IMG/VR virus record: IMGVR_UViG_3300030380_006721
Span: 6,580-70,579 of that record
DNA length: 64,000 nt
Direction: 5' to 3' (one strand)
From: a virus
Shown here in pieces: positions 1 through 64,000 of this stretch. Within the stretch, counting starts at the first letter, position 1. Each line of letters opens with the position of its first letter. The notes beneath the pieces were generated by a model. That model had not been told where the DNA came from. It worked only from the letters and a program-made list of their open reading frames with translations, and made no database searches. The translations under genes and the position numbers were made by a program.

Positions 1-2
1 AC

Positions 3-134
3 GCAGTAAAGAATTTTTGCCATCTGTCGATTGTGAAATACCTTTGGAGGTTCGAACATAAAAACGGGTTAGAGGATCTTGAAAAAGCAAAGTGGTACAT
101 GGAAAAGCTTATCGAGCTCAGTAAGTTAGACTGA
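3..134 (+). CDS. C-terminal part of a DUF3310-like protein (5' truncated by window)
   Basis: The frame is open from the window edge to TGA at 132-134 and encodes about 43 residues. It contains IVKYLWRFEHKNG followed by LEDLEKAKWYMEKLIEL. This is the usual end of the DUF3310 family of phages, with its KYLWR...K.G..EDL.KA.WYL pattern; some family members are linked to nucleotide metabolism. The N-terminus lies outside the window, so activity cannot be judged. The call rests on pattern recognition of the conserved tail. Confidence 0.7.
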   Translation, partial: AVKNFCHLSIVKYLWRFEHKNGLEDLEKAKWYMEKLIELSKLD

Positions 135-149
135 CAAAAAGGTTTAAAG

Positions 150-434
150 ATGGACATCCGAGCTTTCGGTACTATTTACGGACAAGAGTCCAAACTTCCG
201 TATGCCAGCGGATTTCATTGGGCTCCTGCTGACGGACAAAAAGACTTCCCTACGTGCCGTGGTTTGTACGTAGAAGCTAAAAGCACACCTGGCACTGACA
301 ACGTTTACATTGCCTTGAACGATGCTCCAGGTCAGCTAATTCAGATTGAAAATCTGCAAGGTAATGAAGAACTTCCCTTCGGTGCAATTACACTAAGTGG
401 AGGATCTGTGCAGGGCGTTATCGCTCTTTATTAA
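150..434 (+). CDS. Small virion protein resembling spike-base proteins
   Basis: This 94-residue protein has a DFP..RGLYV motif near residue 32, alternating beta-rich segments, and a C-terminus SGGSVQGVIALY. A central FP..RGLYV motif with a GIVALY-like end is the pattern I know from the small spike-base family of phages and gene transfer agents. A structural role near portal and capsid genes is therefore inferred. Its stop overlaps the start of the next gene by one base. Function unproven. Confidence 0.6.
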   Translation: MDIRAFGTIYGQESKLPYASGFHWAPADGQKDFPTCRGLYVEAKSTPGTDNVYIALNDAPGQLIQIENLQGNEELPFGAITLSGGSVQGVIALY

Positions 435-736
435 TGAATAGCTTTACTGGCTTTGCGGATTTTTTCTCCGATCGTTACGATCGCTCCGTAGACGCGGCTG
501 GTCTCCAACGTGCTAGAGAAGATCAAGCTTCGAATCGATTTCGGGGTCAGGTACAAGCTGATTTAGAACAGGAGGCAGGCGGACCTGTACCTCCGACTAT
601 GCCTGATGACGGGAGTAATCCTCAATTCGATGCAGGTATGGATCAAGAAGCTGATGAAAATGTCGAACGAACAAAAAATTACCTGCTTGAAGTATCTAAG
701 AAACGCTTGAACCAAGTAGCAGGAATGGAAGACTGA
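434..736 (+). CDS. Hypothetical acidic protein
   Basis: This 100-residue, charged, Gln/Asp/Glu-rich protein starts at the ATG that overlaps the preceding stop (TAATG), so the two genes are probably translationally coupled. It has no membrane segment or recognisable motif. The N-terminal half is Arg/Asp-rich and the C-terminus is predicted helical. I do not recognise a family. Its position just upstream of a glycosyltransferase and the portal suggests a virion or assembly role, but this is only context. Confidence 0.6.
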   Translation: MNSFTGFADFFSDRYDRSVDAAGLQRAREDQASNRFRGQVQADLEQEAGGPVPPTMPDDGSNPQFDAGMDQEADENVERTKNYLLEVSKKRLNQVAGMED

Positions 737-758
737 GTTAGCATATTGCTATTCGTCG

Positions 759-1580
759 TTGCGTGTCGTGTTAATCGATTGCTTTCCGTATTTTAACGAG
801 AAAGAGCTCCTGGAACTCAGGATCGCGACACTCTACGATCATGTAGATGGTTTCTTGATCACAGATGCGAATCATACGCACCGGGGCGAACCTAAGGAGT
901 TTACTTGCGTTGATACTCTTAGAGAGCTCGGCATCTCGGAGGAAAAAGTCCAAGTCCTCCACGTTGAACTACCGACATTCGAGGAAGCAGTCGACCCGTG
1001 GATTAGAGAAAGGGGACAACGGGACGCTCTGAGTGTTGGCTTGTTTCAGATGCCAGAGGATACCTTCTTTATATGTTCTGATTGCGACGAAATCGCTAAC
1101 CCTTCAAAGCTCGACGAAGTCAAAGAAGCAGTGCTAGAGCACTCTGACAAAACAGTGCGTTTGAGCATGTCCATGCACTACGGAAGAGCTGATCGGCAAC
1201 TCAACTCACCAACAGGAGAAAAGTTTGATTGGCGCTGTGGTACGGCAGGTACTGTCAAACAACTCAAAGAATTTGGCACTCTTTCCTCGCTAAGAGCCTC
1301 AACTCGAAACTGGTATGTCGGCGAACGTGATGCCGGGTGGCATCTCAGCTGGATGGGAGACGCTGATAAACGACGGACAAAACTCCGTTCGATTGCTGAG
1401 TACTACATCTGGGATAAGCCGGAAGTGCAAAAACTTTGTGATGACTTCGAGCCAGAAGAGGGCAACACCGACATGCTCGGTCGTGAAGACCACCTACTTA
1501 CTTCGTATCCAATAGATAAACTTCCAGAAGCAGCCCTTAGAATAGAAAGAGTTAGAAAGTATCTTCTACCCAATGGCTGA
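759..1580 (+). CDS. Family GT17-like glycosyltransferase
   Basis: This 273-residue protein starts with a TTG codon. It opens with IDCFPYFNEKELLELRI, followed by D.F.I.DAN.T..G.PK, and has CSDCDEI near residue 108. These match family 17 glycosyltransferases (beta-1,4-GlcNAc transferase-like), where the DxD-type segment binds the metal and nucleotide sugar. A second conserved patch, GWHLSWMG, lies near residue 192 and also fits GT17. Placed between virion genes, it could decorate capsid or tail proteins or alter host surface glycans. The family call is solid; donor and acceptor are unknown. Confidence 0.85.
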   Translation: MRVVLIDCFPYFNEKELLELRIATLYDHVDGFLITDANHTHRGEPKEFTCVDTLRELGISEEKVQVLHVELPTFEEAVDPWIRERGQRDALSVGLFQMPEDTFFICSDCDEIANPSKLDEVKEAVLEHSDKTVRLSMSMHYGRADRQLNSPTGEKFDWRCGTAGTVKQLKEFGTLSSLRASTRNWYVGERDAGWHLSWMGDADKRRTKLRSIAEYYIWDKPEVQKLCDDFEPEEGNTDMLGREDHLLTSYPIDKLPEAALRIERVRKYLLPNG

Positions 1581-1719
1581 CAATAAAATGCCTGCGGAGG
1601 TCTTAGCTAAGTTTAAAGCCGACCGCGAGGAAAAAAAGGCTCCCAGCGGTGACGAGGTTAAGATGGAAAAACGAAAGCGTGCCAAGGAAAAAGCACGTTC
1701 TCACAAGGAAAAGAAGTAA
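1573..1719 (+). CDS. Very small Lys-rich protein
   Basis: The ATG lies inside the end of the glycosyltransferase gene (8-base overlap), and the ORF runs 48 codons to TAA, 11 bases before the portal start. The product, beginning MADNKMPAEVLAKF, is extremely basic and ends in a run of Lys and Glu. Small Lys-rich ORFs of this kind are common in cyanophages and may bind DNA or neutralise charge in the capsid. That role is an inference. Confidence 0.6.
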   Translation: MADNKMPAEVLAKFKADREEKKAPSGDEVKMEKRKRAKEKARSHKEKK

Positions 1720-1730
1720 TCCATTTTTAA

Positions 1731-3956
1731 ATGACAGCCTCTACTGAAGTCCGAAATAAGTTCGAGGAGATCTTAGAGGCTGCTCGTACTCAAGGTCGGC
1801 AGAACCAAGCTGCGACAATGGTGGTGCTGAGCCACCTGCAGCAAATGACCCTTTTGATGATTAAAAAAGGGTTGTCTTTTTACTGCGATCAGGACACTTA
1901 CAAAAGTCGAACAAGTTTTCTTCACGACGTCATCGAGCTAAACCGGCTTGATATTCGTTTCCCAGCCATCATTAGAAATTTTCTAATCGATGGTTGCGGA
2001 CTGTTTTATTTCCGTCCTGACCAGAAGCTGAAATATCAGATTTATTTTTTCAACAAAAATCAGTATCGAGTTTTTCATGACTTGAACGGTCAGATCGAAG
2101 AAGTCGTCATTATTTACGATTACAAAGTCAAGAACGCTACTCTTGGTCTACCGGCAGATACTTATGGGCAGAACAAAAGGTACGTCCGTCTATCTATTAC
2201 TGCCGAGACAATCACAGAAATCGAATCGGACTCCGAGCTCAGCTTCGAGGTAGAGCCTGGTGCAGGAATTTCTGGTCAGAAAGTAAGACCTAATTCTTTG
2301 GGATTTGTCCCTGCTGTTGAGTGTCTTAACAAGCCAAACGCAAGCGGCACTGACGGCGAGGGAGACTTTGATCCGTTTATGGAGCAGATCGTGCTTCATA
2401 ACGAGATGATCCAGAATATATCGAAAAATATTGAATTCTTTGGCAACCCTACGCTTATCTCAAGCAGACCCCGTTCTGACCTTGTCGAAGCGGGTGATGC
2501 CGGTAGCACTTTCCGTCCGACAATCAGCTCTCAAAGCGGTTTTGCTGGTCGGGACACTCCCTCTACTCGTGTAAGTGAACCTTTCGGTTCATCCATGGGA
2601 GGTGGGCTGCGTGTTCCACGCATCATTGCCAACGTTGAACCCTCTGATCGTGTCGGCTACATGACGCCTGACCCGATTAGTGGGGACATGAACCGGTATG
2701 TCCTGCTTCTGAGAGAAGAAATCCGCACAGCCCTTGGAGGTGTGGATGAGATCTCTATTTCAGCAGGAGCGACCGCTACTGAAATCAAAGGTTTGATGGG
2801 CCGTGCTCAAGCCACGGCTCTACGGAAGAATAAAAGCTTCCTTACCTATGGTTTCTGTCGTCTTTTGGAGATGATGATTTATCATCAAGAGATGATTTTC
2901 CGTGAGTCGTTTATTGCGGCCAGCGGAATGAAAGAACCAAACCCACCTAAAGAACAAACCGAAGAAACACTCGAGAAATATCAAAAGGCTCTCCGCCGAT
3001 TTGATATGAAACTCGACGAAGAAATAAAGCAAGCACTGGCAAAAAATAAAGTTCCTCGCGGCGTCGTTGGTCTTCCGGAAGACGGCGACCGCAGTGTTTC
3101 ATATCGCTTTATGGGCGATGTTTATGAGGACACGGCTTTTGATTTACAGCAAAAATCAATCGTCGTTCGAAACATGCAAGAGGTAGGTGTTAACAGCGTA
3201 GAGGCAATTAAATACCTCTTCCCTGATAAGACTGAAGCAGAACGTGCCGAAATGTTGAAAGGCTTTCCATTCCGAATGGTTGGACAAACACAGTCGGCAA
3301 TGCAGCAATTCCTGGTATTATTAAATCAGATGTTGCAGTCTCCGCATCCCCTTGCACCTGATCAACCTTTAGCGGCTGATCCTAGACTGAATATCACACC
3401 GCTCCTTTACAGGACGTTCGATCACCTTGCGGAAGAACTAACTTACTCGGGTAGCTATGAGCCAGCAGATCCAAGCTTCGACCCCGAGCCCGGTCTCCCC
3501 GGCGGCAGCCCCGGCGGTATCCAACGACCAGGGCTCGACAACCGCCTACCCGCAGTGGGTGGCACAAACAGCTACCCCGGCGGTAGCTTCGGTTCCTACA
3601 GCCCAACCGCCACAGCAGGCGGCACCGGCTTTGGACCCTTCTATCAGCAACCTGTCCAGCCCGTCAACGTCGCAATCCTCCCCGAACAATCCGTGGGAAG
3701 CAGCGATGGGGTCCCTGGAGCGGGTTCTGGGCCAATTACCAACCCCCAGCCAGGCACCACAGTCTCAATCGACCCAGCTGCAGCAGCAGGTTACAACACC
3801 ACTGAGTCAGCCTTCACAGGTCCAGCCATGGGCCTACCAGGCACAGCAGGCTCCGCAGACCTCCGTTACCAGCGCCTCACCGACCCAAACTTCCTCGCAG
3901 GCTTCTACGGCCAGCAGCAAAGGTCAACTAAGCGCCGCAAGTCAAGAGGTAATTAA
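1731..3956 (+). CDS. Portal protein (probable)
   Basis: This 741-residue protein lies ahead of a scaffold-like gene and the capsid gene, the usual order for a portal. Residues 1-560 are an alpha/beta mixture with features seen in portals, such as a helical N-terminus, an IRNFLIDGCGLFYF strand segment near 80 and a long central helix (about 375-460). Residues after about 575 turn into a Gly/Pro-rich tail (PGGSPGG, YPGGSFGSY) that ends in basic residues. That tail is encoded by the same DNA as the start of the next gene in another frame. The portal call is from context and size rather than a diagnostic motif. Confidence 0.7.
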   Translation: MTASTEVRNKFEEILEAARTQGRQNQAATMVVLSHLQQMTLLMIKKGLSFYCDQDTYKSRTSFLHDVIELNRLDIRFPAIIRNFLIDGCGLFYFRPDQKLKYQIYFFNKNQYRVFHDLNGQIEEVVIIYDYKVKNATLGLPADTYGQNKRYVRLSITAETITEIESDSELSFEVEPGAGISGQKVRPNSLGFVPAVECLNKPNASGTDGEGDFDPFMEQIVLHNEMIQNISKNIEFFGNPTLISSRPRSDLVEAGDAGSTFRPTISSQSGFAGRDTPSTRVSEPFGSSMGGGLRVPRIIANVEPSDRVGYMTPDPISGDMNRYVLLLREEIRTALGGVDEISISAGATATEIKGLMGRAQATALRKNKSFLTYGFCRLLEMMIYHQEMIFRESFIAASGMKEPNPPKEQTEETLEKYQKALRRFDMKLDEEIKQALAKNKVPRGVVGLPEDGDRSVSYRFMGDVYEDTAFDLQQKSIVVRNMQEVGVNSVEAIKYLFPDKTEAERAEMLKGFPFRMVGQTQSAMQQFLVLLNQMLQSPHPLAPDQPLAADPRLNITPLLYRTFDHLAEELTYSGSYEPADPSFDPEPGLPGGSPGGIQRPGLDNRLPAVGGTNSYPGGSFGSYSPTATAGGTGFGPFYQQPVQPVNVAILPEQSVGSSDGVPGAGSGPITNPQPGTTVSIDPAAAAGYNTTESAFTGPAMGLPGTAGSADLRYQRLTDPNFLAGFYGQQQRSTKRRKSRGN

Positions 3957-4374
3957 GCAGTTCGGGGTTGAAGCCCCTGGAATCCTTAATTCCTACGCTT
4001 GTGCCCTGGAGGACATGCTGATCCAGCAGTCTCAAAAGACTGATCAGATCACTGAGCGTGCAGGTGGTATGGAGCAAATCCTTACCAACCCTGACTACCT
4101 GGCTGACTACACCGATCGCTTCTTTACTGAAGTGATTCCTGTTGACATCGACGGTGATGTTCAGACTCAGGCTCCTCAGCAGTATCAGCAGAACTACGAC
4201 ATGCCTGCTCCTCCGGCAGCAACTGCCGGTCAACCCCAAGCAGCGCAACCTCAGCAGCAGTGGGATGCTTTTGGTGATGCAATGAATCGCTCACCCGAGA
4301 ATGCATGGCGTCATCTGGCTCAAATGAGTCCTGATGCTCTGCGTTCCAAGCTTCTGTTCATGGAAGCTTCCTGA
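3457..4374 (+). CDS. Scaffold-like, Gln/Pro-rich protein overprinted on the portal end
   Basis: Up to 305 residues, read one base forward of the portal frame for about 500 bases. Residues 1-165 are low-complexity Gln/Pro/Ser/Thr. From about residue 165 it becomes ordered and helical (QEVIKQFGVEAPGILNSY), followed by a Gln-rich linker and a conserved-looking C-terminal helix ending LRSKLLFMEAS. An acidic, helical, Gln-rich protein between portal and capsid fits a scaffolding or protease-scaffold role. The start is uncertain: the first ATG (3457) has no good ribosome site, whereas the in-frame ATG at 3706 has GGGAAG five bases upstream and would give 222 residues. Confidence 0.65.
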   Translation: MSQQIQASTPSPVSPAAAPAVSNDQGSTTAYPQWVAQTATPAVASVPTAQPPQQAAPALDPSISNLSSPSTSQSSPNNPWEAAMGSLERVLGQLPTPSQAPQSQSTQLQQQVTTPLSQPSQVQPWAYQAQQAPQTSVTSASPTQTSSQASTASSKGQLSAASQEVIKQFGVEAPGILNSYACALEDMLIQQSQKTDQITERAGGMEQILTNPDYLADYTDRFFTEVIPVDIDGDVQTQAPQQYQQNYDMPAPPAATAGQPQAAQPQQQWDAFGDAMNRSPENAWRHLAQMSPDALRSKLLFMEAS

Positions 4375-4427
4375 TATAGTTCGACGCCTTCACTTTCACG
4401 GTGGGTGGGTGTCGGCTCCTCAGAATG

Positions 4428-4451
4428 ACCCCTCTCAGGAGGGGTTTTTTT
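4428..4451 (+). terminator. Rho-independent terminator
   Basis: A perfect CCCCTC/GAGGGG stem with a four-base TCAG loop is followed by seven T. It sits 53 bases after the scaffold-like gene and before the next small ORF. It would end or attenuate the portal-scaffold transcript. Confidence 0.85.
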
Positions 4452-4480
4452 CTGCTAATTTTTACATAAAGGGTGTAATT

Positions 4481-4615
4481 ATGAAAGCTTTGAACGCAAG
4501 CGGACGCAAAGAAAGCCAAGGTAAAGCCAAAAAACCTCGTACAGGCGCTTCACCGGGTCCATCACGGCCTGTTGAGCCTAAAAACGAGCAATTTGACGAG
4601 AATGTTCAGCTCTGA
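4481..4615 (+). CDS. Small basic hypothetical protein
   Basis: This 44-residue Lys/Pro/Ser-rich protein begins MKALNASGRKESQG. The frame is open further upstream, but that part runs through the terminator hairpin, so the ATG after GGGTGTAATT is preferred. It ends convergently with the minus-strand membrane protein, overlapping it by 10 bases. No family recognised. Confidence 0.5.
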   Translation: MKALNASGRKESQGKAKKPRTGASPGPSRPVEPKNEQFDENVQL

Positions 4616-4932
4616 GTGTCTTCTTCTTCGTTTTTAGCTTTAACAAGTTTGTTCAAAGCGATTTTTTCAGCCGAATTTAGAAGTTTTATACCTGCGTAAC
4701 CACCGATGAACGCCACAGCGACTGATTCTGCTTTGGAAAACTGCATTCTGTGAGCAATGGCAGGAGCAATGAAGGTGGCGAGAAGCCATCCAACCGTCAT
4801 GGCTCGTAAAAAGTGCCTTAGAAAGTACTTTTTGTTTCGCGGGTGAACAAGCGATTCAGTCACAGTACCTGCAATCGAACTACCAGCTAATTCGGCATCA
4901 ACTACCAACATAGAGACTAACTTTTCGATCAT
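4606..4932 (-). CDS. Small membrane protein, holin-like topology
   Basis: This 108-residue protein has two hydrophobic segments (about 46-60, WLLATFIAPAIA region, and 72-85, VAVAFIGGYAGI) separated by a short basic turn. The C-terminus is charged. It is the only minus-strand gene within the capsid block. Two-helix proteins of this size in phages are often holins or superinfection-exclusion factors, but nothing specific identifies this one. Confidence 0.55.
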   Translation of the reverse strand: MIEKLVSMLVVDAELAGSSIAGTVTESLVHPRNKKYFLRHFLRAMTVGWLLATFIAPAIAHRMQFSKAESVAVAFIGGYAGIKLLNSAEKIALNKLVKAKNEEEDTQS

Positions 4933-4999
4933 TAGTCTCTAAAGGCCCGGTGCTATATCAAATATAATCCGGATTAAAGTAGAGTAAAAGCTTCAGAAA

Positions 5000-5827
5000 A
5001 TGACTTTTGCTGCTCTTACCAACTGGAAATACGATAAATCCCTATATCACCGTATTCAATCTGGTCCTCAACACACAGGATCAAATTTAAACTTGATCGA
5101 TACGTACCTGCTTACGTCAAGCGGGTATATCTGGAAAGAAGGTGAGCAACAGACATTTGTAGCACTCAGCGATCAAGGTATAAGCTTCGGAACAGTCACT
5201 CCGGGTCCGCCTAACTTATCTGGATTCTTCACAGATGCTTGGAGAGCTGTACCTACTGCAGTTTCAGGCTATTGGACTGATTACACGAATGTATACCCAC
5301 ATTCTTCAGGTGTTTTAGACGTTTACGACGGTTTTAGGCGTCAAGGTCTTATAAATACTGCCAACAGCACTGTACAGACGGCTTTCGGACCAGAACCTGG
5401 CCTGAAAGACATTGGACCATACATTTCTTACGGAAATAACCCACCGGATAATCAGTTTTACAGTCCTTTCGAAACTCCTGAGGGTAATTCGTCTACACAA
5501 GGCATAACTGGCGGCCCTGTTGCATATCCTTTATCTCAGTTTCCTCTTCTGACGAATCCCACACAAGGTACAACAGGATCTAGGGCAGATTGGGTTTACA
5601 ACACGCCTGTCTACTGTCAGACGTGGACAGAAGCTGTCACAGCTCGCGTGCCTCCTGGTGAAACCGCTGACGGGACTAATTCAGTCGTTAGGGGTACGTA
5701 TCGAGGCAGATCTACTCGGTATGTTCCAAATTACGGCGGTGTCTATGGAGTTCTTGGCGAAGGTATTAGAGGCATGATCCGCACCTTTAGTTCTACAGTC
5801 AACAGTTCAAATCAAAAAGGTATTTAA
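5000..5827 (+). CDS. Probable virion structural protein
   Basis: This 275-residue protein lies directly before the capsid gene. It is rich in Gly, Thr, Tyr and Pro with predicted beta structure and no membrane segment. The C-terminal region has Gly/Arg/Tyr clusters (RGRSTRYVPNYGG) and a GVLGEGIRGMIR helix. I do not recognise a family. A TATAAT box (from about 4967) lies shortly upstream and may mark a promoter. Confidence 0.6.
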   Translation: MTFAALTNWKYDKSLYHRIQSGPQHTGSNLNLIDTYLLTSSGYIWKEGEQQTFVALSDQGISFGTVTPGPPNLSGFFTDAWRAVPTAVSGYWTDYTNVYPHSSGVLDVYDGFRRQGLINTANSTVQTAFGPEPGLKDIGPYISYGNNPPDNQFYSPFETPEGNSSTQGITGGPVAYPLSQFPLLTNPTQGTTGSRADWVYNTPVYCQTWTEAVTARVPPGETADGTNSVVRGTYRGRSTRYVPNYGGVYGVLGEGIRGMIRTFSSTVNSSNQKGI

Positions 5828-5909
5828 CGCTAAAAACAAGACATCAGCTATGTAGTTGTAACTAACTAACAGCTAAGATAATTTTGTAGTTTCTTGCGGA
5901 CATTTATCG

Positions 5910-7025
5910 ATGTTTATCGATAATGATTTCCCCAAGATTCTTGGTGCGGAGCTTTACCGTCCCCATCCTGCCTATATCGTCGAGATGGCCGCCGAACCGG
6001 TGGTCGTTCATGACTTCTCTAAGCAGCCTGGTCAGACTGTTCAGCTCGACCGTTACCGCTTCTTCGGTAACCCCGGCTCCAAAGAATCTCGGGAACGTAC
6101 GGCTGAGCAGACCATTGGTACTGCAAATAGCCGTAATATCGTGAAGGACAAGGTCCTTGTGACCTTGAAAGAGTATACCGGACCTGCAGATCCTGCTGAT
6201 CCAACTCAACCTTCAACGTTCAAGATTGCTCGGGAAACTCTTATCACAGCACAGCGTTTGCTGCTGGATACGGGCAACCTGACCACTTTCCACCAGTCAA
6301 TCGGCAGCCTGACCCTGCTGGACGACTATAGAAGGTGGCGCGATCGGGTGTTTATCAACGAACTCCTGAAAGCTGTCTCAAAAGGTCAGTCTTCTGATAC
6401 CCAGGGCGGTTACTACTTCCCCGGCGATCTCGCGACTGGCGCTCTTACTTACAACAACGCCGAACAAGCCAAGTTCGACGTTAAGGACGACCTCCTCCGT
6501 GTGGTTAAGTCCCTGCGTAAGCGCAACACTCCGACCTACCAGGACGGTTTCTACCGCTGCGTTTGTGACCCCACTTTCCTGATGCACTTGCGTCAGAACA
6601 GTGACTTCCGTGAGGTGGCTCGCTACCCCGGCAATGGTCAAATTAACCCGCTCATGTCGGCTATGCAGCCGAACGCGAGCATCTACATGGGTCAAGGGTT
6701 CGGCCAAGCTACTTTCGTGGCTGGCGAGCCTATTATGCCGACCGGCTTCGTTTTTGAAGGCGTGCGATTCTTCGAATCCACCAACATGCCTTCCCAAACG
6801 CAAAACGCCACCATCGGTGGTGCTGCAGCTGACTACAACGCTGCAATCGGCATGTTCTTTGGTCCTCAATCTGTTGGTGTGGGCATCGGCGGCAACAACG
6901 CCCAGGTGCTTCTCAACAACAATGACGACTTCAGCCGTTTCATCATGATGATCTGGAGCCTCTATGCAGGCTTCGAGCTTCTGAACGCTGATTTCGCCAC
7001 CATTGCCTACTCTTTCGACGCTTGA
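5910..7025 (+). CDS. Major capsid protein (HK97 fold, N4-gp56-like)
   Basis: This 371-residue protein has the pattern of N4-gp56-type capsid proteins. It has an N-terminal arm, a long helix with LLDDYRRWRDRVFINELLKA near 130-150, a GFYRCVCDPTFLMHLR strand-helix segment near 210, and GVRFFESTNMP near 285, a typical late beta strand of the A/P domain. The TGA is followed by a GGAGG ribosome site for the next gene. Placement after portal and scaffold-like genes supports the call. Codon use is highly biased to C/G at third positions, as expected for a strongly expressed gene. Confidence 0.85.
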   Translation: MFIDNDFPKILGAELYRPHPAYIVEMAAEPVVVHDFSKQPGQTVQLDRYRFFGNPGSKESRERTAEQTIGTANSRNIVKDKVLVTLKEYTGPADPADPTQPSTFKIARETLITAQRLLLDTGNLTTFHQSIGSLTLLDDYRRWRDRVFINELLKAVSKGQSSDTQGGYYFPGDLATGALTYNNAEQAKFDVKDDLLRVVKSLRKRNTPTYQDGFYRCVCDPTFLMHLRQNSDFREVARYPGNGQINPLMSAMQPNASIYMGQGFGQATFVAGEPIMPTGFVFEGVRFFESTNMPSQTQNATIGGAAADYNAAIGMFFGPQSVGVGIGGNNAQVLLNNNDDFSRFIMMIWSLYAGFELLNADFATIAYSFDA

Positions 7026-7039
7026 GGAGGTAATTAACT

Positions 7040-7918
7040 ATGGCGATCAATCCCAATCAGCTTCACGTTGCCAAGATCTATCCTGGTAACTACACGAACG
7101 TTCTTCGTTTTTGGCACGAAACGAAGACCATCCAGTATGAAAACGCCAACGGCGTTGATACAAACCTGACTGGACAGCCTGTCGGCGGTCCTGTTGGTGT
7201 TGTCTTCCAGCCTGGATGGATTGCACAACAGGCTGTTGGCTATGTCGACTTGAGCTACCAGGCTCTCGGCACCAACAATCAGCTGGCTTACTACACCAAG
7301 CCTTACGGCTCTGGTCAGAACTCCGCTGAGCAGCCTTTCCTGAACGCAAATGTCATCGTTCCGTCCCCCGACTTCCACAAGGATGTCCGGGCCGACATCA
7401 CCGACGGCATCGCAGTTCCCGCTTCCGCCTACGTTTATCGCGCTTCCCTGCGCTTAAGCGGCGGCGACATCGTGAGCAGCGGCGTTGCAGGTGCTGACGC
7501 TACCCCTGAACTGACCCTCGTTCCCGCTGTGGGCGTTGGTCTTAAGGATGACGGCACTGTCGTCTCCGGTCAGTTCGGTGCAACCATCACTGGTGCTAAC
7601 AGCGCCATTGCCAATGGCAGCACTGCTTCCACAAACATCTTCGATTCCAGCAGCTGGGCTGCACTTGGATCCGAGACCACCTGGAAGCTGTTCACCACAA
7701 CTGACTTGGGCGGTGCTGCCGCTTCCGGTCTGGCACAAGGCTCCGGTGTCTATGACCCCCGTGCCGGTGTCAACAAACTTGCTGGTGATGACAAGGCTCT
7801 CGCAATCTGCGAAGTCTGCTGGATCATTCCCGATGAGCCGCCCGAGCGTCAGGACGTTGCCCTGCAGCCCGACGGACTTACCGAGTCTCAGGTCTACACC
7901 TCTACCTCTCCTTCCTGA
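7040..7918 (+). CDS. Virion protein following the capsid gene
   Basis: This 292-residue protein is beta-rich with Gly/Ala/Ser/Thr runs in residues 150-240. It has a strong GGAGG ribosome site and the same C-rich codon bias as the capsid gene, so it is probably abundant. It ends before a strong terminator. Candidate roles are head decoration or a second capsid or tail-tube component; the sequence shows no distinctive motif. Confidence 0.65.
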   Translation: MAINPNQLHVAKIYPGNYTNVLRFWHETKTIQYENANGVDTNLTGQPVGGPVGVVFQPGWIAQQAVGYVDLSYQALGTNNQLAYYTKPYGSGQNSAEQPFLNANVIVPSPDFHKDVRADITDGIAVPASAYVYRASLRLSGGDIVSSGVAGADATPELTLVPAVGVGLKDDGTVVSGQFGATITGANSAIANGSTASTNIFDSSSWAALGSETTWKLFTTTDLGGAAASGLAQGSGVYDPRAGVNKLAGDDKALAICEVCWIIPDEPPERQDVALQPDGLTESQVYTSTSPS

Positions 7919-7940
7919 TAAGATCAGAGGGAACACGGAC

Positions 7941-7972
7941 AAGACCTTTCCTTCGGGAGGGGTCTTTTTTTT
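7941..7972 (+). terminator. Rho-independent terminator after the capsid operon
   Basis: The stem is GACCTTTCC paired with GGAGGGGTC (two G-T pairs) around a TTCG tetraloop, followed by a run of eight or more T. It closes the capsid transcript. Confidence 0.9.
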
Positions 7973-8031
7973 GTTTTAATTAACCTACCGTGCGTTACAA
8001 AAGATATAAGTAATCTAAAATATTTAAGACA

Positions 8032-8039
8032 TATAAATA
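8032..8039 (+). promoter_or_regulatory. TATAAATA box (T4-late-promoter-like)
   Basis: The exact octamer TATAAATA lies in a very AT-rich spacer just after a terminator and 5 bases before the ATG of the next gene. T4-like phages use TATAAATA as the late promoter. A transcript from here would be almost leaderless, so the box could also be an ordinary -10 element. The call is tentative. Confidence 0.35.
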
Positions 8040-8044
8040 ACACT

Positions 8045-8311
8045 ATGCCTGATCTGTCTGATATGTCGATCAAGAGCAAACAGTGTCAGAAGTGTGGAGC
8101 CACTTGGATAAATGGACAGCTTTATTGGTCTACGGGAAAACCAGGAAAAGATATAGATTTAGCTGGATTAGTCTGTAATACTGCCAAATCGCCTCAATGT
8201 CTCAACCCTCTCAAAGGAAAAACCGGTGGCGACACCTGGGCAAAGAGATTAGACGAGTTAGATAAACTTTCGTATCGTATGGATCAAGAACACGATATCC
8301 GGTGGGATTGA
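8045..8311 (+). CDS. Small Cys-containing (zinc-ribbon-like) protein
   Basis: This 88-residue protein has a CQKCGATW motif near 17 and further cysteines at VCNT and PQCLNP. A CxxC...C...C layout like this can bind zinc. It is flanked by an upstream terminator and an AT-rich spacer, so it is probably transcribed on its own. No precise family recognised. Confidence 0.55.
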   Translation: MPDLSDMSIKSKQCQKCGATWINGQLYWSTGKPGKDIDLAGLVCNTAKSPQCLNPLKGKTGGDTWAKRLDELDKLSYRMDQEHDIRWD

Positions 8312-8313
8312 AA

Positions 8314-8763
8314 TTAGAACCGAGGCATAATCAAACCGCTAGGTCTCGGTATATCAATCTGTCTCTTGAATCCACCTGGATGACCGGCAGCTTCCAAGAT
8401 TTCTTCTGTGGGCTTGTGTCGTCCACCGTATGCGGCTAAGCGCAGATAGTGCTCAATGTTTAGAGCTGGCGCTTTTGTGAAAGCGTCATTAACAGCTTTG
8501 GGTCCTTTTGGAGCTCCAAAATCTTCTCCAAGAACCCCGGCTAGTTCCATGAATGCTGGGATAGCATCAGCGCCGCCAGTCAGTCCTGAAGCTACAAGAC
8601 CTCCGCCGCCGACAAACGCTGCGTTTTTTAATTTTTGAATGATATCTTTTTCTTGCGGGTTAGCAAGTTCTAGACCCACATTGATGATGTCCCCGGCAAA
8701 AGGGAGTTTACTGAGAAATTTTCTAAATTTGCCCCCGCCCGCCATACGTATGGGTTGTCCCAT
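8314..8763 (-). CDS. Hypothetical protein with Gly-rich hydrophobic centre
   Basis: This 149-residue minus-strand gene is convergent with the zinc-ribbon-like gene (2-base gap). The N-terminus is basic (GGGKFRKFLSKL). Residues 46-80 are Gly/Ala-rich and hydrophobic (VGGGGLVASGLTGG), and the C-terminus holds short Pro-rich strands. It could be membrane-active or an internal virion peptide. Family unknown. Confidence 0.5.
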   Translation of the reverse strand: MGQPIRMAGGGKFRKFLSKLPFAGDIINVGLELANPQEKDIIQKLKNAAFVGGGGLVASGLTGGADAIPAFMELAGVLGEDFGAPKGPKAVNDAFTKAPALNIEHYLRLAAYGGRHKPTEEILEAAGHPGGFKRQIDIPRPSGLIMPRF

Positions 8764-8830
8764 TTTCTTTTTTCGATAATTACCATTCTAACTTATTCTG
8801 GTTTAAGCTTGTGCTCGTATAGTGACTGCC

Positions 8831-9283
8831 ATGTCTACGAAAATTTACGGCCCTAGCGGCATCAAAGTCACCGTCTTATCGATTCACGATGAGGGTGAGT
8901 ACATGATGGTTCAATCTGACACAAGCGGTAAAGTCTTTTACGCTCACAAAGATCAAATCCAGGAGCTTGTTGCTGTTGAAGGCGGTTCCGACGAAGGTCC
9001 TGCTCGCACTCGCCGCAACCGGAGAAAAGTTACATCTACTAAAAAAGAGCCGATTGTGGTCAAACCTCAGGTGCCTACGGACAACCGGGTGAACCTTAAT
9101 ACCTTGACAGCAGAAGGACTCACTCAAGTTCTTCCTGGAGTCGGTATCAAAACCGCAAAAGAGATTATTGAGTTGAAGATGGGTTTGCCTGGAGAACGAT
9201 TCAGTAAACTGGATCAATTGAAGGCAGTAAAAAGGATCGACTGGGACGAAGTCTTTTCGACCGGTGAAGTTTACGTAGAATAA
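8831..9283 (+). CDS. ComEA-like helix-hairpin-helix DNA-binding protein
   Basis: About 150 residues (ATG at 8831; an in-frame GTG at 8822 is the alternative start). Residues 1-45 form a small beta domain. A basic linker (RTRRNRRK) follows. Residues 85-145 hold VNLNTLTAEGLTQVLPGVG and KTAKEIIELK, the classic tandem helix-hairpin-helix of ComEA-type proteins that bind DNA backbone without sequence specificity. A TATAGT box lies at 8818-8823. Set between capsid and connector genes, it may act at the packaged DNA end or head completion; that role is inferred. Confidence 0.75.
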   Translation: MSTKIYGPSGIKVTVLSIHDEGEYMMVQSDTSGKVFYAHKDQIQELVAVEGGSDEGPARTRRNRRKVTSTKKEPIVVKPQVPTDNRVNLNTLTAEGLTQVLPGVGIKTAKEIIELKMGLPGERFSKLDQLKAVKRIDWDEVFSTGEVYVE

Positions 9284-9303
9284 AGCTATATGTCTGTTAG
9301 ATC

Positions 9304-9924
9304 GTGGCTCAATTAACGCAAAGTGAACTCGAGCAGATTCAAAGTTATCTAGCTCAACAAGGTGTCACATTTAACGCCACGTCTACCGATGCTTCGAAGC
9401 GTGAAGTAATTTATGCGGCGATCAATCAGATCACGCGCAACCCTGCACAGGTTTTTGGATATAAGCTTGATGACTATAACTTTAGCCGTGTCGCTTATCA
9501 CCTTGCTTATAACATCGCCACTGTTCCCGCTGGAGATTACGCCAGGTTAGTGGAAGCTTGCAATAGCATTCCTAGTGAGTTTTATAACGACAAAATTGTT
9601 CAGCAGATTGAGCGTTGTGAAGAAGCTGAAAGATTCACTGAGTTAGCTGACGGTAGGGCCACAAGCAGACAAGAAACGATTTTAGGAGACGTCAGTCGTT
9701 CTATTAACATCCAAGATAAAAGAGAAACTGCAAGAATTTGGAGAGAAAACTATATGTATGAATGCGATCGGTTGGCCCAGATGCTTTACGTTGCAAACTA
9801 TAGAGACCCCGTGGCGTCGCGTTACCGCTTCGAAAGATCAGGCGGTGAGTTCATTCAAGCAATACCTGGACCTCCTGATGTATCACGATCTGATCGTCTA
9901 TATTTCCAAGCAAATTGGCGCTAA
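9304..9924 (+). CDS. Hypothetical protein, possible head-tail connector
   Basis: This 206-residue protein starts with GTG. It is mostly helical, with no membrane segment, and ends in IPGPPDVSRSDRLYFQANWR-type strand residues. Size and position after capsid genes and before long structural genes fit an adaptor or connector, but I see no diagnostic motif. Confidence 0.55.
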   Translation: MAQLTQSELEQIQSYLAQQGVTFNATSTDASKREVIYAAINQITRNPAQVFGYKLDDYNFSRVAYHLAYNIATVPAGDYARLVEACNSIPSEFYNDKIVQQIERCEEAERFTELADGRATSRQETILGDVSRSINIQDKRETARIWRENYMYECDRLAQMLYVANYRDPVASRYRFERSGGEFIQAIPGPPDVSRSDRLYFQANWR

Positions 9925-9953
9925 ACTAAATTTATCTAGCGTTAGATTTTGTT

Positions 9954-11486
9954 GTGTCTAGAGCTCAGGGGATTTCAGCATTATTACGCATGGGCGAAAG
10001 TAACGCCCGTGTTTTTTTAGAGGGTCTAAATCAAATGTTAGGCAAGCAGGGCACACGCCAGCTGCTTGAGTCTGTAGCGCCTCCAAGAAGTCCTCTCCAA
10101 GACGCGATGCGACAGCAAGGCGGTATCCGCATGGGCGTCAGGGAACTCCCTCAAACGCCACGACGAGCGCCTGAACCTGAGTTCACTGGACCAGCTCCTC
10201 GTCCTGAGCCTGTTGAAGTCCCAATGCCGAGTGCTCGCCCCATGGGCAGCAGGCCAGAGTACACCGTTAGACGTGGTGACCCCACCGCTCGACAGGATGT
10301 TCCCCCAGCTCCGAGTGCCGCAGAACCTTTTGAAGCAGGAAATCAGCTTCGTATTCCCTTTACCCAACCGGGCAGAGGTGGGCAAATGTATAGCCCAAGT
10401 AGAAGCTCTCAAAGTGCAGAAGCTGTTGCAGGCTCGATGCGTCAGAGTGTCGGAGATGTGAGTGATGCTCCTGACTTTCCTAGATTCAGAGGTTCTGAAG
10501 GTCAACGCGCATTAGATCTAGAGCCAAGCGTGACTCGGGAGATGATGCAGCAAATGTCTCCTGGTGTTTCACGAGCTCCTCAAGTTCCGTCACCAATGGC
10601 CTTACCGCAAACAATGCGCTCTGCAGGTGTCAACCAAGTGGATCTCAGCAATCCAATGGTTAGAGCTGCCATTTTCTCAGCAGGCATTGGAGCTCTGAGT
10701 CCTTTGATGATGCAAGGACAAGATCCGGCAGTTCCCACTCCTATGGATAGTGGTGCTGATTTACCTGAGTCAATTGAGGAAGGAGCAGCTACTGGTTCTG
10801 TGGCTGCGACGGGAGAAACTGATCCTATTCGATTGGAAGTACAACAGTTTGTAGAACAGCAACCTATGGGTCCAGAAGCTGCAGCTGTAGATGAGTCGAT
10901 CAGTCGTGCTACGACTGCGATGCAACAAAGTCCTGGAGAAGCAGGAGCAAGAGCACGCGCCATGGCTCCGCGCGATCCTTCTAGTTACTCAAACATCGCT
11001 GACTACTACGCCGACCGCAAACGGTTTGTCGACGCAATGAAAGGCGGTGAGTTTACGGAGAAGATGAAAGGAGCTGTTGCTGAGGCAACTCCCTCGATGT
11101 CAGAAGCAGACATCGCTGCTTTTGTCGCTTCAAACCCCACGCTTGCTTATGAACTGATGATGCGTGGTCAGAGTCAGCGCCCCAATCCCATGATGAGTGA
11201 ACAGACCGGTGAATCCATCACCACTCAAACTGTTGGAAGCGCACTTGGTGACGACAATCTTGCAAACGCTACAGGCCAAGCCTTGGCTGCAGCAGCAAAT
11301 GTCTCCACGGAGCAGATGGAGGGAACCTTAGAAGGTGCAGCTCAAGCTCAACAAAACAATGAGATTATTGATGCAGCTCGACCGATTCTTCGCCCTCAGC
11401 TACAGCGGACTGAAGAGTTTGTGGATGAGCAGTTCAGGCCCCGGATGGCTGGCTCTACTGGTTTCTTCAGACAAATGGGTCAGTGA
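9954..11486 (+). CDS. Large Pro/Gln/Met-rich probable internal virion protein
   Basis: This 510-residue protein starts with GTG. Residues 40-220 are disordered and Pro/Arg/Gln-rich. A hydrophobic helix (MVRAAIFSAGIGALSPLMM) lies near 230. An acidic and then helical Ala/Met-rich region follows. Long, low-complexity proteins with one hydrophobic helix in this position are often internal or ejected virion proteins. No family recognised. Confidence 0.55.
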   Translation: MSRAQGISALLRMGESNARVFLEGLNQMLGKQGTRQLLESVAPPRSPLQDAMRQQGGIRMGVRELPQTPRRAPEPEFTGPAPRPEPVEVPMPSARPMGSRPEYTVRRGDPTARQDVPPAPSAAEPFEAGNQLRIPFTQPGRGGQMYSPSRSSQSAEAVAGSMRQSVGDVSDAPDFPRFRGSEGQRALDLEPSVTREMMQQMSPGVSRAPQVPSPMALPQTMRSAGVNQVDLSNPMVRAAIFSAGIGALSPLMMQGQDPAVPTPMDSGADLPESIEEGAATGSVAATGETDPIRLEVQQFVEQQPMGPEAAAVDESISRATTAMQQSPGEAGARARAMAPRDPSSYSNIADYYADRKRFVDAMKGGEFTEKMKGAVAEATPSMSEADIAAFVASNPTLAYELMMRGQSQRPNPMMSEQTGESITTQTVGSALGDDNLANATGQALAAAANVSTEQMEGTLEGAAQAQQNNEIIDAARPILRPQLQRTEEFVDEQFRPRMAGSTGFFRQMGQ

Positions 11487-11530
11487 TTTTATTAGTCTTG
11501 AATTAAACTACAAACAATTAGGAGTTTAAA

Positions 11531-12085
11531 GTGGCATCGACCTCTACAAACAAACAACCAATGATGGTCGATCGCCCCTTTCTAAGGGGTGCAAAGATCA
11601 CCAGTGCAACTCCCACTGTTGACGCTGTAAATACTCAGTTTGCGAATTTAATCCAACTGGTGCGAGTCGGCGACGTACCTTCTGAGGACGCTGCGATAGT
11701 CGAAGATATTTTTGTTGTTTCAAACGAAGGCTACCCTGATGACGGTGGAGTTAGAGCTGCTGCTTTTGGTCTGTATGTTTATCTGCCTAATCAGGCAGCC
11801 CCTGCTACAGCAGCCTCAATTTTGCTTAATAAATTCACGGTTGGATTATCAGGGTCTACAGAAGGCTTAATTCAACGGGTTGAACTTCCTAAAACCATTG
11901 CGCCTACCCCACAGGTTGGAGACACTGCTTTGACTCGACCTATTGAGCTCGGTGGAGCCGAAGCTCTTTACCTGGAAAAAGGCTATGTCCTGGGTGTTGG
12001 CTATCTAGGTGATTCAGCCTTGGCAGTCTCTGGTGGGCTAAGTCCTTCTGGTGTTTCTTTCTGGGCGCAAGGTGGCTTCTATTGA
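11531..12085 (+). CDS. Beta-rich virion protein
   Basis: This 184-residue protein starts with GTG behind TAGGAG. It has alternating hydrophobic strands and Gly turns and no membrane helix. The C-terminus SGVSFWAQGGFY is aromatic-rich, as in assembly subunits. It is 3 bases from the next gene and probably co-translated. It is likely a decoration or tail component; identity unknown. Confidence 0.55.
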   Translation: MASTSTNKQPMMVDRPFLRGAKITSATPTVDAVNTQFANLIQLVRVGDVPSEDAAIVEDIFVVSNEGYPDDGGVRAAAFGLYVYLPNQAAPATAASILLNKFTVGLSGSTEGLIQRVELPKTIAPTPQVGDTALTRPIELGGAEALYLEKGYVLGVGYLGDSALAVSGGLSPSGVSFWAQGGFY

Positions 12086-12088
12086 TTC

Positions 12089-13660
12089 GTGAGCAAACGA
12101 CGTAAAGGCTCTGATTTTTTCGGGTGGGATAACCACGCGCCTAAGAGTACAAGCTTTGCGTTTAACAAAGTAAAAGGTTCAAACACTGAACGGTCTTTGA
12201 ACAGACCGATGCCTTGGCATGAAAAATTTAGACCTGAGGTAAACCTAAAAGACTTCAGCATTCTCTACGACTACAACTACGCATCCATGTGGACGCGCTG
12301 GAGAAGAGGATACGAACTTTTTATGTATACAAACCAGGCTTTGGTTGGTTTGAATTACACGTTCAGATACGCCATGAACGGGCAAGCCGGTTCTGGAGGA
12401 ACCGAAATTCCGGGGCTGATGTATATGTACCCGTCCACAGAGCAGGACATGGGTATGAGGATGGTGGTGATAAGACCAAGAGACAGCATAAATCTTCTTG
12501 ACTTAGGTCTTTCGATCAAAAGTGTTTTTAACTTTGACTTACTTAACAAAGTTATAGGCGTCGAACTCAGTAGCAACTTTGGTCCTCCGGTTTCAGATAT
12601 GACCGGTGAGCTTGTTTCAGATCGATTCCAAGCAGACGGTACGCCAAAAACAACTTATGGAAATTACACAGTGGTCGCTGTGGGAACCAAGGCTGGCGGT
12701 CCTCAGGTTCCGACAGGGGCGGCTGATCTGGATACGTTGTTTCTTTCAGTCAGCGAGGAAAAAAGTTTCACCACGATCGAGGATAAGTCATTTGCTAGTC
12801 CAGCTTTTGGAAACCCTCAAGTAGGAGAATTTTTATCAACCGCAATGAGGTTTGGGTGCAATTGCCCAGACTATTTAAATCGGGAAGATTTTAATCTTTA
12901 TAAATACGCTCAAAAGAAAACTTATCCATACACCGGCACTCAGGATCTGAAGCCTGGTACATACGACGCCGGTACAAATACATTTGATGGTGAGCGTCCT
13001 GTTGACACTCGAGATTTTCCTGGATTCGTAAGAGACTTTGGTTTTCTTTATACAAAAAATCTGTTTTTAGGTCCAGCTACTGGAGGAGACGGACCAGGCA
13101 CGTCTTACTCCGATCCAAACTTGCTGTTCTTCCAGCCAAAATTTTGTAAGCACATCTACGCATCGTGGTGGGATATGCAGAACAGGTTTGAAAACTATAA
13201 ATATTTGGATGCATTTTTACAGCAGCCAACAGATGAGCCTATGGACGGAAGGTATCGAGAATATTTTGAAATTCAACTAGGCAAACAAACTCGTTTCTTA
13301 CAGACAGCTAGAAGTTTGAATTGGTGGGAGGCTTATTCTCCTGCAAGAGACACAGTTCCTGATCATGTTCTTTACTCGGACATGAACCCAACCATGGTCA
13401 AAGTCTTAAACTTTGACACGCTTGCTTCAGGTGTTTCGGTGCCTCTTGTGCCGAGTGGATTTGTGATGTTTGACATCGATGAATTCAATCCTCTTCAGCC
13501 TGTCCCACCTGAAAACAGACCAATCATCGATGGAGGTCAATACTTTAATGGCTCTCCTAGTGGTGTCAGTGGCACGATTATTTATGATGGAGGCACTTAT
13601 CTAAACGGTGCGCCACTTCCTCCGCTGTTTAGCCCGATTATCAATGGGGGTACGTACTAA
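12089..13660 (+). CDS. Large virion structural protein
   Basis: This 523-residue protein starts with GTG. The N-terminus is basic, followed by a Trp/Tyr-rich domain (WTRWRRGYELFMYTNQ near 70). The C-terminal 40 residues hold three copies of a short motif of the form II(x)DGG(Q/T)Y, separated by NGSPSG- and NGAPLPP-type turns; the third copy is the last residues. Such terminal repeats suggest an attachment surface for the fibre encoded immediately downstream (1-base spacing). The exact tail role is unknown. Confidence 0.6.
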   Translation: MSKRRKGSDFFGWDNHAPKSTSFAFNKVKGSNTERSLNRPMPWHEKFRPEVNLKDFSILYDYNYASMWTRWRRGYELFMYTNQALVGLNYTFRYAMNGQAGSGGTEIPGLMYMYPSTEQDMGMRMVVIRPRDSINLLDLGLSIKSVFNFDLLNKVIGVELSSNFGPPVSDMTGELVSDRFQADGTPKTTYGNYTVVAVGTKAGGPQVPTGAADLDTLFLSVSEEKSFTTIEDKSFASPAFGNPQVGEFLSTAMRFGCNCPDYLNREDFNLYKYAQKKTYPYTGTQDLKPGTYDAGTNTFDGERPVDTRDFPGFVRDFGFLYTKNLFLGPATGGDGPGTSYSDPNLLFFQPKFCKHIYASWWDMQNRFENYKYLDAFLQQPTDEPMDGRYREYFEIQLGKQTRFLQTARSLNWWEAYSPARDTVPDHVLYSDMNPTMVKVLNFDTLASGVSVPLVPSGFVMFDIDEFNPLQPVPPENRPIIDGGQYFNGSPSGVSGTIIYDGGTYLNGAPLPPLFSPIINGGTY

Positions 13661-14254
13661 ATGACAACCACACCAGTAACTCTTCTTTCTAAAAGATCTG
13701 GTAATACATCTGATCGACCTTTAGATACAACTGTCCAGGCAGGAGAGCTAGCGATTAACTTTGCTGCCGCCGAAAACGGCCTTTACTTCAAAGACTCTGT
13801 TGGTGATATTCGTAAAGTAACCGGTGTCCACTATGGAACAACTGCTCCCAATAGCAGTCCGGCAGGCGCAACAGGTAATTCTGTAGGCGAGCTGTGGTTA
13901 GAAGACGGAACAAATCATTTTCTTAGGGTATGGGACGGTTCTGCATTCATCAAAATCGGCGCTGCTTTTGCTGACGCAGCTGGAACAGCGACAGTATCTA
14001 TCGCATCAGGTGCGATCGTTGCAAATAGCGCCTTAGTAGCTTCCGGTGCATTTGGTGCAGTCGTTGCCTCGGGTGCATTAGGCACTCCCATAGCTTCAGG
14101 AGCTTTACTTGCTTCCGGTGCTCTTGCTCTCGAAGTAGCTGTAATCAGTGGAGCTTTTCCAGCCGTGCCTGCTTCAGGTGTATTTGGGTATCGAGTAGAT
14201 CCGCCTAGCGGCCTTTATTTATCTTTTGGTGGAGGTTGGGTGCCTGTTTCTTGA
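13661..14254 (+). CDS. Short tail fibre or adhesin with ASGA repeats
   Basis: This 197-residue protein has an N-terminal motif RPLDTTVQAGELAINF, then GLYFKD...IRKV, which I recognise from cyanophage tail fibres (G-E-L-A-x-N...G-L-F-x-D). Residues 115-175 are (A/V)ASGA-type repeats, similar to the larger fibres at 21-27 kb. The C-terminus LYLSFGGGWVPVS closes the fold. It is likely a fibre or fibre-adaptor subunit. Confidence 0.7.
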   Translation: MTTTPVTLLSKRSGNTSDRPLDTTVQAGELAINFAAAENGLYFKDSVGDIRKVTGVHYGTTAPNSSPAGATGNSVGELWLEDGTNHFLRVWDGSAFIKIGAAFADAAGTATVSIASGAIVANSALVASGAFGAVVASGALGTPIASGALLASGALALEVAVISGAFPAVPASGVFGYRVDPPSGLYLSFGGGWVPVS

Positions 14255-14265
14255 TTGATATCGGA

Positions 14266-14799
14266 CTATCTCAGGGTCGCTTTGATTTTGCCAGCGTATT
14301 GGAAAAGGTTTCCGATAACTTCCGCAAGACACGCTTCAATGTCCGGAGCACCAACTTCACGCGCAACGTCATAGAGATCTTTCGCTTTGAAACCACAGTC
14401 CTCGAGGTTTCGCACATAAGTAACCAAGCTATCCCGTGACTCATAGCTTTTTACATTCTTGAAGTTCTTGTAAGCACCCATCAAACCCTTTTCGCACATG
14501 GGTAAGAGGTAATCCATGCTACGAACTTTTTCTGCTATGTGATTGAAATCACATAGGTGTCTTTTGTACTGCTCCTCTAAAAACTCACTCATCCCGAGTG
14601 AATTAGCTCCCTCAAGGTTCAGCGAAAGCAAGTTTGCTTGAATGTTCAAGTGATACAAATAAGAGGCCAGTTCGACCATCCCAAAGATGAGATTGTCGAC
14701 GCTGACCTCTTTTGTGATGATGACTTCTTCTTTTACTATTTCACCAGTCGGTGCTACAGCAGCACCGGTAAGCATCTGTTGAATATTTGAAGAAGTCAT
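14266..14799 (-). CDS. Dps/ferritin-like protein with degenerate metal site
   Basis: This 177-residue all-helical protein. Residues 45-100 follow the Dps pattern: LYHLNIQANLLSLNLEG in place of the HWN..G helix, FLEEQY in place of FEELY, then NHIAEKVRSM in place of DEIAERIR. The last helix pair resembles the Dps C-terminus. The ferroxidase histidines and the first aspartate are replaced and only the IAE glutamate remains, so iron oxidation is unlikely; a DNA-binding or structural role may remain. The fold call is by eye and moderately sure. Confidence 0.5.
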   Translation of the reverse strand: MTSSNIQQMLTGAAVAPTGEIVKEEVIITKEVSVDNLIFGMVELASYLYHLNIQANLLSLNLEGANSLGMSEFLEEQYKRHLCDFNHIAEKVRSMDYLLPMCEKGLMGAYKNFKNVKSYESRDSLVTYVRNLEDCGFKAKDLYDVAREVGAPDIEACLAEVIGNLFQYAGKIKATLR

Positions 14800-14804
14800 T
14801 TACC

Positions 14805-15095
14805 TCAAAACGAGCAAGTGCCCGTAGTACATGTGGGAGTTTCTTCCCCTACTGTAGCTTCTGCGGTTTCGACAGATTCGATTTGTGCTTCGCTTTTAAG
14901 AAAATCTTGGAGTGCGTCCTTGTCGACTCTGAAGAGTGACTTGGCACCGTTAGGTTGAAGGTTGACGTAGGTGTGCTTAGGCCAGCCACCGGGCTGACGG
15001 GATTCGGTCAGAGAGATGCGCTTACGAACGAAACCAGCAGAGCAATTCAGAAGCTCGGCAGTCTGTGCAATTGTGAGAAGGTTCTGAGATGCCAT
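14805..15095 (-). CDS. Helix-turn-helix DNA-binding protein (excisionase/MerR-like)
   Basis: This 96-residue protein is read from ATG at 15095 (an upstream in-frame ATG at 15128 is less likely). LLTIAQTAELLNCSAGFVRKRI is a helix-turn-helix of the excisionase/MerR type, followed by a wing-like strand (KSLFRVDKDALQDFL). The C-terminal 25 residues are acidic with a Cys-rich end (CTTGTCSF). It lies just upstream, on the opposite strand, of a promoter at 15178-15206, so it may regulate that divergent region. Confidence 0.7.
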   Translation of the reverse strand: MASQNLLTIAQTAELLNCSAGFVRKRISLTESRQPGGWPKHTYVNLQPNGAKSLFRVDKDALQDFLKSEAQIESVETAEATVGEETPTCTTGTCSF

Positions 15096-15177
15096 GCAAT
15101 TAAAGATGTTTGTGGGCTGCAACAGCAAAAGATTAGCAGGAATATCTGAGTGTGCATGAGGAAAAGGCAGCGTAATT

Positions 15178-15206
15178 TTGTCTTAATGTTTTATGGGCGT
15201 TATGAT
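15178..15206 (+). promoter_or_regulatory. Sigma70-like promoter
   Basis: TTGTCT (-35) and TATGAT (-10) are separated by exactly 17 bases. The promoter lies 28 bases upstream of the plus-strand gene at 15234, in the spacer facing the divergent HTH gene. Confidence 0.65.
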
Positions 15207-15233
15207 ATATCAAGAAGATCTTGACGGTATCCA

Positions 15234-15485
15234 ATGGCACAAGTTCGGGTCGCTGGTGAAGTCTTTTCAGGCTATAACAAGCCGAAACGGGACAAACAAA
15301 GCGGCAAAGAGTTCTCCGTAGCCGCTAAAGAAGGTGACAAGGTAAGACTCGTAAGGTTTGGGGACCCGAACATGAAAAACAGAAGTGACGATCCAGAGCG
15401 TCGCAAAAATTTCAGGGCTCGTCACAACTGCGATGAAAAAAAATCAAAACTGACTCCCGGCTATTGGTCATGCAAGAACTGGTGA
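15234..15485 (+). CDS. Small basic protein of a family common in phages
   Basis: This 83-residue protein has the pattern GYNKPKR, a short beta region (GDKVRLVRFGDP), then RRKNFRARHNC and a YWSCKNW end. Many phages carry this combination (RFG..., K.FKARH, AYWA.K.W); no role is established. The two cysteines in the C-terminal half could bind metal. It has its own promoter upstream. Confidence 0.65.
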   Translation: MAQVRVAGEVFSGYNKPKRDKQSGKEFSVAAKEGDKVRLVRFGDPNMKNRSDDPERRKNFRARHNCDEKKSKLTPGYWSCKNW

Positions 15486-15549
15486 GCACCTAGTTACACG
15501 GTGTATTCATTAGTTTTTAACTTAGACTGGGCAAAGCAGCTCGCTAGTG

Positions 15550-15777
15550 ATGAATTCATCTGAGCACATCAGTGTTGGTCTGACTCTGGAAGACGAATTC
15601 ACCCTGACCCGCATCAAAAACGATGCTCACGAACTCAGAGGAAAAGAACGAGATCAGTATTTATGGAACAGGATCGTCAGATTAATCTGCCGAGAAAGAG
15701 CTTATAAATACGTTGTCGATGAACTTGGTGTAGTTGTAGACCCTAATATAGGAGTGTTTGAGGAGCTGGAAGATTGA
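15550..15777 (+). CDS. NblA-like phycobilisome-degradation adaptor (candidate)
   Basis: This 75-residue protein is read from ATG at 15550 (GTG three bases earlier). Residues 8-50 follow the NblA pattern: SVGLTLEDEFTLTRI, then an acidic helix with ELRGKERDQYLW, then a second basic helix. NblA of cyanobacteria and some freshwater cyanophages has L.LE.EF.L......L..E.A.E.L and forms a two-helix hairpin that recruits Clp protease to phycobiliproteins. The C-terminal 20 residues are extra. The stop overlaps the start of the transglycosylase. A short helical pair could also arise by chance, so this is a candidate only. Confidence 0.5.
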   Translation: MNSSEHISVGLTLEDEFTLTRIKNDAHELRGKERDQYLWNRIVRLICRERAYKYVVDELGVVVDPNIGVFEELED

Positions 15778-16631
15778 AACTTTATTCCTTACTAGCTTCA
15801 CTGTTATTCGCTTTTCCTCTTGGTGCTATGGCTAACTCTCTTCCGGTAGAACAAATCAGAGAGCTTGCTATAAAAGCAGGTTTCGCTCCGGCAGACGCAA
15901 GCACGATGGCTGCCATCTGTAAGTCAGAATCGGGAGGTAGACCAGGTGCTCATAACTCCACATATCCTGACGACTCATACGGACTGTGCCAAATAAACAT
16001 GCTGGATGAACCAGGCTACAAGCTTGGTGAGGAGAGGAGGCAGAGATTCGGTATCGGATCTAATGAAGATTTGAAAGATCCCCTGACAAATCTCAAAGCC
16101 GCCAAACAAGTTTTTGATAGTCAAGGTTTTGGAGCGTGGTCAGACTTCAAAAACGAAAGATATTTAAAGCACTTACCTGCTGCTCAAATGCAATACGACA
16201 GCTCAAGCTCGAACCAGAGTTCAAATTTAGATGAAGCAAAAGCTGGAAATGAAGAGGCAAAAACTCGATTGCGCTTAGCAAAACTGTCAGATGATCTGAC
16301 GGCTTCGAGTCAGGGTCCGATCCGAATTGAAGTTCAACCCTACCAAGAAGAGCAGCCCCAAGCTGACGAACCTAAAGCTCAGCCCCCAACTAACGAACCT
16401 AAAGCAGAAGACAAACCAAAGGGTGAGGTCGGTAAAGACTCACAACCAGTAAAAGCAGAGACAAAAGATTCTGAGAAAGACATTGAACTTTTAAAATCTT
16501 TGTTTGCTATGCAAATGAAGCAACAGCAAGCCGCCTCCGAAGCAGCTCTCTTAAAATCGTTTATGGATCGAACGAAATCCAGCGTGGCTAATGCCATCGG
16601 CAATTACCAGATGGGTAAATCAGTTCTCTGA
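15774..16631 (+). CDS. Sec-exported lytic transglycosylase (lysozyme-like)
   Basis: This 285-residue protein starts with TTG overlapping the previous stop. Residues 1-21 are a signal peptide (LYSLLASLLFAFPLGAMA). The lysozyme-like domain (about 25-130) has AAICKSESGG with the catalytic Glu, followed by DDSYGLCQIN, and NLKAAKQVFDSQGFGAWSDF, the normal SLT family order. After about 145 there is a disordered Lys/Glu/Pro/Gln tail. Export through Sec would place it in the host periplasm, as in holin-independent lysis, or it may be virion-borne for cell entry. Confidence 0.85.
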   Translation: MKLYSLLASLLFAFPLGAMANSLPVEQIRELAIKAGFAPADASTMAAICKSESGGRPGAHNSTYPDDSYGLCQINMLDEPGYKLGEERRQRFGIGSNEDLKDPLTNLKAAKQVFDSQGFGAWSDFKNERYLKHLPAAQMQYDSSSSNQSSNLDEAKAGNEEAKTRLRLAKLSDDLTASSQGPIRIEVQPYQEEQPQADEPKAQPPTNEPKAEDKPKGEVGKDSQPVKAETKDSEKDIELLKSLFAMQMKQQQAASEAALLKSFMDRTKSSVANAIGNYQMGKSVL

Positions 16632-16673
16632 AACGGTATACTGATAAAAGATACTTAGTTTGCCGACGGGTAA

Positions 16674-17537
16674 ATGTCCAGTTCTTATCTGCCAGATTTT
16701 AATTTTTCTACCGGTATCAGTCTGCCTGGCTTTGGTAGTAATGGCAGCAACCCGTATTCAGGTTTCAACTATGACTTAAACACGGGTGCTGACTTCGACT
16801 TTGGTATTGATTACGATAATCTTCCAACTTTTGAGGACTCACCTTATACGTTTGACCCAACAACATTCGATACTGGTGAACGTAATCCTTTAGAGAATAT
16901 TTTAGATTTTATAAACAGAGATGATGTTCAGGGTGTAGCAGGACAAATTCGTGATTTATTTTACTCAGGGGATGGTGTCCAATACCCTGGGTTTGATAAT
17001 TCTCTCAGTGAAGAAACAGTCCAACGTATTAACTTTGATACGGAGCAGAGACTAGCCGATCTTCGCGGTGTCATGAATGACATTGCTTATCTGACCGGCA
17101 AGAGCACACCTGAGTTTGTTCAAGAAACTGACGCTAGGTTTGCTAATTATTTCGAACCTGCAGCTCAACGGGGATACAATTATCTGTTTAACGAACCAGC
17201 AAACTTTGGTGAAAAGGTAAGTCAGTCTTCTAAACAAGCTAAAGATAACATCGATGATTACCTTGAGCAGTACAGCAATCTGAACAGAGAGACTTTTATG
17301 TCTCAAGCTGTCAATCCCACGACTGTTTCTATCGACCCATCTATATACGACGAGCAGATTAATAAGTATATGGATCGAGCGAACATGGGCAAGATGTACG
17401 ACTACGGAGATCCTCAGTCACAGGAATTTATCTCCGGTGCTGGGTCGCCAGATAGTAAATATGATCGTAAGCGTATGGCAGGTTTTTACGCATCAGATCC
17501 TGGAGTTCAGCAGTTGATGAGTTTCTCCTCTTATTAA
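16674..17537 (+). CDS. Hypothetical, probable virion protein
   Basis: This 287-residue, strongly acidic protein is rich in Asp, Asn, Phe, Tyr and Gly in residues 1-75 (DFDFGIDYDNLP). It is helical in the middle (DIAYLTGKSTPEFVQETDARF), and the C-terminus has short repeats of YD/SP. No membrane segment. TATACT and GGTAAATG are seen shortly upstream. No family recognised; its stop overlaps the next ATG. Confidence 0.55.
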   Translation: MSSSYLPDFNFSTGISLPGFGSNGSNPYSGFNYDLNTGADFDFGIDYDNLPTFEDSPYTFDPTTFDTGERNPLENILDFINRDDVQGVAGQIRDLFYSGDGVQYPGFDNSLSEETVQRINFDTEQRLADLRGVMNDIAYLTGKSTPEFVQETDARFANYFEPAAQRGYNYLFNEPANFGEKVSQSSKQAKDNIDDYLEQYSNLNRETFMSQAVNPTTVSIDPSIYDEQINKYMDRANMGKMYDYGDPQSQEFISGAGSPDSKYDRKRMAGFYASDPGVQQLMSFSSY

Positions 17538-17848
17538 TGGGTCTTGGAAGATCTCCGATAGAGAAAAGAGCAGATAGCCAGATCTATCGAAGGGCTTCGC
17601 ATGTAGACAAAAACCCAGCGTTTCGATTAGCGGGAAAAATATTTCAAGAAAAAGATTACCGAGACGAAAAAATGAGAAGTGAAAGATCTTCGCTCATGAG
17701 AAGTCGTCCCACTGGTTACGGTTTTGGAAATGAAGATGAGTATGGTCCGGACAATGACTACAGCTCTGTCGAATCACTTAGACGTATACACGACCGAGAT
17801 CACTATATTGTTGGCGGAAATCATGGATTCTCTGCTCCCAAAATCTGA
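17537..17848 (+). CDS. Basic hypothetical protein
   Basis: This 103-residue Arg/Lys/Ser-rich protein is coupled to the preceding gene by a TAATG overlap. It ends inside the convergent minus-strand methyltransferase-like gene (71-base overlap). It has a GFGNEDEYGP acidic loop and an IHDRDHYIVGGNHGF end. Likely works with its neighbour; no family recognised. Confidence 0.5.
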   Translation: MGLGRSPIEKRADSQIYRRASHVDKNPAFRLAGKIFQEKDYRDEKMRSERSSLMRSRPTGYGFGNEDEYGPDNDYSSVESLRRIHDRDHYIVGGNHGFSAPKI

Positions 17849-18356
17849 CGGACGGTAGATAAAAAACAAAACCGAAGACTCTAGACCCAGATAGTGTCTC
17901 AAAATTATCAGTATCTTTTATAAGTTTGGGATGCTCCTTAAGAACACAAAGAGGTAAGTCTATATTCATTTTTTGCGTGGAGATAAGAGCTACCTCAGTT
18001 GAAGTTATAAACACTATGCCTTCATCGAACTCTTGCCTCATCCATTTTTTATAAGCTGATTCAAGCCAAATTCTTTGATTTGATTTTTTAAAATAAGTAG
18101 ATTTTTCAAACAGCCTGGTTGAACGAGGTTGTTCATCTTTCAAAGCTATATCCCTAGGCGGGTACAAATAAATATTTTTTCCTTTCCAATCTTGTTTTAA
18201 ACCGTTGTCTTTCCAATTGAAATACCTGGTGGCTTGAACAATCGTATTTGCTCTTTCACTTGACGCAGGGTCTAAAAAAATTTCACCCCCTAAAAACGCT
18301 GTGGTCTCAGCGATTAATTCAGGAGGTGATATGTAATCATGTGAGGCTAGTACCAC
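17778..18356 (-). CDS. Phage Dam-like adenine methyltransferase fold with altered catalytic motif
   Basis: This 192-residue protein has SPPELIAETTAFLGG, FLDPASSERANTIV and then YFNWKDNGLKQDWKG, the signature of the phage DNA N-6-adenine methyltransferase (Dam) family. There the catalytic tetrapeptide follows about ten residues later as (N/D)PP(Y/F). Here the equivalent reads YPPR. The protein keeps the fold elements but probably lacks normal base methylation. It may act as an inhibitor, a DNA-binding protein or an enzyme with changed chemistry. Confidence 0.7.
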   Translation of the reverse strand: MVLASHDYISPPELIAETTAFLGGEIFLDPASSERANTIVQATRYFNWKDNGLKQDWKGKNIYLYPPRDIALKDEQPRSTRLFEKSTYFKKSNQRIWLESAYKKWMRQEFDEGIVFITSTEVALISTQKMNIDLPLCVLKEHPKLIKDTDNFETLSGSRVFGFVFYLPSVRFWEQRIHDFRQQYSDLGRVYV

Positions 18357-18619
18357 TACTCCTCTTCAACAAGCCGAAGCCTCATGCTTGAATGTGTACT
18401 TTCTGTCCGGGTGCCGTGCCAAAAGACAGAGTAATAAAAATGACCGACACCTTTTTTATTCTTTTTTACAATGATTTTTTTAATTACGCCGACATCTCTG
18501 TCTTGCCGACGAAAGTGAGCAGCAGTCGCCTTCGAATCTATAACTAGAGAAGGCTTATTCACTTCAATCACCCGATCTCCTTCTTTGAGCTTTGGCTTAG
18601 CTTGTCGCTTTTTATCCAT
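18356..18619 (-). CDS. Small beta-barrel-like hypothetical protein
   Basis: This 87-residue, Lys-rich protein is coupled to the methyltransferase-like gene by an ATG/TGA overlap. Residues 12-30 and 45-86 look like beta strands (DVGVIKKIIV, HFYYSVFWHG, SMRLRLVEEE), as in SH3/KOW-like barrels. No catalytic motif. Part of a four-gene minus-strand operon (19351 to 17778). Confidence 0.55.
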   Translation of the reverse strand: MDKKRQAKPKLKEGDRVIEVNKPSLVIDSKATAAHFRRQDRDVGVIKKIIVKKNKKGVGHFYYSVFWHGTRTESTHSSMRLRLVEEE

Positions 18620-19032
18620 CAGATAATTAATCCGTTTGTAGCAGAGTCGATCTGTTCATTCGCCCGTTCAGGGTCTAGACGCATTAGTTCAAGCGAATCC
18701 TCTTGGAAAAACGCCACTAAAGCTAAACCAGAGTCATCCTCTTTTTCGATAAATTTTAAAACTTTTAAAAACATATCTGTAAGGTTTTCATCCATCGCCT
18801 CTTGAGCAATAGATAAATCAGCTTCGACATCTTTTTCAGTGACGTACTTGCTTGTGTTTGGGTCTTCAGGATTAAATACAAGAAGACCCTTACCCCGATA
18901 TTTTCTATTCTCTCCGTAAAGAGTAATCATATCACTTATGATGCTTCTAAAAACACCTGCACTAAGCATACGCTCAGCTTCATCCCCCTGTGAAATCATC
19001 TGCCTTAGACGTCGCACGGCATCGTTAGTCAT
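18619..19032 (-). CDS. Hypothetical helical protein
   Basis: This 137-residue protein is read from ATG at 19032 (an upstream in-frame ATG at 19077 is less likely). It begins MTNDAVRRLRQMISQGDEAE. It has several amphipathic helices, a short basic strand (GENRKYRGKGLLVF) and an acidic C-terminus. No recognised family. It overlaps the HTH-like gene upstream, so the four genes are probably co-translated. Confidence 0.55.
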   Translation of the reverse strand: MTNDAVRRLRQMISQGDEAERMLSAGVFRSIISDMITLYGENRKYRGKGLLVFNPEDPNTSKYVTEKDVEADLSIAQEAMDENLTDMFLKVLKFIEKEDDSGLALVAFFQEDSLELMRLDPERANEQIDSATNGLII

Positions 19033-19351
19033 ATTTAAAATTGCTCCAGGCTGCTTTGAGAATCTCATAAGGATCATACAGAAACTTAGAACTATTGTTT
19101 TCGTTCGGATCTAATTTGCAGTAGTGTTTTCCCTCAACCAGTCCTGATTTACCGTCTGATTTGAGTCCTTGAAGGATGAGCTTGTCGACTGAAATCGAAG
19201 GCACCCCGAGCCGTTGAGCAATGATTTTTTTAGTAACAAAAGCACTCGTGGTCTGTGTTTTGTTGTTTGCGATGAGCTGAAGTGAAACATCAATACTGTT
19301 TAGAACGTCAGAAATTGATTTGATTTCTTTTTTTAGTGATTCAGAATACAT
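19025..19351 (-). CDS. Helix-turn-helix-like DNA-binding protein
   Basis: This 108-residue protein has VTKKIIAQRLGVPSISVDKL near residue 39, which reads as a helix-turn-helix, followed by a beta hairpin (EGKHYCKLDP) and a C-terminal helix. It is the first gene of the 19351-17778 minus-strand operon and may autoregulate it. About 130 bases without a gene separate it from the next minus-strand gene; they contain only a short CG-rich stretch. Confidence 0.6.
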   Translation of the reverse strand: MYSESLKKEIKSISDVLNSIDVSLQLIANNKTQTTSAFVTKKIIAQRLGVPSISVDKLILQGLKSDGKSGLVEGKHYCKLDPNENNSSKFLYDPYEILKAAWSNFKYD

Positions 19352-19480
19352 GACAGTGGAAGGTTCCCCTCGACCACCTGACGTCAGGCAACCAGGGCGA
19401 CTTGCGTGAGGGCGGAAAACGGTAAAACGCTACCTCAACCTTCCGTGATCGTTATGCCGTTTCTTACAAAACGATCGCAG

Positions 19481-19975
19481 TCAGTCTAGAAGCGCCTGGG
19501 CTTGCTCGTGAAAGTTGGGCGAGTCCTCGATGAGTAACTCGATCAGCTTATCGAGCTTTGAAGGCGCGTCAAGGGCTTGAGTGCTATTCAAGATCATCCA
19601 ATATTTATATGCGTTCAGTAAGTAGTATTGTGACTGTTTAGCTTTGAGAGCTTGACATTTCCATTTTTCAAAGTCATAGGAAGATTTGTAGCGACTACTG
19701 CCCATGGCGCATTCGCTCTGACGTATGTCTACCTGAAGATCGATGTCGATGATGGTGTATTCAATGGCTGAGATTTTTGCTTTGCAATCTCTGATGTTGG
19801 TGGGCGGGTGGTTGTCGCTGTAAATCCAGGGCGGAAGATTGTCAATGATGTACTTGTCTGCCCAGAGTGAAGGCTTAGGCTGCTTTGTTTCCAGAGTCGA
19901 AGTAGAAGGACTCGAGTATGTCTTCGATGTACCGGTTGAAATCGCCATTGATGCAATAGAGCGTGTGGTGTTCAA
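19481..19975 (-). CDS. Hypothetical helical protein
   Basis: Up to 164 residues; an internal ATG at 19948 would give 155. The first 40 residues are Ser/Thr-rich and overlap the upstream gene by up to 100 bases in another frame. The rest is helical with KWKCQALKAKQSQYYLLNAY. No family recognised. The overlap suggests a translationally coupled operon with the next two genes. Confidence 0.5.
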   Translation of the reverse strand: MNTTRSIASMAISTGTSKTYSSPSTSTLETKQPKPSLWADKYIIDNLPPWIYSDNHPPTNIRDCKAKISAIEYTIIDIDLQVDIRQSECAMGSSRYKSSYDFEKWKCQALKAKQSQYYLLNAYKYWMILNSTQALDAPSKLDKLIELLIEDSPNFHEQAQALLD

Positions 19976-20297
19976 ATTGGGTTCTGATTACTAAATCGAG
20001 CTTTCTAAGTTTTTTAAGCTGCTCTCTTGTAGTTGCCTGAGACTGCCCCAAAGCTTCAGACAGTTGATTTACGTCTGTCGGTTGAAGAGACTGTAACTCA
20101 TAAATTAAGAAGCGCAGCTTTTGGATTTGGTTATACCTTTTCTTATTCTTTGAATTGATCTCACTGACAGCTCTATAGAGAGCCTCTCGTGCAAAAGCTG
20201 CTGAATCAAACTCGTCGACACCTTTTGATGAACCAGTTCCGAGATAAGCATCGTGGCTTGAGGAGTCAGAGAAGTGTGGCGTTCTACGGTCAGACAT
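19875..20297 (-). CDS. Winged-helix (ArsR/MarR-like) DNA-binding protein
   Basis: 140 residues from ATG at 20297 (an ATG 21 bases upstream is possible). The winged helix is at about residues 65-110: FLIYELQSLQPTDVNQLSEA, QSQATTREQLKKLRKLDLVI, then a wing (RTQFEHHTLYCING). Upstream, residues 1-60 are disordered and share DNA with the end of the HNH-HTH gene in a different frame. It is likely a regulator of the surrounding minus-strand genes. Confidence 0.65.
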   Translation of the reverse strand: MSDRRTPHFSDSSSHDAYLGTGSSKGVDEFDSAAFAREALYRAVSEINSKNKKRYNQIQKLRFLIYELQSLQPTDVNQLSEALGQSQATTREQLKKLRKLDLVIRTQFEHHTLYCINGDFNRYIEDILESFYFDSGNKAA

Positions 20298-20797
20298 AGA
20301 TGGTAGGGGTTGATACACAATGGATTAGAGCAACTGGAGCGCACGTAGTACCCCGGTTGCACCTTTTTTCTCCAGAATTGTTCGTACACAAACCTTCGCG
20401 TACGTGAGTAACGCTCAGCGCATGATTCCTTGAAAAAGCCCTTGTCGGTAGGGAACTCTAAGCAAGTGGATGAGTCGAGTGTGGCTCGATGCTGATTAAT
20501 CCATGCAACAAATCTTTGTGATTTGCTTCGAGCTTCCTGAAGCTCTTTCCTGCAAACGTCGCAAGCGTGAACACCGTCACAAGGCAAAAGGACTCGCTCG
20601 GAGTCAGCGGTTGTTAGGTAGATCGGCTCAGACCGACCGCATGTACAAAGCCAGGAGACCTTGTCTTCGAAATGCGAGAGAGTCCAGTGTCCTTTTTTAG
20701 ACACCTGTAAGGGCTCCCCTGAGGGTGGGCCAGGGTCAAGCGGTTGGAGCAGTCCCAAAAGGGCGGCGCATCTCTGGTTTCGAGTTTCCATAGGCAT
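20105..20797 (-). CDS. HNH-like zinc protein with C-terminal HTH
   Basis: 230 residues from the ATG at 20797. Cys-rich: CTCGRSE near 50, CDVCRKEL near 80, and SSCSNPLCINPYHLCLT near 165, the C..N..C.NP.H arrangement of HNH_3-type nucleases. The C-terminus (LISELVHQKVSTSLIQQLLHE) is a predicted helix-turn-helix. The protein at 49351-49935 shares this layout, so the two form a small family. Whether it cuts DNA or only binds it is not decided by the sequence. Confidence 0.65.
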   Translation of the reverse strand: MPMETRNQRCAALLGLLQPLDPGPPSGEPLQVSKKGHWTLSHFEDKVSWLCTCGRSEPIYLTTADSERVLLPCDGVHACDVCRKELQEARSKSQRFVAWINQHRATLDSSTCLEFPTDKGFFKESCAERYSRTRRFVYEQFWRKKVQPGYYVRSSCSNPLCINPYHLCLTVERHTSLTPQATMLISELVHQKVSTSLIQQLLHERLSIELSVRSIQRIRKGITKSKSCAS

Positions 20798-21114
20798 GTT
20801 GATGTTGATATAGACGTATCCTACCGCACAGAGCGCATGCAAGGTTAGTACCGCCAGTTTTTTTAATGAATATACCTTTCTCTTGATAGTGCTTTTTCTA
20901 TACGGTCCGTCGCTTTGACAAGATTTTTATCTAAGGCTGACCAACGACGGTCAGTCATTTTTCCCTTGAAACCCTAGTAAAAATACTTATACGTTTATAA
21001 ATAAACGACACTGGCGACATCTTGTATGGATTACCACTGTCACAGGGATTTGATTAAGCAAGCATTATTCCAGACGTTCCGTGGTTAGCAGAATTAATTA
21101 CAATCGTATACAAT
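20798..21114. other. Intergenic region between divergent operons
   Basis: No gene is seen in these 317 bases, although the minus-strand frame above stays open to 20842. The stretch holds a TTGACA at 20915-20920 without a matching -10 at normal spacing, a plus-strand TTGAAA-N16-TATACG pair, and a TATAAATA octamer at 20996-21003. It probably contains promoters for the plus-strand fibre cluster and the minus-strand HNH/winged-helix genes. Confidence 0.5.
20966..20993 (+). promoter_or_regulatory. Sigma70-like promoter for fibre cluster
   Basis: TTGAAA (5 of 6 matches to -35) and TATACG (4 of 6) are 16 bases apart. A TATAAATA octamer begins three bases after the -10. The pair points towards the plus-strand gene at 21115. 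Confidence 0.45.
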
Positions 21115-21297
21115 GTGAGTAGTTACCCGAATACTGTGAAAGGGTCTCCAGCTCTAGACACTCCCTCAGATAGCTGGCAGGCACTAAAACAACGTGCTGA
21201 TCTTTTAGGTATACCGGCCTGGAAGCTTGCGGAAGATATGGCTTATCACGAAAGTGACGGTGCATTGAATATATCGAGCAAGAAGAATAAAGAGTAG
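21115..21297 (+). CDS. Small hypothetical protein
   Basis: This 60-residue protein starts with GTG. Middle region SWQALKQRADLLGIPAWKLA is predicted helical and the end is Lys-rich. It is the first gene of the fibre cluster but has no fibre-type repeats. No family recognised. Confidence 0.5.
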   Translation: MSSYPNTVKGSPALDTPSDSWQALKQRADLLGIPAWKLAEDMAYHESDGALNISSKKNKE

Positions 21298-21353
21298 AAT
21301 TTAAATTTCTAGCTCTTTACAGATAGACTGGTACGAGGAGGTGGACTATTTAA

Positions 21354-22703
21354 ATGCCTGAACGTAATAGCCCTGCGTGTCCACTTCACGGCGATTTACC
21401 CAGGGCACGAGCACCGCACAACTTCTTCGGAATTGTGTCGGTTGTCGATAACCTCATCGAAACCATTAGCGGCGTGGGAACTACTAGCTACACAAGATGC
21501 CCCTACGGATATCCACCTAACTTCGAAGGTGTAGTAAGGGCTCTTGAAGATTTAAACTCTACAGCTAGCGGCATCGAGGCTACCGGAGGACTCCTAGTCC
21601 CAGGTTCCGGAATCAGTATTACGACGAGTGGTCTTTATAGCATCATTGCAAGCCTGATTACTCAATCTCTACCGGGCTCTGGTGTATTAGGAGTAGCTAG
21701 CGGTGCAAACACTATTTTTGATGTAAATATCCAAGGCGAAGGTAATAACGATGTCGAGTACGACGGAAAACTAATTCAAATCTCTGGCACCAACGAAGGT
21801 GCCGTAGCTGTCGTCAGTGGTCTTGTTGGCGGCGATGGAATCATCATTACAGCAAGTGGCGACACTGCTGTCGTTAGTACTGATCTTGTTGGTCAAGGCT
21901 CAGTCGACTTCTCTTACAACTCTTCTCGTGTTGGAGTCATCTCTGGAACGTCTCAACAACTTCTTGTTGCTGGTTCTGGAACAAGCGTCACGCAAAGCGG
22001 GGATTTCCAAATCGTCGATGTTGGTGTTCTTGGCGAGCCCGGTATTGGCGTCAGCTACTCAGGTTCGTTTGTAACTCTCGAAAACCTGATCAGTACAGGA
22101 TCTGGTACGTCCGTGGCCTCTAGCGGGGACTTTAAACAAGTCAATGTTGGAGCACTTCCTGGCACCAATGTCACCATTGGCTACTCCGGCGCGTTCTTTA
22201 CGACAAACAGTACAGCCGAAGCGGGCGCTTCTGTGGTCACCGTTTCTGGCGAGCCAGGGGACAATTTCCTTGGCGGTTCGCTCTGGTTCGATACGAACGA
22301 AGGGCGCTTGTTCGTGTACGCATCAGGCAACGATGTTGCCAAACCAGACTGGTATATCGCAAACGCCGAAGCTCTCGCAATCAAGAGCGAAGTGCCGCCT
22401 TCCGGCACTGGTGGACTCAATGCTCCGCCTCGAGATGGCACCATCTGGTTCAACAACCTTATGGGTTCACTTTTCGTCTACGACGCTGCTACAAGCGGCT
22501 GGTACGAATCTGCTCCTTCGAGGACACCTTCTTATGGAGACACTCCTCCTGTTTACGCTGTTGATGGTGCTCAGTGGACCGATAGTCGCAGCAATGTCAT
22601 ACACGTATGGAACGGCACGCAATGGGCTGATGTTATCGCTAGCGGTAACCCTGCTGGCCTTACTACTGGCTCTGTTATTGGCCTGATCATGGGACTTAGC
22701 TAA
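21354..22703 (+). CDS. Tail fibre or adhesin
   Basis: This 449-residue protein starts behind GAGGAGGT. Residues 80-290 are Gly/Ser/Thr-rich beta repeats with motifs such as GSG.S...SG. From about 300 it has repeats of the type GSLWFDTNEGRLFVY, GTIWFNN..GSLFVY and GAQWTDSRSNVIHVW, a common fibre motif in cyanophages (G-x-(L/I)-W-(F/W)...L-x-V-Y). It ends with GLTTGSVIGLIMGLS, a signature shared with the next two large fibres. It is likely a trimeric fibre or receptor-binding protein. Confidence 0.75.
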   Translation: MPERNSPACPLHGDLPRARAPHNFFGIVSVVDNLIETISGVGTTSYTRCPYGYPPNFEGVVRALEDLNSTASGIEATGGLLVPGSGISITTSGLYSIIASLITQSLPGSGVLGVASGANTIFDVNIQGEGNNDVEYDGKLIQISGTNEGAVAVVSGLVGGDGIIITASGDTAVVSTDLVGQGSVDFSYNSSRVGVISGTSQQLLVAGSGTSVTQSGDFQIVDVGVLGEPGIGVSYSGSFVTLENLISTGSGTSVASSGDFKQVNVGALPGTNVTIGYSGAFFTTNSTAEAGASVVTVSGEPGDNFLGGSLWFDTNEGRLFVYASGNDVAKPDWYIANAEALAIKSEVPPSGTGGLNAPPRDGTIWFNNLMGSLFVYDAATSGWYESAPSRTPSYGDTPPVYAVDGAQWTDSRSNVIHVWNGTQWADVIASGNPAGLTTGSVIGLIMGLS

Positions 22704-22737
22704 CTTGTCTAAGTCGACTTAGTTCACTTCCTCAACC

Positions 22738-22857
22738 ATGGCAAAAGGAAAGTCCGAAAACAAAATTGATTCACGTCCTAAGCGCACAAGGCAAGGACAA
22801 GGGACTCACTCGAAACCATCTCATGGTCGGAAGTTACGTAGAGGTCAGGGCAAGTAA
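22738..22857 (+). CDS. Very small basic protein
   Basis: This 39-residue protein (ATG at 22738 to TAA) begins MAKGKSENKIDSRPKRTRQG and ends with HGRKLRRGQGK. It is a short Arg/Lys/Gly-rich protein of a kind common between fibre genes of cyanophages. No function is established. It is too small for most ORF filters. Confidence 0.55.
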   Translation: MAKGKSENKIDSRPKRTRQGQGTHSKPSHGRKLRRGQGK

Positions 22858-22882
22858 AATTAAATGAAACACTGGAGGTAAC

Positions 22883-23278
22883 GTGCTCTTATCTTTCAAA
22901 GCTGGTGAAACTATCGCTCTTGGCGATGCAGTAGCCGTGGATATGAGCACCTCCGGTCATATCCGGACTGCTCGTTCATCTGGTGATCTGGACGAAGCCA
23001 ACACAATTGGTGTTTCTGTAGACGCAGTAAGTGCAGGCACACTTTGCCGTGTGGTTACAGATGCTCAAGCTGTCGTTTACTCAGGTCTTGTTCCAGGGCA
23101 ACGTTATTTTGTCAGCGCAAGTGGAGGCAAAATAGTTGACTACCCAACATTTACTGCTGGATTTGATCAGCTTGGTGCATCTGGAGCTTATTTAGTAGAA
23201 ATGGGTACAGCTATAAGTTCTTCTTCACTAAGGATTTCGCCTCAGCAGCCTCGATATGTAATTAGTGGGTTTCTTTGA
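22883..23278 (+). CDS. Beta-rich virion protein
   Basis: This 131-residue protein starts with GTG after GGAGGTAAC. It has ETIALGDAVAVDM near 8, SVDAVSAGTLCRVVTDAQ, and PGQRYFVSASGGK near 74. The pattern 'value, change, PG.RYFVS' also appears in the next protein, so the two are related subunits. It is likely a fibre-attached or decoration protein. Confidence 0.6.
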   Translation: MLLSFKAGETIALGDAVAVDMSTSGHIRTARSSGDLDEANTIGVSVDAVSAGTLCRVVTDAQAVVYSGLVPGQRYFVSASGGKIVDYPTFTAGFDQLGASGAYLVEMGTAISSSSLRISPQQPRYVISGFL

Positions 23279-23317
23279 AAAAGTGTAGAATAAGGCGTAA
23301 GTATCTGGTTGTGATCG

Positions 23318-23833
23318 GTGCCCAACAGATCGATATTCAACCGCAATTACACAAGTTACCAGGCTGACGGTACAACTGTATATCTAGCTAACGGACAAGG
23401 AGTTGTCACCAACCCTGCTCCAACAGCTACTTTGACCGCTGGAGCTAATTTAATTGCTGGTGAAGTTGTCTCTGCAAGCGGTAATTTTGTAGTACCATCC
23501 ACTGCTCTGAGTGGGGTTAACGCTTATCAATTTTCTCCTATTGGTTTTGCTTCTGAAGCTGCCTCTAATGGAAGTGATGTAGTCGTAAATCTCGATGGTG
23601 TCATCAGTCTGACTGATGTCAATATCACTGCTGATACTGCTTTGATACCTGGTGAATATTATTACTTATCTAAATTTGAAGGTGAAGTAGTTCGTTTCAC
23701 AACAACTTCTGGGACAGTCACTGGTTCTGGAAGTAATGCATATCAAGCAGCAACAAGTCTTGGTTTAGCGATTACCTCAACACAATTGAGTGTGGAAATT
23801 TCGCCACCAGTCCTTCTCTATACTGGAGGTTAA
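23318..23833 (+). CDS. Beta-rich virion protein, relative of preceding gene
   Basis: This 171-residue protein starts with GTG. It has an ANLIAGEVVSASGNFVVPS segment near 45, and PGEYYYLSKFEGEVV near 114, the counterpart of PGQRYFVS in the previous gene. It is the second of two small beta proteins that precede the big repeat fibres. Role inferred from position. Confidence 0.6.
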   Translation: MPNRSIFNRNYTSYQADGTTVYLANGQGVVTNPAPTATLTAGANLIAGEVVSASGNFVVPSTALSGVNAYQFSPIGFASEAASNGSDVVVNLDGVISLTDVNITADTALIPGEYYYLSKFEGEVVRFTTTSGTVTGSGSNAYQAATSLGLAITSTQLSVEISPPVLLYTGG

Positions 23834-23844
23834 AAGGTTAAATC

Positions 23845-25356
23845 ATGGTAGTTCGCAGGCCGGTAGTTCTAGTCAGCGGCGCTCTAGCTGAGCTGCCTTT
23901 TGGTGACAGTATTATCACCACTGCTTCTGGTGGTCTTCTGACAGCAGGTAGTGGTCTTGTAGGTGGGGGAAACACAGATTCTACTATTCGTCTTGATGTC
24001 GCGTTTACTGCAGAGCCAAGTGGCCTGATTTACGTTGGCAACGAAATTGGAACTGACGGCGTTGCGCTTGCACGCTCATCCGCTGCTCTTGCTTCGGGTA
24101 ATGCTGCTCTCGCAGATTCAACTACTGCTCTGGCATCAGGAAATGCTGCGCTTGTTGAAGCAGAAGTAGCTCTATCTTCTGGTAACGCTGGTCTTACAGA
24201 GGCAGCAATTGCAATTGCTTCTGGTAATGCAGCTTTAGAAGTCGCTGCAGTAGCACTAAGTTCTGGCAACTCGTCACTGACACTCGGCGCAGCTGCACAG
24301 GCTTCTGGCAATGCCGCATTACAAGATGCCGCTACAGCACTCGCATCAGGTAACGCAGCTTTAGTTCTATCTGAAGAAGCTCTTGCCTCAGGCAATGCTG
24401 CCTTAGTTGATAATGTACGATCGCTTGCTTCAGGTAATGCCGCTTTAGCAGACGCCACTGAAGCTCTAACTTCTGGCAACGCCGGTTTAGCAGATGCTGT
24501 TACTGCTGTAGTTTCTGGCAATGCCGCCGTAAGTGATGCGGTAGATGCTCTTGCTTCAGGAAACGCGGCGCTTTTAGATTCTGAGCAGGCTCTGGCTTCT
24601 GGTGTTGAAGCTGTTCGAATATCTGTCGACGCTCTTGCTTCTGGTAATGCAGGTTTAGCAGATTCTCAAACTGCTCTTGCTTCTGGAAACGCGGCGACTG
24701 CTGATGCAAATCGAGCTCTCGCCTCAGGTAATGCTGCTGTCGAACTTAGCAACACAGCTTTGGCTTCAGGTCAAGCCGCTGTGGCCTTGGCTAACACTGC
24801 ATTGTCTTCAGGTAATGCTGGTCTCGCTGTTGCCAATTCTGCGATTGCTTCAGGTTCGGCCTCAATCGCTGTTGCACTTGCCGGTCTTGCTTCTGGTAAT
24901 GCAGGTTTAGCTGTAGCTGTAGAAGCTCAAGCATCAGGTAATGCAGCTCTTGAAGATTTAGCTGGTTCATTAGCTTCTGGTAACTCCGGAATCAGTATTG
25001 CTTTAGCCGCTCAAGCTTCTGGTAACGCAGCAATATCCGACGGTATTGTTGCTCTTGCCTCGGGTAATGCTGGTCTTGCTTTAGCTGCTGTTGCAGCTAC
25101 ATCTGGCAACGCTGCCATCGTTGATGCAACAGTCGCTCAGGCTTCTGGAAACGCTGCCTTAAGTCTGGCAAACACTTCACTTGCCTCTGGTAACGCAGCC
25201 CTCGCAGTTTCATCAACTGCTTTAGCTTCAGGTAATGCCGGTCTTGTGATTGTTCCAGTGGCGCAAGCATCAGGAAACGCAGCTCTCGAGGCTTTTGCAG
25301 CGAACCCAGGTCTTAGTACCGGGGCTGCTATTGGCCTAATCATCGCGCTCTCGTAA
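23845..25356 (+). CDS. Repeat fibre A: 29 tandem 14-residue units
   Basis: This 503-residue protein has three parts. Residues 1-82 form an N-terminal head. Residues 83-488 are exactly 29 tandem 14-residue units with consensus ASGNAALxxAxxAL and no insertion or deletion. Residues 489-503 are GLSTGAAIGLIIALS. The A/L/I spacing (a hydrophobic residue at every seventh position) fits a long coiled coil or another elongated trimeric fibre. The next gene has the same design. Confidence 0.8.
   Translation: MVVRRPVVLVSGALAELPFGDSIITTASGGLLTAGSGLVGGGNTDSTIRLDVAFTAEPSGLIYVGNEIGTDGVALARSSAALASGNAALADSTTALASGNAALVEAEVALSSGNAGLTEAAIAIASGNAALEVAAVALSSGNSSLTLGAAAQASGNAALQDAATALASGNAALVLSEEALASGNAALVDNVRSLASGNAALADATEALTSGNAGLADAVTAVVSGNAAVSDAVDALASGNAALLDSEQALASGVEAVRISVDALASGNAGLADSQTALASGNAATADANRALASGNAAVELSNTALASGQAAVALANTALSSGNAGLAVANSAIASGSASIAVALAGLASGNAGLAVAVEAQASGNAALEDLAGSLASGNSGISIALAAQASGNAAISDGIVALASGNAGLALAAVAATSGNAAIVDATVAQASGNAALSLANTSLASGNAALAVSSTALASGNAGLVIVPVAQASGNAALEAFAANPGLSTGAAIGLIIALS
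24091..25308 (+). repeat. 29 x 42-base in-frame tandem repeat (fibre A)
   Basis: 1218 bases encode 29 units of 14 codons. The amino-acid unit is well kept (ASGNAAL core), but third codon positions vary (GCT/GCA/GCC, TCT/TCA, GGT/GGC), so the copies are old or selected at protein level and not a recent slippage product. Confidence 0.85.
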
Positions 25357-25357
25357 A

Positions 25358-26866
25358 ATGACTCTGCGTAGAGGACTTGTTTATTCCGGCGGTTTCGTTG
25401 TTGAAAATCACGACGATGACGTAATTCCGATTACTGGTGATTTGATCGCCGGAAGTGGTTTAGGCGGTCGTATTTTTACGCTCGGTCAAGATAATTTTGT
25501 ACAAACTGATCTTCCGGACAATGCGTCTGGGCTTATTTATACCGCCGACGGCAAACTCGGTTTAGATGGTGTTGCTCGCGAAAGAGGTGTAATCGCGATC
25601 GCATCTGGCGATGCCGCTGTGGCATTAGCTGCAATTGCGCTCTCATCTGGTATTGCTGCAAATGTAGTTTCTGCCACCGCCCAAGCGTCAGGTAATGCAT
25701 CCATATCTCAATCGCTGACTGGACAGTCCATTGGTAACAATGCTCTTAGTTCTGGTGCAGAAGCACAAGCATCTGGCGATGCAAGTTTAGTAGTTAATAG
25801 AGATGCTTTAGCTTCAGGAAACGATGCTCTTGAAGATACAGCTGTTGCTGTCTCCTCTGGTAATTCAGGTCTGGCTTTTGCTGTAATAGCTGGAGCATCA
25901 GGCTTTGCTGCTGAATTTAATGCAAGCTCCGCTCTTGCCTCAGGCAATGCGGCCCTTACTAATAACGCTCAAGCTATTGTTTCAGGCACAGCAGCTGTAG
26001 TTAATTCGCAAACTGCTATTGCATCTGGTGCTGCTGCAATTGCACTCAGTCAAATTGGTATTGCTTCAGGCACTGCAGCGACTACGGACGCTGGACTCGC
26101 TCAGGCTTCTGGTAACGCTGCCTTGGTGGATGCAAATATCGCTTTTGCTTCTGGTGCAGCTGCCTCGGAACAAGCTGCTATCGCAACTGCATCTGGTAAC
26201 GCAGCCCTAAATCAATCAGAAAATGCTCTTGCATCAGGAAACTTATCTCTTGTCAATGCAGTTGAGGCTTTAGATAGATCTCAAGATTCTACAATCACGT
26301 CTATATTCACCATCTTCCAGGCTGATAATGCAGTTGAAGCCTCGGATGACGCTATTGCGTCAGGTGCTGCAGGCGAGGCGCTCGTTCCGACAGCAATTGC
26401 TTCTGGCGATGCCGTTCATGCACCTGCTGCTACAGCTTTAGCATCCGGCAACGCAGCTCTTGCTGAGATACCTGAAATTATTGCTTCAGGTAATTCTTCC
26501 GTTTCTGTGGCGCTTGTCGCTTTAGCTTCAGGCAACGCTGCCCTCGCAAAAACTTTTGAAGCAAGAGCTTCCGGCAACGCTTCTATTTCAGCGTCACTCA
26601 CGTCTATAGAAGTTGCTAACACTGCAATCGTTAGCGGAAATGCTGCCATATCCACTGGTGCCACAGCAACAACCAGTGGAGTCCTTTCAATTTCTCAAGC
26701 TGATCGTGCAATCGTATCTGGTTTAGAGGCTCAATCTTCTGGCAACGCCCTAGTTAGTGATGCAGTTTCTGCACTTGCTTCTGGCAACGATGCGTTATCA
26801 CTAATTATCAATAATCCTCCCGTGGATTCTGCAGGGATCATTGGCTTAATTATGGCGTTGAGCTGA
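25358..26866 (+). CDS. Repeat fibre B: 29 units, diverged paralogue of fibre A
   Basis: This 502-residue protein has an N-terminal head (1-81) related to fibre A (shared ASGLIYTAD..LGLDGVA versus PSGLIYVGN..GTDGVA). Residues 82-487 are again exactly 29 x 14 residues, but several units are degenerate (DRSQDSTITSIFTI) and units 25-27 are shifted by seven residues. It ends PVDSAGIIGLIMALS, as in fibre A. It is probably a duplicate that has diverged. Confidence 0.8.
   Translation: MTLRRGLVYSGGFVVENHDDDVIPITGDLIAGSGLGGRIFTLGQDNFVQTDLPDNASGLIYTADGKLGLDGVARERGVIAIASGDAAVALAAIALSSGIAANVVSATAQASGNASISQSLTGQSIGNNALSSGAEAQASGDASLVVNRDALASGNDALEDTAVAVSSGNSGLAFAVIAGASGFAAEFNASSALASGNAALTNNAQAIVSGTAAVVNSQTAIASGAAAIALSQIGIASGTAATTDAGLAQASGNAALVDANIAFASGAAASEQAAIATASGNAALNQSENALASGNLSLVNAVEALDRSQDSTITSIFTIFQADNAVEASDDAIASGAAGEALVPTAIASGDAVHAPAATALASGNAALAEIPEIIASGNSSVSVALVALASGNAALAKTFEARASGNASISASLTSIEVANTAIVSGNAAISTGATATTSGVLSISQADRAIVSGLEAQSSGNALVSDAVSALASGNDALSLIINNPPVDSAGIIGLIMALS
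25601..26818 (+). repeat. 29 x 42-base in-frame tandem repeat (fibre B)
   Basis: 1218 bases encode 29 units of 14 residues, exactly as many as in fibre A. The seven-residue phase shift in units 25-27 shows that a heptad is the smaller structural unit. Confidence 0.8.
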
Positions 26867-26887
26867 TTAGGTTCAATAGGCTATAAT
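26858..26887 (+). promoter_or_regulatory. Sigma70-like promoter
   Basis: TTGAGC and a perfect TATAAT are 18 bases apart, partly inside the end of fibre B, 27 bases before the ATG at 26915. It probably drives the downstream adhesin and collar genes. Confidence 0.55.
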
Positions 26888-26914
26888 TAATTTATCTTCA
26901 GTGCTTGGCCTCGG

Positions 26915-27232
26915 ATGGCTACTTTTTTTAGTCGGAGCACTAAAAATGTTTCCGACGTCAATACGACGATCTATACGTCGACCAGTGACTCTACGATCAT
27001 CTTGAGTGTTTTGGTCGCAAATACTGGTGCGAACGCAACAGATATCAACTGTTCTCTTTTAGATGCGTCTAACAACGTTAAGAGTCAGATTGCTAATACA
27101 ATTACTGTGCCTCAGAGCGCAAACATCGATCTAATTGGTAACAAACTTATCCTTAGCAGCGGTAACAAGCTTCGTATTTCTACCAGTACAAGTGGATCCT
27201 GCGATCTGACGCTCAGTTTCGTGGAGGTCTAA
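26915..27232 (+). CDS. Small beta-sandwich virion protein
   Basis: This 105-residue protein has alternating strands and Ser/Thr/Asn-rich loops, with VLVANTGANATDINCSLLDA near 33 and ISTSTSGSCDLTLSFVEV at the end. This type of small IgG-like or beta-sandwich protein is frequent next to cyanophage fibres. It is probably a fibre or head decoration subunit. Confidence 0.55.
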   Translation: MATFFSRSTKNVSDVNTTIYTSTSDSTIILSVLVANTGANATDINCSLLDASNNVKSQIANTITVPQSANIDLIGNKLILSSGNKLRISTSTSGSCDLTLSFVEV

Positions 27233-27237
27233 AGAAT

Positions 27238-27906
27238 ATGGCTGACTTTTCTTCAGCTAAATTCTCCAAAAACTCGAAAGAACCCGCTTTTTTACCAGAT
27301 CGTCTTCGTCTTCCAGACGGTTTCACAAGGTATAAGTGGTCGATTACCCAAGAGGAAGTGGAAAGCTGTGGGTACGTAGGACCCATTGTAGATCCTGATC
27401 GATCTACAGGACAAGAGTATATATGGGTCGAAGGTTCAGGATGGGTTGCACATGGTGACCCTAAACCTTTGAGCTCAAAGCAAAAAGTAAGCACCAACGC
27501 GCGTTTACGTAATGATCTCGGTCTAGTCTTGGCCGGTGAATACGTAAAAATGAAAGAAATAAAAGATGCTGGATATCTTCCTGCTTACAGACAAGCCTGG
27601 CAGGATTATTTTTTCAGTTTAAAAGAGCTGCTTGAGTCATCTGGGCTGATCGCTACATCGGATGTGCCTGCTGCACCTTGTGAAGGGGAGTATTTTAAAA
27701 CTGAGGAGGAGCTTAAAGCTGCTTATAAAGTTTTTTATGATCAAGACTTTCAGAATCTGCGATTCGAATATGAAAAATATGGTGTAATATCTGGTTTACG
27801 AAAAGAGTTTGCTACTCTTTTTGCACCTGACCCATCGTGGGTTAAAGGTACTCAGGCAGTGCCTGAAGATCACGACACCATTATTATTGATTACAGGGAC
27901 CTTTAA
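27238..27906 (+). CDS. Fibre-associated protein, possible fibre chaperone
   Basis: This 222-residue protein has an N-terminal LPDGFTRYKWSITQEEVESC, then a GSGWV beta turn, followed by a helical region with YLPAYRQAWQDYFFSLKELL. The mix of a small Tyr/Trp-rich domain and helices resembles tail-fibre assembly proteins of phages. It is 6 bases after the beta-sandwich gene and 3 bases before the collar gene, consistent with one operon. Confidence 0.5.
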   Translation: MADFSSAKFSKNSKEPAFLPDRLRLPDGFTRYKWSITQEEVESCGYVGPIVDPDRSTGQEYIWVEGSGWVAHGDPKPLSSKQKVSTNARLRNDLGLVLAGEYVKMKEIKDAGYLPAYRQAWQDYFFSLKELLESSGLIATSDVPAAPCEGEYFKTEEELKAAYKVFYDQDFQNLRFEYEKYGVISGLRKEFATLFAPDPSWVKGTQAVPEDHDTIIIDYRDL

Positions 27907-27909
27907 ACC

Positions 27910-28974
27910 ATGGCAAGGAAATACGCTGGGCGTCAAGGGCAAAAGGTACAAAGCACTTCTTTGAGCGCACCAGGTGCATGGATTTCACCTACTGAAGCAG
28001 CTCGTGAAAAAAGTGGCGGAGCATGGCCCAGTGCTGTTCCCGCTGGTGCAGCCGCCTCACCGGTTGGAAGTTTATCGTTTGCGATGACAAGCGGTGTGAC
28101 TGACACTGCTGTGGCCGGAGGAAGATTTCTTGTATGTAACGGAGAGGATGTAAGCAGAGTTGATCAGGGCGGACTTTTCGGTGTCATCGGCACGTCCTTC
28201 GGAGTAGGGGATGAAGCTACGACTTTTGGAATACCCGATATGTTTGACGGGTATATCTATGCAAAAGGTTCGAGTGGCTCAGGGGTTTATCCATTAGGAA
28301 GCGGTAAAGTCGGAGAGGGCCATCTTCATAACTGGTTCGGAGTCAGGTCGAGGCAGGGTCCTGACCGAAACCGAACTGGTAATGATCAAGCTTCTGCTGC
28401 TGGACCTTCTGTTGTGGTTCACGCCAGTACCACTTTTGGCGATATTCAGAATGAAATGAAAAAAAGGGAATTCGTTCCCATGGTTAATGTCGGCGGCGGC
28501 ACTATGCAGGCCGGTATGGCTATTCCTTTCTTGTGGCCTGGTGAGGAGGGAAACCTCATAGGTTTTGCTGACAACCTGTTCGTTGTCGCAAGCGGACAAA
28601 ATATAAGTCGTTCAGAGTATGCAGATCTTTTCGGTCTGTTTGGAACACATTTTGGAACTGGAGACGGGTCTACTACATTTGGTGTTCCGGATCTTAGGGG
28701 TGTTTTTGTTGCAGGATCTCGTCAAGAATACTCTGATGGATTCCAACCATCAGGTGTGATTGCTGGTTCGGGTTTCCTGAATGATACTTTTACTGCTCAT
28801 TATCATATTTTTGAAGGCGGTAACTGGAACAGTCAGCAAGGTGGTGCAGGTAACCAGTCTCGAACTAATCAAGCTTCAACTCCTCAATCAGGAGTTAGTC
28901 AGGGACCTGCTGACGGAGAAAATAGAGCTGATAACATAAGTGTTATCTGGGCAATCGTTGCTTCTAACTCGTAA
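27910..28974 (+). CDS. Double tail-collar domain protein
   Basis: This 354-residue protein contains two copies of the phage tail collar domain. The first (about residues 66-118) has FLVCNGEDVSR, GTSFGVGD and TTFGIPDM. The second (about 205-270) has FVVASGQNISRSEY, GTHFGTGDGSTTFGVPDLRG. Collar domains sit at the base of short tail fibres, as in T4 gp12. The C-terminal 70 residues are Gln/Asn/Gly-rich and end in ISVIWAIVASNS. Confidence 0.85.
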   Translation: MARKYAGRQGQKVQSTSLSAPGAWISPTEAAREKSGGAWPSAVPAGAAASPVGSLSFAMTSGVTDTAVAGGRFLVCNGEDVSRVDQGGLFGVIGTSFGVGDEATTFGIPDMFDGYIYAKGSSGSGVYPLGSGKVGEGHLHNWFGVRSRQGPDRNRTGNDQASAAGPSVVVHASTTFGDIQNEMKKREFVPMVNVGGGTMQAGMAIPFLWPGEEGNLIGFADNLFVVASGQNISRSEYADLFGLFGTHFGTGDGSTTFGVPDLRGVFVAGSRQEYSDGFQPSGVIAGSGFLNDTFTAHYHIFEGGNWNSQQGGAGNQSRTNQASTPQSGVSQGPADGENRADNISVIWAIVASNS

Positions 28975-28982
28975 GGAGAACC

Positions 28983-29528
28983 ATGGCTACTGGACAAGTT
29001 ATTATGATGCTGGCAGATCAGGGAGCTCAGTTCTCTGATGGTTCAATCAACTACGTCAAGTTGAATGGACAGTCCGTATCAAGAACTGAGCACGAAGTGC
29101 TTTCGGCAATTTGGCCTAGTGGAGCATACGGAGGAGGCAACGATACTGAACCGATGCACATGCCTGACACTGATGGCATGTATCTCCGTGGTTACGCTTT
29201 TAACAGCACCAACGATCCGGAAAAGGCAACTAGAACTGCGTTATCAGGTGCTCTACCCGTAGGCAACCAGGTAGGATCATTTCAATCAGCACAAATTACT
29301 GCTCACTTTCACGTATCTGGTTCGCAGAATGTTCCAGGTCCTCGACAACAGCAAGGCGGAGGAGGCGAACCGGCAGGACAGCGTGAACAGCAAAACTTCA
29401 GTCAAAATAACGCCGTCGTTAGATTTGCACAGGAAGCAGACGGTCGGTACATGGAAGTATCAACTAGCGAAGATGAAGTTTTTGACGTCGATCACACTAT
29501 CTGTTATTTCTATGTTTGTGACGCTTAA
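28983..29528 (+). CDS. Tail-collar domain protein
   Basis: This 181-residue protein starts behind AAGGAG. It carries one collar domain: YVKLNGQSVSRTEHEVL, AIWPSGAYGGGNDTE, MHMPDTDGMYLRGYAF. It ends VFDVDHTICYFYVCDA and has a Gln/Gly-rich middle. It is likely a fibre or baseplate subunit working with the preceding gene. Its end overlaps the convergent oxygenase gene by four bases. Confidence 0.8.
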   Translation: MATGQVIMMLADQGAQFSDGSINYVKLNGQSVSRTEHEVLSAIWPSGAYGGGNDTEPMHMPDTDGMYLRGYAFNSTNDPEKATRTALSGALPVGNQVGSFQSAQITAHFHVSGSQNVPGPRQQQGGGGEPAGQREQQNFSQNNAVVRFAQEADGRYMEVSTSEDEVFDVDHTICYFYVCDA

Positions 29529-30163
29529 ATTATCTGCAAGTCAAATCCACTTAAGTTAGATTTTTCTCCGACAGTACCAGTCGGAAACGTGTTGAAACTT
29601 AGTGTAATTCTGTCTTCATTTTCCATGTTGTTGTCGACAGAGTGAATTAAATTTGACGGAAAAATAATCATTTTTCCTGGGGTTGGCGTGTGTTTATGAA
29701 TAATATTTTCTCTTTCAGATTCATAATAAGCGGGAAATTGATTCGAAAAATCGTATGGATTTTCTCGACTAAACCATGTTCTTCCGGAATTGCCTTGTAA
29801 ATAGATAATTCCGCTCAGAAAGGACCAGGGGTGCCTATGAGCGTGGTGCCATTGTCCAGGTCGACTACGATTTGCCCAAAAAAGACAAACTTTCAAATTT
29901 ATATTGTTGTTGTACTCTAAATCTGTCGTCACTTCTTTCAAACACTCTTCTATATATCGAGTGTGTTCTGCAAAATAAGGATTTTTGTGAAGTGATTTAC
30001 TTCCTGGCGAGGATTCTCCGTATTCTTTCTTTCCTTTATATCTTCCGTAACCGTCTGTAATTTTGTGAGTGATAATAGTTTCAATAGCTTCTTCTACAAG
30101 GTTTTTCGGGTATTCAAACTCATATAGTTCTGTTGGCAATATCGGCAAACGTTGGAAACTCAT
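29525..30163 (-). CDS. 2OG-Fe(II) oxygenase (TIGR02466-like)
   Basis: 212 residues from the ATG at 30163 (a TTG twelve bases upstream is the other option; GAAG lies seven bases before the ATG). WHHAHRHPWSFLSGIIYLQG supplies the first metal ligands, with an H-x-H pattern and SG..YL as in this family. FPSNLIHSVDNN supplies the distal His, and DRITLSFN gives the 2-oxoglutarate Arg. It is likely a hydroxylase; substrate unknown. Part of a cluster of four such genes. Confidence 0.8.
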   Translation of the reverse strand: MSFQRLPILPTELYEFEYPKNLVEEAIETIITHKITDGYGRYKGKKEYGESSPGSKSLHKNPYFAEHTRYIEECLKEVTTDLEYNNNINLKVCLFWANRSRPGQWHHAHRHPWSFLSGIIYLQGNSGRTWFSRENPYDFSNQFPAYYESERENIIHKHTPTPGKMIIFPSNLIHSVDNNMENEDRITLSFNTFPTGTVGEKSNLSGFDLQII

Positions 30164-30210
30164 TACGATCTTCAAGCTGAGCTATTATAGTGCCATAGCT
30201 TTAGACTGCG

Positions 30211-30795
30211 ATGAGTCTTTTAGATTACGTCAGAACATATAAAACTCCTGAAAGCTTGTCAGAACAGCTGGATGAGCATTACGAACGTCTAGAACAAAAT
30301 ACCTGGGAACGACATTCTTGGTTTAGTTACAATCCGCAAGAAGGTAACTCTTCACATTCCGATGAAAATACAGACCCACTTGTACAAGATGTTTTCGAAT
30401 TAGATTTATCGAAAAATTTAGCAGAGCATGCAATTCAATCTTACATAAACGATATGACAACTGAATATAACAAGGAGTGTTCTCTAATATCATCATTTAC
30501 AAGAGTGCGCTTGAATAGATATTCAGAGGGAGAATGTATGCGTGTTCATTGGGACGCTATTCACTCTATCTTCGATGGTGATTACAAAGGTGTACCTGTT
30601 TTGAGCATCGTCGGATTACACAGAAAAGCAGAAAAAGGAGGAGATTTTATAATCAGAACTCCGCTTGGAGAAGAAAAACAATTCTTGACTGAAAATAACA
30701 CGGTGGTTGTTTTTCCTTCAACTTTCATGTATAACCATGAAGTTACAACCGTTCAAAAAGGTTGTAGAGACTCCTATGTAGCTTGGGGATTTTGA
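30211..30795 (+). CDS. 2OG-Fe(II) oxygenase (prolyl-hydroxylase-like)
   Basis: This 194-residue protein has RVHWDAIH (H-x-D metal ligands), a distal His in FPSTFMYNHEV, and CRDSYVAWGF where the Arg would bind 2-oxoglutarate. It is a double-stranded beta-helix fold. The stop is followed by the ATG of the next oxygenase with one base between, so the pair is co-translated. Confidence 0.8.
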   Translation: MSLLDYVRTYKTPESLSEQLDEHYERLEQNTWERHSWFSYNPQEGNSSHSDENTDPLVQDVFELDLSKNLAEHAIQSYINDMTTEYNKECSLISSFTRVRLNRYSEGECMRVHWDAIHSIFDGDYKGVPVLSIVGLHRKAEKGGDFIIRTPLGEEKQFLTENNTVVVFPSTFMYNHEVTTVQKGCRDSYVAWGF

Positions 30796-30796
30796 A

Positions 30797-31354
30797 ATGG
30801 ATTTTTCCGTACCTCACATCAACTGCAGTGCTGACCCTTATTGGGATGGGTATCGAACCCAAATCCTAGAGTCTGTTGAAAAATTTAAAAGTGAGCATCC
30901 TGAAGATGCTGTAGATGGAGACGGAATTATCACCGATTATCACTACAACGTAAAAAATAAAATTACACCAGAGTACAAAGAAGCAGTATATAAAAGTATG
31001 ACCGGCGCGATTATGTGGACAGCAAGAGGTTTTGACAAAGATTACCGACGTCTAAAAATCAAAAACCTGTGGTTTCAAGAAACTTCAGGACCTGTGTCAC
31101 ACGGAGTTCATACACACGGTCCTCTAGGGCTTTCGGGTGTTTTATTCGTCGATTATGATCCCGAAGTTCATAAAAGCACTCGGTTAATTTCACCTCAATT
31201 GCATCCTTGGGAGGGAACACATATTGAGGAAGAGCCTTGGGTGGAAGAAGGAAACGTCCTTATTTTCCCCTCGTACTTACTTCATGAACAACTTCCAAGT
31301 TTTTCAACTAAAAAAAGATTAATTGTTGCATTCAACTTGCACTACGAGGAGTAA
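30797..31354 (+). CDS. 2OG-Fe(II) oxygenase
   Basis: This 185-residue protein has VSHGVHTHGPLGLSGVLFVD (H-T-H and SG..F.D), IFPSYLLHEQLPSF (distal His) and KKRLIVAFN (Arg), the full set of TIGR02466-type motifs. The gene is directly downstream of another oxygenase. It probably hydroxylates a peptide or small molecule; no substrate can be deduced. Confidence 0.8.
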   Translation: MDFSVPHINCSADPYWDGYRTQILESVEKFKSEHPEDAVDGDGIITDYHYNVKNKITPEYKEAVYKSMTGAIMWTARGFDKDYRRLKIKNLWFQETSGPVSHGVHTHGPLGLSGVLFVDYDPEVHKSTRLISPQLHPWEGTHIEEEPWVEEGNVLIFPSYLLHEQLPSFSTKKRLIVAFNLHYEE

Positions 31355-31379
31355 ACTATAAACAGGTCGCACCATATGC

Positions 31380-31766
31380 ATGGTCGATTCGGAACAGGAT
31401 CTAGTATTCAGCCTTCAATGTTTACAAAAGAAGTCTGCTAGAAAACGGTTCCGAAGAAGCATTCTGGACGAATGGCCGGAGTGTGCTTATTGCGGTCGTA
31501 AGCACCCAACGACACTCGATCACGTGATCCCCCGAGCTCAGGGAGGAAAACAGCATCGCCACAATTTGATCGGGGCTTGCGGTGCCTGTAATCTTGAAAA
31601 ATCTGACCAGACTTGGTTTGTGTGGTACAGAAGCCAAATTTTTTGGACACTCGAAAGGGAGGAGAGAATTTTAGGTTGGATTAATCAACCACAATTCGAA
31701 CCACCTGCTCCTATTTTTGTTAACTGGATGGAAAAAGGGACTTTATTACTGCCAAGCGCAGCCTAA
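31380..31766 (+). CDS. HNH endonuclease
   Basis: This 128-residue protein has PECAYCGRKHPTTLDHVIPR, then GGKQHRHNLIGACGACNLEK, the complete C..C...DH...N...C..C HNH motif with the zinc-binding cysteines. Residues after 95 are helical (W-rich). It stands alone between oxygenase genes, as typical for a free-standing homing-type or repair nuclease. Its end overlaps the convergent oxygenase by four bases. Confidence 0.9.
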   Translation: MVDSEQDLVFSLQCLQKKSARKRFRRSILDEWPECAYCGRKHPTTLDHVIPRAQGGKQHRHNLIGACGACNLEKSDQTWFVWYRSQIFWTLEREERILGWINQPQFEPPAPIFVNWMEKGTLLLPSAA

Positions 31767-32341
31767 GGTTTCCAGTTATACCAACCGGTCATAATAATTT
31801 TTTCTTCAGAGGGTGATGCCACTCCGTGGTGTGTATGGGTGAAATCGGGAGGCCAGATCAAAAGCTTGCCTTTTTCAGCTTTTTCCTCATGATCAAAATG
31901 GACGAATCTTGTTCCACCTTTATCTTCAACGGTGTTTAAATAAAGCATCCACACGAGCATCCTACTTTGAGTGAGCTCACATAATCTTTCGCAATGTTTC
32001 ATATGGAAACCTCCTCCAGGTTCATATCCCTGCACCGCTAAATTTTCGCCCATATGAAAACTCGAGTCTCCTAGCACAGGAAACTGCACAGTTACATAAT
32101 TAATTACTGAATTCCACAAATGCTCTAAAGCTTTCACTAAGCAACCATAGGTATACGCTTTTTCGATAGACATCCTAATATCAGTTGAGTCTTTAGCCTC
32201 TTTACATACGCCTACATCGCCGTCTGCGTTTGCAGTAAGACCTGGACCACCCATGGTTTCTTTGTTTACTTTGTACCACTCAATTATTTCATCACAAAAA
32301 TCTGTATCTTGAGCCTGATACGATCTAATAAAATTTTCCAC
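31763..32341 (-). CDS. 2OG-Fe(II) oxygenase (prolyl-hydroxylase-like, H-x-E variant)
   Basis: This 192-residue protein has GGGFHMKHCERL, where the metal pair appears to be H-C-E instead of the usual H-x-D. WPPDFTHTHHGVASPSEEK gives the distal His and KIIMTGWYNW the cosubstrate contact. Asp-to-Glu is unusual and may lower or change activity. The gene follows the small membrane genes but is behind a minus-strand terminator. Confidence 0.7.
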   Translation of the reverse strand: MENFIRSYQAQDTDFCDEIIEWYKVNKETMGGPGLTANADGDVGVCKEAKDSTDIRMSIEKAYTYGCLVKALEHLWNSVINYVTVQFPVLGDSSFHMGENLAVQGYEPGGGFHMKHCERLCELTQSRMLVWMLYLNTVEDKGGTRFVHFDHEEKAEKGKLLIWPPDFTHTHHGVASPSEEKIIMTGWYNWKP

Positions 32342-32370
32342 AAAAAGGCTTGATATCGTCAGTCAAGCCT
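32342..32370 (-). terminator. Rho-independent terminator (minus strand)
   Basis: Read on the minus strand, a perfect eight-base stem AGGCTTGA/TCAAGCCT with a nine-base loop is followed by TTTTT. It ends the transcript of the two small genes upstream (32749 to 32376). Confidence 0.8.
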
Positions 32371-32375
32371 AGGTA

Positions 32376-32576
32376 TTACGTATGAAGTACGCACCCAATC
32401 GGTTTTTGAAGTTTAAGTTTTCGAATGAGTAGTGACCTCCGATCAAGGTTCTCTGGTTTAGCAAACCAAGAATCTTCCATTACAACTTCGATCACTCCTA
32501 AGGTCTGCTCGCAGGTCATGTGTGGAGCATGTGGAGCGTGGTGATGAGCAAGCATCACAAGAGCAAGTTCGATCAT
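32376..32576 (-). CDS. Small hypothetical protein
   Basis: This 66-residue protein has an N-terminal His-rich, hydrophobic stretch (LALVMLAHHHAPHAPHM) and then a helical acidic-basic region. The start overlaps the preceding stop by four bases, so it is coupled to the holin-like gene. Its function is unknown; position suggests lysis or membrane timing. Confidence 0.5.
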   Translation of the reverse strand: MIELALVMLAHHHAPHAPHMTCEQTLGVIEVVMEDSWFAKPENLDRRSLLIRKLKLQKPIGCVLHT

Positions 32577-32749
32577 TTTTTAGCAACCTTGGTGACGATT
32601 CCAGCGATCTTTTCAATAATTTTATAAAACTTTCCGTAGAGTTCGTCGTCCTTGGGAGTTGGTGTCATGTTGACGATTGCAAGAGCTAATAGGTGAGCTG
32701 CTCCTGCAATCCCAACGATTGCCTCCCAGTTGTTGAGTAGAAAAGCCAT
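32573..32749 (-). CDS. Small holin-like membrane protein
   Basis: 58 residues from the ATG at 32749. One hydrophobic segment (WEAIVGIAGAAHLLALAIVNM) is followed by an amphipathic basic helix (YKIIEKIAGIVTKVAKK). Single-segment proteins of this shape can be class III holins or pinholins. An in-frame open stretch upstream (to 32833) is not used in this reading because the promoter-like AT stretch lies there. Confidence 0.5.
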   Translation of the reverse strand: MAFLLNNWEAIVGIAGAAHLLALAIVNMTPTPKDDELYGKFYKIIEKIAGIVTKVAKK

Positions 32750-32767
32750 GGCAAAAAACCTATACAA

Positions 32768-32775
32768 TATAAATA
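32768..32775. promoter_or_regulatory. TATAAATA box in a divergent promoter region
   Basis: The 46 bases between the holin-like gene and the plus-strand gene (32750-32795) are very AT-rich (CTATACAATATAAATATACTC) and contain TATAAATA. Both genes can read away from this box, so it may serve as a divergent or late promoter. Confidence 0.35.
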
Positions 32776-32795
32776 TACTCCCAGACTTTAAACAA

Positions 32796-33083
32796 ATGCC
32801 TGCGATTCTTGAGGACGCTGTTAAGTCCATCATGAAAGAAAACCCGGATATGAAGAAAGGTGCTGCCTATGCGATTGCTACGAGCACACTTCAAAAATCT
32901 GGCGATTTAAAAAAAGGGACTGTTGAAGCGACTGAAAAAGGTAAGCGTCGCGGCGAGATGAGTAAAGCTACCCGAGCTAAAACACGGGCTAAAAAGTACA
33001 AAATTGAACGTAAAAAAGAGAAAAAAGGTGAGGCTCCCTCTCGCGACGGTCGTGACGAACGGAGCACTAGCGGACGGCTGTAA
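32796..33083 (+). CDS. Small basic protein of a common phage family
   Basis: 95 residues from ATG 32796 (an in-frame ATG at 32748 would overlap the divergent start). It has VKSIMKENPDMKKGAAYAIA, then TLQKSGDLKKGT, a pattern repeated in many phages. The rest is Lys/Arg-rich. The family has no established function; a role near DNA or capsid is plausible. The ATG of the next gene follows its stop with no gap. Confidence 0.6.
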   Translation: MPAILEDAVKSIMKENPDMKKGAAYAIATSTLQKSGDLKKGTVEATEKGKRRGEMSKATRAKTRAKKYKIERKKEKKGEAPSRDGRDERSTSGRL

Positions 33084-33689
33084 ATGCCGGAGTTCTTTTA
33101 TCCCGACATACAGCTCCCGAAAATCAAAAATTTTCCGGAGCCTGTAATCGATTATCTGGCACCATTATCACCTAATTACCCGGTGGTCTTGGTGCCTTCT
33201 TATCGCCCTGGTAAAGCTGCAGCGGTCTTGCCGAAAGAGACTCCCAAAGGACCGGTCCCTGAACAACCACCCACAAAATCTGTTGCAGAAAAGATCGTCG
33301 AAGATGTCGTGGAGGCGGTGCAGCCTGCTCTTGACTCACACACTACTGCGATAACTACCCTTCGAACTGACCTCAATCAGTTTGTCATTGAGGTAGAGGA
33401 AAAGGAGCTAGAAGCGTCTGAGGTGGTCAATAGCGTTTCTCTACCTGGTGGGATTGAAGTGCCAATCCCGAAACCTGAAATTCTTGTGGCGGCTGGAACA
33501 ACAGCGACGGTTTCTGTGGGAGCAACGCTCCTAGCGACTTCTGTATTCAAAAAATGTGTTTCAGCTTTTAAACCCGCTGTCAAACAAATTATTAATCGGG
33601 TGCAGAGGAAGCTTGGGAAGAAGCCGGTAAGTTGGAGTAGGCAGCGATTGGCACAACGTCGTCGCAAATCGCTGAATACGGTGAGTTAG
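33084..33689 (+). CDS. Pro-rich membrane-anchored protein
   Basis: This 201-residue protein has an N-terminal Pro-rich region (residues 1-65), a helical middle (65-120) and a hydrophobic segment near 133-153 (LVAAGTTATVSVGATLLATSVF), followed by a basic C-terminus. The gene ends over the convergent secreted-protein gene (98-base overlap). It may be a virion or entry protein; no family recognised. Confidence 0.5.
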   Translation: MPEFFYPDIQLPKIKNFPEPVIDYLAPLSPNYPVVLVPSYRPGKAAAVLPKETPKGPVPEQPPTKSVAEKIVEDVVEAVQPALDSHTTAITTLRTDLNQFVIEVEEKELEASEVVNSVSLPGGIEVPIPKPEILVAAGTTATVSVGATLLATSVFKKCVSAFKPAVKQIINRVQRKLGKKPVSWSRQRLAQRRRKSLNTVS

Positions 33690-34107
33690 GTCGTATCATG
33701 TACCCTGCTTCGTACATAGCAGTGCATTCTCTTATGCGAGTGAGCAAAATATCAACTCTTTTTTGTTGAATTTTTTTTCTACCAAGCTCTTTACAAATTT
33801 CTTGAACAGATCCGTCTAACGGAAGAGCAAAACTGATTTGAGCGCCATAATTTTCACTTCTTGAGTACTCTGGGTGAAAGCCAGACCCAAGATAAAAAGG
33901 TGTAAACACCACAGTGCCGCTATTGCAGTAGTGCCCACTTCCGAGTCCTTGTGTCGCGTAAGATCCTTGATTTATTTGTACCGCACTGTTTGTTACTGAG
34001 CCGGTTGAAGATGATTGAGGATTTGCGATAACTGTAGTCCCGTCATTGCTCTGTGCATAGACAGGACTACAGCCTAAAAATATTACTGAGAGAAGACACT
34101 TAAGGAC
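33592..34107 (-). CDS. Secreted protein without a canonical start codon
   Basis: About 171 codons are open; the true start is uncertain. Translation begins with YVLKCLLSVIFLGCSPVYAQS, a signal peptide, then a Ser/Thr/Asn/Gln-rich region (SSSTGSVTNSAVQINQGSYA) and a Cys-containing C-terminal domain. No ATG, GTG or TTG lies before the signal core in this frame, and it overlaps the end of the preceding ORF by 25 bases. Frameshifting or a rare start (ATA or ATC) is possible. Similar secreted proteins are familiar from cyanophages. Confidence 0.5.
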   Translation of the reverse strand, partial: VLKCLLSVIFLGCSPVYAQSNDGTTVIANPQSSSTGSVTNSAVQINQGSYATQGLGSGHYCNSGTVVFTPFYLGSGFHPEYSRSENYGAQISFALPLDGSVQEICKELGRKKIQQKRVDILLTRIRECTAMYEAGYMIRPNSPYSAICDDVVPIAAYSNLPASSQASSAPD

Positions 34108-34442
34108 GTAGTCGTAGATTCGGTTTCGATTGTCCGCTCTATGTCTTGAGTTTCGATAATCCCAGCTGCTCGAGTGACAACTTCCAGCTGCCAGTTTGTG
34201 GCCCCTGAGTTCATCGTGTAAGTCGTGCCCGTGGCCCCGATAGCTGCACTGGGCGTCACATTGTGACCCGTTATGCTGCTGTAAGCGCCTCCATACTTCT
34301 CGATTTCGATCGTCTCGGTGATCGTTTGTTCGGTGGTTGTGGTGCTGTTCATCGAGCCCTGAGTGAAGCCAGGTGCGCTTTGTGCGAAAGCCCCCAAAGG
34401 ACTGAAAAGGCTTAATAGAGTAAGCCATAAGAGTGTTTTCAC
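34083..34442 (-). CDS. Small secreted protein
   Basis: This 119-residue protein starts with GTG overlapping the stop of the two-helix membrane protein upstream. Signal peptide: LLWLTLLSLFSPLGAFAQS. The mature part is Thr/Ser/Glu-rich (STTTTEQTITETIEIEKYGG). It shares the operon with the membrane gene and the start-less secreted gene. It may be a periplasmic or outer-membrane component acting in lysis. Confidence 0.6.
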   Translation of the reverse strand: MKTLLWLTLLSLFSPLGAFAQSAPGFTQGSMNSTTTTEQTITETIEIEKYGGAYSSITGHNVTPSAAIGATGTTYTMNSGATNWQLEVVTRAAGIIETQDIERTIETESTTTSLSVFSQ

Positions 34443-34690
34443 GGCTTAGTTTTGGGTGTAGTATTCTCTTCTATTTTAGGTTCTTTTTGTTTCTTAATAG
34501 TATCGGTAGCACGACTCAAACCGTACCCAGCTAACGACCCAGAAAAAATCGAGGCGACGAAAGTTGGGTCCATTTTTTGAAAGTAACCCATATACGAAAG
34601 GGTTAGCAATGCCGCACTCCAGCCCAGCACTGAAACTTTTACGATTTCAGTCAGCCACTCGTAAGTTTTTTTGTTTTCATCGTCCGTCAT
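34439..34690 (-). CDS. Holin-like membrane protein
   Basis: This 83-residue protein has a short acidic N-terminus and two hydrophobic segments (about 18-33 VSVLGWSAALLTLSYM and 40-58 PTFVASIFSGSLAGYGLS), followed by a Lys/Pro-rich tail. This is class II holin topology. It is the first gene of a three-gene minus-strand group with two secreted proteins, so a lysis cassette is plausible. No sequence motif proves it. Confidence 0.55.
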   Translation of the reverse strand: MTDDENKKTYEWLTEIVKVSVLGWSAALLTLSYMGYFQKMDPTFVASIFSGSLAGYGLSRATDTIKKQKEPKIEENTTPKTKP

Positions 34691-34745
34691 GGCTGAGATT
34701 TTTACTCTCGTCTTATAAACTATAAGAGTTAACAGGGATTTGTAA

Positions 34746-34973
34746 GTGGCAGAAACTGCGAAGAAAAAACACCCTGAAAAATGGGCTAGAGCTAAAGCAA
34801 AAGCCCGAAAGAAAATGGGTGGTCACTCTGCACGTGCTATGCAGTTAGCTACAAAATACTACAAAGAAATGGGTGGAAAATATGAAGGTAAGAAATCTAG
34901 CAAAAACAAATTATCCAAATGGTCTAAGGAAGACTGGCAAACTAGAGAAGAGTACGAGAAGAAGAAAAAGTGA
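34746..34973 (+). CDS. Small Lys-rich protein
   Basis: This 75-residue protein starts with GTG and is Lys/Ala/Met-rich, with KLSKWSKEDWQTREEYE near its end. That tail and a YLPKAAW segment in the protein at 35683 occur together in one family in other phages, so this may be a split version. Function unknown, but such proteins are suspected of binding DNA. Confidence 0.5.
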   Translation: MAETAKKKHPEKWARAKAKARKKMGGHSARAMQLATKYYKEMGGKYEGKKSSKNKLSKWSKEDWQTREEYEKKKK

Positions 34974-35140
34974 ATTTGCCGAAGCAGCGGCGAAAGCTTC
35001 TGAGAATCGCAAAAAAAGCTCAAGAATGTATCAGTCGCGAGCAGGCTCAGAAACTGCTGAAGAAAACACGTAAAATATTTAAAAAGCTCGATAATTATGA
35101 ATCCAACCGAAGTAAAAAAAGAGAGCTTGACCAGCCGTAA
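34970..35140 (+). CDS. Small basic protein (overlapping neighbours)
   Basis: This 56-residue protein starts with GTG at 34970, overlapping the previous stop, and ends inside the next gene (44-base overlap). It reads MNLPKQRRKLLRIAKK then AQECISREQAQKLLKKTRK, a clean helical basic sequence. It is shorter than usual annotation limits but better protein than the competing frames here. Confidence 0.5.
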   Translation: MNLPKQRRKLLRIAKKAQECISREQAQKLLKKTRKIFKKLDNYESNRSKKRELDQP

Positions 35141-35693
35141 AGGAGGTTTACTGCTTGAAAAAAAGATAACGGAAGTCAACCGTAAGTGCCCTCTAGCCAC
35201 CGTTGATATCAAAGAAAACATCAAAAATAGAGATTGGACCACAGAAAACTATGGATATGGTCCTTTGAATCCTGCTGTACCTGATCCTGGTTTTTGGGAG
35301 AAAAAAGCAGAGCTTTGGAATACAGATTTAGAAACAGTAAAGACAGCTAGGTGCGGTAATTGCGCTGCATTCGATCAATCTGATGTCATTTTGGATTGTA
35401 TAGAAAAAGGTATCAACGAAACCAATGCAGCAGACCCACGAGAGGTGATGCAGTTGGCTGATTTAGGATATTGCCAGCTGTTCAAATTTAAATGTGCAGG
35501 TTCAAGAACCTGTGATGCGTGGCTTTTTGGAGGACCTATTCGGGATCAACAAAGACAGACCATGCCTGAGACTGAGGTAGAAAATGAGCTTGTCGAAATT
35601 GTTGGACAGTTGGACAAAGCTTCGCAGACACATAGAAACCAAGCTAATAGACTAGAAATGCTTAAAAACTCTCTTGGAGGTTATGGCCGATAA
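35097..35693 (+). CDS. Cys-rich protein with HiPIP-like cysteine pattern
   Basis: This 198-residue protein has RCGNCAAFDQSDVILDCIEKG near 83 and LGYCQLFKFKCAGSRTCDAW near 125. The CxxC...C...C..W layout is like that of small iron-sulfur proteins such as high-potential iron proteins, and is frequent in phage proteins of unknown role. The N-terminus is basic, the C-terminus acidic. Metal binding is likely; cluster type is not shown. Confidence 0.6.
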   Translation: MNPTEVKKESLTSRKGGLLLEKKITEVNRKCPLATVDIKENIKNRDWTTENYGYGPLNPAVPDPGFWEKKAELWNTDLETVKTARCGNCAAFDQSDVILDCIEKGINETNAADPREVMQLADLGYCQLFKFKCAGSRTCDAWLFGGPIRDQQRQTMPETEVENELVEIVGQLDKASQTHRNQANRLEMLKNSLGGYGR

Positions 35694-35898
35694 AGCAAGA
35701 GAAAAAGGACGCACAGAGCGATACCTGCCTAAAGCAGCGTGGGCCTCAATGTCGAAAGAAGAACGTAAAGCTACGGATGAAAAGAAGAAGAGAGCTACAC
35801 GAGGTAAACCTGTAAACACTCACGTATCCAACACTGAAAAAGCCAAACGGGCTGGCAAAAAAGCTCGGTCGTACAAAGCATCTAAAAACAATGGCTAA
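35683..35898 (+). CDS. Small basic protein
   Basis: 71 residues from ATG 35683, with GGAGG two bases before the start codon. Motifs: DKAREKGRTERYLPKAAW, MSKEERKATDEKKKRAT, then a Lys-rich tail. It belongs with the KLSKWSKEDW protein at 34746 as probable halves of one phage family. Its end overlaps the next small gene. Confidence 0.6.
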   Translation: MADKAREKGRTERYLPKAAWASMSKEERKATDEKKKRATRGKPVNTHVSNTEKAKRAGKKARSYKASKNNG

Positions 35899-36025
35899 AC
35901 AAGGACCATGCTGGGATGGTTATGTCCAGGAGGGCATGAAAAAAAGCAAAAAATCGGGGAAAATGGTGCCAAACTGTGTGAGAGCTAAGAAAAAAGCTCG
36001 GTCCTACAAGAAGTCAAAAAAATGA
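35891..36025 (+). CDS. Very small Cys- and Lys-rich protein
   Basis: This 44-residue protein (ATG at 35891) has GPCWDGYVQEGMKKSKKSGK followed by MVPNCV, a pattern (P.CW.GY...G.K.K.G..VPNC) I know from many phage small proteins. No function is established. Shares the overlap chain of small genes from 34746 to 36183. Confidence 0.55.
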   Translation: MAKQGPCWDGYVQEGMKKSKKSGKMVPNCVRAKKKARSYKKSKK

Positions 36026-36183
36026 CTGATCAATCTTGTCCGATGCCCTCTTCTGAAAAGAAAGAAGAGCCCAAAAAATTACATTTCAAAAGACCTCTGA
36101 CCATAGAGGAAGCTTTCTGGGAAGATCGTTGCGGTGATAATGGAGATCCGTCAGCTCCAGAGTGTTTGATCTACTGCGACTGA
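36022..36183 (+). CDS. Very small acidic protein
   Basis: This 53-residue protein starts at an ATG overlapping the previous stop. It has FWEDRCGDNGDP and ends APECLIYCD, a tail also seen in small cyanophage proteins. It overlaps the convergent minus-strand gene by 13 bases. Function unknown. Confidence 0.5.
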   Translation: MTDQSCPMPSSEKKEEPKKLHFKRPLTIEEAFWEDRCGDNGDPSAPECLIYCD

Positions 36184-36512
36184 TCAGTAGCTTTTTCATT
36201 TTTATCCTCATATAGCTCATAGGAGTAGCCCATCACTCCTCCTAGGGGTTCGTTGTGATTATCCTCGAAAAAATAAATTCCTTGAATTTTGGGTCGAAAA
36301 GTTTTAGCTTCCTCAGTATCCCAGTGCTCATGTAAATTTTCTACGTCTTCGTCTATCTCTTTTAGAACCAGTTGAGTTCTGAATTCACACCAATCATCAC
36401 GACAGTACATTCGTGTCCGAGAAATCCAAACGTTTTTTCTCAAATCAGGCCGTAAGCGGATTAAAAACTCAGTGAACTCATAAACCGCAGCGTTGAATTT
36501 GTTGTACCGCAT
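36171..36512 (-). CDS. Hypothetical protein
   Basis: This 113-residue protein has an N-terminal helix, basic strand (SRTRMYCRDDWCEF) and acidic C-terminus. It lies alone on the minus strand between plus-strand clusters. No family recognised and no membrane segment. Confidence 0.5.
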   Translation of the reverse strand: MRYNKFNAAVYEFTEFLIRLRPDLRKNVWISRTRMYCRDDWCEFRTQLVLKEIDEDVENLHEHWDTEEAKTFRPKIQGIYFFEDNHNEPLGGVMGYSYELYEDKNEKATDQSQ

Positions 36513-36590
36513 TATGTTATTGGAAATAAATCAAATCTAACCCATAGCCTTAGATACTAAAATAAAGGTAATCAATGATGTTTTGCTCAA

Positions 36591-36992
36591 ATGGCTCAGG
36601 TCACTTTCAATCGTGAGCTGGGAGCTAATCCAGCCGGTATCACTCGTTTTGCTCAATACCGCACCGAGGATGGTGGTAACGTCGTAGTCAACTCGACAAT
36701 TGAAGACACCTCTGAGGGATCTGAGAAAAGAGCTGACAAGCACGGCGTCACTTCCAGTGCTACCGGAACAGGCACTGTCACTCTTCAGGCCGGTTCTCAA
36801 AATGTAGGTCGTGTTTATATCCGAAGCGGTATCAATGGAGAGGTTTTAGGAGAAGTCCATTCTCCCAAAATTTCTAACCGTACGGATGTCTCCTTCACAT
36901 TCAGCGTGGGAGCGTCAATCGAAAACTTTCTGTACGTAGAGAAAACCGATCGCTCTCCCTGCGTTTATCGAGTGACATATACCGCTGCTTGA
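36591..36992 (+). CDS. Beta-rich hypothetical protein
   Basis: This 133-residue, Gly/Ser/Thr/Val-rich protein has VGRVYIRSGINGEVLGEV near 74 and SFTFSVGASIENFLYVEK. It lacks cysteines except one near the end. It looks like a structural subunit or adhesin; the ATG follows a stretch without a strong ribosome site. Family unknown. Confidence 0.5.
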   Translation: MAQVTFNRELGANPAGITRFAQYRTEDGGNVVVNSTIEDTSEGSEKRADKHGVTSSATGTGTVTLQAGSQNVGRVYIRSGINGEVLGEVHSPKISNRTDVSFTFSVGASIENFLYVEKTDRSPCVYRVTYTAA

Positions 36993-37023
36993 TTCTAAGA
37001 TTCAAGCACACGAGGTTTTCTTA

Positions 37024-37179
37024 GTGACCAACCCAAACGCATGGGAATGTGTCTTAGCTAGGAAAATTTTAGAAGCATTGGAGGAGGGAGGTAAAACTTC
37101 CTCCTCTTATTATGTTTCTACGGAAGAGACGGTCAAGGCTTGTGAAAAACAAGAAACTGACTTTAGTGACACTGAGTGA
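37024..37179 (+). CDS. Very small acidic protein
   Basis: This 51-residue protein starts with GTG (TTAGTGACC). It has ARKILEALEEGGKTSSS and an acidic tail. A GGAGGGAGGT/CTTCCTCCTC inverted repeat lies inside the coding region and could form a hairpin that affects translation of the following gene. Low-confidence small gene. Confidence 0.4.
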   Translation: MTNPNAWECVLARKILEALEEGGKTSSSYYVSTEETVKACEKQETDFSDTE

Positions 37180-37342
37180 TTTATTTTTGTATCTTGTTTA
37201 CGCAGTTGATTTAAGCTCTCGTAGTTTCACTTATTTGTTTAATTCTTTACTAAAAAGTGCCTTGTTGATGTTGTTAATAACGTTCACGTTTGCCAAAATT
37301 AATCGGAAGCGGAGCGACCATGAATCGCCGGGAAGCGGATAA
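37166..37342 (+). CDS. Possible small membrane protein
   Basis: 58 codons starting with GTG at 37166, overlapping the previous stop and the next start by 23 bases. It has LYLVYAVDLSSRSFTYLF and SALLMLLITFTFAKI, two hydrophobic segments, with a basic end. It may be a real membrane protein or a chance frame in an AT-rich spacer. Confidence 0.35.
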   Translation: MTLSDLFLYLVYAVDLSSRSFTYLFNSLLKSALLMLLITFTFAKINRKRSDHESPGSG

Positions 37343-38129
37343 GCATCCCTTGTTGGGCCAGTCTCTGCTGGCGAAACACGATACTTGGTTGACCAAGGTG
37401 CCTCTTGAGCACTCAGAACTTCTTCCTGAGGAAAAACTTTTTGTCTCTCGAGGGTCAGCCTGGGAGTGGTCTCAAATTATTGTGACCGCAGGTGAGCACC
37501 TCAGAGAAGTCCGTCTAGTCGCAAACCCAAATACTGCGTGGTATTTCTATGCTCCCCATTGGAAAGTAATCAATGACGAAGAGCAAAAAACTTCTTATAA
37601 TCCAAATCACCACATACAACTAAACGCACCGTATATAAAGAACTTATCCGACGAAGACAAAACTTACTTTTCAAGTGCTTGCTTTACCCTTGTAGACACT
37701 CTGGAATGCAGTGATGTATCCGGCGAAGAATACATCGATTTAGTTCTTGAGAACGGGGAGCCCACAGAAGCATGGGTTCAGCTCAAAACTCTGGATCAAT
37801 GTGGACTACATGCAGAGTTTCGTCAAGATGGTGATTGGGGAGATATCGAAGAGCTTCTATTTTCAGGAGTCCCTGTGCCAATGGGGATTTTGCACCACGG
37901 TCCTTTTGAAAATCCCACAGGGACGGGTCATTGGATAGTTGCTGTGGGAGTGACAAAGGATCGAGAATGTTTGATCGTTCACGATCCACTAGGTGATCTT
38001 GACCTTGTAGAGGGAGTATATGCTTCAGAGCACGGTGCATTTCAAAAGTATTCAAAACACTACCTTGCATCTCGTTGGATGGTTGAGAAAGGGTATAGTT
38101 CAGGTTGGTATATCAAAGTAAAACCGTGA
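37320..38129 (+). CDS. C39-like peptidase, probable cell-wall hydrolase
   Basis: 269 residues from ATG 37320. Residues 10-60 are a small beta domain of the SH3-like type frequent in cyanobacterial and phage hydrolases (TWLTKVPLEHSELLPEEKLF). Residues 125-260 form the peptidase: ACFTLVDTLEC with the candidate catalytic Cys, GTGHWIVAVGVTKD with the His, and VHDPLGDLDLVEG with the Asp. It is a good endolysin or virion hydrolase candidate. The next gene starts four bases before its stop. Confidence 0.6.
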   Translation: MNRREADKHPLLGQSLLAKHDTWLTKVPLEHSELLPEEKLFVSRGSAWEWSQIIVTAGEHLREVRLVANPNTAWYFYAPHWKVINDEEQKTSYNPNHHIQLNAPYIKNLSDEDKTYFSSACFTLVDTLECSDVSGEEYIDLVLENGEPTEAWVQLKTLDQCGLHAEFRQDGDWGDIEELLFSGVPVPMGILHHGPFENPTGTGHWIVAVGVTKDRECLIVHDPLGDLDLVEGVYASEHGAFQKYSKHYLASRWMVEKGYSSGWYIKVKP

Positions 38130-38311
38130 CCCCTTCTGATATTTTCGAAACTTGGGACATCGAACAAGAGAATCGCAAAGCCTTGTTTATAAATTTTTTG
38201 TATCAAAAATCAGGTCGCACGAACGGCCTTTACACAGGTTTGTGGGAGGAGTGGTGTAAAGAAGCAGGTCAGAAGCTTCGTGACGCGCACTTCAACGACG
38301 AGAAAAACTGA
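38126..38311 (+). CDS. Small hypothetical protein
   Basis: This 61-residue protein starts with GTG overlapping the previous stop (GTGA). It has TPSDIFETWDIEQENRKAL and SGRTNGLYTGLWEEW, a helical pattern I recognise from small cyanophage proteins next to hydrolases. It is coupled to both neighbours. Function unknown. Confidence 0.55.
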   Translation: MTPSDIFETWDIEQENRKALFINFLYQKSGRTNGLYTGLWEEWCKEAGQKLRDAHFNDEKN

Positions 38312-38703
38312 TGGCTACACAACATACAGATCAATCCATCAGAAATGCTCAACGCAGGTTCGCTCCTGTGTTCAAAGCTTTCTTACAGCAATGGCCCACG
38401 CAACACGAAAGGGTCAAGTTTGCAGAGGAGGCTTGCGGAACCGACTGGATCGGTTCACATTCTTGTGGCTTTGATAGTGAGTCCAGTTGCGTTGTAAATT
38501 GGGCCTCTGATAAAACCAAAATTTCTTTGATGGGTCCTCGCTTTTACGTCGCCGTCGAGGAGATGAACAAAGCTGCCTTTGAGCAAGGTTTTACTCCAAT
38601 CACATTCAGAGACTATGGAGACGATGTTTTACCTACTGCCTCTGATTTTTGGGCTGCGTTTCACGGACTAGGCGCACCAATTTGTTTTGTAATCGCACAA
38701 TGA
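38311..38703 (+). CDS. Hypothetical protein
   Basis: This 130-residue protein starts at the stop of the previous gene (one-base overlap). It has IGSHSCGFDSESSCVVNWAS with three nearby cysteines and a helical N-terminus. No family recognised. It ends 7 bases from the convergent minus-strand gene. Confidence 0.5.
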   Translation: MATQHTDQSIRNAQRRFAPVFKAFLQQWPTQHERVKFAEEACGTDWIGSHSCGFDSESSCVVNWASDKTKISLMGPRFYVAVEEMNKAAFEQGFTPITFRDYGDDVLPTASDFWAAFHGLGAPICFVIAQ

Positions 38704-38709
38704 ATTTTA

Positions 38710-39372
38710 CTAAGGACCTACACCTGTTCCATACCCCTTAGGCACAGAAAATTCTACGTCGAAAGGAGCGGGTTCAGTCAAACGCATATTTATATAAGCT
38801 CTCAAAAATGAAGAGGGGTCTCCCAACATACCAGCCAAACCTCTGACCATTGCTTCAGGGACTTCTCTTGATTCTTTATATTCAAACTCTTCTGTCTCTG
38901 GGTTATATTTTTTCTTCTGCATAGACGGACTTTCAAACTCATTCCTAAGGTCATAAGTGTCTCTTACGGTATAGCGGTCACCTTCGTCAAATACGTTGTA
39001 TCGACCTAAAGAATATCTGTAGGGAGCACCTTCAGGATTTTTATCGAAGGGTGTTGGTTTACCAAAAGCTGGTGGTAATGTGTCTACTCCCGGCACTAAG
39101 TACTGTTGTTGATAAGGAGTAACAGAAATTACGTCACCTTCTTGCGTGGGTCTATCAGTCCCTCTGCTTCTCAAAGCATTCATCACTGCTTGACGTTTAA
39201 ATTCGTCAGTGAACTCTAAATTCTTATTACCGGTGCCTGTCACATATCGATAACCTAAGTTGATAGCTGGAGGCAGTTGGTTGAGTATTTCTGGCTGAAC
39301 AGGTGTGCCTCCAAAAGGTAAAACACCTTTGAGAGCTTTATCTACACGCCTGTAATATTCTGGAAAACCCAT
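38710..39372 (-). CDS. Hypothetical, possible virion protein
   Basis: This 220-residue protein is Tyr/Pro/Arg-rich with no membrane segment. Features include PPAINLGYRYVTGTG, TPYQQQYLVPGVDTLPPAFG and PEGAPYRYSLGRYNVFDEGD. Its position next to accessory genes and Gln/Tyr composition resemble other virion-associated proteins. Family unknown. Confidence 0.45.
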   Translation of the reverse strand: MGFPEYYRRVDKALKGVLPFGGTPVQPEILNQLPPAINLGYRYVTGTGNKNLEFTDEFKRQAVMNALRSRGTDRPTQEGDVISVTPYQQQYLVPGVDTLPPAFGKPTPFDKNPEGAPYRYSLGRYNVFDEGDRYTVRDTYDLRNEFESPSMQKKKYNPETEEFEYKESREVPEAMVRGLAGMLGDPSSFLRAYINMRLTEPAPFDVEFSVPKGYGTGVGP

Positions 39373-39419
39373 AAGTTTAGTAAGCCTTTCTTCATTGTAC
39401 TTGTCTGTAGACTTAATCT

Positions 39420-39656
39420 ATGGCTGATCGCGATTACAAAAAAGAATACAATGACTACCACGCTAAAGAGGGTCAAAAGAAACGTCGTGCTGCGCGTAAC
39501 AAGGCTCGTCGACATATGGAACGGGCTGGCAGAGTATCTCGGGGAGACAGAAAAGAAGTCGACCACAAGGACTACAATCCGGAGAACAACAACGCTTCGA
39601 ATCTTCGGATAGTGGATAAAACCACCAACCGCAGGAGACAGCCCAAACGACAATGA
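39420..39656 (+). CDS. Small HNH-like nuclease
   Basis: This 78-residue protein has EVDHKDYNPENNNASNLRIV, the catalytic part of an HNH fold (DH...N.P.N....NL), followed by TTNRRRQ. The N-terminal half is Lys/Arg-rich. The zinc cysteines of typical HNH nucleases are missing, as in other small phage members. It overlaps the next oxygenase by four bases. Confidence 0.8.
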   Translation: MADRDYKKEYNDYHAKEGQKKRRAARNKARRHMERAGRVSRGDRKEVDHKDYNPENNNASNLRIVDKTTNRRRQPKRQ

Positions 39657-40249
39657 ATCAAGAACACCACTTGGAGCTTTGCGTAACTCCTTTGTGGCCT
39701 GCAGTCCTCTTAGATTTTTTTGCTTCAGCTGATCCTGAAGCCGTCGCAAACGAGGTTTACAATCTTCGAGCAGCAGACCCAAAAGGAAGGCTGAAAAGCA
39801 ACTTCGGAGGGTGGCAAAGCAAAATTATTCACGCTCCAAAGTTTGAAGATGTGTTACCTGCTGTAAGCAGCGTTCGCCAGGTGTGTTCACAAGCAGTTAG
39901 TGAAGCTTGTTTGCATCAATGGCCTCATGAACCTAGAGAAGTAACGATGTGCCAGTGGTGGGCAAACATAAATAAACCTGGTGAAGATTTTAATGTCAAC
40001 CATCACCACGGCGACGCTTACGTTTCCGCTGTTTATTATGCACAAGTGCCTGAAGATCCAGGCAAACTACTTCTTGAGAGCCCGATAATTCACGGCAACT
40101 CTGCTTGGCATGGTATTAAACATTTCACCCCGAAAGCAGGGCAAGTTTTGATGTTTCCAGGTAGCTACCGTCATATGGTTTTACCAACAGTTTCGACAGA
40201 GGGTAAGGATAGAATTTCTATAGCTTTTAACTTCGATATTGACGACTAA
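39653..40249 (+). CDS. 2OG-Fe(II) oxygenase (TIGR02466-like)
   Basis: This 198-residue protein has NVNHHHGDAYVSAVYYAQ for the first ligands, FPGSYRHMVLPTV for the distal His and GKDRISIAFN for the Arg. It is the fifth oxygenase of the window and co-translated with the small HNH gene. It is likely a hydroxylase of unknown target. Confidence 0.8.
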   Translation: MNQEHHLELCVTPLWPAVLLDFFASADPEAVANEVYNLRAADPKGRLKSNFGGWQSKIIHAPKFEDVLPAVSSVRQVCSQAVSEACLHQWPHEPREVTMCQWWANINKPGEDFNVNHHHGDAYVSAVYYAQVPEDPGKLLLESPIIHGNSAWHGIKHFTPKAGQVLMFPGSYRHMVLPTVSTEGKDRISIAFNFDIDD

Positions 40250-40264
40250 CCCTATAATTAACAT

Positions 40265-40786
40265 ATGGAAAACCAGAATTTTTTACAGCGCCCTGGTGGC
40301 TTAGGTCCCATGCCACCCCTGAAGCCTTTAGGTATGGCAATGGCAAGCCCTACCTCGTATATGAACGACGAAATAAGTATTTCCACTCGCAGGGCACAGC
40401 ACACTGATGATGTAAATCGCATTTTTGCCCAGTACAACATTGACATGGGCACATACACTCGTGCTCCCGTAAATCCGCTGCCTTATGGTGACGGTAATAT
40501 GCCTAAATCTCAAGAGACTACAGGCTTAGTCGGCTACAACCATCAAGAGACTCCACTTCCTGAGAGACCGATGGACATGAGCCCGGCTAAATATTTAGCG
40601 GACACCGTGAACTCCGTGGATCCGGTCATGAGAGCAAACGTGCAAGCTCTGACTTTGATGCCTAAACAAAATTTCTTGAATACTCAAGAAGTAGGACCCA
40701 TGAATCTGGCGAACGACTATCGCAGACGTGATGATCTCTCGCTACAAGAACAAGTCTTCGGAGGACAGCCCAATGCAAAGAAGTAA
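40265..40786 (+). CDS. Hypothetical Pro/Met-rich protein
   Basis: This 173-residue protein has PGGLGPMPPLKPLGMAMASP at the start and a helical, acidic end (DDLSLQEQVFGG). A TATAAT box lies at 40253-40258, seven bases before the ATG, so translation may start on a very short leader. No family recognised. Confidence 0.5.
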   Translation: MENQNFLQRPGGLGPMPPLKPLGMAMASPTSYMNDEISISTRRAQHTDDVNRIFAQYNIDMGTYTRAPVNPLPYGDGNMPKSQETTGLVGYNHQETPLPERPMDMSPAKYLADTVNSVDPVMRANVQALTLMPKQNFLNTQEVGPMNLANDYRRRDDLSLQEQVFGGQPNAKK

Positions 40787-40916
40787 TTCCATGATGCCAA
40801 TGCGTATGGCAGGCATGGCTTTAGGTATGGGGCCTGCAGATATGGTCAAGGCGGTAAGTAATCCGTCTCAAATTACAGCGCGTCTCCGTTATCAAGAGAC
40901 TTTTCCCAAAAGCTGA
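40773..40916 (+). CDS. Very small Met-rich protein
   Basis: This 47-residue protein starts at ATG 40773 after GGAGGACAGCCCA, overlapping the previous stop by 14 bases. It has MMPMRMAGMALGMGPADMVK and a basic end (SQITARLRYQETF). Probably co-translated with the preceding gene. Function unknown. Confidence 0.45.
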   Translation: MQRSNSMMPMRMAGMALGMGPADMVKAVSNPSQITARLRYQETFPKS

Positions 40917-40945
40917 AGTATTCTGACCCGAGCTAAGCATTACTA

Positions 40946-41650
40946 ATGCACTCGGTCAAGCTCGACTGGATTACACCCAAAGCCGAGCAGGTCATAGCTA
41001 AACACGCACGGGTTTCTACCTCTGATCCTGACAGAGAAGAGTACGCTCGTTTGATTACTTACTGCATCAAACACGGTCACTGGTCCATTCTGGAGCAGGC
41101 TAACGCTAGTTTTGAAATAATTACTTCTAGGGCAATCTCAGCTCAGCTGATTCGTCATAAAACTCTGTGCTTTCAAGAACTTTCTCAGCGTTATACAAAT
41201 CCTTTTACAACGATGCCTGATGGTATCCATGACAGGCCGCATGAATTTTTGCTGAGAAAACAAGCAGAAAAGAATCGCCAGTCGAGCACCGAGCCGATTG
41301 ATCAATCAGATTTAGCTCGTTTTAGAGATCGAATTTATAAATTCGATGCTGAGGCTCATTCTCTGTATAACGACATGCTCGAGGCAGGTGTGGCACGGGA
41401 GTGCGCTAGAAATGTTTTGCCTTTATATACACCGACAAGAATTCACGCAAACGCAACTGTGCGCTCATGGGTGCATTACGTCGGCTTGAGAGCGAGACCT
41501 GAGACACAGCTTGAGCATCAACTGATCGCTCGACAGATTGCAATGCTTTTGGATTTAGAAATACCTACCATTGTCAAAGCTGTAGTAGATCACAAAGACG
41601 ACGCTTCACTCGATGGTTGGCGTTGGCTTGGCTGCTTGGAGGAAAACTAA
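40946..41650 (+). CDS. thyX: Flavin-dependent thymidylate synthase
   Basis: This 234-residue protein has the ThyX signature RHKTLCFQELSQRYT (RH(R/K)x7S) near 75 and further family motifs: KHGHWSILEQANASFEI, RECARNVLPLYTPTRI and WVHYVGLRARPETQLEHQ. ThyX makes dTMP from dUMP with methylenetetrahydrofolate, FAD and NADPH, supplying nucleotides for phage replication. The ATG of the following oxygenase begins at its stop. Confidence 0.95.
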   Translation: MHSVKLDWITPKAEQVIAKHARVSTSDPDREEYARLITYCIKHGHWSILEQANASFEIITSRAISAQLIRHKTLCFQELSQRYTNPFTTMPDGIHDRPHEFLLRKQAEKNRQSSTEPIDQSDLARFRDRIYKFDAEAHSLYNDMLEAGVARECARNVLPLYTPTRIHANATVRSWVHYVGLRARPETQLEHQLIARQIAMLLDLEIPTIVKAVVDHKDDASLDGWRWLGCLEEN

Positions 41651-42258
41651 TGAGCATCGTTACAATTGACGATAAGTTCGACGACCTTTTTCTTCACCAG
41701 TTTTACGACACTGTCAGTAATATTCCTGTCTGCCAAGACAACGTAGCTAATAGATATTCATTTCCTTACGGCAAAAAAGGAACGCACACACTACAAGGGC
41801 AGTGTATTTTTGCGAGGAATGGTATTAATAATGTCGCCGTTCTGTGGAACCCACCAGAGGTAGTCCAAGATTTCTTTCGAATTTTGGAACACGTTGAAAG
41901 CATCATGTGTCAAAAATATTTTTTACACCGCATAGATTTAAATGTTCAACATAAAGGAGCCGATGGCTGCAGTCATACAGATGCTGAAAATACTGAAGAT
42001 CTGACGATCATGATGATGACTAGCCCTATCTGGAAACCAGAGTGGGGAGGTCAGTTTGAAATTATGAATATGGAGGAGACTGAAGTTGCTCAGAGTTTTG
42101 ACTATGTCCCTGGACGTGTAATAGTTTTTCCAGGAATTATTCCTCATCGAGGATTAGGACCTGTCAAGGATGGTGTTTATCGGTCGACCGTCGTTTGGCG
42201 TGTCACACCTTTAGATATTTATATGAAACGTGTAGCAAAAACAAATCGATTTAGTTAA
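41650..42258 (+). CDS. 2OG-Fe(II) oxygenase
   Basis: 202 residues from the ATG overlapping the thyX stop. It has GCSHTDAENTEDLTIMMM (H-T-D), a GGQFEI strand, and FPGIIPHRGLGPVKDGVYRS with the distal His and Arg. Typical of prolyl-hydroxylase-like proteins of phages. Coupling to thyX hints at a link to nucleotide or DNA modification, but the target is unknown. Confidence 0.8.
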   Translation: MSIVTIDDKFDDLFLHQFYDTVSNIPVCQDNVANRYSFPYGKKGTHTLQGQCIFARNGINNVAVLWNPPEVVQDFFRILEHVESIMCQKYFLHRIDLNVQHKGADGCSHTDAENTEDLTIMMMTSPIWKPEWGGQFEIMNMEETEVAQSFDYVPGRVIVFPGIIPHRGLGPVKDGVYRSTVVWRVTPLDIYMKRVAKTNRFS

Positions 42259-42440
42259 CCGTCTTCCTCTTCATCCGTGTGGTTAATTACTTCCCAGTAA
42301 CCAATCGTTGTTTCTTTTTCAATGAAGCCAAGTAAATTGGCAAGGGCCTGATCAAGTAGCTCTTGATCTTCTTCTGACAACTTCTCTCCGGTTTCGTCGA
42401 TCTCTTGATCGCGTTCATCTTCGTGTTCTTTAGACATCAT
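42255..42440 (-). CDS. Small acidic protein
   Basis: 61 residues from ATG 42440, with Glu/Asp-rich ends and a helical centre (EEDQELLDQALANLLGFI). It overlaps the upstream gene by 11 bases and ends four bases into the oxygenase. Function unknown; strongly acidic small proteins of phages often act as DNA mimics or inhibitors, but there is no evidence here. Confidence 0.5.
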   Translation of the reverse strand: MMSKEHEDERDQEIDETGEKLSEEDQELLDQALANLLGFIEKETTIGYWEVINHTDEEEDG

Positions 42441-42636
42441 CAAATTGCCTCAAGTAAGCTTGGCGGGCTTCTTCATCGATTTTTTTACGTAGGTAATCTA
42501 TGTTGTCGTCGACTAGATGTTCGCTAGAGACATACGTAGCGAACATAAAACCGTCTCGTTTAACCTCCACTCTTATAAGCTCAGGACCTTGCGTGTCGAT
42601 AGAGATCTCTTCTTCACTCACGATTGATGATTCCAA
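42430..42636 (-). CDS. Small hypothetical protein
   Basis: This 68-residue acidic protein has LIRVEVKRDGFMFATYVSSE and a helical DNIDYLRKKIDEEARQAYL end. It sits between the two other short minus-strand genes with overlaps on both sides, so the three are probably one operon. Family unknown. Confidence 0.5.
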   Translation of the reverse strand: MESSIVSEEEISIDTQGPELIRVEVKRDGFMFATYVSSEHLVDDNIDYLRKKIDEEARQAYLRQFDDV

Positions 42637-43178
42637 GGGTTTGCGGGGACTGGAGCTTCTGTCGTTTGTCGAGGCGCTGTTACCTGTGCTAACTGAGCTG
42701 CACGAATCATTTGTCGATGCTGCTCGAGTTCTTGAGAGAGAGCTGCATTCTGTTGCTGAGCCCAGTTTTGGGCGTTGACTGACAGCTCCTCTAAGACATT
42801 TGTATTGTGAGGAAAATTGAAAGTTGCGCCAACCCCTTTGTTGTTATTTATTTTAGTTGCGCCTGTAGTTTCGGCGAGAGCACTCAGAAAGCCGTGGGCT
42901 TGATCGATACTGACATTTGCAATAAAAGAAAGTTCAACAGGATCAACTAAACCTCGATTACGTTCGTACATGGCACTGAACGCACCACTGACCCTGTGAG
43001 CGACTTCTAAACCCTCGCGAGATCGACGATTTTTTTCATCGCTAGCTGAGACGCCAGCCATTGCACCTCCTACAAAAGCAAGAGGTGCGCCGAGAAAAAT
43101 AGGAGCTTTGACAGCAGTAACGACTGCTGAAGCCCCTCCGATCAGGATGATCAACGCAAATGCTTTAGGTGTTCGCAT
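42618..43178 (-). CDS. Membrane protein with possible winged-helix domain
   Basis: 186 residues from ATG 43178. Two hydrophobic segments (about 8-22 AFALIILIGGASAVV and 26-46 APIFLGAPLAFVGGAMAG) are followed by a helical domain with VDPVELSFIANVSIDQAHGF, which resembles the start of a winged helix, and then a Gln/Ala-rich tail. It overlaps the end of the primase-helicase gene by 14 bases. Function unknown. Confidence 0.55.
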   Translation of the reverse strand: MRTPKAFALIILIGGASAVVTAVKAPIFLGAPLAFVGGAMAGVSASDEKNRRSREGLEVAHRVSGAFSAMYERNRGLVDPVELSFIANVSIDQAHGFLSALAETTGATKINNNKGVGATFNFPHNTNVLEELSVNAQNWAQQQNAALSQELEQHRQMIRAAQLAQVTAPRQTTEAPVPANPWNHQS

Positions 43179-45936
43179 CGTGTTTGTTAAAACTGTTTTC
43201 CCATTTAGCAAACTCAGGCTCTTGTGCAAACTCCACCGGGTTGGGAAGTCTGGTGTCACCGTGAGATGCGCGATCTGATGTTAGATCAAATGGCTTAAGC
43301 CGCAAACCTTTGATAGCAGCCAAACCATTTTTAGTAGTTGTGGTGCAGTGTGGAAGCTTGAGGATATTGCAGAGAGTTTCCATTGTGCGTTCAACAAATC
43401 TTGGTTTTGCAGCAGCTTTGTACCCGCACGCCTTACAAAAATTGGCGTAGCTTGCGTAGAGCTCAGTGAATGCATTCTTCACATACATACCCTTTTCAGA
43501 CTCATCAGTGCTGGGTCTGGCTGCTCCCCTTCCGACAACAGTCGCAGTGTTAGGCGCGTACAAGCAGCACTCAGCCATCCAGGCGACGTACTGATTGTTG
43601 AAGACAAGTGCGTCGATATTAGTCCTTGCCAGTGAAGGAGCGTGTTTTACTGGGTTTGCGAGCACATCTCTCATGTCCTCAAACGGCATTGACAATGCCC
43701 AAGAAACAATTCCAGGAAGCTCCTTAACAAAGTCTCCTTCGAGCCTGTCGCCGTAAACAGAGAGCAGTTCACGTCTTTGACTCGGAGGGACTACCTGGTC
43801 CATAACGATGGTCAGTCTTCGTCTTTCAAGTCCACTCGTTGAGTCGTTAGAGCTGATGTGCTCATTACTCGCAATACACACCAGACACTCTGGTTTGAAG
43901 CTGATAATTTCTTTTCCGTACTTGCGCTCAGCACGCAAGGTGTCTGAAGCAGAGGTGAGCTTTTTGAGCACGTCCATCCGCTTGTTGTAATTAGATTCAT
44001 CCGTCAACAGCAGAAGGCGTTTACCGATGAGGTTGTAACTCTCAAATTTGTTTGTCTCAATCAACTCGAGGCTTGACGTGTGGGTGCTGTTGAAACCCGC
44101 AAGGGCAATCATCAGCTGTTGCATGGTCGATTTACCCGTACCACCAGGACCCACAAGGTGTAGAAACCGTTCGCCTGAGGTGTAGCCGGTAAGCAATGCT
44201 CTCGCAAAAGCTTGAATCAAACGTCCTTGTCCTTTACGCAGTGAAGAATCCAACCACGCAAGAAATTTTGGGCACTTACCTTGCTGGTCCCACTCATAAA
44301 GAAGTCTGCTTCGGAAGAAAAGATCTTTGTTTTTGCCTGGCTCGAACTCAAAAGTTTCACTGTCAAGAGCACCATTTGAGAATGGGATGTAACCTCTACC
44401 TTTGTTAAAGATGCTTGTTCGTCCTCCGTTTAGCGAACGAAGCATTTTTGCCTGAAGCATCGCGTAGACGCTGTTGACAGTCGATGATTGATACTTAGGA
44501 AGGACGCCAGCAGATACAAAAGTATCTAGAGCATTAACAATTCTTTTCTTGACGTGCATTTCATCTTGCACGTACCAAATACCTGTATCGTTGTCGTAGG
44601 TATAAAAATTGTCGTGAGTGCTGTCGTATAAATAATTATCGCCCTGATTAGTGGCAATAATTTCAGCGACATCATTCTCTGCAAAAGCCCTGTTCTGCTG
44701 TTGAGCGTTCTGGAGGTTTACTAACTGTGCTGGTGTTTGTGGTGTCGACACTTGGTCTTGCCTCTCTGGTGTTTTTGTTGGTGTTGTTGTTTTCGTTGTG
44801 GCTGGCGATTCGTCTAGAGAGAAATCATCGAAGGTAAGAATTGAATTGACAGACTTAGCTCTTGTCTGCTTAATCCCTTCTTTGATTTCATCGGACGCAA
44901 TCTGATTGAAAGCTTCTAAGTCAACAGACTTGAGTCTTTTCCAAGCAGCGATATCATCGTGCTCCGATGCCATAACGATAGCCGGTCTGATGGACTCGAC
45001 GTCTCGAATGCTTTCGACTATTCGGGTGAACTTGCCATCGATCTCCGCAGGGTACGCATATACAGCATAGAACGCACGGTGTGCTACTGTCAAGGGCGAG
45101 ACTCTTGATGAGATCCCGTTATCTCTTAGCCAATTAGTCCAGCCCAAAATCTCTTTGACTGCTCTTGTGACAGCAAGAGACCGATCGTCTACTGGTTTCC
45201 CTTCAAGAATGTCTTTGACAGAGCGAGATACAAGCTTTTCTAAACTCACTCCGTCTTCTTCAATGACTACATCTTCAAGAGCGTCGGTAACGTCGAACTT
45301 TGAGCCCAGACTTTCTTTAGGTAATGAATGAAAAACTTTTAGAGCTTCGTCAATTTTTGAGGAAGGGATAAATTTATCGCTTGTATAGAGAATGCCGTCC
45401 TTTGATTTTGAACCGTAGAAAAGATTCGGGACCTGTGTGGCTCGTATATCTGAACCAGGGATGTCTTTTGAAATAGCCCTAGTAAACCACTGATAAAAAT
45501 CTCCATCGAAGATCGGTTTTTCTAAACCAAATACGAGTCTGAATCGAGGCCAACCAGGTTTAGTGGAGGGCGAATCGTAAGCCAGAGATAAATACTTTTT
45601 GCAAATATCTAATTGTTGCGCCTGCTCCCAAGTCAACTCTTGCTTTTGGATTTTATTACCGTCTTGATCTTTGCCGTCTGCTTGATTATCAATATCGATA
45701 ATTATCAACCCAGCGTGGATTAAACCTGTCTCTCCTTTAACTCTTTTGCCGTTGACCAGGTGCCATGCACATAAACCTTTCGACTGAGCTACCTCTTCCG
45801 CGATTTGATCTGCAGATAAATTTTGTGATTCCCAGCCGCTGTTGAAGGAACTGTAGTCACCACCTGCCTCGATCTTGCCCGATACTGCATCAAGCGCCTG
45901 AACTACTTTCGTGTTTACCGAGCAAATAAAATGCAT
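43165..45936 (-). CDS. Primase-helicase (SF3 helicase, D5-like)
   Basis: 923 residues from ATG 45936; a TTG 33 bases upstream is the alternative. The N-terminal third reads as an archaeo-eukaryotic primase: GLIHAGLIIIDIDNQADG and GWPRFRLVFGLEKPI. About two-thirds along, GPGGTGKST is a Walker A motif, with LLLLTDES as Walker B and CLVCIASNEHI as a sensor, all typical of superfamily 3 helicases of the phage/plasmid D5/P4 type. It would unwind DNA and prime synthesis for the polymerase downstream on the same strand. Confidence 0.9.
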   Translation of the reverse strand: MHFICSVNTKVVQALDAVSGKIEAGGDYSSFNSGWESQNLSADQIAEEVAQSKGLCAWHLVNGKRVKGETGLIHAGLIIIDIDNQADGKDQDGNKIQKQELTWEQAQQLDICKKYLSLAYDSPSTKPGWPRFRLVFGLEKPIFDGDFYQWFTRAISKDIPGSDIRATQVPNLFYGSKSKDGILYTSDKFIPSSKIDEALKVFHSLPKESLGSKFDVTDALEDVVIEEDGVSLEKLVSRSVKDILEGKPVDDRSLAVTRAVKEILGWTNWLRDNGISSRVSPLTVAHRAFYAVYAYPAEIDGKFTRIVESIRDVESIRPAIVMASEHDDIAAWKRLKSVDLEAFNQIASDEIKEGIKQTRAKSVNSILTFDDFSLDESPATTKTTTPTKTPERQDQVSTPQTPAQLVNLQNAQQQNRAFAENDVAEIIATNQGDNYLYDSTHDNFYTYDNDTGIWYVQDEMHVKKRIVNALDTFVSAGVLPKYQSSTVNSVYAMLQAKMLRSLNGGRTSIFNKGRGYIPFSNGALDSETFEFEPGKNKDLFFRSRLLYEWDQQGKCPKFLAWLDSSLRKGQGRLIQAFARALLTGYTSGERFLHLVGPGGTGKSTMQQLMIALAGFNSTHTSSLELIETNKFESYNLIGKRLLLLTDESNYNKRMDVLKKLTSASDTLRAERKYGKEIISFKPECLVCIASNEHISSNDSTSGLERRRLTIVMDQVVPPSQRRELLSVYGDRLEGDFVKELPGIVSWALSMPFEDMRDVLANPVKHAPSLARTNIDALVFNNQYVAWMAECCLYAPNTATVVGRGAARPSTDESEKGMYVKNAFTELYASYANFCKACGYKAAAKPRFVERTMETLCNILKLPHCTTTTKNGLAAIKGLRLKPFDLTSDRASHGDTRLPNPVEFAQEPEFAKWENSFNKHDANT

Positions 45937-46002
45937 AAGACGCTTTGATGTCTCGCTATTCTGCCTCAACTTTGCTAAACCGACAGTGCTCGAAGCAAAG
46001 TT

Positions 46003-46791
46003 TTAAGACTGCTGTGCTTTTGGACGCACCTCGGTAAAGAATTTATCCACCAAGGCAAGCCAAGCCATCTCATCTTTCTCTACTTCGGTTTCACCAAAGG
46101 TAAAAACCTGTGTTTGATACTCTTCGATAGCGGTCGAAACGATTATTTGTGTCTTATTGATTTTAATTCCTAAGCACTTTTCCGCCGCTAATTTATACGC
46201 AGCCAATTGAAGCCGTGTCTTTTTAACTTTGAATACACCGGATATCAAGGCTTTCCGCGTCTTCTCATCAAGGTTTTGCTTTTTGTTCGGGAAGCGAGCA
46301 CTGTACGGACCAGCACTGGTTTTGAAGTCAGCTAAAACAATTTCAGCATTGTTATCCATATAAATAAGGTCACAGCACCCGGCATAACCATGCCCAGTAT
46401 TTTCGTCGTAGTAAAAAATCCTACCGACTCCATCCTCACCTACATATTTTGACCACGCAGGTTGATTGAAAGGACGCTCGGACCAGAGAACACGACCACC
46501 CTCGAGTATCTCATCGCACCTCTCAGGCACCCCTGTCCAATAGTCTGCGTACTGTTTTGGAGGTACTACCTTCAGCCCTCGTAAATAATTTTCAGTAGCC
46601 TCGTGGATCCAAGTACCCCTAGCGGCTGCTGCATCAGCAACTCCTGGATTCATAATGTTCCAGTGAGCCAGCTTCTGCTGCGTTTTAGCAGACGCTGTGC
46701 TGCTTAAAATTGATGTGACCGACGGTAAGTAATCTGGAACTCCTGGGCATTTATAATGCCTTAGACCGTTTATAGTTTTACGTGTGTCCAC
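46003..46791 (-). CDS. PD-(D/E)XK exonuclease
   Basis: 262 residues starting with GTG. It has ARGTWIHEATENYL (the RGTxxH motif), GHGYAGCCDLIYMDNN with the catalytic GxxD, EIVLADFKTSAG with the DxK, and KKTRLQLAAYKLAAEK (the QxxxY motif). This is the RecB/Cas4-like nuclease fold used in phage recombination. It lies just upstream of the primase-helicase in the same operon. Confidence 0.85.
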   Translation of the reverse strand: MDTRKTINGLRHYKCPGVPDYLPSVTSILSSTASAKTQQKLAHWNIMNPGVADAAAARGTWIHEATENYLRGLKVVPPKQYADYWTGVPERCDEILEGGRVLWSERPFNQPAWSKYVGEDGVGRIFYYDENTGHGYAGCCDLIYMDNNAEIVLADFKTSAGPYSARFPNKKQNLDEKTRKALISGVFKVKKTRLQLAAYKLAAEKCLGIKINKTQIIVSTAIEEYQTQVFTFGETEVEKDEMAWLALVDKFFTEVRPKAQQS

Positions 46792-46809
46792 AATTTATTT
46801 TTACTAAGT

Positions 46810-47118
46810 TTAAAACGTTCCTAAGTCGCTGTCAGGTGGGTCTGACGGACTTGGATCGTCTAGAAAAAACTCACTCTTCTGGTAATCATATTCTTTGTTT
46901 CTTTGATCTAGTTCGCCCAGAAGACAGCGACCAGCTGAAAAAGAATCCGCTACTAAGTCTGCGATATCTTGAGGAGTTCTACCATTGCCAGCATGATCCA
47001 CACACTCTTGGAGTAACTGATTACTCACCAAGAGAGCTGTAATGGTATCAAGTTTTTTATTTGTCTCCTGTTGCGCTTCTACCCATTGGGTTAGAAGTAA
47101 ACTTAGGCGACCTTTCAT
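46810..47118 (-). CDS. Hypothetical helical protein
   Basis: This 102-residue protein has VEAQQETNKKLDTITALLVS, a possible coiled coil, and an acidic, Pro/Ser-rich C-terminus. Its start overlaps the preceding stop by four bases. Part of the replication operon; no family recognised. Confidence 0.5.
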   Translation of the reverse strand: MKGRLSLLLTQWVEAQQETNKKLDTITALLVSNQLLQECVDHAGNGRTPQDIADLVADSFSAGRCLLGELDQRNKEYDYQKSEFFLDDPSPSDPPDSDLGTF

Positions 47119-47648
47119 TTTCTTAAAAAAGACTTTGGTCGCTGCCAGCTTACATCGAAATCAATTTTTGTCTCTCCCTGTGATGATTTAGTTTTGTCGT
47201 ATACGAACCACGCTGAAGTCACAGAGTCATTTGTTTTTCTATTATCCGCACGAAATATCGGACGAGGGTTCAAAACAATCAGGTTAGATAAAGGTTTTGA
47301 GTGTAGAAAGGTTGCACGATTCTTTGTTGGCTCAAGAAAAGTCAGTCGATCCAGGATTATCAGCCCTTTCTGGGCAAGCTCATACCCAGGCTCGAGGATC
47401 CAATCAATGTCCTTCCGCATACCGTGGGTGATTGCCAAGGTCCAGTCAAATTCAGGCAGAGCTTTCCACCAAGAAGGATCGAGATAGTCTGTATCGTTTG
47501 ATGGAATAAAACATTCAGTGATGCCAAAGGTATGTAGCTGACGTTGCAGACCTCCAAAAAGATCTGTAGGGAGTACTACCCTCCCTCCGCAGATCTTTCT
47601 TTCTGCAATAGGATTAAAAATATTGTCAGGGACTTTGTAGAAGCTCAT
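47115..47648 (-). CDS. Methyltransferase-fold protein lacking the NPPY motif
   Basis: This 177-residue protein follows a DNA methyltransferase pattern: an aromatic first part, GGRVVLPTDLFGGLQRQL in place of the SAM-binding segment, an acidic NDTDYLDP loop, FDWTLAITHG where NPP(Y/F) is expected, then GLIILDRLTFLEPTKNRATF and a late strand with TSAWFVYDK. The catalytic tetrapeptide is replaced by THGM. It may be a dead enzyme acting as a regulator or decoy. The fold call is by eye. Confidence 0.6.
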   Translation of the reverse strand: MSFYKVPDNIFNPIAERKICGGRVVLPTDLFGGLQRQLHTFGITECFIPSNDTDYLDPSWWKALPEFDWTLAITHGMRKDIDWILEPGYELAQKGLIILDRLTFLEPTKNRATFLHSKPLSNLIVLNPRPIFRADNRKTNDSVTSAWFVYDKTKSSQGETKIDFDVSWQRPKSFLRK

Positions 47649-47886
47649 GGGTGACTCCGATGATCTTAAAAAACGATTGAGAGACTACATGACCATGGAG
47701 CAAGAGTTTTACCACTCTCAGTTCATGAACCGTGCAAGCAAAATCGAAAAAGTTGATGATTTAGTTGAGATACTAGATCTTCTTCATGCAAACTACCTTG
47801 TGCAGAAAAGATTGTTCTCTGGCTTGGCGCTCGAGGCTGCTAGATCTGGCATCGAACTCCCGAGCATTGCTAAACTTCTCCAATAA
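47647..47886 (+). CDS. Small NblA-like helical protein (candidate)
   Basis: This 79-residue protein starts at an ATG that overlaps the divergent methyltransferase-like start. It has MTMEQEFYHSQFMNRASKIE, a helix, then LVEILDLLHANYLVQKRLFS. The EQEF start and the ELL...YL.....L pattern resemble NblA and related cyanophage proteins. A single short helical pair could arise by chance, so this is only a candidate. Confidence 0.45.
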   Translation: MGDSDDLKKRLRDYMTMEQEFYHSQFMNRASKIEKVDDLVEILDLLHANYLVQKRLFSGLALEAARSGIELPSIAKLLQ

Positions 47887-47909
47887 AAAAGGGCCGCCGA
47901 GGCGACCCT
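47885..47909 (-). terminator. Rho-independent terminator (minus strand)
   Basis: Read on the minus strand, GGGTCGCC pairs with GGCGGCCC (one G-T pair) around a TC loop and is followed by TTTTTT. It ends the transcript of the genes at 49388-47932. Confidence 0.8.
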
Positions 47910-47931
47910 AAGGGGGTGTGAGGTAACCAAT

Positions 47932-48738
47932 TTAAACCGCTAAACCAGCGGCCTTCAAGGCTTCCTTCTGTTCCTTTGTTAATTCTTTACCTTCTGCTTT
48001 AGCTTCAGGAGGAGCTGACTTGGGTTCGCCAGCGCCTGGAGGTAGGGCTGCCAATCCCTCTGCTTTAGACGCTTCTAGCTGTGGGTGAGCTTCGTTAAAA
48101 GCAGCTTTGATCTGCTCGTGATCAGCTCCCAGAGGTAGCTCGACCAGATTTGCACCGGAGATATGAGCTCGAAGTGCAGACGATACCAGCTCTCCTCCAT
48201 CAGTGGTAAGCCACTTGTCAATATCTTCGACAAGAGATTTCTCCTCATCGGAATTGACAGGTCGATCAGAAAATTCTAATACGTTGTAGTTGATTTTCTG
48301 ACCGTCAGCTCCAGTGACTGGATCACGTTCAGTGAAACTTCTTTGAGAAAATTTCGTCTGAGTGATTACTTCCGCAACATTGATGCGATTGTTGTAAAGC
48401 TGTTGGAAGTACGAGATGAAATTTTTCTGACTGCTTTTGCCAGAGACAATAGCGGTAGTGACACAACGAGCAGGAAGTAACCGATGCGTAGGATCCACAC
48501 CAATGAACGCAATCCTGATGAACTCCTGATGGTCTCGCATACCGAGGTTCCCATAGAAGGGTGTAAACCCGAGGAGTACAAATGAGATGGGTATCCCGTT
48601 GTCGTTTCCGTCAGTAATGGCGGAATCTGGATCGTTGTCCGACTTCCAGCGACGTTGTTGAAGATCGATCCTGAGAGTGTTGGGCGGGACTTGACAGAGA
48701 ATTTCATCAGCCGCAAATTTTCCAGCGATGTAGACCAT
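47932..48738 (-). CDS. Replication-associated hypothetical protein
   Basis: This 268-residue protein has a mixed alpha/beta N-terminal domain (ISFVLLGFTPFYGNLGMRD, FIRIAFIGVDP, SYFQQLYNNRIN) and a C-terminal region rich in Ala/Glu/Lys/Pro, ending KEALKAAGLAV. It is co-transcribed directly after the single-strand binding protein gene (2-base gap). Possibly a recombination or ssDNA-annealing factor; the fold is not recognised. Confidence 0.5.
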   Translation of the reverse strand: MVYIAGKFAADEILCQVPPNTLRIDLQQRRWKSDNDPDSAITDGNDNGIPISFVLLGFTPFYGNLGMRDHQEFIRIAFIGVDPTHRLLPARCVTTAIVSGKSSQKNFISYFQQLYNNRINVAEVITQTKFSQRSFTERDPVTGADGQKINYNVLEFSDRPVNSDEEKSLVEDIDKWLTTDGGELVSSALRAHISGANLVELPLGADHEQIKAAFNEAHPQLEASKAEGLAALPPGAGEPKSAPPEAKAEGKELTKEQKEALKAAGLAV

Positions 48739-48740
48739 GA

Positions 48741-49388
48741 TTAGAGAGAGAAGTTGACAGTACCAATAGCCGCTGCATTGACTTGCCCTTTATCGGGGTC
48801 AGATGCTTTCTTGGGCGCGGACTTCGTGCCCTTTGGAAGATAAAGAATCTGATCCACTTGGTAGTTCAGATACTGTTTATCGTCCTTTTCACTTGTGCTG
48901 ACGCGACCGACAGCGATTGTGGGCGTGCCATTGGGCAGCTCAGACAACTGTTGAGAGTGTTCGTTCCAAGCGGTGAGCTTGAACCAGTTGGTCTCTTTGT
49001 CGTCAGGTGCTTGCCAAGCAATCGAGCGGTTTGTGACAGTTGAGTCACCAACTTCATTCTGCTCAGACTTAGGTCCAAGACCCCCGCAAGCCATGAAAGT
49101 ATTGATTGCAAGAATGTCTGAGAAGTTCTCAGGTGAGACAACCAGCATGGGCTGCATTTGGAGAACTCCGTCAGGCGTGGCCTTAGTGGGACCAATCGCT
49201 AGAACTTCCTGCTTTTCTTTGAGATCCTTTAGAAGTTTGCCTACGTAATGATCAGCCTTTTGAACGAGCTGAATTTTTGTAGAGACACGTTTGTTTGAAG
49301 AAGGAAGTGACTCAGCAATGACGTTGACTTTGTCGTCCTCGACAATTGCCTCATCTGTAATCCTGATCCCCATCAGAAAGACGTTCAT
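48741..49388 (-). CDS. Single-stranded DNA-binding (OB-fold) protein
   Basis: This 215-residue protein. Its second half reads as an OB-fold SSB: NTFMACGGLGPKSEQNEVGD, then DKETNWFKLTAWNEHSQQLS, then PTIAVGRVSTSEKDDKQYLN, the standard SSB order (strand, then WF.L..W.....Q.L, then GR). The last residues are GTVNFSL. SSB would protect replication intermediates. It sits in the minus-strand replication block. Confidence 0.75.
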   Translation of the reverse strand: MNVFLMGIRITDEAIVEDDKVNVIAESLPSSNKRVSTKIQLVQKADHYVGKLLKDLKEKQEVLAIGPTKATPDGVLQMQPMLVVSPENFSDILAINTFMACGGLGPKSEQNEVGDSTVTNRSIAWQAPDDKETNWFKLTAWNEHSQQLSELPNGTPTIAVGRVSTSEKDDKQYLNYQVDQILYLPKGTKSAPKKASDPDKGQVNAAAIGTVNFSL

Positions 49389-49935
49389 TTTTTAGAATCC
49401 GGTAAATCGTTGATCGGTGTACGTTAAGAGCCTTGGCGATCTGCTGAACGCTTACGCCTTGGCTACGGAATGCTAAGAGCATCTGCTTGTCTCCGCCACC
49501 AAGTTTCGAGTTTTTTGATGTCAGATATTGGTTATGGTATGGATTCACACACATGGTATTACCACATGTCGTTTTAACAACATCGTCTCTACTTATGTCA
49601 AGATAACCTAGTACAAGTGGTCTAACGTAATATCGCTCACCTAGAGCATATACTGACGGGCATCCGTTTGTCACTGACCCGTTCCATATGTCACACTCTT
49701 TATGGTTAAACCTGTTATAGGTTAGCTTTTCGTACAGCCTGGATAATTTTGTGGCTTTCGTTTTTCCGTAGCTCAATCTGAACCGATCAGCCTCAAGACT
49801 ACGTGCAATATCTAACGCTTGACCCTGAGCGTGGGCAGCGTCAAGCGCACTCAAAGATAGCTCTAGCTTTTTATCTCCCTTCCAAATAATTAATTTATAG
49901 TGTTCAGCCTCTGACTCGCGCCGCGATTTGGTCAT
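49351..49935 (-). CDS. HNH-like protein with C-terminal HTH, paralogue of 20105-20797
   Basis: 194 residues from the ATG at 49935. It has RYYVRPLVLGYLDISRDD then KTTCGNTMCVNPYHNQYLTS (C..N..C.NP.H), like the gene at 20105-20797. The C-terminus QGVSVQQIAKALNVHRSTIY is a clear helix-turn-helix of the resolvase type. The mixture of a zinc/HNH segment and HTH suggests a site-specific DNA-binding protein, possibly a mobile or regulatory nuclease. Confidence 0.7.
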   Translation of the reverse strand: MTKSRRESEAEHYKLIIWKGDKKLELSLSALDAAHAQGQALDIARSLEADRFRLSYGKTKATKLSRLYEKLTYNRFNHKECDIWNGSVTNGCPSVYALGERYYVRPLVLGYLDISRDDVVKTTCGNTMCVNPYHNQYLTSKNSKLGGGDKQMLLAFRSQGVSVQQIAKALNVHRSTIYRILKNERLSDGDQDYR

Positions 49936-51034
49936 AAAGACCACCGCCTCCGGGGACGTTACCTGCGCGGAGTGTACCCAGATTTTGATTCAAGAAATCC
50001 AGAACTTCTCGATCTGTCTTACCTGCAGCTTTAGCGGCGTCGTAATCGAGACCGCCAAAGAAGTTTTCAGACCCTTCAATGTCTGGATTCATTGCGCTGG
50101 TTCCCAGTTGATACCCTGAAGAACCACCCGAGGATCCACCAGAATTTCCTGATGATCCGCTAGAGCTTTCAGCAGGTTTTAGAAGTTGACCGATCTCGCT
50201 TGTCCCACCAGGTACGTTCGGTCCTCGAACAAGATCAAGATTTTGATTTAGGAAATCTTTGATGTCAGCGTCGCTAAAGCCGGACTGTTTAGCAGCTCTG
50301 TAGTCTTCGCCGCCAAAGAATGTTGCGTCTTGGCCGAACCTGGTTGAGATCTGTGGGGCTTGATATTCGAAAGCATCTTTGAATGCCTGCGTGGCAGGGA
50401 ACTCTCCGCCTTGTGCTGACGCATCAAAGTCCATCATCTTTTGGGCGTACTCTCTCGAAGTAGCTTTCGATGTGTCGACTTGTCCTGCTGCAAGTTCATC
50501 GTAGAAGCCGCCCGCTTGACCAGCCCTGTTGGAAAGGGCGAGCATCATTGGGTTTTCATCTAGATAACTTTTGATTTCATCGTCGGAATATCCAATCTCT
50601 TTTGCCTTGATGTAATCTTGAGCGCCAAACAGCGCAGTCTGACCGTATTGAGCAGCCAGGTCGCGAAGACCTTGACGACTAGGCTGGGTCGGCTGTGTCG
50701 TAGTTGGAGTCTGAGGCGCGGGATCAGGCTGTGATGTCTGAGGTGTTTCAGTCGTGGGCGAATCCAAGGCAGGAGCCTCCACTTCACTAGGAGCGGCAAC
50801 CTGTTGATCACGTGGCAACAACTGCAGGATTGTTGTTACAGGATTTTGTTGTTGTGGGCGGTAAGTTAAGCCACTACCACGTCCTTTTGTCGTAGTTTTA
50901 AAAGTTAAACCTGGAGCAAAGTCTCCCCGTTTGCTTTCATCATCACTGAACAGATCCAACAGATTTAGGCCAAAGAGGCCGCCCGCTTTACGCAGACCTT
51001 GCTTCATCGGCTGGTTATAACGAAGCGCAGTCAT
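49904..51034 (-). CDS. Three-repeat protein
   Basis: 376 residues from ATG 51034. Residues 60-115 are Pro/Thr/Gln-rich. Three copies of a module follow: F(F/-)G(A/G)xDYxxAKxxGxSDxxI(K)xFLNQN with NVPGG, at about residues 130-180, 230-275 and 325-370 (the first copy is diverged). This DYxxAK...DFLNQN...NVPGG repeat is of unknown function. It lies in the replication region, but the overall composition is like virion proteins. Confidence 0.6.
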   Translation of the reverse strand: MTALRYNQPMKQGLRKAGGLFGLNLLDLFSDDESKRGDFAPGLTFKTTTKGRGSGLTYRPQQQNPVTTILQLLPRDQQVAAPSEVEAPALDSPTTETPQTSQPDPAPQTPTTTQPTQPSRQGLRDLAAQYGQTALFGAQDYIKAKEIGYSDDEIKSYLDENPMMLALSNRAGQAGGFYDELAAGQVDTSKATSREYAQKMMDFDASAQGGEFPATQAFKDAFEYQAPQISTRFGQDATFFGGEDYRAAKQSGFSDADIKDFLNQNLDLVRGPNVPGGTSEIGQLLKPAESSSGSSGNSGGSSGGSSGYQLGTSAMNPDIEGSENFFGGLDYDAAKAAGKTDREVLDFLNQNLGTLRAGNVPGGGGLYDQIAARVRG

Positions 51035-51072
51035 CCTTAACAAACAGTTTTCTAATCTCTAATATAGTCGAC

Positions 51073-51627
51073 TTAATCAAGTCGAAGCCAAAAACGTGTG
51101 GTATCAAACCCTGGACCCACAGAACCTTTCAAAACTTTTGAAACACGCAACGCTGCTTCGTAATCTTTGAAGCGTTTTGCTTTTTGTTTATCTTTGGTGT
51201 ATGAACAAAGTATTTTTTTCTCTTTGTTCAAACAGTCAAGGACATACTCATCCCCACGAGAGATCACCCACACCTCTTGAAAACTGAGGAGAGGCATGGC
51301 TTCTCTCTCGTCATTGCTATAAAGCTTTCCTGCTAACTTTACCCTTGATTTAGTTTTTGTCTTTTTTGGGGCAACATATTTAACCTTTTTACCTTCTTTA
51401 TCTTTGCTCGGAACGCCAAAACTCTTTTTCAATTTCCTTGCAGCGTTGGCTGCCACCAAAGGCTTTTCAAACACTTCGGATGTTAAAAGAGTGTACTCAG
51501 GTGTCCTAACGCACCCTACATATCCACTGTCTGACTTTGCAGTGAAGACGTCCTTGCCCTTGGCCTCTGGAATCCAGACGGTAAAATCTACTTCTCGGCC
51601 CACGAATCTCCTACGTTTGCGTCGCAC
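51073..51627 (-). CDS. Basic hypothetical protein
   Basis: This 184-residue, Lys/Arg-rich protein has AANAARKLKKSFGVPSKDKE and KKVKYVAPKKTKTKSRVKLA, and a C-terminal FKDYEAALRVSKVLKGS helix. It overlaps the 3' end of the polymerase gene by 40 bases and is probably co-translated. Probably binds nucleic acid; no family recognised. Confidence 0.5.
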   Translation of the reverse strand: MRRKRRRFVGREVDFTVWIPEAKGKDVFTAKSDSGYVGCVRTPEYTLLTSEVFEKPLVAANAARKLKKSFGVPSKDKEGKKVKYVAPKKTKTKSRVKLAGKLYSNDEREAMPLLSFQEVWVISRGDEYVLDCLNKEKKILCSYTKDKQKAKRFKDYEAALRVSKVLKGSVGPGFDTTRFWLRLD

Positions 51628-53483
51628 TTTACTGGAACTTTAGACAAAACGCTCTCTGCTGCTTCTTTCATCTGAGTTTCGAGGACAGTTTTGTAGTGGT
51701 CCGCCTTACCTTCGATGACCTCGAAGACCAATTCATCATGCACCGTGGCTATGGGTCGAAACTCATCGCTTACAAATTTTCCTAGGCGGGCGATTGCAAG
51801 CTTCAGTATGTCTGCCCCTGCACCTTGTATCAAAGTGTTGGCGCAAGTGGTCATGGCTGCATCGTCGTAACTCAACAGTCTTCTTCTCCCAATAGGAGTA
51901 CGAACGTAGGTCCAACCGTCCTGAACCATAGCGTTTCGTTCTCGATGCCATTCTCTCAATCTGGGGTAAGCACGATGAAACCCTGCGTGAGCCACCTTGG
52001 CTTCTGACAGGGAAATGATATTACCTGAACTTGCAGCGTAGGTTTTGTATTTTTTAAAACCCATTCCATAAAGCAATGCGAAATTCAAAGTTTTACCCAT
52101 TTGTCTTTGAGACTTTTGGACTGCCTCGATCGGTAGGCTGTAAATGAGACTTGCAGTAAGAGAGTGAAGATCGGCACCCTCTTGGAAGGCTTGGATCATT
52201 TGAGGAATGCGAATCAGTTCCGCTGCTAGGCGTAGCTCAATCTGTGAGTAGTCAGCGATAACAAATTTGTAACCAGGAGAAGGTATGAAGCACTCTCTAA
52301 ACTCTTTATCACGGGGTACTTGCTGAATATTTATTCCCCATTGCTCCTTCTTCTTTTTGCCGGTAATGCGCTTAGCTCCTGAACTTGTGAAGCGACCGCT
52401 GTTTGCACCGTAGGAGTTGTAACCACTGTGCATATGACCTGACACAGGGTTGATGTTGTCGATTATTTTTTCGACATGCGCCAACGCTGTCTCAAGTTTT
52501 GTTCTTTTTCTCAGAAGATTGAGTGTGGGATCATCACTGTCAAATTCGCTTAAGGCAACCTGAGACAGCGTTTGTTTTCCTGTTCGTGCATCAAGTGGTA
52601 AATCAGTTCCGATCGTGTTGAAGCACTTGATGCATTGTTGATTGGATCCAGGATTGAACTCCTTCTTTGGGTTTTTTCCAATGGCGATTGATCCATCGGG
52701 GAGCTTCGGGAGTTTATGGTCATCGGGAAGACGACTATCTAAGGACTCACAAAATACTCTAGTAGCTACGTCAAGCTCTGACTTTTTCTGAGCTTGTAGA
52801 AGTCTCACTTTACTTACATCTACATTGAAACCATAGTGACACATCAATGCAACTGGACGAATGACTTGACTTTCCAGACCGTAGACATCAAGCAGGTTTT
52901 CGCTGGCTAGCTCTTGAAGCTGAAGAGAAGCGATTTTAGGGAGAATGTCAACGTCCTTTGCTGCATACTCAATTTGCTCCATGGTCAGATCGAGCTGGCT
53001 CCAGTCAGATACCTGCTGCTCTTTAGAGATCTCTATCTCCAATCTTCTTTCTACAACTGCCTTAAGCGAGCAACTGACATCACCAAAAAATACTTTCTCT
53101 GTTTTTGGGCTTACCTTCTTTTCTTTGAAACCAGCTCTGAGACAACGTTCAGCGATGAAAGTGTCAAATATTTTTTTCTTGAAATCGATTCCTAATTTTA
53201 GGAAAAACTGAAAGTCAAAGTTTGCGTTGTGGAAAAGAAGCATGGACCGGGACTCTATGAGAGCCTTCAGACCATCGATATTTTTGCATTTGAATAAATC
53301 AATAACGTAAACAATCCGATCCTCTTCATCCTCTTTTGTTGAGCAGAGCTGAAGCAGTCGTGGTTCATGCACTCGTGCATCGAGCCCGGTGGTCTCAAAG
53401 TCACAGCAGAGCTTGTTGATGGTCCAAAGTTCTGCGAGAGCACTCTCGAACTCAAAACGAGTGGTTACGTAGCGGATTTGCAT
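51588..53483 (-). CDS. polA: DNA polymerase, family A, with 3'-5' exonuclease
   Basis: 631 residues from ATG 53483; the ATG at 53507 lies inside a terminator stem and is less likely. Exonuclease: DFETTGLD (ExoI), LLFHNANFDFQFF (ExoII), YAAKDVDILP (ExoIII). Polymerase: ADYSQIELR (motif A), RQMGKTLNFALLYG (motif B) and TVHDELVFE (motif C). The motif B position equivalent to E. coli residue 762 is Phe. This is the phage's replicative polymerase. Confidence 0.95.
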   Translation of the reverse strand: MQIRYVTTRFEFESALAELWTINKLCCDFETTGLDARVHEPRLLQLCSTKEDEEDRIVYVIDLFKCKNIDGLKALIESRSMLLFHNANFDFQFFLKLGIDFKKKIFDTFIAERCLRAGFKEKKVSPKTEKVFFGDVSCSLKAVVERRLEIEISKEQQVSDWSQLDLTMEQIEYAAKDVDILPKIASLQLQELASENLLDVYGLESQVIRPVALMCHYGFNVDVSKVRLLQAQKKSELDVATRVFCESLDSRLPDDHKLPKLPDGSIAIGKNPKKEFNPGSNQQCIKCFNTIGTDLPLDARTGKQTLSQVALSEFDSDDPTLNLLRKRTKLETALAHVEKIIDNINPVSGHMHSGYNSYGANSGRFTSSGAKRITGKKKKEQWGINIQQVPRDKEFRECFIPSPGYKFVIADYSQIELRLAAELIRIPQMIQAFQEGADLHSLTASLIYSLPIEAVQKSQRQMGKTLNFALLYGMGFKKYKTYAASSGNIISLSEAKVAHAGFHRAYPRLREWHRERNAMVQDGWTYVRTPIGRRRLLSYDDAAMTTCANTLIQGAGADILKLAIARLGKFVSDEFRPIATVHDELVFEVIEGKADHYKTVLETQMKEAAESVLSKVPVKCDANVGDSWAEK

Positions 53484-53488
53484 GGCAT

Positions 53489-53517
53489 TAAAAAAGGGCT
53501 GCTTCATTTGCAGCCCC
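53489..53517 (-). terminator. Rho-independent terminator (minus strand)
   Basis: Read on the minus strand, GGGCTGC/GCAGCCC forms a perfect seven-base stem with a seven-base loop, followed by TTTTTT. It closes the 265-residue gene upstream and sits immediately before the polymerase start. Confidence 0.85.
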
Positions 53518-53537
53518 TTGACTCTAGCTGTTGTTAC

Positions 53538-54317
53538 CTAGTTCACTCGGCTGTTCCAGTAGTTAGTAATGAACTCATCTGTGTCAGCCCATGTATCCGC
53601 TAACACTCTGCCTGACTCGGTGAGTTTCATTTGATAAACCCTACGGCGCAGATGCTTTTGAACTCCAGAAAGTTTTTTGTCCTCTGAACCATAAGAAATT
53701 TGCTCTTCGAGTTCGAGGAAACCACCCTGCACAAGGAAGCTGCAACCATCTCTCAGCGTCTGGTAGACATTAGATGTGTGATACGTTTTCACACCTCGTC
53801 TGGGCTTGGCGATGATGGGGTGGTATTTCCCTTTGACCTTGGCGAAACCAGTGAACAGAGTCGACTCTGGGTTGATTTTACGACGAGCAAAGGCGTTCAC
53901 TGTTGAAACAGCAACGTTCCTCATAGTGGCTTCTGGTACTGTCGCTAAATGATTCAGAATCATTGCAGCGCCTGCAGTCTTAGCTCCCTTTGTCGTCAAC
54001 AGGGCATCCAAAGCTGAATCAAGAGTAAGTTTGTCTACCTCTAAAGTCGCCATGCTTGCCCGTGGGGACTTCACGCGACCTTTTCGGTTGATTTTGATTT
54101 CAGGGTGTGAAATAGCCAGCTTTGCAGCCAGAGCAGCGAGATCAGGATTTTTTTTCTCAATGCTCAGCTTGAAAAGTTTTTTGGTATCAAGAAGGCTTGT
54201 ATCCAAATGGTCAACTAAATCAACTGACAATGTTGGAGTTTGACTGTCAATCGTCAAAAGTGTTTTGGCTTCTGATTCTTTGAGGTCAATACCGGCGATT
54301 TGGAACTTGACTTGCAT
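53538..54317 (-). CDS. Hypothetical protein in replication block
   Basis: 259 residues from ATG 54317 (M7 of a longer frame). It has a basic linker (NRKGRVKSPRASMATLEVDK) and a C-terminal domain with VYQTLRDGCSFLVQGGFLEL and RRRVYQMKLTESGRVLADTW, reminiscent of a winged helix. Two TTGACAT repeats precede the ATG and may be regulatory. No family recognised. Confidence 0.5.
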   Translation of the reverse strand: MQVKFQIAGIDLKESEAKTLLTIDSQTPTLSVDLVDHLDTSLLDTKKLFKLSIEKKNPDLAALAAKLAISHPEIKINRKGRVKSPRASMATLEVDKLTLDSALDALLTTKGAKTAGAAMILNHLATVPEATMRNVAVSTVNAFARRKINPESTLFTGFAKVKGKYHPIIAKPRRGVKTYHTSNVYQTLRDGCSFLVQGGFLELEEQISYGSEDKKLSGVQKHLRRRVYQMKLTESGRVLADTWADTDEFITNYWNSRVN

Positions 54318-54363
54318 AGTGATGTCAATCAACACCGGTAGCGTAATGTCAATATATTTTTAG

Positions 54364-54738
54364 TCAACTCTTCTTTGTTTTCGTAATGTCTTGTTCAACA
54401 TCGCGCACTATGTGCCACAGTTCGTATGCAGTGCAATTAATTACGCTGTGAAGCTCTTTGAGAGTGTTAAAAGAATAATTTTTACTTATGTATGGGCCGA
54501 CACAGACAGTTTTTTCTGATCGAGGTCGACCGTCATGACCTATCATCATCACATTGAAGACTTCTGGACCAGATAAATATGTGATCAATTTATTATCAAA
54601 CGCCGCTACTCTTTTTACTTCCTGATATTGAGTGAGACACGAAGCAATCCAATGAAGTAGCTCTTCCTTACAGAGATCTCGAGCATACTTAGCTGCGAGA
54701 TCCTCAAGCGATTTTATAGTGTCTTTTAAAAAATACAC
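54364..54738 (-). CDS. Hypothetical protein
   Basis: This 124-residue protein starts with GTG. It is helical at both ends and has a strand-rich centre (FNVMMIGHDGRPRSEKTVCV). It stands between the MoxR-VWA operon and the polymerase region and may belong to the latter. No family recognised. Confidence 0.45.
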   Translation of the reverse strand: MYFLKDTIKSLEDLAAKYARDLCKEELLHWIASCLTQYQEVKRVAAFDNKLITYLSGPEVFNVMMIGHDGRPRSEKTVCVGPYISKNYSFNTLKELHSVINCTAYELWHIVRDVEQDITKTKKS

Positions 54739-54779
54739 ACGGCTAATGCAAACGTATGTCTTTTAAATTTACACCTGAC

Positions 54780-56321
54780 TTACTGAATTGCTTTTTGAAA
54801 TAGCTCAACTGACTCCACATCTTCACAGATATCTACTGTTTGAACGGTGTCACAGAACATCTCCAAAGAAGAACTTTTCTTACCGATGCAAAAAGAATGC
54901 ACATCAATATCATGATTGTTTTTGAATACATTGAATTTACGTACAGTGTTGTCAGTGACCTGGCACTGCCCGTCTGTAATAATAAGCACGTCAGCTTTGC
55001 AGTCAATCTCTGCTACTCCACAAGCATGCCTCATAACCTGATCGAATGATGTACCACCACGTGTGTACCAAGCAAGAATAAAGTTCAAAAGATCTCTAGC
55101 ATCTCCCTGCTGTGGGTCGATAGTGATGCTCTGATCGATACCAGTGTCGAAGAGGTGAACTTGGACCTGACGCTTTGTTCTGTAGCACTCCTCGGCGATG
55201 ACGTAAGCCATTGCTTTTGACCACAGCTCGTTGTCTCCGCACATAGACCCCGAAATATCGATGTACATGACGACTGGTCCCTGGACCAACTCCTTTGTAC
55301 GAGCCTCGAAGTCTTTCGTAAGTATTGTTTTTTGAGAATGCTTCAAAGCAAACAAAGCTCTACCTTTTTGAGACGCTGCGAGCGCCAGCTCAGCAGGGAA
55401 AGCTTTGGTTACGTCGTCCGACATGTTTGCGCCCACGATGTCGCTGTAAGACGAAGAATGCTTTTTTGCTCTTTTTCGCTGGTTCCAAGCCTGTTTCATA
55501 GCACCTAAACGACGAGCAAAATCCATCAATTTTTTATTCTTTTTCAAACGTGAAGCTAATTCTTGTTTCTCGTTCACATTGCCGAGCTTGACTCCGAACC
55601 CTTGATTATCACCTGCCAGGTTATTTAGAGCTGATGAAGTAAACTCACTGTCCTTCTGTGCTTGTTCGATGCTTTTGTCAATCTCTGATTTATTTACGGA
55701 ATGAATGTCACTCAAAATATCCTCGATGTTTTCGCCAAGTTCTTTGCCCCTCTGTCGCAGCTCCGCTGCCTGTGCGGTGTCACCAGCCTTCATCGCCTCG
55801 ACAAAAGATTCTCTCAACCCTTGCAGCTCTTCTGCCATGGAAGTCAGTGCTGCGTGGACCTGAGTATTCGTCTCGAGCATTTCGTGAAGAACGTCAGACA
55901 ATTCGTTCAAAACACAAACCGCTGCGTTGCCTGATTCGAAATGTTTTCCCAAACAGTTTTGCTGAAAAGCTGGGTATGCAGGACTGTTGGCTACGTCAAT
56001 GAGTACTTTCGACCAAAGGGTGTATTCAGGTTTGAATCCTTTTGGGGTTTCAGGATTAAGACCATCTTGCTTTGCACGAAAATAATTTTCTATGTCATCA
56101 AGAGAAACCACGTGCTCAGCCTCGCCGCCGCAGTAAAAGAATTCAAACAACTCCTTACCAAACCTGCTGAGCTGTCTGATTTCGAATTGATCAGCAAAAT
56201 ATTTAACTTGTGGTTTTGCGTCTCTTACAAACTCAGGCCAAAGAAAATCTGTAAGTGCGGAGACTTTCAAGACAAGTGGGTCTGATGTAGCTAAGCGAAG
56301 AAAATCTACAGTGCGATTCAT
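54780..56321 (-). CDS. VWA-domain protein, partner of MoxR ATPase
   Basis: This 513-residue protein has a C-terminal von Willebrand A domain with a full MIDAS: DISGSM at 355-360, Thr in RGGTSFDQ at 424 and Asp in IITDGQ at 450. Residues 1-340 are helical and Gln/Lys-rich. It overlaps the MoxR gene by four bases. In MoxR-VWA systems the VWA protein is the adaptor that carries the ATPase action to a target protein. Metal-binding residues are intact. Confidence 0.9.
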   Translation of the reverse strand: MNRTVDFLRLATSDPLVLKVSALTDFLWPEFVRDAKPQVKYFADQFEIRQLSRFGKELFEFFYCGGEAEHVVSLDDIENYFRAKQDGLNPETPKGFKPEYTLWSKVLIDVANSPAYPAFQQNCLGKHFESGNAAVCVLNELSDVLHEMLETNTQVHAALTSMAEELQGLRESFVEAMKAGDTAQAAELRQRGKELGENIEDILSDIHSVNKSEIDKSIEQAQKDSEFTSSALNNLAGDNQGFGVKLGNVNEKQELASRLKKNKKLMDFARRLGAMKQAWNQRKRAKKHSSSYSDIVGANMSDDVTKAFPAELALAASQKGRALFALKHSQKTILTKDFEARTKELVQGPVVMYIDISGSMCGDNELWSKAMAYVIAEECYRTKRQVQVHLFDTGIDQSITIDPQQGDARDLLNFILAWYTRGGTSFDQVMRHACGVAEIDCKADVLIITDGQCQVTDNTVRKFNVFKNNHDIDVHSFCIGKKSSSLEMFCDTVQTVDICEDVESVELFQKAIQ

Positions 56322-57505
56322 TTTTGATACCTAGAAATAGATTCTGCGATTGCGTCAAGGTTGTGATTAATTTGCTGACAAACTTTCGTAGCCTTCATTC
56401 GTGCAGATGCAGTGAATCGAACGCTGTCATTGTCTAAAGTTTGTTCTGTTTTTTCGGCAACCTTTTTCATGTCAGAGTGAAGCTTCTTGAGCTTGTTGAC
56501 GTGGAAGTTGACCTCAGCTAACTGATTGATTTGCTTGGATCTCAGCGCATTGAACTCGTTCATGATGTGCGTAGACGCACGTTGTGCCGATTTGACAAAC
56601 TTATCGGCAGTAGGTACGCACTGGTCTACAACTTCTTTGATTACAGATACATCCTCTGGAGTTTGATAAACAATGTGATGGAGAGTCTCGTGGAGAAAGT
56701 CAGCGTGAAGATTGTCTTCACCCTGCACCACTGCCCACCCTCTCAAGAATTTCAAAATCTGCACACGACGTCTGTCTGAAACCTGGATGCCACGACTCTC
56801 CAGCATCTCCATGCATTCAGTGAATGCATTGATAAATTCCTCATGGACTTTTACAGCATTGGCAGCTTCGCGAAGCTTCACCAAACTTGCATAAGGAATA
56901 CCAGTGTGCGGTTCAAGAGTCGGGCGCGACTCACCCAAAGCCCATTCATAAAGCAGACGTCTGCTGGTGGGCTTCTTGAGACCCTCTACAGTCGGCCTGA
57001 ACAGAAAGCGATCACAGAATGCTTGTAGAGATTCTTCTGTAGGAAAGGAGTTTGTTGCCGCGACAACTGAAACTATGTCTGTTTCGATTAGTTCCTTGCC
57101 GTTGTTGAATGTTCTTTCGTTAAGTAACTGAAGAAGTGAATTCAAAACTGCAGAGCTACCTCTGAACAGCTCATCGAGAAAAGCAATGTTGCAGTCAGGA
57201 AGATAACCAGTGATGTCCCTGGTGTATTCATCCTCCAAAAGCTTGGAAACTGCTACAGGACCGTAGAGCTCAGATGGATCTGTGGTCGGTGAAAGTAGAT
57301 AGCTAAAGAACTTGCTGTTGAAAAAACCTTTTGAGATTGCACGCACAAGTTCTGACTTACCAGTTCCAGGAGCCCCAAACAAAAAGCAATTTTGTCCGGT
57401 GATGATCGAGGCAAGCACTCCATCGATGACATCTGTTCTCTCAAGAAAAGCTTTGTTGAGCTGTGTGCGAAAGATCTGAAATTGTTGAAAAAGATTGTCG
57501 TCCAT
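56318..57505 (-). CDS. MoxR-type AAA+ ATPase
   Basis: This 395-residue protein has the Walker A GAPGTGKS (44-51), Walker B IAFLDE (to 112), sensor VVAATNSFP (147-155) and LFRGSSAVLNSLLQLLNERT, which is typical of MoxR/RavA chaperone ATPases. The C-terminal third is a helical lid. It probably forms a hexameric ring that remodels a protein complex together with the VWA partner. The start is the ATG at 57505. Confidence 0.9.
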   Translation of the reverse strand: MDDNLFQQFQIFRTQLNKAFLERTDVIDGVLASIITGQNCFLFGAPGTGKSELVRAISKGFFNSKFFSYLLSPTTDPSELYGPVAVSKLLEDEYTRDITGYLPDCNIAFLDELFRGSSAVLNSLLQLLNERTFNNGKELIETDIVSVVAATNSFPTEESLQAFCDRFLFRPTVEGLKKPTSRRLLYEWALGESRPTLEPHTGIPYASLVKLREAANAVKVHEEFINAFTECMEMLESRGIQVSDRRRVQILKFLRGWAVVQGEDNLHADFLHETLHHIVYQTPEDVSVIKEVVDQCVPTADKFVKSAQRASTHIMNEFNALRSKQINQLAEVNFHVNKLKKLHSDMKKVAEKTEQTLDNDSVRFTASARMKATKVCQQINHNLDAIAESISRYQK

Positions 57506-57565
57506 GATCAGAAAAATCTACGTTTTTTGGGATGAATGTCTAGTGATTTGCTGTGAAGTAAATTT

Positions 57566-58765
57566 TCAAAAGTCGCAGTCCTGCGTCGACTTGATGTCGG
57601 CTTCCTCAAGCTCCGAAGCAATTGCTTCCAGGTGGGAGTTAGCAACCAAACGTTCCTGGCATTTGCTGAAAATTTGAGAAAGGTGTTTCGCACGGTGCTT
57701 ATAAACGCTTGTCTGCGTTTCAAGCTCTGTCTGGTACGTCTTGAGATCATCGAGTGTTTCGCAATTGGTAAGGTTTGAAATCAAATCCTGGTAGGTGTTG
57801 GAAAGAGTAAGAGACATTTGCAAAGACTCCAATCCTTTTGATGAGTCTTTACCTTTGATGATCGCTCGAGCCTCCTCTTGAATCTCTTCACGCACTGAGG
57901 CGTACCTTTTGAATGCAGCCATTCGAGCCACACCCTTAGGTGCATCGCGCATCGTCTCTCCAACCTGTATCAACTCCTGAACTAGAGCTGACATTGTCTG
58001 AAGCGTTGGATTGTGTTTCGCAGAAAGTTGCAGATCAGATTGAATTATGCGCCAAGCACCACGCTTCTTGTTGTTTGTTGAAAGAACTCTTTCTCCAACC
58101 TTGTGGGCAGGCCGAGCATCAAGATCATCAAGAAGCTCAGCGATCTTACCCATGCTGGCGTCGAGCGCACCAGCTTGAGCAGCCTTCAACACTTCTTCAG
58201 TGTTAATGGCTGCTTCATTTTGAATTCGATCTTCAAGACAGTCAGGTGTGTCAGAACGCTCGAGTTTTGCAGGGTACGGACCGACTACGCTCACACTGAT
58301 TGGTGCAGCAAACTCTTTTGCCGTGGGAAAGATCTTCATGTAAGCCTCGCGCACCATCGATAGCTGTTGACGATCCTTAAACAAAGGCGAGAAGAAGTTG
58401 TCGATAGTGGCTTCCCACTTAGTTAACTCAGAAGACCAAAGGTCTTTGAGTTGCTCGTTGAACTCATGAGCTCGAGCTTTGATCTCATTGATGCGTGACA
58501 TCGCTTCATCGAAGTCATCAGGGTGTAGGAAGTGAACATCACCCTGGTTGATTGTGCATCTGTCGTACAGATACCGCTGCATCAAACGAAGCTCATCCAG
58601 ATACTTTTTCAGAGCACCTGATATTCTTGGCCGGATTGAAATGGCATCAGCTTTTCTGAGAGTTTCGATGACATCAGCCGGAAGCTTGTAATCTTCAAAG
58701 GCAATCTGTACGCTCTGACGCACAGAGGCAGACACTGAGCAATGGAGAATGAAGACGTCATTCAT
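57566..58765 (-). CDS. DUF3150-like helical protein
   Basis: This 399-residue all-helical protein has YLYDRCTINQGDVHFLHPDDF, then DEAMSRINEIKARAHEFNEQ and FPTAKEFAAPISVSVVGPYP. The pattern (basic helices, GDVHF.H..DF..A....., then SVSV) matches DUF3150, a protein often found beside phage or bacterial MoxR-VWA pairs. It is likely a structural subunit of that complex. Its end is 60 bases upstream of the ATPase. Confidence 0.7.
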   Translation of the reverse strand: MNDVFILHCSVSASVRQSVQIAFEDYKLPADVIETLRKADAISIRPRISGALKKYLDELRLMQRYLYDRCTINQGDVHFLHPDDFDEAMSRINEIKARAHEFNEQLKDLWSSELTKWEATIDNFFSPLFKDRQQLSMVREAYMKIFPTAKEFAAPISVSVVGPYPAKLERSDTPDCLEDRIQNEAAINTEEVLKAAQAGALDASMGKIAELLDDLDARPAHKVGERVLSTNNKKRGAWRIIQSDLQLSAKHNPTLQTMSALVQELIQVGETMRDAPKGVARMAAFKRYASVREEIQEEARAIIKGKDSSKGLESLQMSLTLSNTYQDLISNLTNCETLDDLKTYQTELETQTSVYKHRAKHLSQIFSKCQERLVANSHLEAIASELEEADIKSTQDCDF

Positions 58766-59178
58766 TGTGCAATCCTCTTAAAAGCTGTGCTGATCTTTTC
58801 GGTAACAAAATCGTGAGCTTTGATTTTCAGTGCCGCGATGTAAGCCTTGCGCTTGTTTCTCGCCAGCTGCAGCTCACGCTCGAGTTTCTCGATGCGAATG
58901 TTGATACGATCGAGCTCGTCGGTAGGGACTGGGACACGGCTGATTCGAACCATGACCATCGTTCCCATTTCAGGGAATCTAAAGAGCGACTCTGGTCCTT
59001 GATACGGCTCGAGGTCGATGCCGTCGCCGTCAGCAATCGTCAGCGCAGATGTAAGCGTTTGCCGAGCAGCTTCCCACGGAGTTCCGTAGGTCTCTTCTAC
59101 TTCTGAGAGAGCGTCGTCGCACTCAAGCCACAGCGTGGCAGCCTTGCGGGCTTTGGTAACCAGTTGATCGGTTTTCAT
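58762..59178 (-). CDS. Small coiled-coil protein, first gene of MoxR-VWA operon
   Basis: 138 residues from ATG 59178. The N-terminus is basic and helical (KTDQLVTKARKAATLWLECD), followed by a short beta turn (GTMVMVRISRVPVP) and a C-terminal coiled coil (RINIRIEKLERELQLARNKR). It overlaps the DUF3150-like gene by four bases. It has its own promoter. A scaffold or co-chaperone role is inferred from position only. Confidence 0.6.
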   Translation of the reverse strand: MKTDQLVTKARKAATLWLECDDALSEVEETYGTPWEAARQTLTSALTIADGDGIDLEPYQGPESLFRFPEMGTMVMVRISRVPVPTDELDRINIRIEKLERELQLARNKRKAYIAALKIKAHDFVTEKISTAFKRIAQ

Positions 59179-59220
59179 GTTGATAAGAAGTGATGGAGTG
59201 ATGCGGTGAGCACACAGTGT

Positions 59221-59249
59221 ACTGTACATCCTAGTTCAACTGGTGTCAA
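59221..59249 (-). promoter_or_regulatory. Sigma70-like promoter of the MoxR-VWA operon
   Basis: On the minus strand, a perfect TTGACA and TACAGT (4 of 6) are separated by exactly 17 bases, 43 bases upstream of the ATG at 59178. This is the best promoter in the window, consistent with host sigma-factor transcription of an early-type operon. Confidence 0.75.
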
Positions 59250-59415
59250 CGCTGTAGCATGAGATACATTTCAGTGACATGGCGGGTGAGTACAAACAGA
59301 AAAATGTAATTTAATACTTTTCATACAAAAGCTAATCCCATACAGATTGTCGCTGACGCTGTAGATATAACTAAGGCAACGTACACATACAGAAAATATA
59401 AGCCCGTTGATGAGC
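59250..59415. other. Gap without a gene
   Basis: These 166 bases hold no clear gene. On the minus strand a short open stretch would encode a hydrophobic peptide (VYVALVISTASATICMGLA) but lacks a good start codon. It may be a remnant or a very small membrane peptide. Confidence 0.35.
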
Positions 59416-59646
59416 TCAGAATTTAGGGATGATGTTCTTTGTTGGTAGGTCTAAATCACCTGAATTTCCTGGTACGGGTAATGCTCCCCCGACACCTGGG
59501 ATCAGGTCAGTCACCATTTCAGTGACCTGCAGTTTTGCCTGGTCGATGATTGACGGCAGCCTCGTATAAAGAAGTGCTGCACCGGTCAGCATTCCTGCTG
59601 ACATCAAGAAACTCAGAACTGCAAGAGTGTCAATCAATTTTCTCAA
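59416..59646 (-). CDS. Small membrane protein
   Basis: This 76-residue protein starts with TTG. One hydrophobic segment (VLSFLMSAGMLTGAALLY) is followed by a helical part and a Pro/Gly tail (GGALPVPGNSGDLDLP). Similar single-span proteins with a Pro-rich end occur in many cyanophages. Its start overlaps the preceding tiny gene by 17 bases. Function unknown. Confidence 0.65.
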   Translation of the reverse strand: MRKLIDTLAVLSFLMSAGMLTGAALLYTRLPSIIDQAKLQVTEMVTDLIPGVGGALPVPGNSGDLDLPTKNIIPKF

Positions 59647-59773
59647 GAAACTCTTTCTCCTTGCTATAGGGCGGGTGAGAGTAGAACTCGACTAAATCAT
59701 AGACGTAAGGAATTAACCAGGTTGGCGGCCAACAGTGCTTCCAGTTGTTTGGATGCATGCAGTTGACCACCAC
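59630..59773 (-). CDS. Very small aromatic-rich protein
   Basis: 47 residues from a GTG at 59773. The sequence is VVNCMHPNNWKHCWPPTWLI then PYVYDLVEFYSHPPY. The same frame is also open directly behind the TGA of the barrel gene upstream, so the true start may be further up or the gene may be read through that stop. Good protein character but uncertain start. Confidence 0.45.
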   Translation of the reverse strand: MVVNCMHPNNWKHCWPPTWLIPYVYDLVEFYSHPPYSKEKEFLEKID

Positions 59774-59818
59774 TACCTGGTAAAAGGACCAACCGTAGTT
59801 GGCCCAGGTCCTTACTTT

Positions 59819-60157
59819 TCAGATACCCCAGCGAGCACCAGCCTTGATGCCGACAGTCAGCTCGTCTCCAGTGATGAAGGAGGCTTCACCGTACAAAGGA
59901 CCGGAACCGACGTTGACCTTTCCTGAGAACTCAACCTCAGTCTCGCCTGAGTCTGGAATCAACAGAACTGGACCTGCCTGAACGCTCACGCCATTGTCGA
60001 ACTGATAGCCGATGTGACCATCGAGGGAAGCAGCGCCGAGACCGGTATCGGCTCCTGCCGAAGCATTGAACTCAGGATTAATGAACATTTCACCAGCGAC
60101 ACCTGCACCACTGAAGGTCAGGAGAGCAGCGAATGCGCCGACGGCAGACTTAAGCAT
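59819..60157 (-). CDS. Small outer-membrane beta-barrel-like protein
   Basis: This 112-residue protein has a signal peptide (AVGAFAALLTFSGAGVAG) and then alternating strands: HIGYQFDNGVSVQAGPVLLI, VEFSGKVNVGSG, YGEASFITGD and VGIKAGARWGI at the end. The pattern and length match the small barrel-type proteins seen in cyanophages and cyanobacteria. It would change the host outer membrane or receptor. A GGTACTGAGTACC inverted repeat lies 26 bases upstream. Confidence 0.65.
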   Translation of the reverse strand: MLKSAVGAFAALLTFSGAGVAGEMFINPEFNASAGADTGLGAASLDGHIGYQFDNGVSVQAGPVLLIPDSGETEVEFSGKVNVGSGPLYGEASFITGDELTVGIKAGARWGI

Positions 60158-60182
60158 TGGTAATAAGAAAAACCGTGCCTAC

Positions 60183-60195
60183 GGTACTGAGTACC
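60183..60195. promoter_or_regulatory. Inverted repeat upstream of the barrel gene
   Basis: GGTACTGAGTACC, a perfect palindrome except for its centre base, lies 26 bases before the start of the beta-barrel gene. It may be an operator for a regulator such as the MarR-like protein encoded nearby. Confidence 0.35.
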
Positions 60196-60223
60196 TGTAC
60201 TGTTTGGATTGGCACAGTGCCAC

Positions 60224-60412
60224 TTATTCAGCGGTCCTCTTCAGGTTCTTGAGCTCAGTGATCGCTTCCTGGGTGATCTTGATCTCGTTTAGATCTTGAA
60301 CCGGGTCCAGTCGCTTGAGCTCCAGCACGAAGCTTTCGATCGTGTGATCCTGATGTCTTGAAGGTAGACGGATATACGTCTGGAGAAACGAATTACTTAA
60401 CGGATGCTTCAT
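60224..60412 (-). CDS. Small hypothetical protein
   Basis: 62 residues from ATG 60412, helical, with FVLELKRLDPVQDLNEIKIT. It overlaps the end of the MarR-like gene by 20 bases. No family recognised. Confidence 0.5.
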   Translation of the reverse strand: MKHPLSNSFLQTYIRLPSRHQDHTIESFVLELKRLDPVQDLNEIKITQEAITELKNLKRTAE

Positions 60413-60722
60413 GCAGCGTGGGTTTCGACTCTCGCAAATAAGAATGCCACAGGTCAATACCCTTGTCAGTCAAATGAAGAAAGGATGTACGTTCGTCTGA
60501 ATAGTGATGAGCCCTTGAGACCAAACCCACCTTTGTGAGATTCTTCAAGACACGAGACATTGTTGTTTCTGGAACGTCTTGTAGTGCTGGAAACGAGCTG
60601 AGGTTACAACGCAGCACTGGGTCTGGATAAGACTCAGCAAGCACGGTAAAGACGGTCAATCCGAGAATGCTGGAGGCATTCATCTCGGTTTGCATGTGAC
60701 GCAGGTAGCGAGAAAGACTCAT
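60393..60722 (-). CDS. MarR-like winged-helix regulator
   Basis: 109 residues from ATG 60722. VPETTMSRVLKNLTKVGLVS is the recognition helix region of a MarR-type winged helix, followed by a wing (HHYSDERTSFLHLTDKGIDL). It is likely a repressor or activator of phage early genes, perhaps with the palindrome at 60183 as operator. Confidence 0.75.
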   Translation of the reverse strand: MSLSRYLRHMQTEMNASSILGLTVFTVLAESYPDPVLRCNLSSFPALQDVPETTMSRVLKNLTKVGLVSRAHHYSDERTSFLHLTDKGIDLWHSYLRESKPTLHEASVK

Positions 60723-60919
60723 GACGAAAAAGCCGAGAGGGGAGCACAATAATAAGCGTCACCAACCACTGTGGTTATGTGAATCAATGTTCTGTGATGA
60801 GTTTGCCTGCACTCATCTTTTGCTCGTTGATTGAGCTGTACTTGCATGCCTCTGGTGAGCAACATACCAACTCCTGCGCTAGCGCAAAGAATTAATAAAG
60901 TCGGAAGGAATTTGGTCAT
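60719..60919 (-). CDS. Small membrane-anchored protein
   Basis: 66 residues from ATG 60919. It has a single hydrophobic segment (LPTLLILCASAGVGMLL) and a basic, Cys-containing C-terminus (KDECRQTHHRTLIH). It overlaps the MarR-like gene by four bases. Similar short anchored proteins occur in cyanophages. Function unknown. Confidence 0.55.
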   Translation of the reverse strand: MTKFLPTLLILCASAGVGMLLTRGMQVQLNQRAKDECRQTHHRTLIHITTVVGDAYYCAPLSAFSS

Positions 60920-60986
60920 TGTGTAACGTGCTGAACTACGTGATTTGAATGAAAGAGTTACAGTAACAACAGATACAAATTTGAAA

Positions 60987-61142
60987 ATGTCAACTGTTGT
61001 CGTCGACTTTCTGGACAGAAAGCGTGCCAAAGCCAAGCGTGAGGAGAAAATCCAAAACCGTGAAAGACTTCGCCTCGCTGAAGAAGGACGTAACATCCTT
61101 GTTTACCGAGGAGTTCCTTACGTTCGACGCAACGCAAGGTGA
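60987..61142 (+). CDS. Small basic protein with a YRGV tail (DUF4278-like end)
   Basis: 51 residues from ATG 60987. A basic helix (DRKRAKAKREEKIQNRERLR) precedes GRNILVYRGVPYVRRNAR. The YRGV(P/S)Y end resembles the (L/V)YRG(V/I)xY motif of DUF4278, a small family in cyanobacteria and their phages. It is the only plus-strand gene in this part of the window. Confidence 0.55.
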   Translation: MSTVVVDFLDRKRAKAKREEKIQNRERLRLAEEGRNILVYRGVPYVRRNAR

Positions 61143-61148
61143 ACCACT

Positions 61149-61349
61149 TCATTGAATGGTTCTGCTGAATTCACTGGCTTTCATCAAACCCTCCAGCAAC
61201 TTCAAGCCTTGCAGTGTAGAAGGTTGAAGTTCATAAGCTCGATCCAACTTGAGTCGTAGATCGTTCTTCAGGAGGATTCTTTGTGTCGGACTAATCGAGT
61301 CCAACATAAAAAGGATTGCTTCGCTGTAGATCTCTGCGGTACTAGCCAT
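61149..61349 (-). CDS. Small hypothetical protein
   Basis: 66 residues from ATG 61349. It is helical with AEIYSEAILFMLDSISPTQR and a LQPSTLQGLKLLEGLM segment. It overlaps the preceding gene by 8 bases. Family unknown; a longer upstream frame is probably not used. Confidence 0.5.
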   Translation of the reverse strand: MASTAEIYSEAILFMLDSISPTQRILLKNDLRLKLDRAYELQPSTLQGLKLLEGLMKASEFSRTIQ

Positions 61350-61746
61350 GGATGTGAAGTACTTGTGATAATTGTTGTTGAGAGACTCGACGTGGAAACG
61401 TAAAAGCCTGTGCATGTGATGGGAGCTTACGCCATTGATGTTGCACTCCGGTAAGTTTGCTTGTTGATCGCCAATGCCACTCACCCTGCACTTGAATAAT
61501 TTCAGTGCAGCCGTTGAATTCACGCATGACAGCATTAATTCTTGACTTGGTGGTAGCAGTCATGAACCCGTGGTGATTAACTTCGAGCTCATCATCTGTT
61601 AGTTGACAGATGCATTTTCCATGTAGATAGACGTTTATACGCTTATCTAAACCATCGAAATCAATGACTTCAACTCGAGTGTTTCCGAGTTTTGCGTCCT
61701 TCTGTTCTTTGATTGCGAGCAGCATTCGCTCTTCTAGCTTTCTCAC
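61342..61746 (-). CDS. Hypothetical protein, phage early-gene family
   Basis: 134 residues. It opens MRKLEERMLLAIKEQKDAKL with INVYLHGKCIC and TTKSRINAVMREF, a pattern (LLAI....W...NT...VYLHGN.I....TTKSRL) I recognise from small cyanophage proteins. No role is known. Confidence 0.6.
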   Translation of the reverse strand: MRKLEERMLLAIKEQKDAKLGNTRVEVIDFDGLDKRINVYLHGKCICQLTDDELEVNHHGFMTATTKSRINAVMREFNGCTEIIQVQGEWHWRSTSKLTGVQHQWRKLPSHAQAFTFPRRVSQQQLSQVLHIHG

Positions 61747-61915
61747 GGGTGCTTAATGCCTTTGCAAAGTAAAAATGAGCATCAGGGTTTTCGGCTTGAA
61801 GCTCTTTGATTCGTTTCTGACCGACCTCCCACGAGGGACAAGTCTCCACAAGTCTGCCCTTATAGCCCGTGGAATAATCCCGCATGCGAATGTGACAGAG
61901 TGCTGGAAGTTTCAT
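61670..61915 (-). CDS. Small basic hypothetical protein
   Basis: 81 residues starting MKLPALCHIRMRDYSTGYKG, with an Arg/Ala-rich tail. It shares up to 77 bases with the start of the following gene in a different frame. No family recognised. Confidence 0.45.
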   Translation of the reverse strand: MKLPALCHIRMRDYSTGYKGRLVETCPSWEVGQKRIKELQAENPDAHFYFAKALSTREKARRANAARNQRTEGRKTRKHSS

Positions 61916-61985
61916 AAATCAAAGCATAAAAAAGCTGCCACTTCCGGCAGTATGTCGCAGGAAGTACAGCATGTCAACAGTGACG

Positions 61986-62147
61986 TTAGGATTCTTCTAC
62001 AATCTCTGGCTCGTTGTCTGAGTTCAGACGCAATCCAGACACTGCATGGTAAGTCCCATCACTGCACAAGATTTTAACAGGCATTCTGCGTTGATCATCA
62101 GTCAGATTCTGGATGATTTGCAGGGCTAAATCTCTGTACGTGTACAT
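61986..62147 (-). CDS. Very small protein of a common phage family
   Basis: 53 residues (ATG at 62147). TYRDLALQIIQNLTDDQRRM, then a beta segment with GTYHAVSGLRLN and an acidic tail. The pattern (TYRDL...L..L...Q......V.....Y..V) is frequent in cyanophages. Function unknown. Confidence 0.6.
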   Translation of the reverse strand: MYTYRDLALQIIQNLTDDQRRMPVKILCSDGTYHAVSGLRLNSDNEPEIVEES

Positions 62148-62171
62148 GATTACGTATGTCAATACCTCATT

Positions 62172-62330
62172 TTAGGTACAAGGTTCACATTCATTCGGAA
62201 TGCAGGCATAAATCGCTTTGTACTCAGTAGAAGCTTTGAATTTTACTAAAGCATCGATTGAATCTGCTGCAGTGACACTCTGCTTGTGCAGCTCATTTTC
62301 AGCATTGCGATATCTAATGATGTACGTCAT
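62172..62330 (-). CDS. Very small Cys-containing protein
   Basis: 52 residues from the ATG at 62330: MTYIIRYRNAENELHKQSVT, then an acidic helix and CIPNECEPCT at the end. The Cys cluster (C....C..C) at the C-terminus could bind metal. Overlaps the previous gene by four bases. Confidence 0.5.
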   Translation of the reverse strand: MTYIIRYRNAENELHKQSVTAADSIDALVKFKASTEYKAIYACIPNECEPCT

Positions 62331-62554
62331 GAACATGCTTTAGCCTTCGAAAAACCAAACTTCTCAGTGAGTTTATCTCTCTCGCGATCATTTCTTAGCT
62401 TTGTTGCCAGTTTTGCAACATGCTCCATGACTTTCAAGGTGTCGTCAACCGATGAACCCTCAGGCATACCATCGCGAACTATTCCAAGGCATTCAAAGAA
62501 CATGTCTGCTGCTTCCGACATCTCCGCAGGTGTCAGTGGTTCAGTTTTATGCAT
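62327..62554 (-). CDS. Small hypothetical helical protein
   Basis: 75 residues from ATG 62554: MHKTEPLTPAEMSEAADMFF, then helices and a basic tail. It overlaps both neighbours. No family recognised. Confidence 0.5.
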   Translation of the reverse strand: MHKTEPLTPAEMSEAADMFFECLGIVRDGMPEGSSVDDTLKVMEHVAKLATKLRNDRERDKLTEKFGFSKAKACS

Positions 62555-62747
62555 CGATAGAAAAATAAGGATGATCAGTGTCGAGAACCTGGTTCTTTCC
62601 CGATGCAAATACAAACCGATCGATCGGTAAATATTCATCGGTCACAGAACAGTAGACCGTGGGCACACAATCAAGCTGCTCTTTGTCTAGAACTTCGAGA
62701 ATCTTTAGAAGTTGGTGATAAGACTGGACATTGCCAGGTTCAGACAT
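62547..62747 (-). CDS. Small hypothetical protein
   Basis: 66 residues. It has SYHQLLKILEVLDKEQLDCV and a beta segment with VTDEYLPIDRFVFAS, similar in layout to the protein at 61986. Likely member of the same general small-protein group. Function unknown. Confidence 0.5.
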   Translation of the reverse strand: MSEPGNVQSYHQLLKILEVLDKEQLDCVPTVYCSVTDEYLPIDRFVFASGKNQVLDTDHPYFSIDA

Positions 62748-62824
62748 AATTCAGAATTGCTTTGGGATCAGCCTAATAGGACACAACATACGGGCACGGC
62801 AGCCCTGCAAAAGTTAATGATGAT

Positions 62825-62838
62825 AGGGGAATTCCCCT
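62825..62838. repeat. Perfect palindrome
   Basis: AGGGGAATTCCCCT is a perfect 14-base palindrome at the end of the next gene. It lacks a T run on either strand, so it is not a standard terminator; it may be a binding site. Confidence 0.4.
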
Positions 62839-63536
62839 TAGTTCTTTACATACTTACCCCCTGAACCATGAGCCTCAACAAAGATGTCAGTCTTAGCGCC
62901 GTCACACAGTGAGCAAGTCAAGCACTTGGCATGGCTGTTCTCAGCCGTGGCCGGGCATAGCTTGCCGCTGAATGCCTGCCCACCCTTAGCAACCACAGCA
63001 AATGTTTTCCAACCATGGGCACTAGCGTCAAGATAGTCTGCGAAAGAATCACATGAAGCTTGAAACACTCCCTTGCACCACTGCGCCCACGGTTGTCTCC
63101 ACTGATGCGTGTAACCTGTATGACCTGCAGCGTGCTCATTGAGTATGCTTACAAGTGTCGAGTCGATCATTGCAGGATCGCCATAGGCACCCCAGCGAAT
63201 CTTTCTGTTCTTTAAGACTGATAAGTCGAGATCAGATAGCTTGCCATAAATACCACGCTTATATGACTTCCAAACAGCAGCAGGAGCTTGACCCACATTC
63301 ACATAGCAAGAGCGTGAACCGTCGGCCTGTTTACGGTGTGGGCAATCACCACAAACGGTGTCATCCACACCGAGGTTTACAGCATCGACCGGGTGAACAT
63401 TCTCATGAAGTATCCACACCTGACACATATTCCCCGTCTTAGTGTTACCTGACTCCATAGTCATTACAACTACAAAGGAACAACCGTTGACAGGAGATGT
63501 GCCGTGTTGAAGTACATAACCTTTGAACTTAGACAT
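62838..63536 (-). CDS. Cys-rich phage protein (DUF7227-like)
   Basis: 232 residues from ATG 63536. It has DTVCGDCPHRKQADGSRSCY, then GAYGDPAMID, GHTGYTHQWRQPWAQW and CPATAENSHAKCLTCSLCDG. This Cys/His/Trp-rich pattern is a widespread phage family of unknown function, perhaps metal-binding or acting on nucleic acid. It overlaps the next gene by eight bases. Confidence 0.7.
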   Translation of the reverse strand: MSKFKGYVLQHGTSPVNGCSFVVVMTMESGNTKTGNMCQVWILHENVHPVDAVNLGVDDTVCGDCPHRKQADGSRSCYVNVGQAPAAVWKSYKRGIYGKLSDLDLSVLKNRKIRWGAYGDPAMIDSTLVSILNEHAAGHTGYTHQWRQPWAQWCKGVFQASCDSFADYLDASAHGWKTFAVVAKGGQAFSGKLCPATAENSHAKCLTCSLCDGAKTDIFVEAHGSGGKYVKN

Positions 63537-63714
63537 AGTGATGAAATGATGTTTCTTGTGTGAAGTTGTCTTGATACTTGAAGTCATCGTCAGTGGCTTC
63601 GCTTACCCACTGAGTGAATTGTTCATCGTCATTGATACCTGGCGTCTGTTCAAATACATCTCGGTCATAGACAATCGTGCGTGTGACAATGATGCGTTTG
63701 ATCTTCTTAGTCAT
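63529..63714 (-). CDS. Small hypothetical protein
   Basis: 61 residues starting MTKKIKRIIVTRTIVYDRDV, then an acidic helix and TQETSFHHYV. A beta hairpin followed by a helix. It overlaps both neighbours (8 and 4 bases). No family recognised. Confidence 0.55.
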   Translation of the reverse strand: MTKKIKRIIVTRTIVYDRDVFEQTPGINDDEQFTQWVSEATDDDFKYQDNFTQETSFHHYV

Positions 63715-63980
63715 TGAAATCCTCTAGTGATTGCCTGTGTTGAGTTGTAGAGATTGTCTATGTCTCCGAGATAGCCATCACAGGCGTGGTCCTCGTCATT
63801 GGGACAACTACCACCGCAATAGCGACATGGTTCTTGTTGTTGTTCAGTGTCAGACATTAAACTCTCTATGTCGTTGCAGAACTCAAGGAGTTTGCACTCA
63901 ATGCCTTCAATCCGATCGACTATGTATCTCGGAGCATCTACATTTCGCAGTAGGTCAGAGATACGACCGAGCTGAATCAT
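63711..63980 (-). CDS. Small protein with Cys cluster
   Basis: 89 residues, probably starting at ATG 63980. A helical N-terminal part is followed by EPCRYCGGSCPNDEDHACDG, a Cys/His cluster that could bind zinc. It may be longer beyond the window. Function unknown. Confidence 0.55.
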   Translation of the reverse strand: MIQLGRISDLLRNVDAPRYIVDRIEGIECKLLEFCNDIESLMSDTEQQQEPCRYCGGSCPNDEDHACDGYLGDIDNLYNSTQAITRGFQ

Positions 63981-64000
63981 TGCCTCACAAGTTTCATTGA

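Follow-up and report, generated by a model that had tools for sequence, protein, structure and literature searches.

The window analysed here, a stretch of 64,000 nucleotides (64 kb) lying inside a source virus record of 74,689 bases, carries two neighbouring genes, A and B, which as judged from their sequences are clear paralogues (Table 1). Gene B follows directly after gene A, with one base between the stop of A and the start of B, and the two products are built alike: 81–82 residues form an N-terminal domain, the next 406 make up the array (29 × 14), and the last 15 are a tail that ends in IGLIxALS. The preliminary description of this DNA had placed the arrays at residues 83–488 of A and 82–487 of B, each of 406 residues or 29 units of 14, and these coordinates and counts proved exact.

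Table 1. Genes and gene segments of the putative fibre locus (positions in the window)
Feature	Position	Strand	Length	Description
Upstream structural gene	21354..22703	+	449 aa	ends in VIGLIMGLS, like the tails of A and B
Small gene	22883..23278	+	131 aa	same cluster; phrog_4368, unknown function
Gene just upstream of A	23318..23833	+	171 aa	weak, below-cutoff match to Phage_cement_2 (PF09956), E 5.8e-4
ORF A	23845-25356	+	503 aa	
Fibre A N-terminal domain	23845..24090	+	82 aa	GSGLxGGG fibre motif; common to other fibre genes of related phages (trees, alignments, paralogue families)
Fibre A stalk	24091..25308	+	29 units × 14 residues	residues 83-488; consensus ASGNAALxxxxxAL; no indel in 12 homologues
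Fibre A units 17-18	24763..24846	+		Asn of SGN lost: unit 17 in all genomes, unit 18 in half
Fibre A C-terminal tail	25309..25353	+	15 aa	ends IGLIIALS
ORF B	25358-26866	+	502 aa	
Fibre B N-terminal domain	25358..25600	+	81 aa	paralogous to the A N-terminal domain
Fibre B stalk	25601..26818	+	406 residues = 29 units by register	residues 82-487; more degenerate than A; half-unit (7-residue) phase shifts; predicted helix
Fibre B units 17-18	26273..26356	+		charged interruption without SG; same index as the irregular A units; mean of 3.8 and 3.9 charged residues per unit
Fibre B C-terminal tail	26819..26863	+	15 aa	ends IGLIMALS

The array of A is highly regular: serine and glycine occupy unit positions 2 and 3 in 232/232 units from eight genomes. 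That of B is looser, and its “units” are counted by register; in the window SG is in phase in 23 of the 29 units, the exceptions being unit 4, which reads SIG, and units 17, 18, 25, 26 and 27, which have no in-phase SG. Across the eight genomes the SG of B is displaced by exactly 7 residues in 22 cases, which points to an underlying period of 7. At the DNA level the units of an array share on average 56% identity in A and 45% in B, and Tandem Repeats Finder reports 3.2 copies of a 21-nt period and nothing more; divergence as strong as this between units indicates that the array is old.

Array length is fixed in the close relatives of the window. All ten distinct genomes of the viral contig collection in which both genes are complete (the window counted) are 29/29, with zero indels in the array of A and zero in that of B. 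Throughout these genomes A is 503 aa long and aligns without gaps at 63–97% identity, and B is 501–504 aa long at 46–89% identity, every gap being confined to the N-terminal domain. Identity at four-fold-degenerate sites is 0.30–0.47 in both arrays; synonymous change is therefore saturated. In alignments with seven of these genomes the upstream structural gene, conserved about as well as A, has 0, 2, 5, 5, 4, 2 and 5 gap openings, and gaps occur in most of the other neighbouring genes too; the 171-aa neighbour, with zero indels of its own, counts against this contrast. As a repeat array is expected to change its unit number more readily than a plain protein, selection on length is the natural reading, and the proposal of the preliminary description that length is under selection is supported by the absence of array indels at saturated synonymous divergence, set beside the 2–5 gaps of the upstream gene in six of the seven comparisons. 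In two contigs the reading frames of the twin genes are broken (L008:2029-3508 and L044:12482-15500), possibly through errors of assembly or sequencing.

A search with the upstream structural gene drew in 80 related loci, three of which (L049, L053 and L056) have the twin genes at the corresponding place and in unchanged order, but with 8/8 units; both proteins there are 211 aa long (84 residues, 8 × 14 or 112 residues, and 15 residues). The equality of the two arrays goes beyond chance because it persists in relatives, at 29/29 in ten genomes and at 8/8 in three. The preliminary description had held that different unit numbers in the two genes of homologous phages would speak against joint fibre formation; among those of the 80 loci that carry both genes, no twin pair with unequal numbers was found. 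Unequal stalks occur only in a tandem pair that is not of the twin type (L101/L158), with 3 vs. 1 units and unrelated C-terminal domains, so that stalk equality is not a law for all pairs. All relatives of the A/B pair are metagenomic contigs.

Some relatives carry three tandem paralogues that share the A/B-type N-terminal domain, with 3/3/3 units in the triplets fully inspected (L162 and L152); a program count gives 3 units for genes two and three of additional triplets as well. An automatic count of 5 units in the first triplet genes was rejected after inspection of the sequences, since the extra SG sits in the C-terminal domain. In the L152 triplet (618, 249 and 245 aa) only one protein has the large C-terminal region, and all three keep 3 units although their heads differ by ~370 residues. 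Lone fibre genes vary in unit number, with 7, for example, in L149 and in L115. Equal stalks recur at the L012/L013 loci: the two fibre genes there (L013:7860-8651 and 13272-14072) differ in their N-termini, but each has ~6 ASGNAAL units, an identical insertion of 3 residues interrupts unit three in both, and their C-terminal domains are homologous.

We propose that A and B, as paralogous subunits of a fibre, share one stalk, lying side by side, parallel and in register, as an alanine-rich coiled coil with length-matched repeats, and we regard this proposal as evenly poised between being right and being wrong. The two proteins would pack against each other along the whole stalk, so that neither gene could gain or lose units unless its partner did likewise; the N-terminal domains would anchor or nucleate the stalk; and the short C-terminal helix xIGLIxALS, which also ends the product of the upstream structural gene, would form a shared end cap or docking site. 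Taking ~0.15 nm for each residue, 29 units would give a stalk of ~60 nm and 8 units one of ~17 nm. The preliminary description had suggested that the two proteins form one fibre together, alternating or bundled. Its side-by-side sense gains indirect support, as lengths change jointly (29/29 and 8/8), and its end-to-end sense loses ground, because an end-to-end chain needs no equal lengths. We infer physical co-assembly, and whatever stoichiometry goes with it, from comparisons of this kind.

A sharper comparison comes from the units themselves. When units of equal index are compared, the conservation profiles of A and B are correlated (rho 0.50, permutation p 0.004), a value equalled in 0 of 28 circular shifts, and the antiparallel arrangement gives rho 0.12; the correlation drops to rho 0.20 and 0.41 when A and B are taken from disjoint sets of genomes. 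The main irregularity lies at units 17–18 in both proteins, where B is charged and lacks SG and A lacks the Asn. We consider the register correlation suggestive.

The main rival to a shared stalk holds that each protein makes a homo-oligomeric fibre of its own, and that the two fibres sit at neighbouring sites and have the same plane or partner to reach, so that their lengths are matched geometrically. It explains 29/29 and 8/8 equally well, and the tail motif, which A and B have in common with the upstream protein, could give two such fibres a joint docking site. Structurally known phage tail fibres, moreover, are usually homotrimers, as are gp33 and gp34 of cyanophage A-1(L) (PMC10966104). 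These two proteins, the short and the long tail fibre (STF gp33 and LTF gp34), resemble A and B as elongated receptor-binding appendages of cyanophages, virion presence and receptor binding being putative for A and B; they differ in that each is a homotrimer made from a single gene, and the passages of that account considered here describe no length-matched paralogous partner. Separate fibres do not, however, predict irregular units at the same index in A and B, nor equal short stalks in all three genes of a triplet whatever their heads. We find this arrangement rather unlikely and, going by the gene comparisons, would prefer one shared stalk to two fibres of equal length.

It is also conceivable that equal length was merely inherited from the duplication, later equality having arisen through gene conversion or a fresh duplication in each group, with no co-assembly. 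A and B are, after all, paralogues, and diverged DNA units make slippage rare. The order of events bears directly on this view. In a tree of the end domains (N-terminal domain, last two units and tail; ~130 columns, long branches), A29 and A8 are split from B29 and B8 at 99/98, and a single clade of A29 and B29 is rejected (p-AU 0.009); in a tree of the N-terminal domain only, which includes more paralogues, B29 and B8 stand together at 96/92, and A8 leans to the first gene of the triplet phages. The N-terminal domain alone does not reject A29 with B29 (p-AU 0.228) and marginally disfavours A8 with B8 (p-AU 0.065), which leaves some room for inherited equality. Against it, the array ends are orthologous, reading PxAQASGNAAL in A and NxPx in B, and conversion would thus need to leave both of them untouched, and zero indels at saturation require selection anyway. 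We judge inherited equality unlikely. The end-domain topology suggests that the duplication is probably older than the length change and that both genes changed together: the likely sequence, which favours the shared stalk, is duplication first, then a joint change of length that separated 29/29 from 8/8. The preliminary description had offered a recent gene duplication as another explanation, and this is not borne out, as the end-domain tree sets the duplication before the split of the long and short groups. Weighing against the shared stalk, the step between 29/29 and 8/8 amounts to a single evolutionary change.

The fold of the stalk is most likely a multi-stranded, alanine-rich α-helical coiled coil, which we prefer without regarding the matter as settled. 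Unit position profiles place Leu at 7/14, Gly/Ala/Ser at 3/10 and Ala at 6/13, which corresponds to a heptad with Leu at a, a small residue at d and Ala at g; power at period 7 dominates, and B slips in phase by 7 residues, as in the core pattern of an α-helical coiled coil. AlphaFold2 models B, with moderate confidence, as a helix over residues 71–484 with two short loops only and a separate C-terminal tail helix. Charged residues are nearly absent and SG is invariant in A, both unusual for a coiled coil.

For A, AlphaFold2 gives instead a β-solenoid with a strand of 11 residues and a turn of 3 per unit, at pLDDT >90 over much of the array. If this were the true fold, with one 14-residue coil per unit, the array would be a compact rod of ~14 nm and not a long coiled coil; the invariant SG suits a turn, and hydrophobicity in A has a strong period-2 term besides that at 7. 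The model is confident, however, in only one of five predictions (78.6 vs. 33–38), has no significant match in the PDB, and stands against the long helix modelled for the less regular paralogue B. A β-solenoid derived from near-perfect repeats is a known failure of AlphaFold2 (PMC11795689), and we set the model aside as a probable repeat artefact on account of the near-perfect repeats, the one model in five and the lack of a PDB match; a β-solenoid stalk seems improbable to us.

The coiled-coil reading has a counterpart of mechanism outside phages. Honeybee silk proteins AmelF1-4 form a heterotetrameric coiled coil of related chains with small residues at d and g (PMC12284834). Like A and B as we picture them, these are related alanine-rich helices with coiled-coil regions of similar length that make up one heteromeric rod; unlike A and B, they belong to an unrelated family of four insect silk proteins packed antiparallel, and their heteromeric assembly is measured where ours is inferred. 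The likeness is one of analogy, not kinship.

The nearest isolate, and the sole one found, is Synechococcus phage S-EIV1 (KJ410740), a distant relative of the phage in the window. The major head protein is 70% and the portal ~42% identical, and gene order is similar; S-EIV1 nevertheless has no homologue of A or B, and its own fibre gene (78221-731) carries a different, TG-rich repeat. A gene at 14266-14799 on the − strand of the window encodes a protein with 43% identity to the S-EIV1 DNA-binding ferritin-like protein and matches no Pfam family.

The triplets of S-EIV1-like uncultured phages (~615 aa, e.g. L162, L150 and L157) resemble A and B in their N-terminal domain (RRPLVxxxG...GSGLxGGG...DG), in their ASGNAAL units and in being tandem paralogues with equal unit numbers; they differ in having three genes with short stalks and large C-terminal heads, whereas the window has two genes with long stalks and a 15-aa tail only. 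Paralogous partners of matched stalk length, as expected of a heteromeric stalk, thus occur at 29/29, 8/8 and 3/3/3, with the non-twin pair L101/L158 as the exception. It is possible that this phage group builds hetero-oligomeric fibres from two or three paralogues, with stalks held to one common length that shifts in all of them together, a length-matching rule that would permit different heads or surfaces on one fibre, although here our doubt slightly outweighs our confidence. If A and B do share a stalk, the heteromeric fibres of these phages would come in naturally graded, matched lengths; they would let one see in nature how a pair of genes stays at one repeat number through long periods, and could supply alanine-rich protein rods of defined length. 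Equal repeat number would then also become a simple rule for guessing which fibre paralogues co-assemble in metagenomic phage genomes. In the three tandem fibre paralogues at L162:1857-7854 (also in L150, L157 and L164), at least two proteins carry ~50-aa repeats like YDSTNDRVVIAYRDxGNSxYGTAIVGTVSGTSISFGTAVVFES, which resemble a β-propeller head; the region is absent from some L152 and L160 paralogues, with the stalk unchanged.

Database matches place the pair only loosely. A tblastn search of isolated phages with A and B gave no match, either for the N-terminal domains or for the arrays, which the low-complexity filter may mask; Pfam and PHROGs yielded no family for A or B except by chance, none of the tail fibre repeat families of Pfam matching above its curated cut-off. 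PDB sequence matches to A were alanine-rich designed helices (E ~0.004-0.2), which we judged to reflect composition and not homology; a PDB search with the B profile gave no match, and the N-terminal-domain profile gave one weak match, to tail collar fibre gp4 (9d93, E 0.01). Relatives of the upstream structural gene were absent from genome contigs of bacteria and archaea.

Gene organisation is that of phage fibres: an N-terminal fibre module, common to fibre genes with varied C-terminal heads, precedes a repetitive stalk within a structural gene cluster, and tail-collar-domain genes lie directly downstream (27910-28974 and 28983-29528). Homologues of the upstream structural gene that end in the tail motif come from twin-gene phages, and many homologues in phages without twins end in ...KVWNGTxWIxx or similar. 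A perfect co-occurrence of motif and twins was considered and dropped: L049 has twins and no motif upstream, and L115 has one motif-bearing 7-unit gene without the motif upstream. With these exceptions the association is strong, and the motif may cap or dock the stalk. That the twin proteins are capsid (head) fibres, attached via the cement-like proteins encoded alongside, is in our view doubtful: the weak cement match just upstream of A and the weak matches of an L152 triplet C-terminal domain to Phage_cement_2 and a head-decoration family point that way, and the adjacent tail-collar genes and a weak match of the 8-unit A homologue to a tail-fibre family (E 0.001) point to the tail as the putative place in the virion. 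The tail-collar genes are followed immediately by a block of ~2.8 kb (29525-32341) that holds four 2OG-Fe(II) oxygenase genes of two families, on both strands, with an HNH gene among them.
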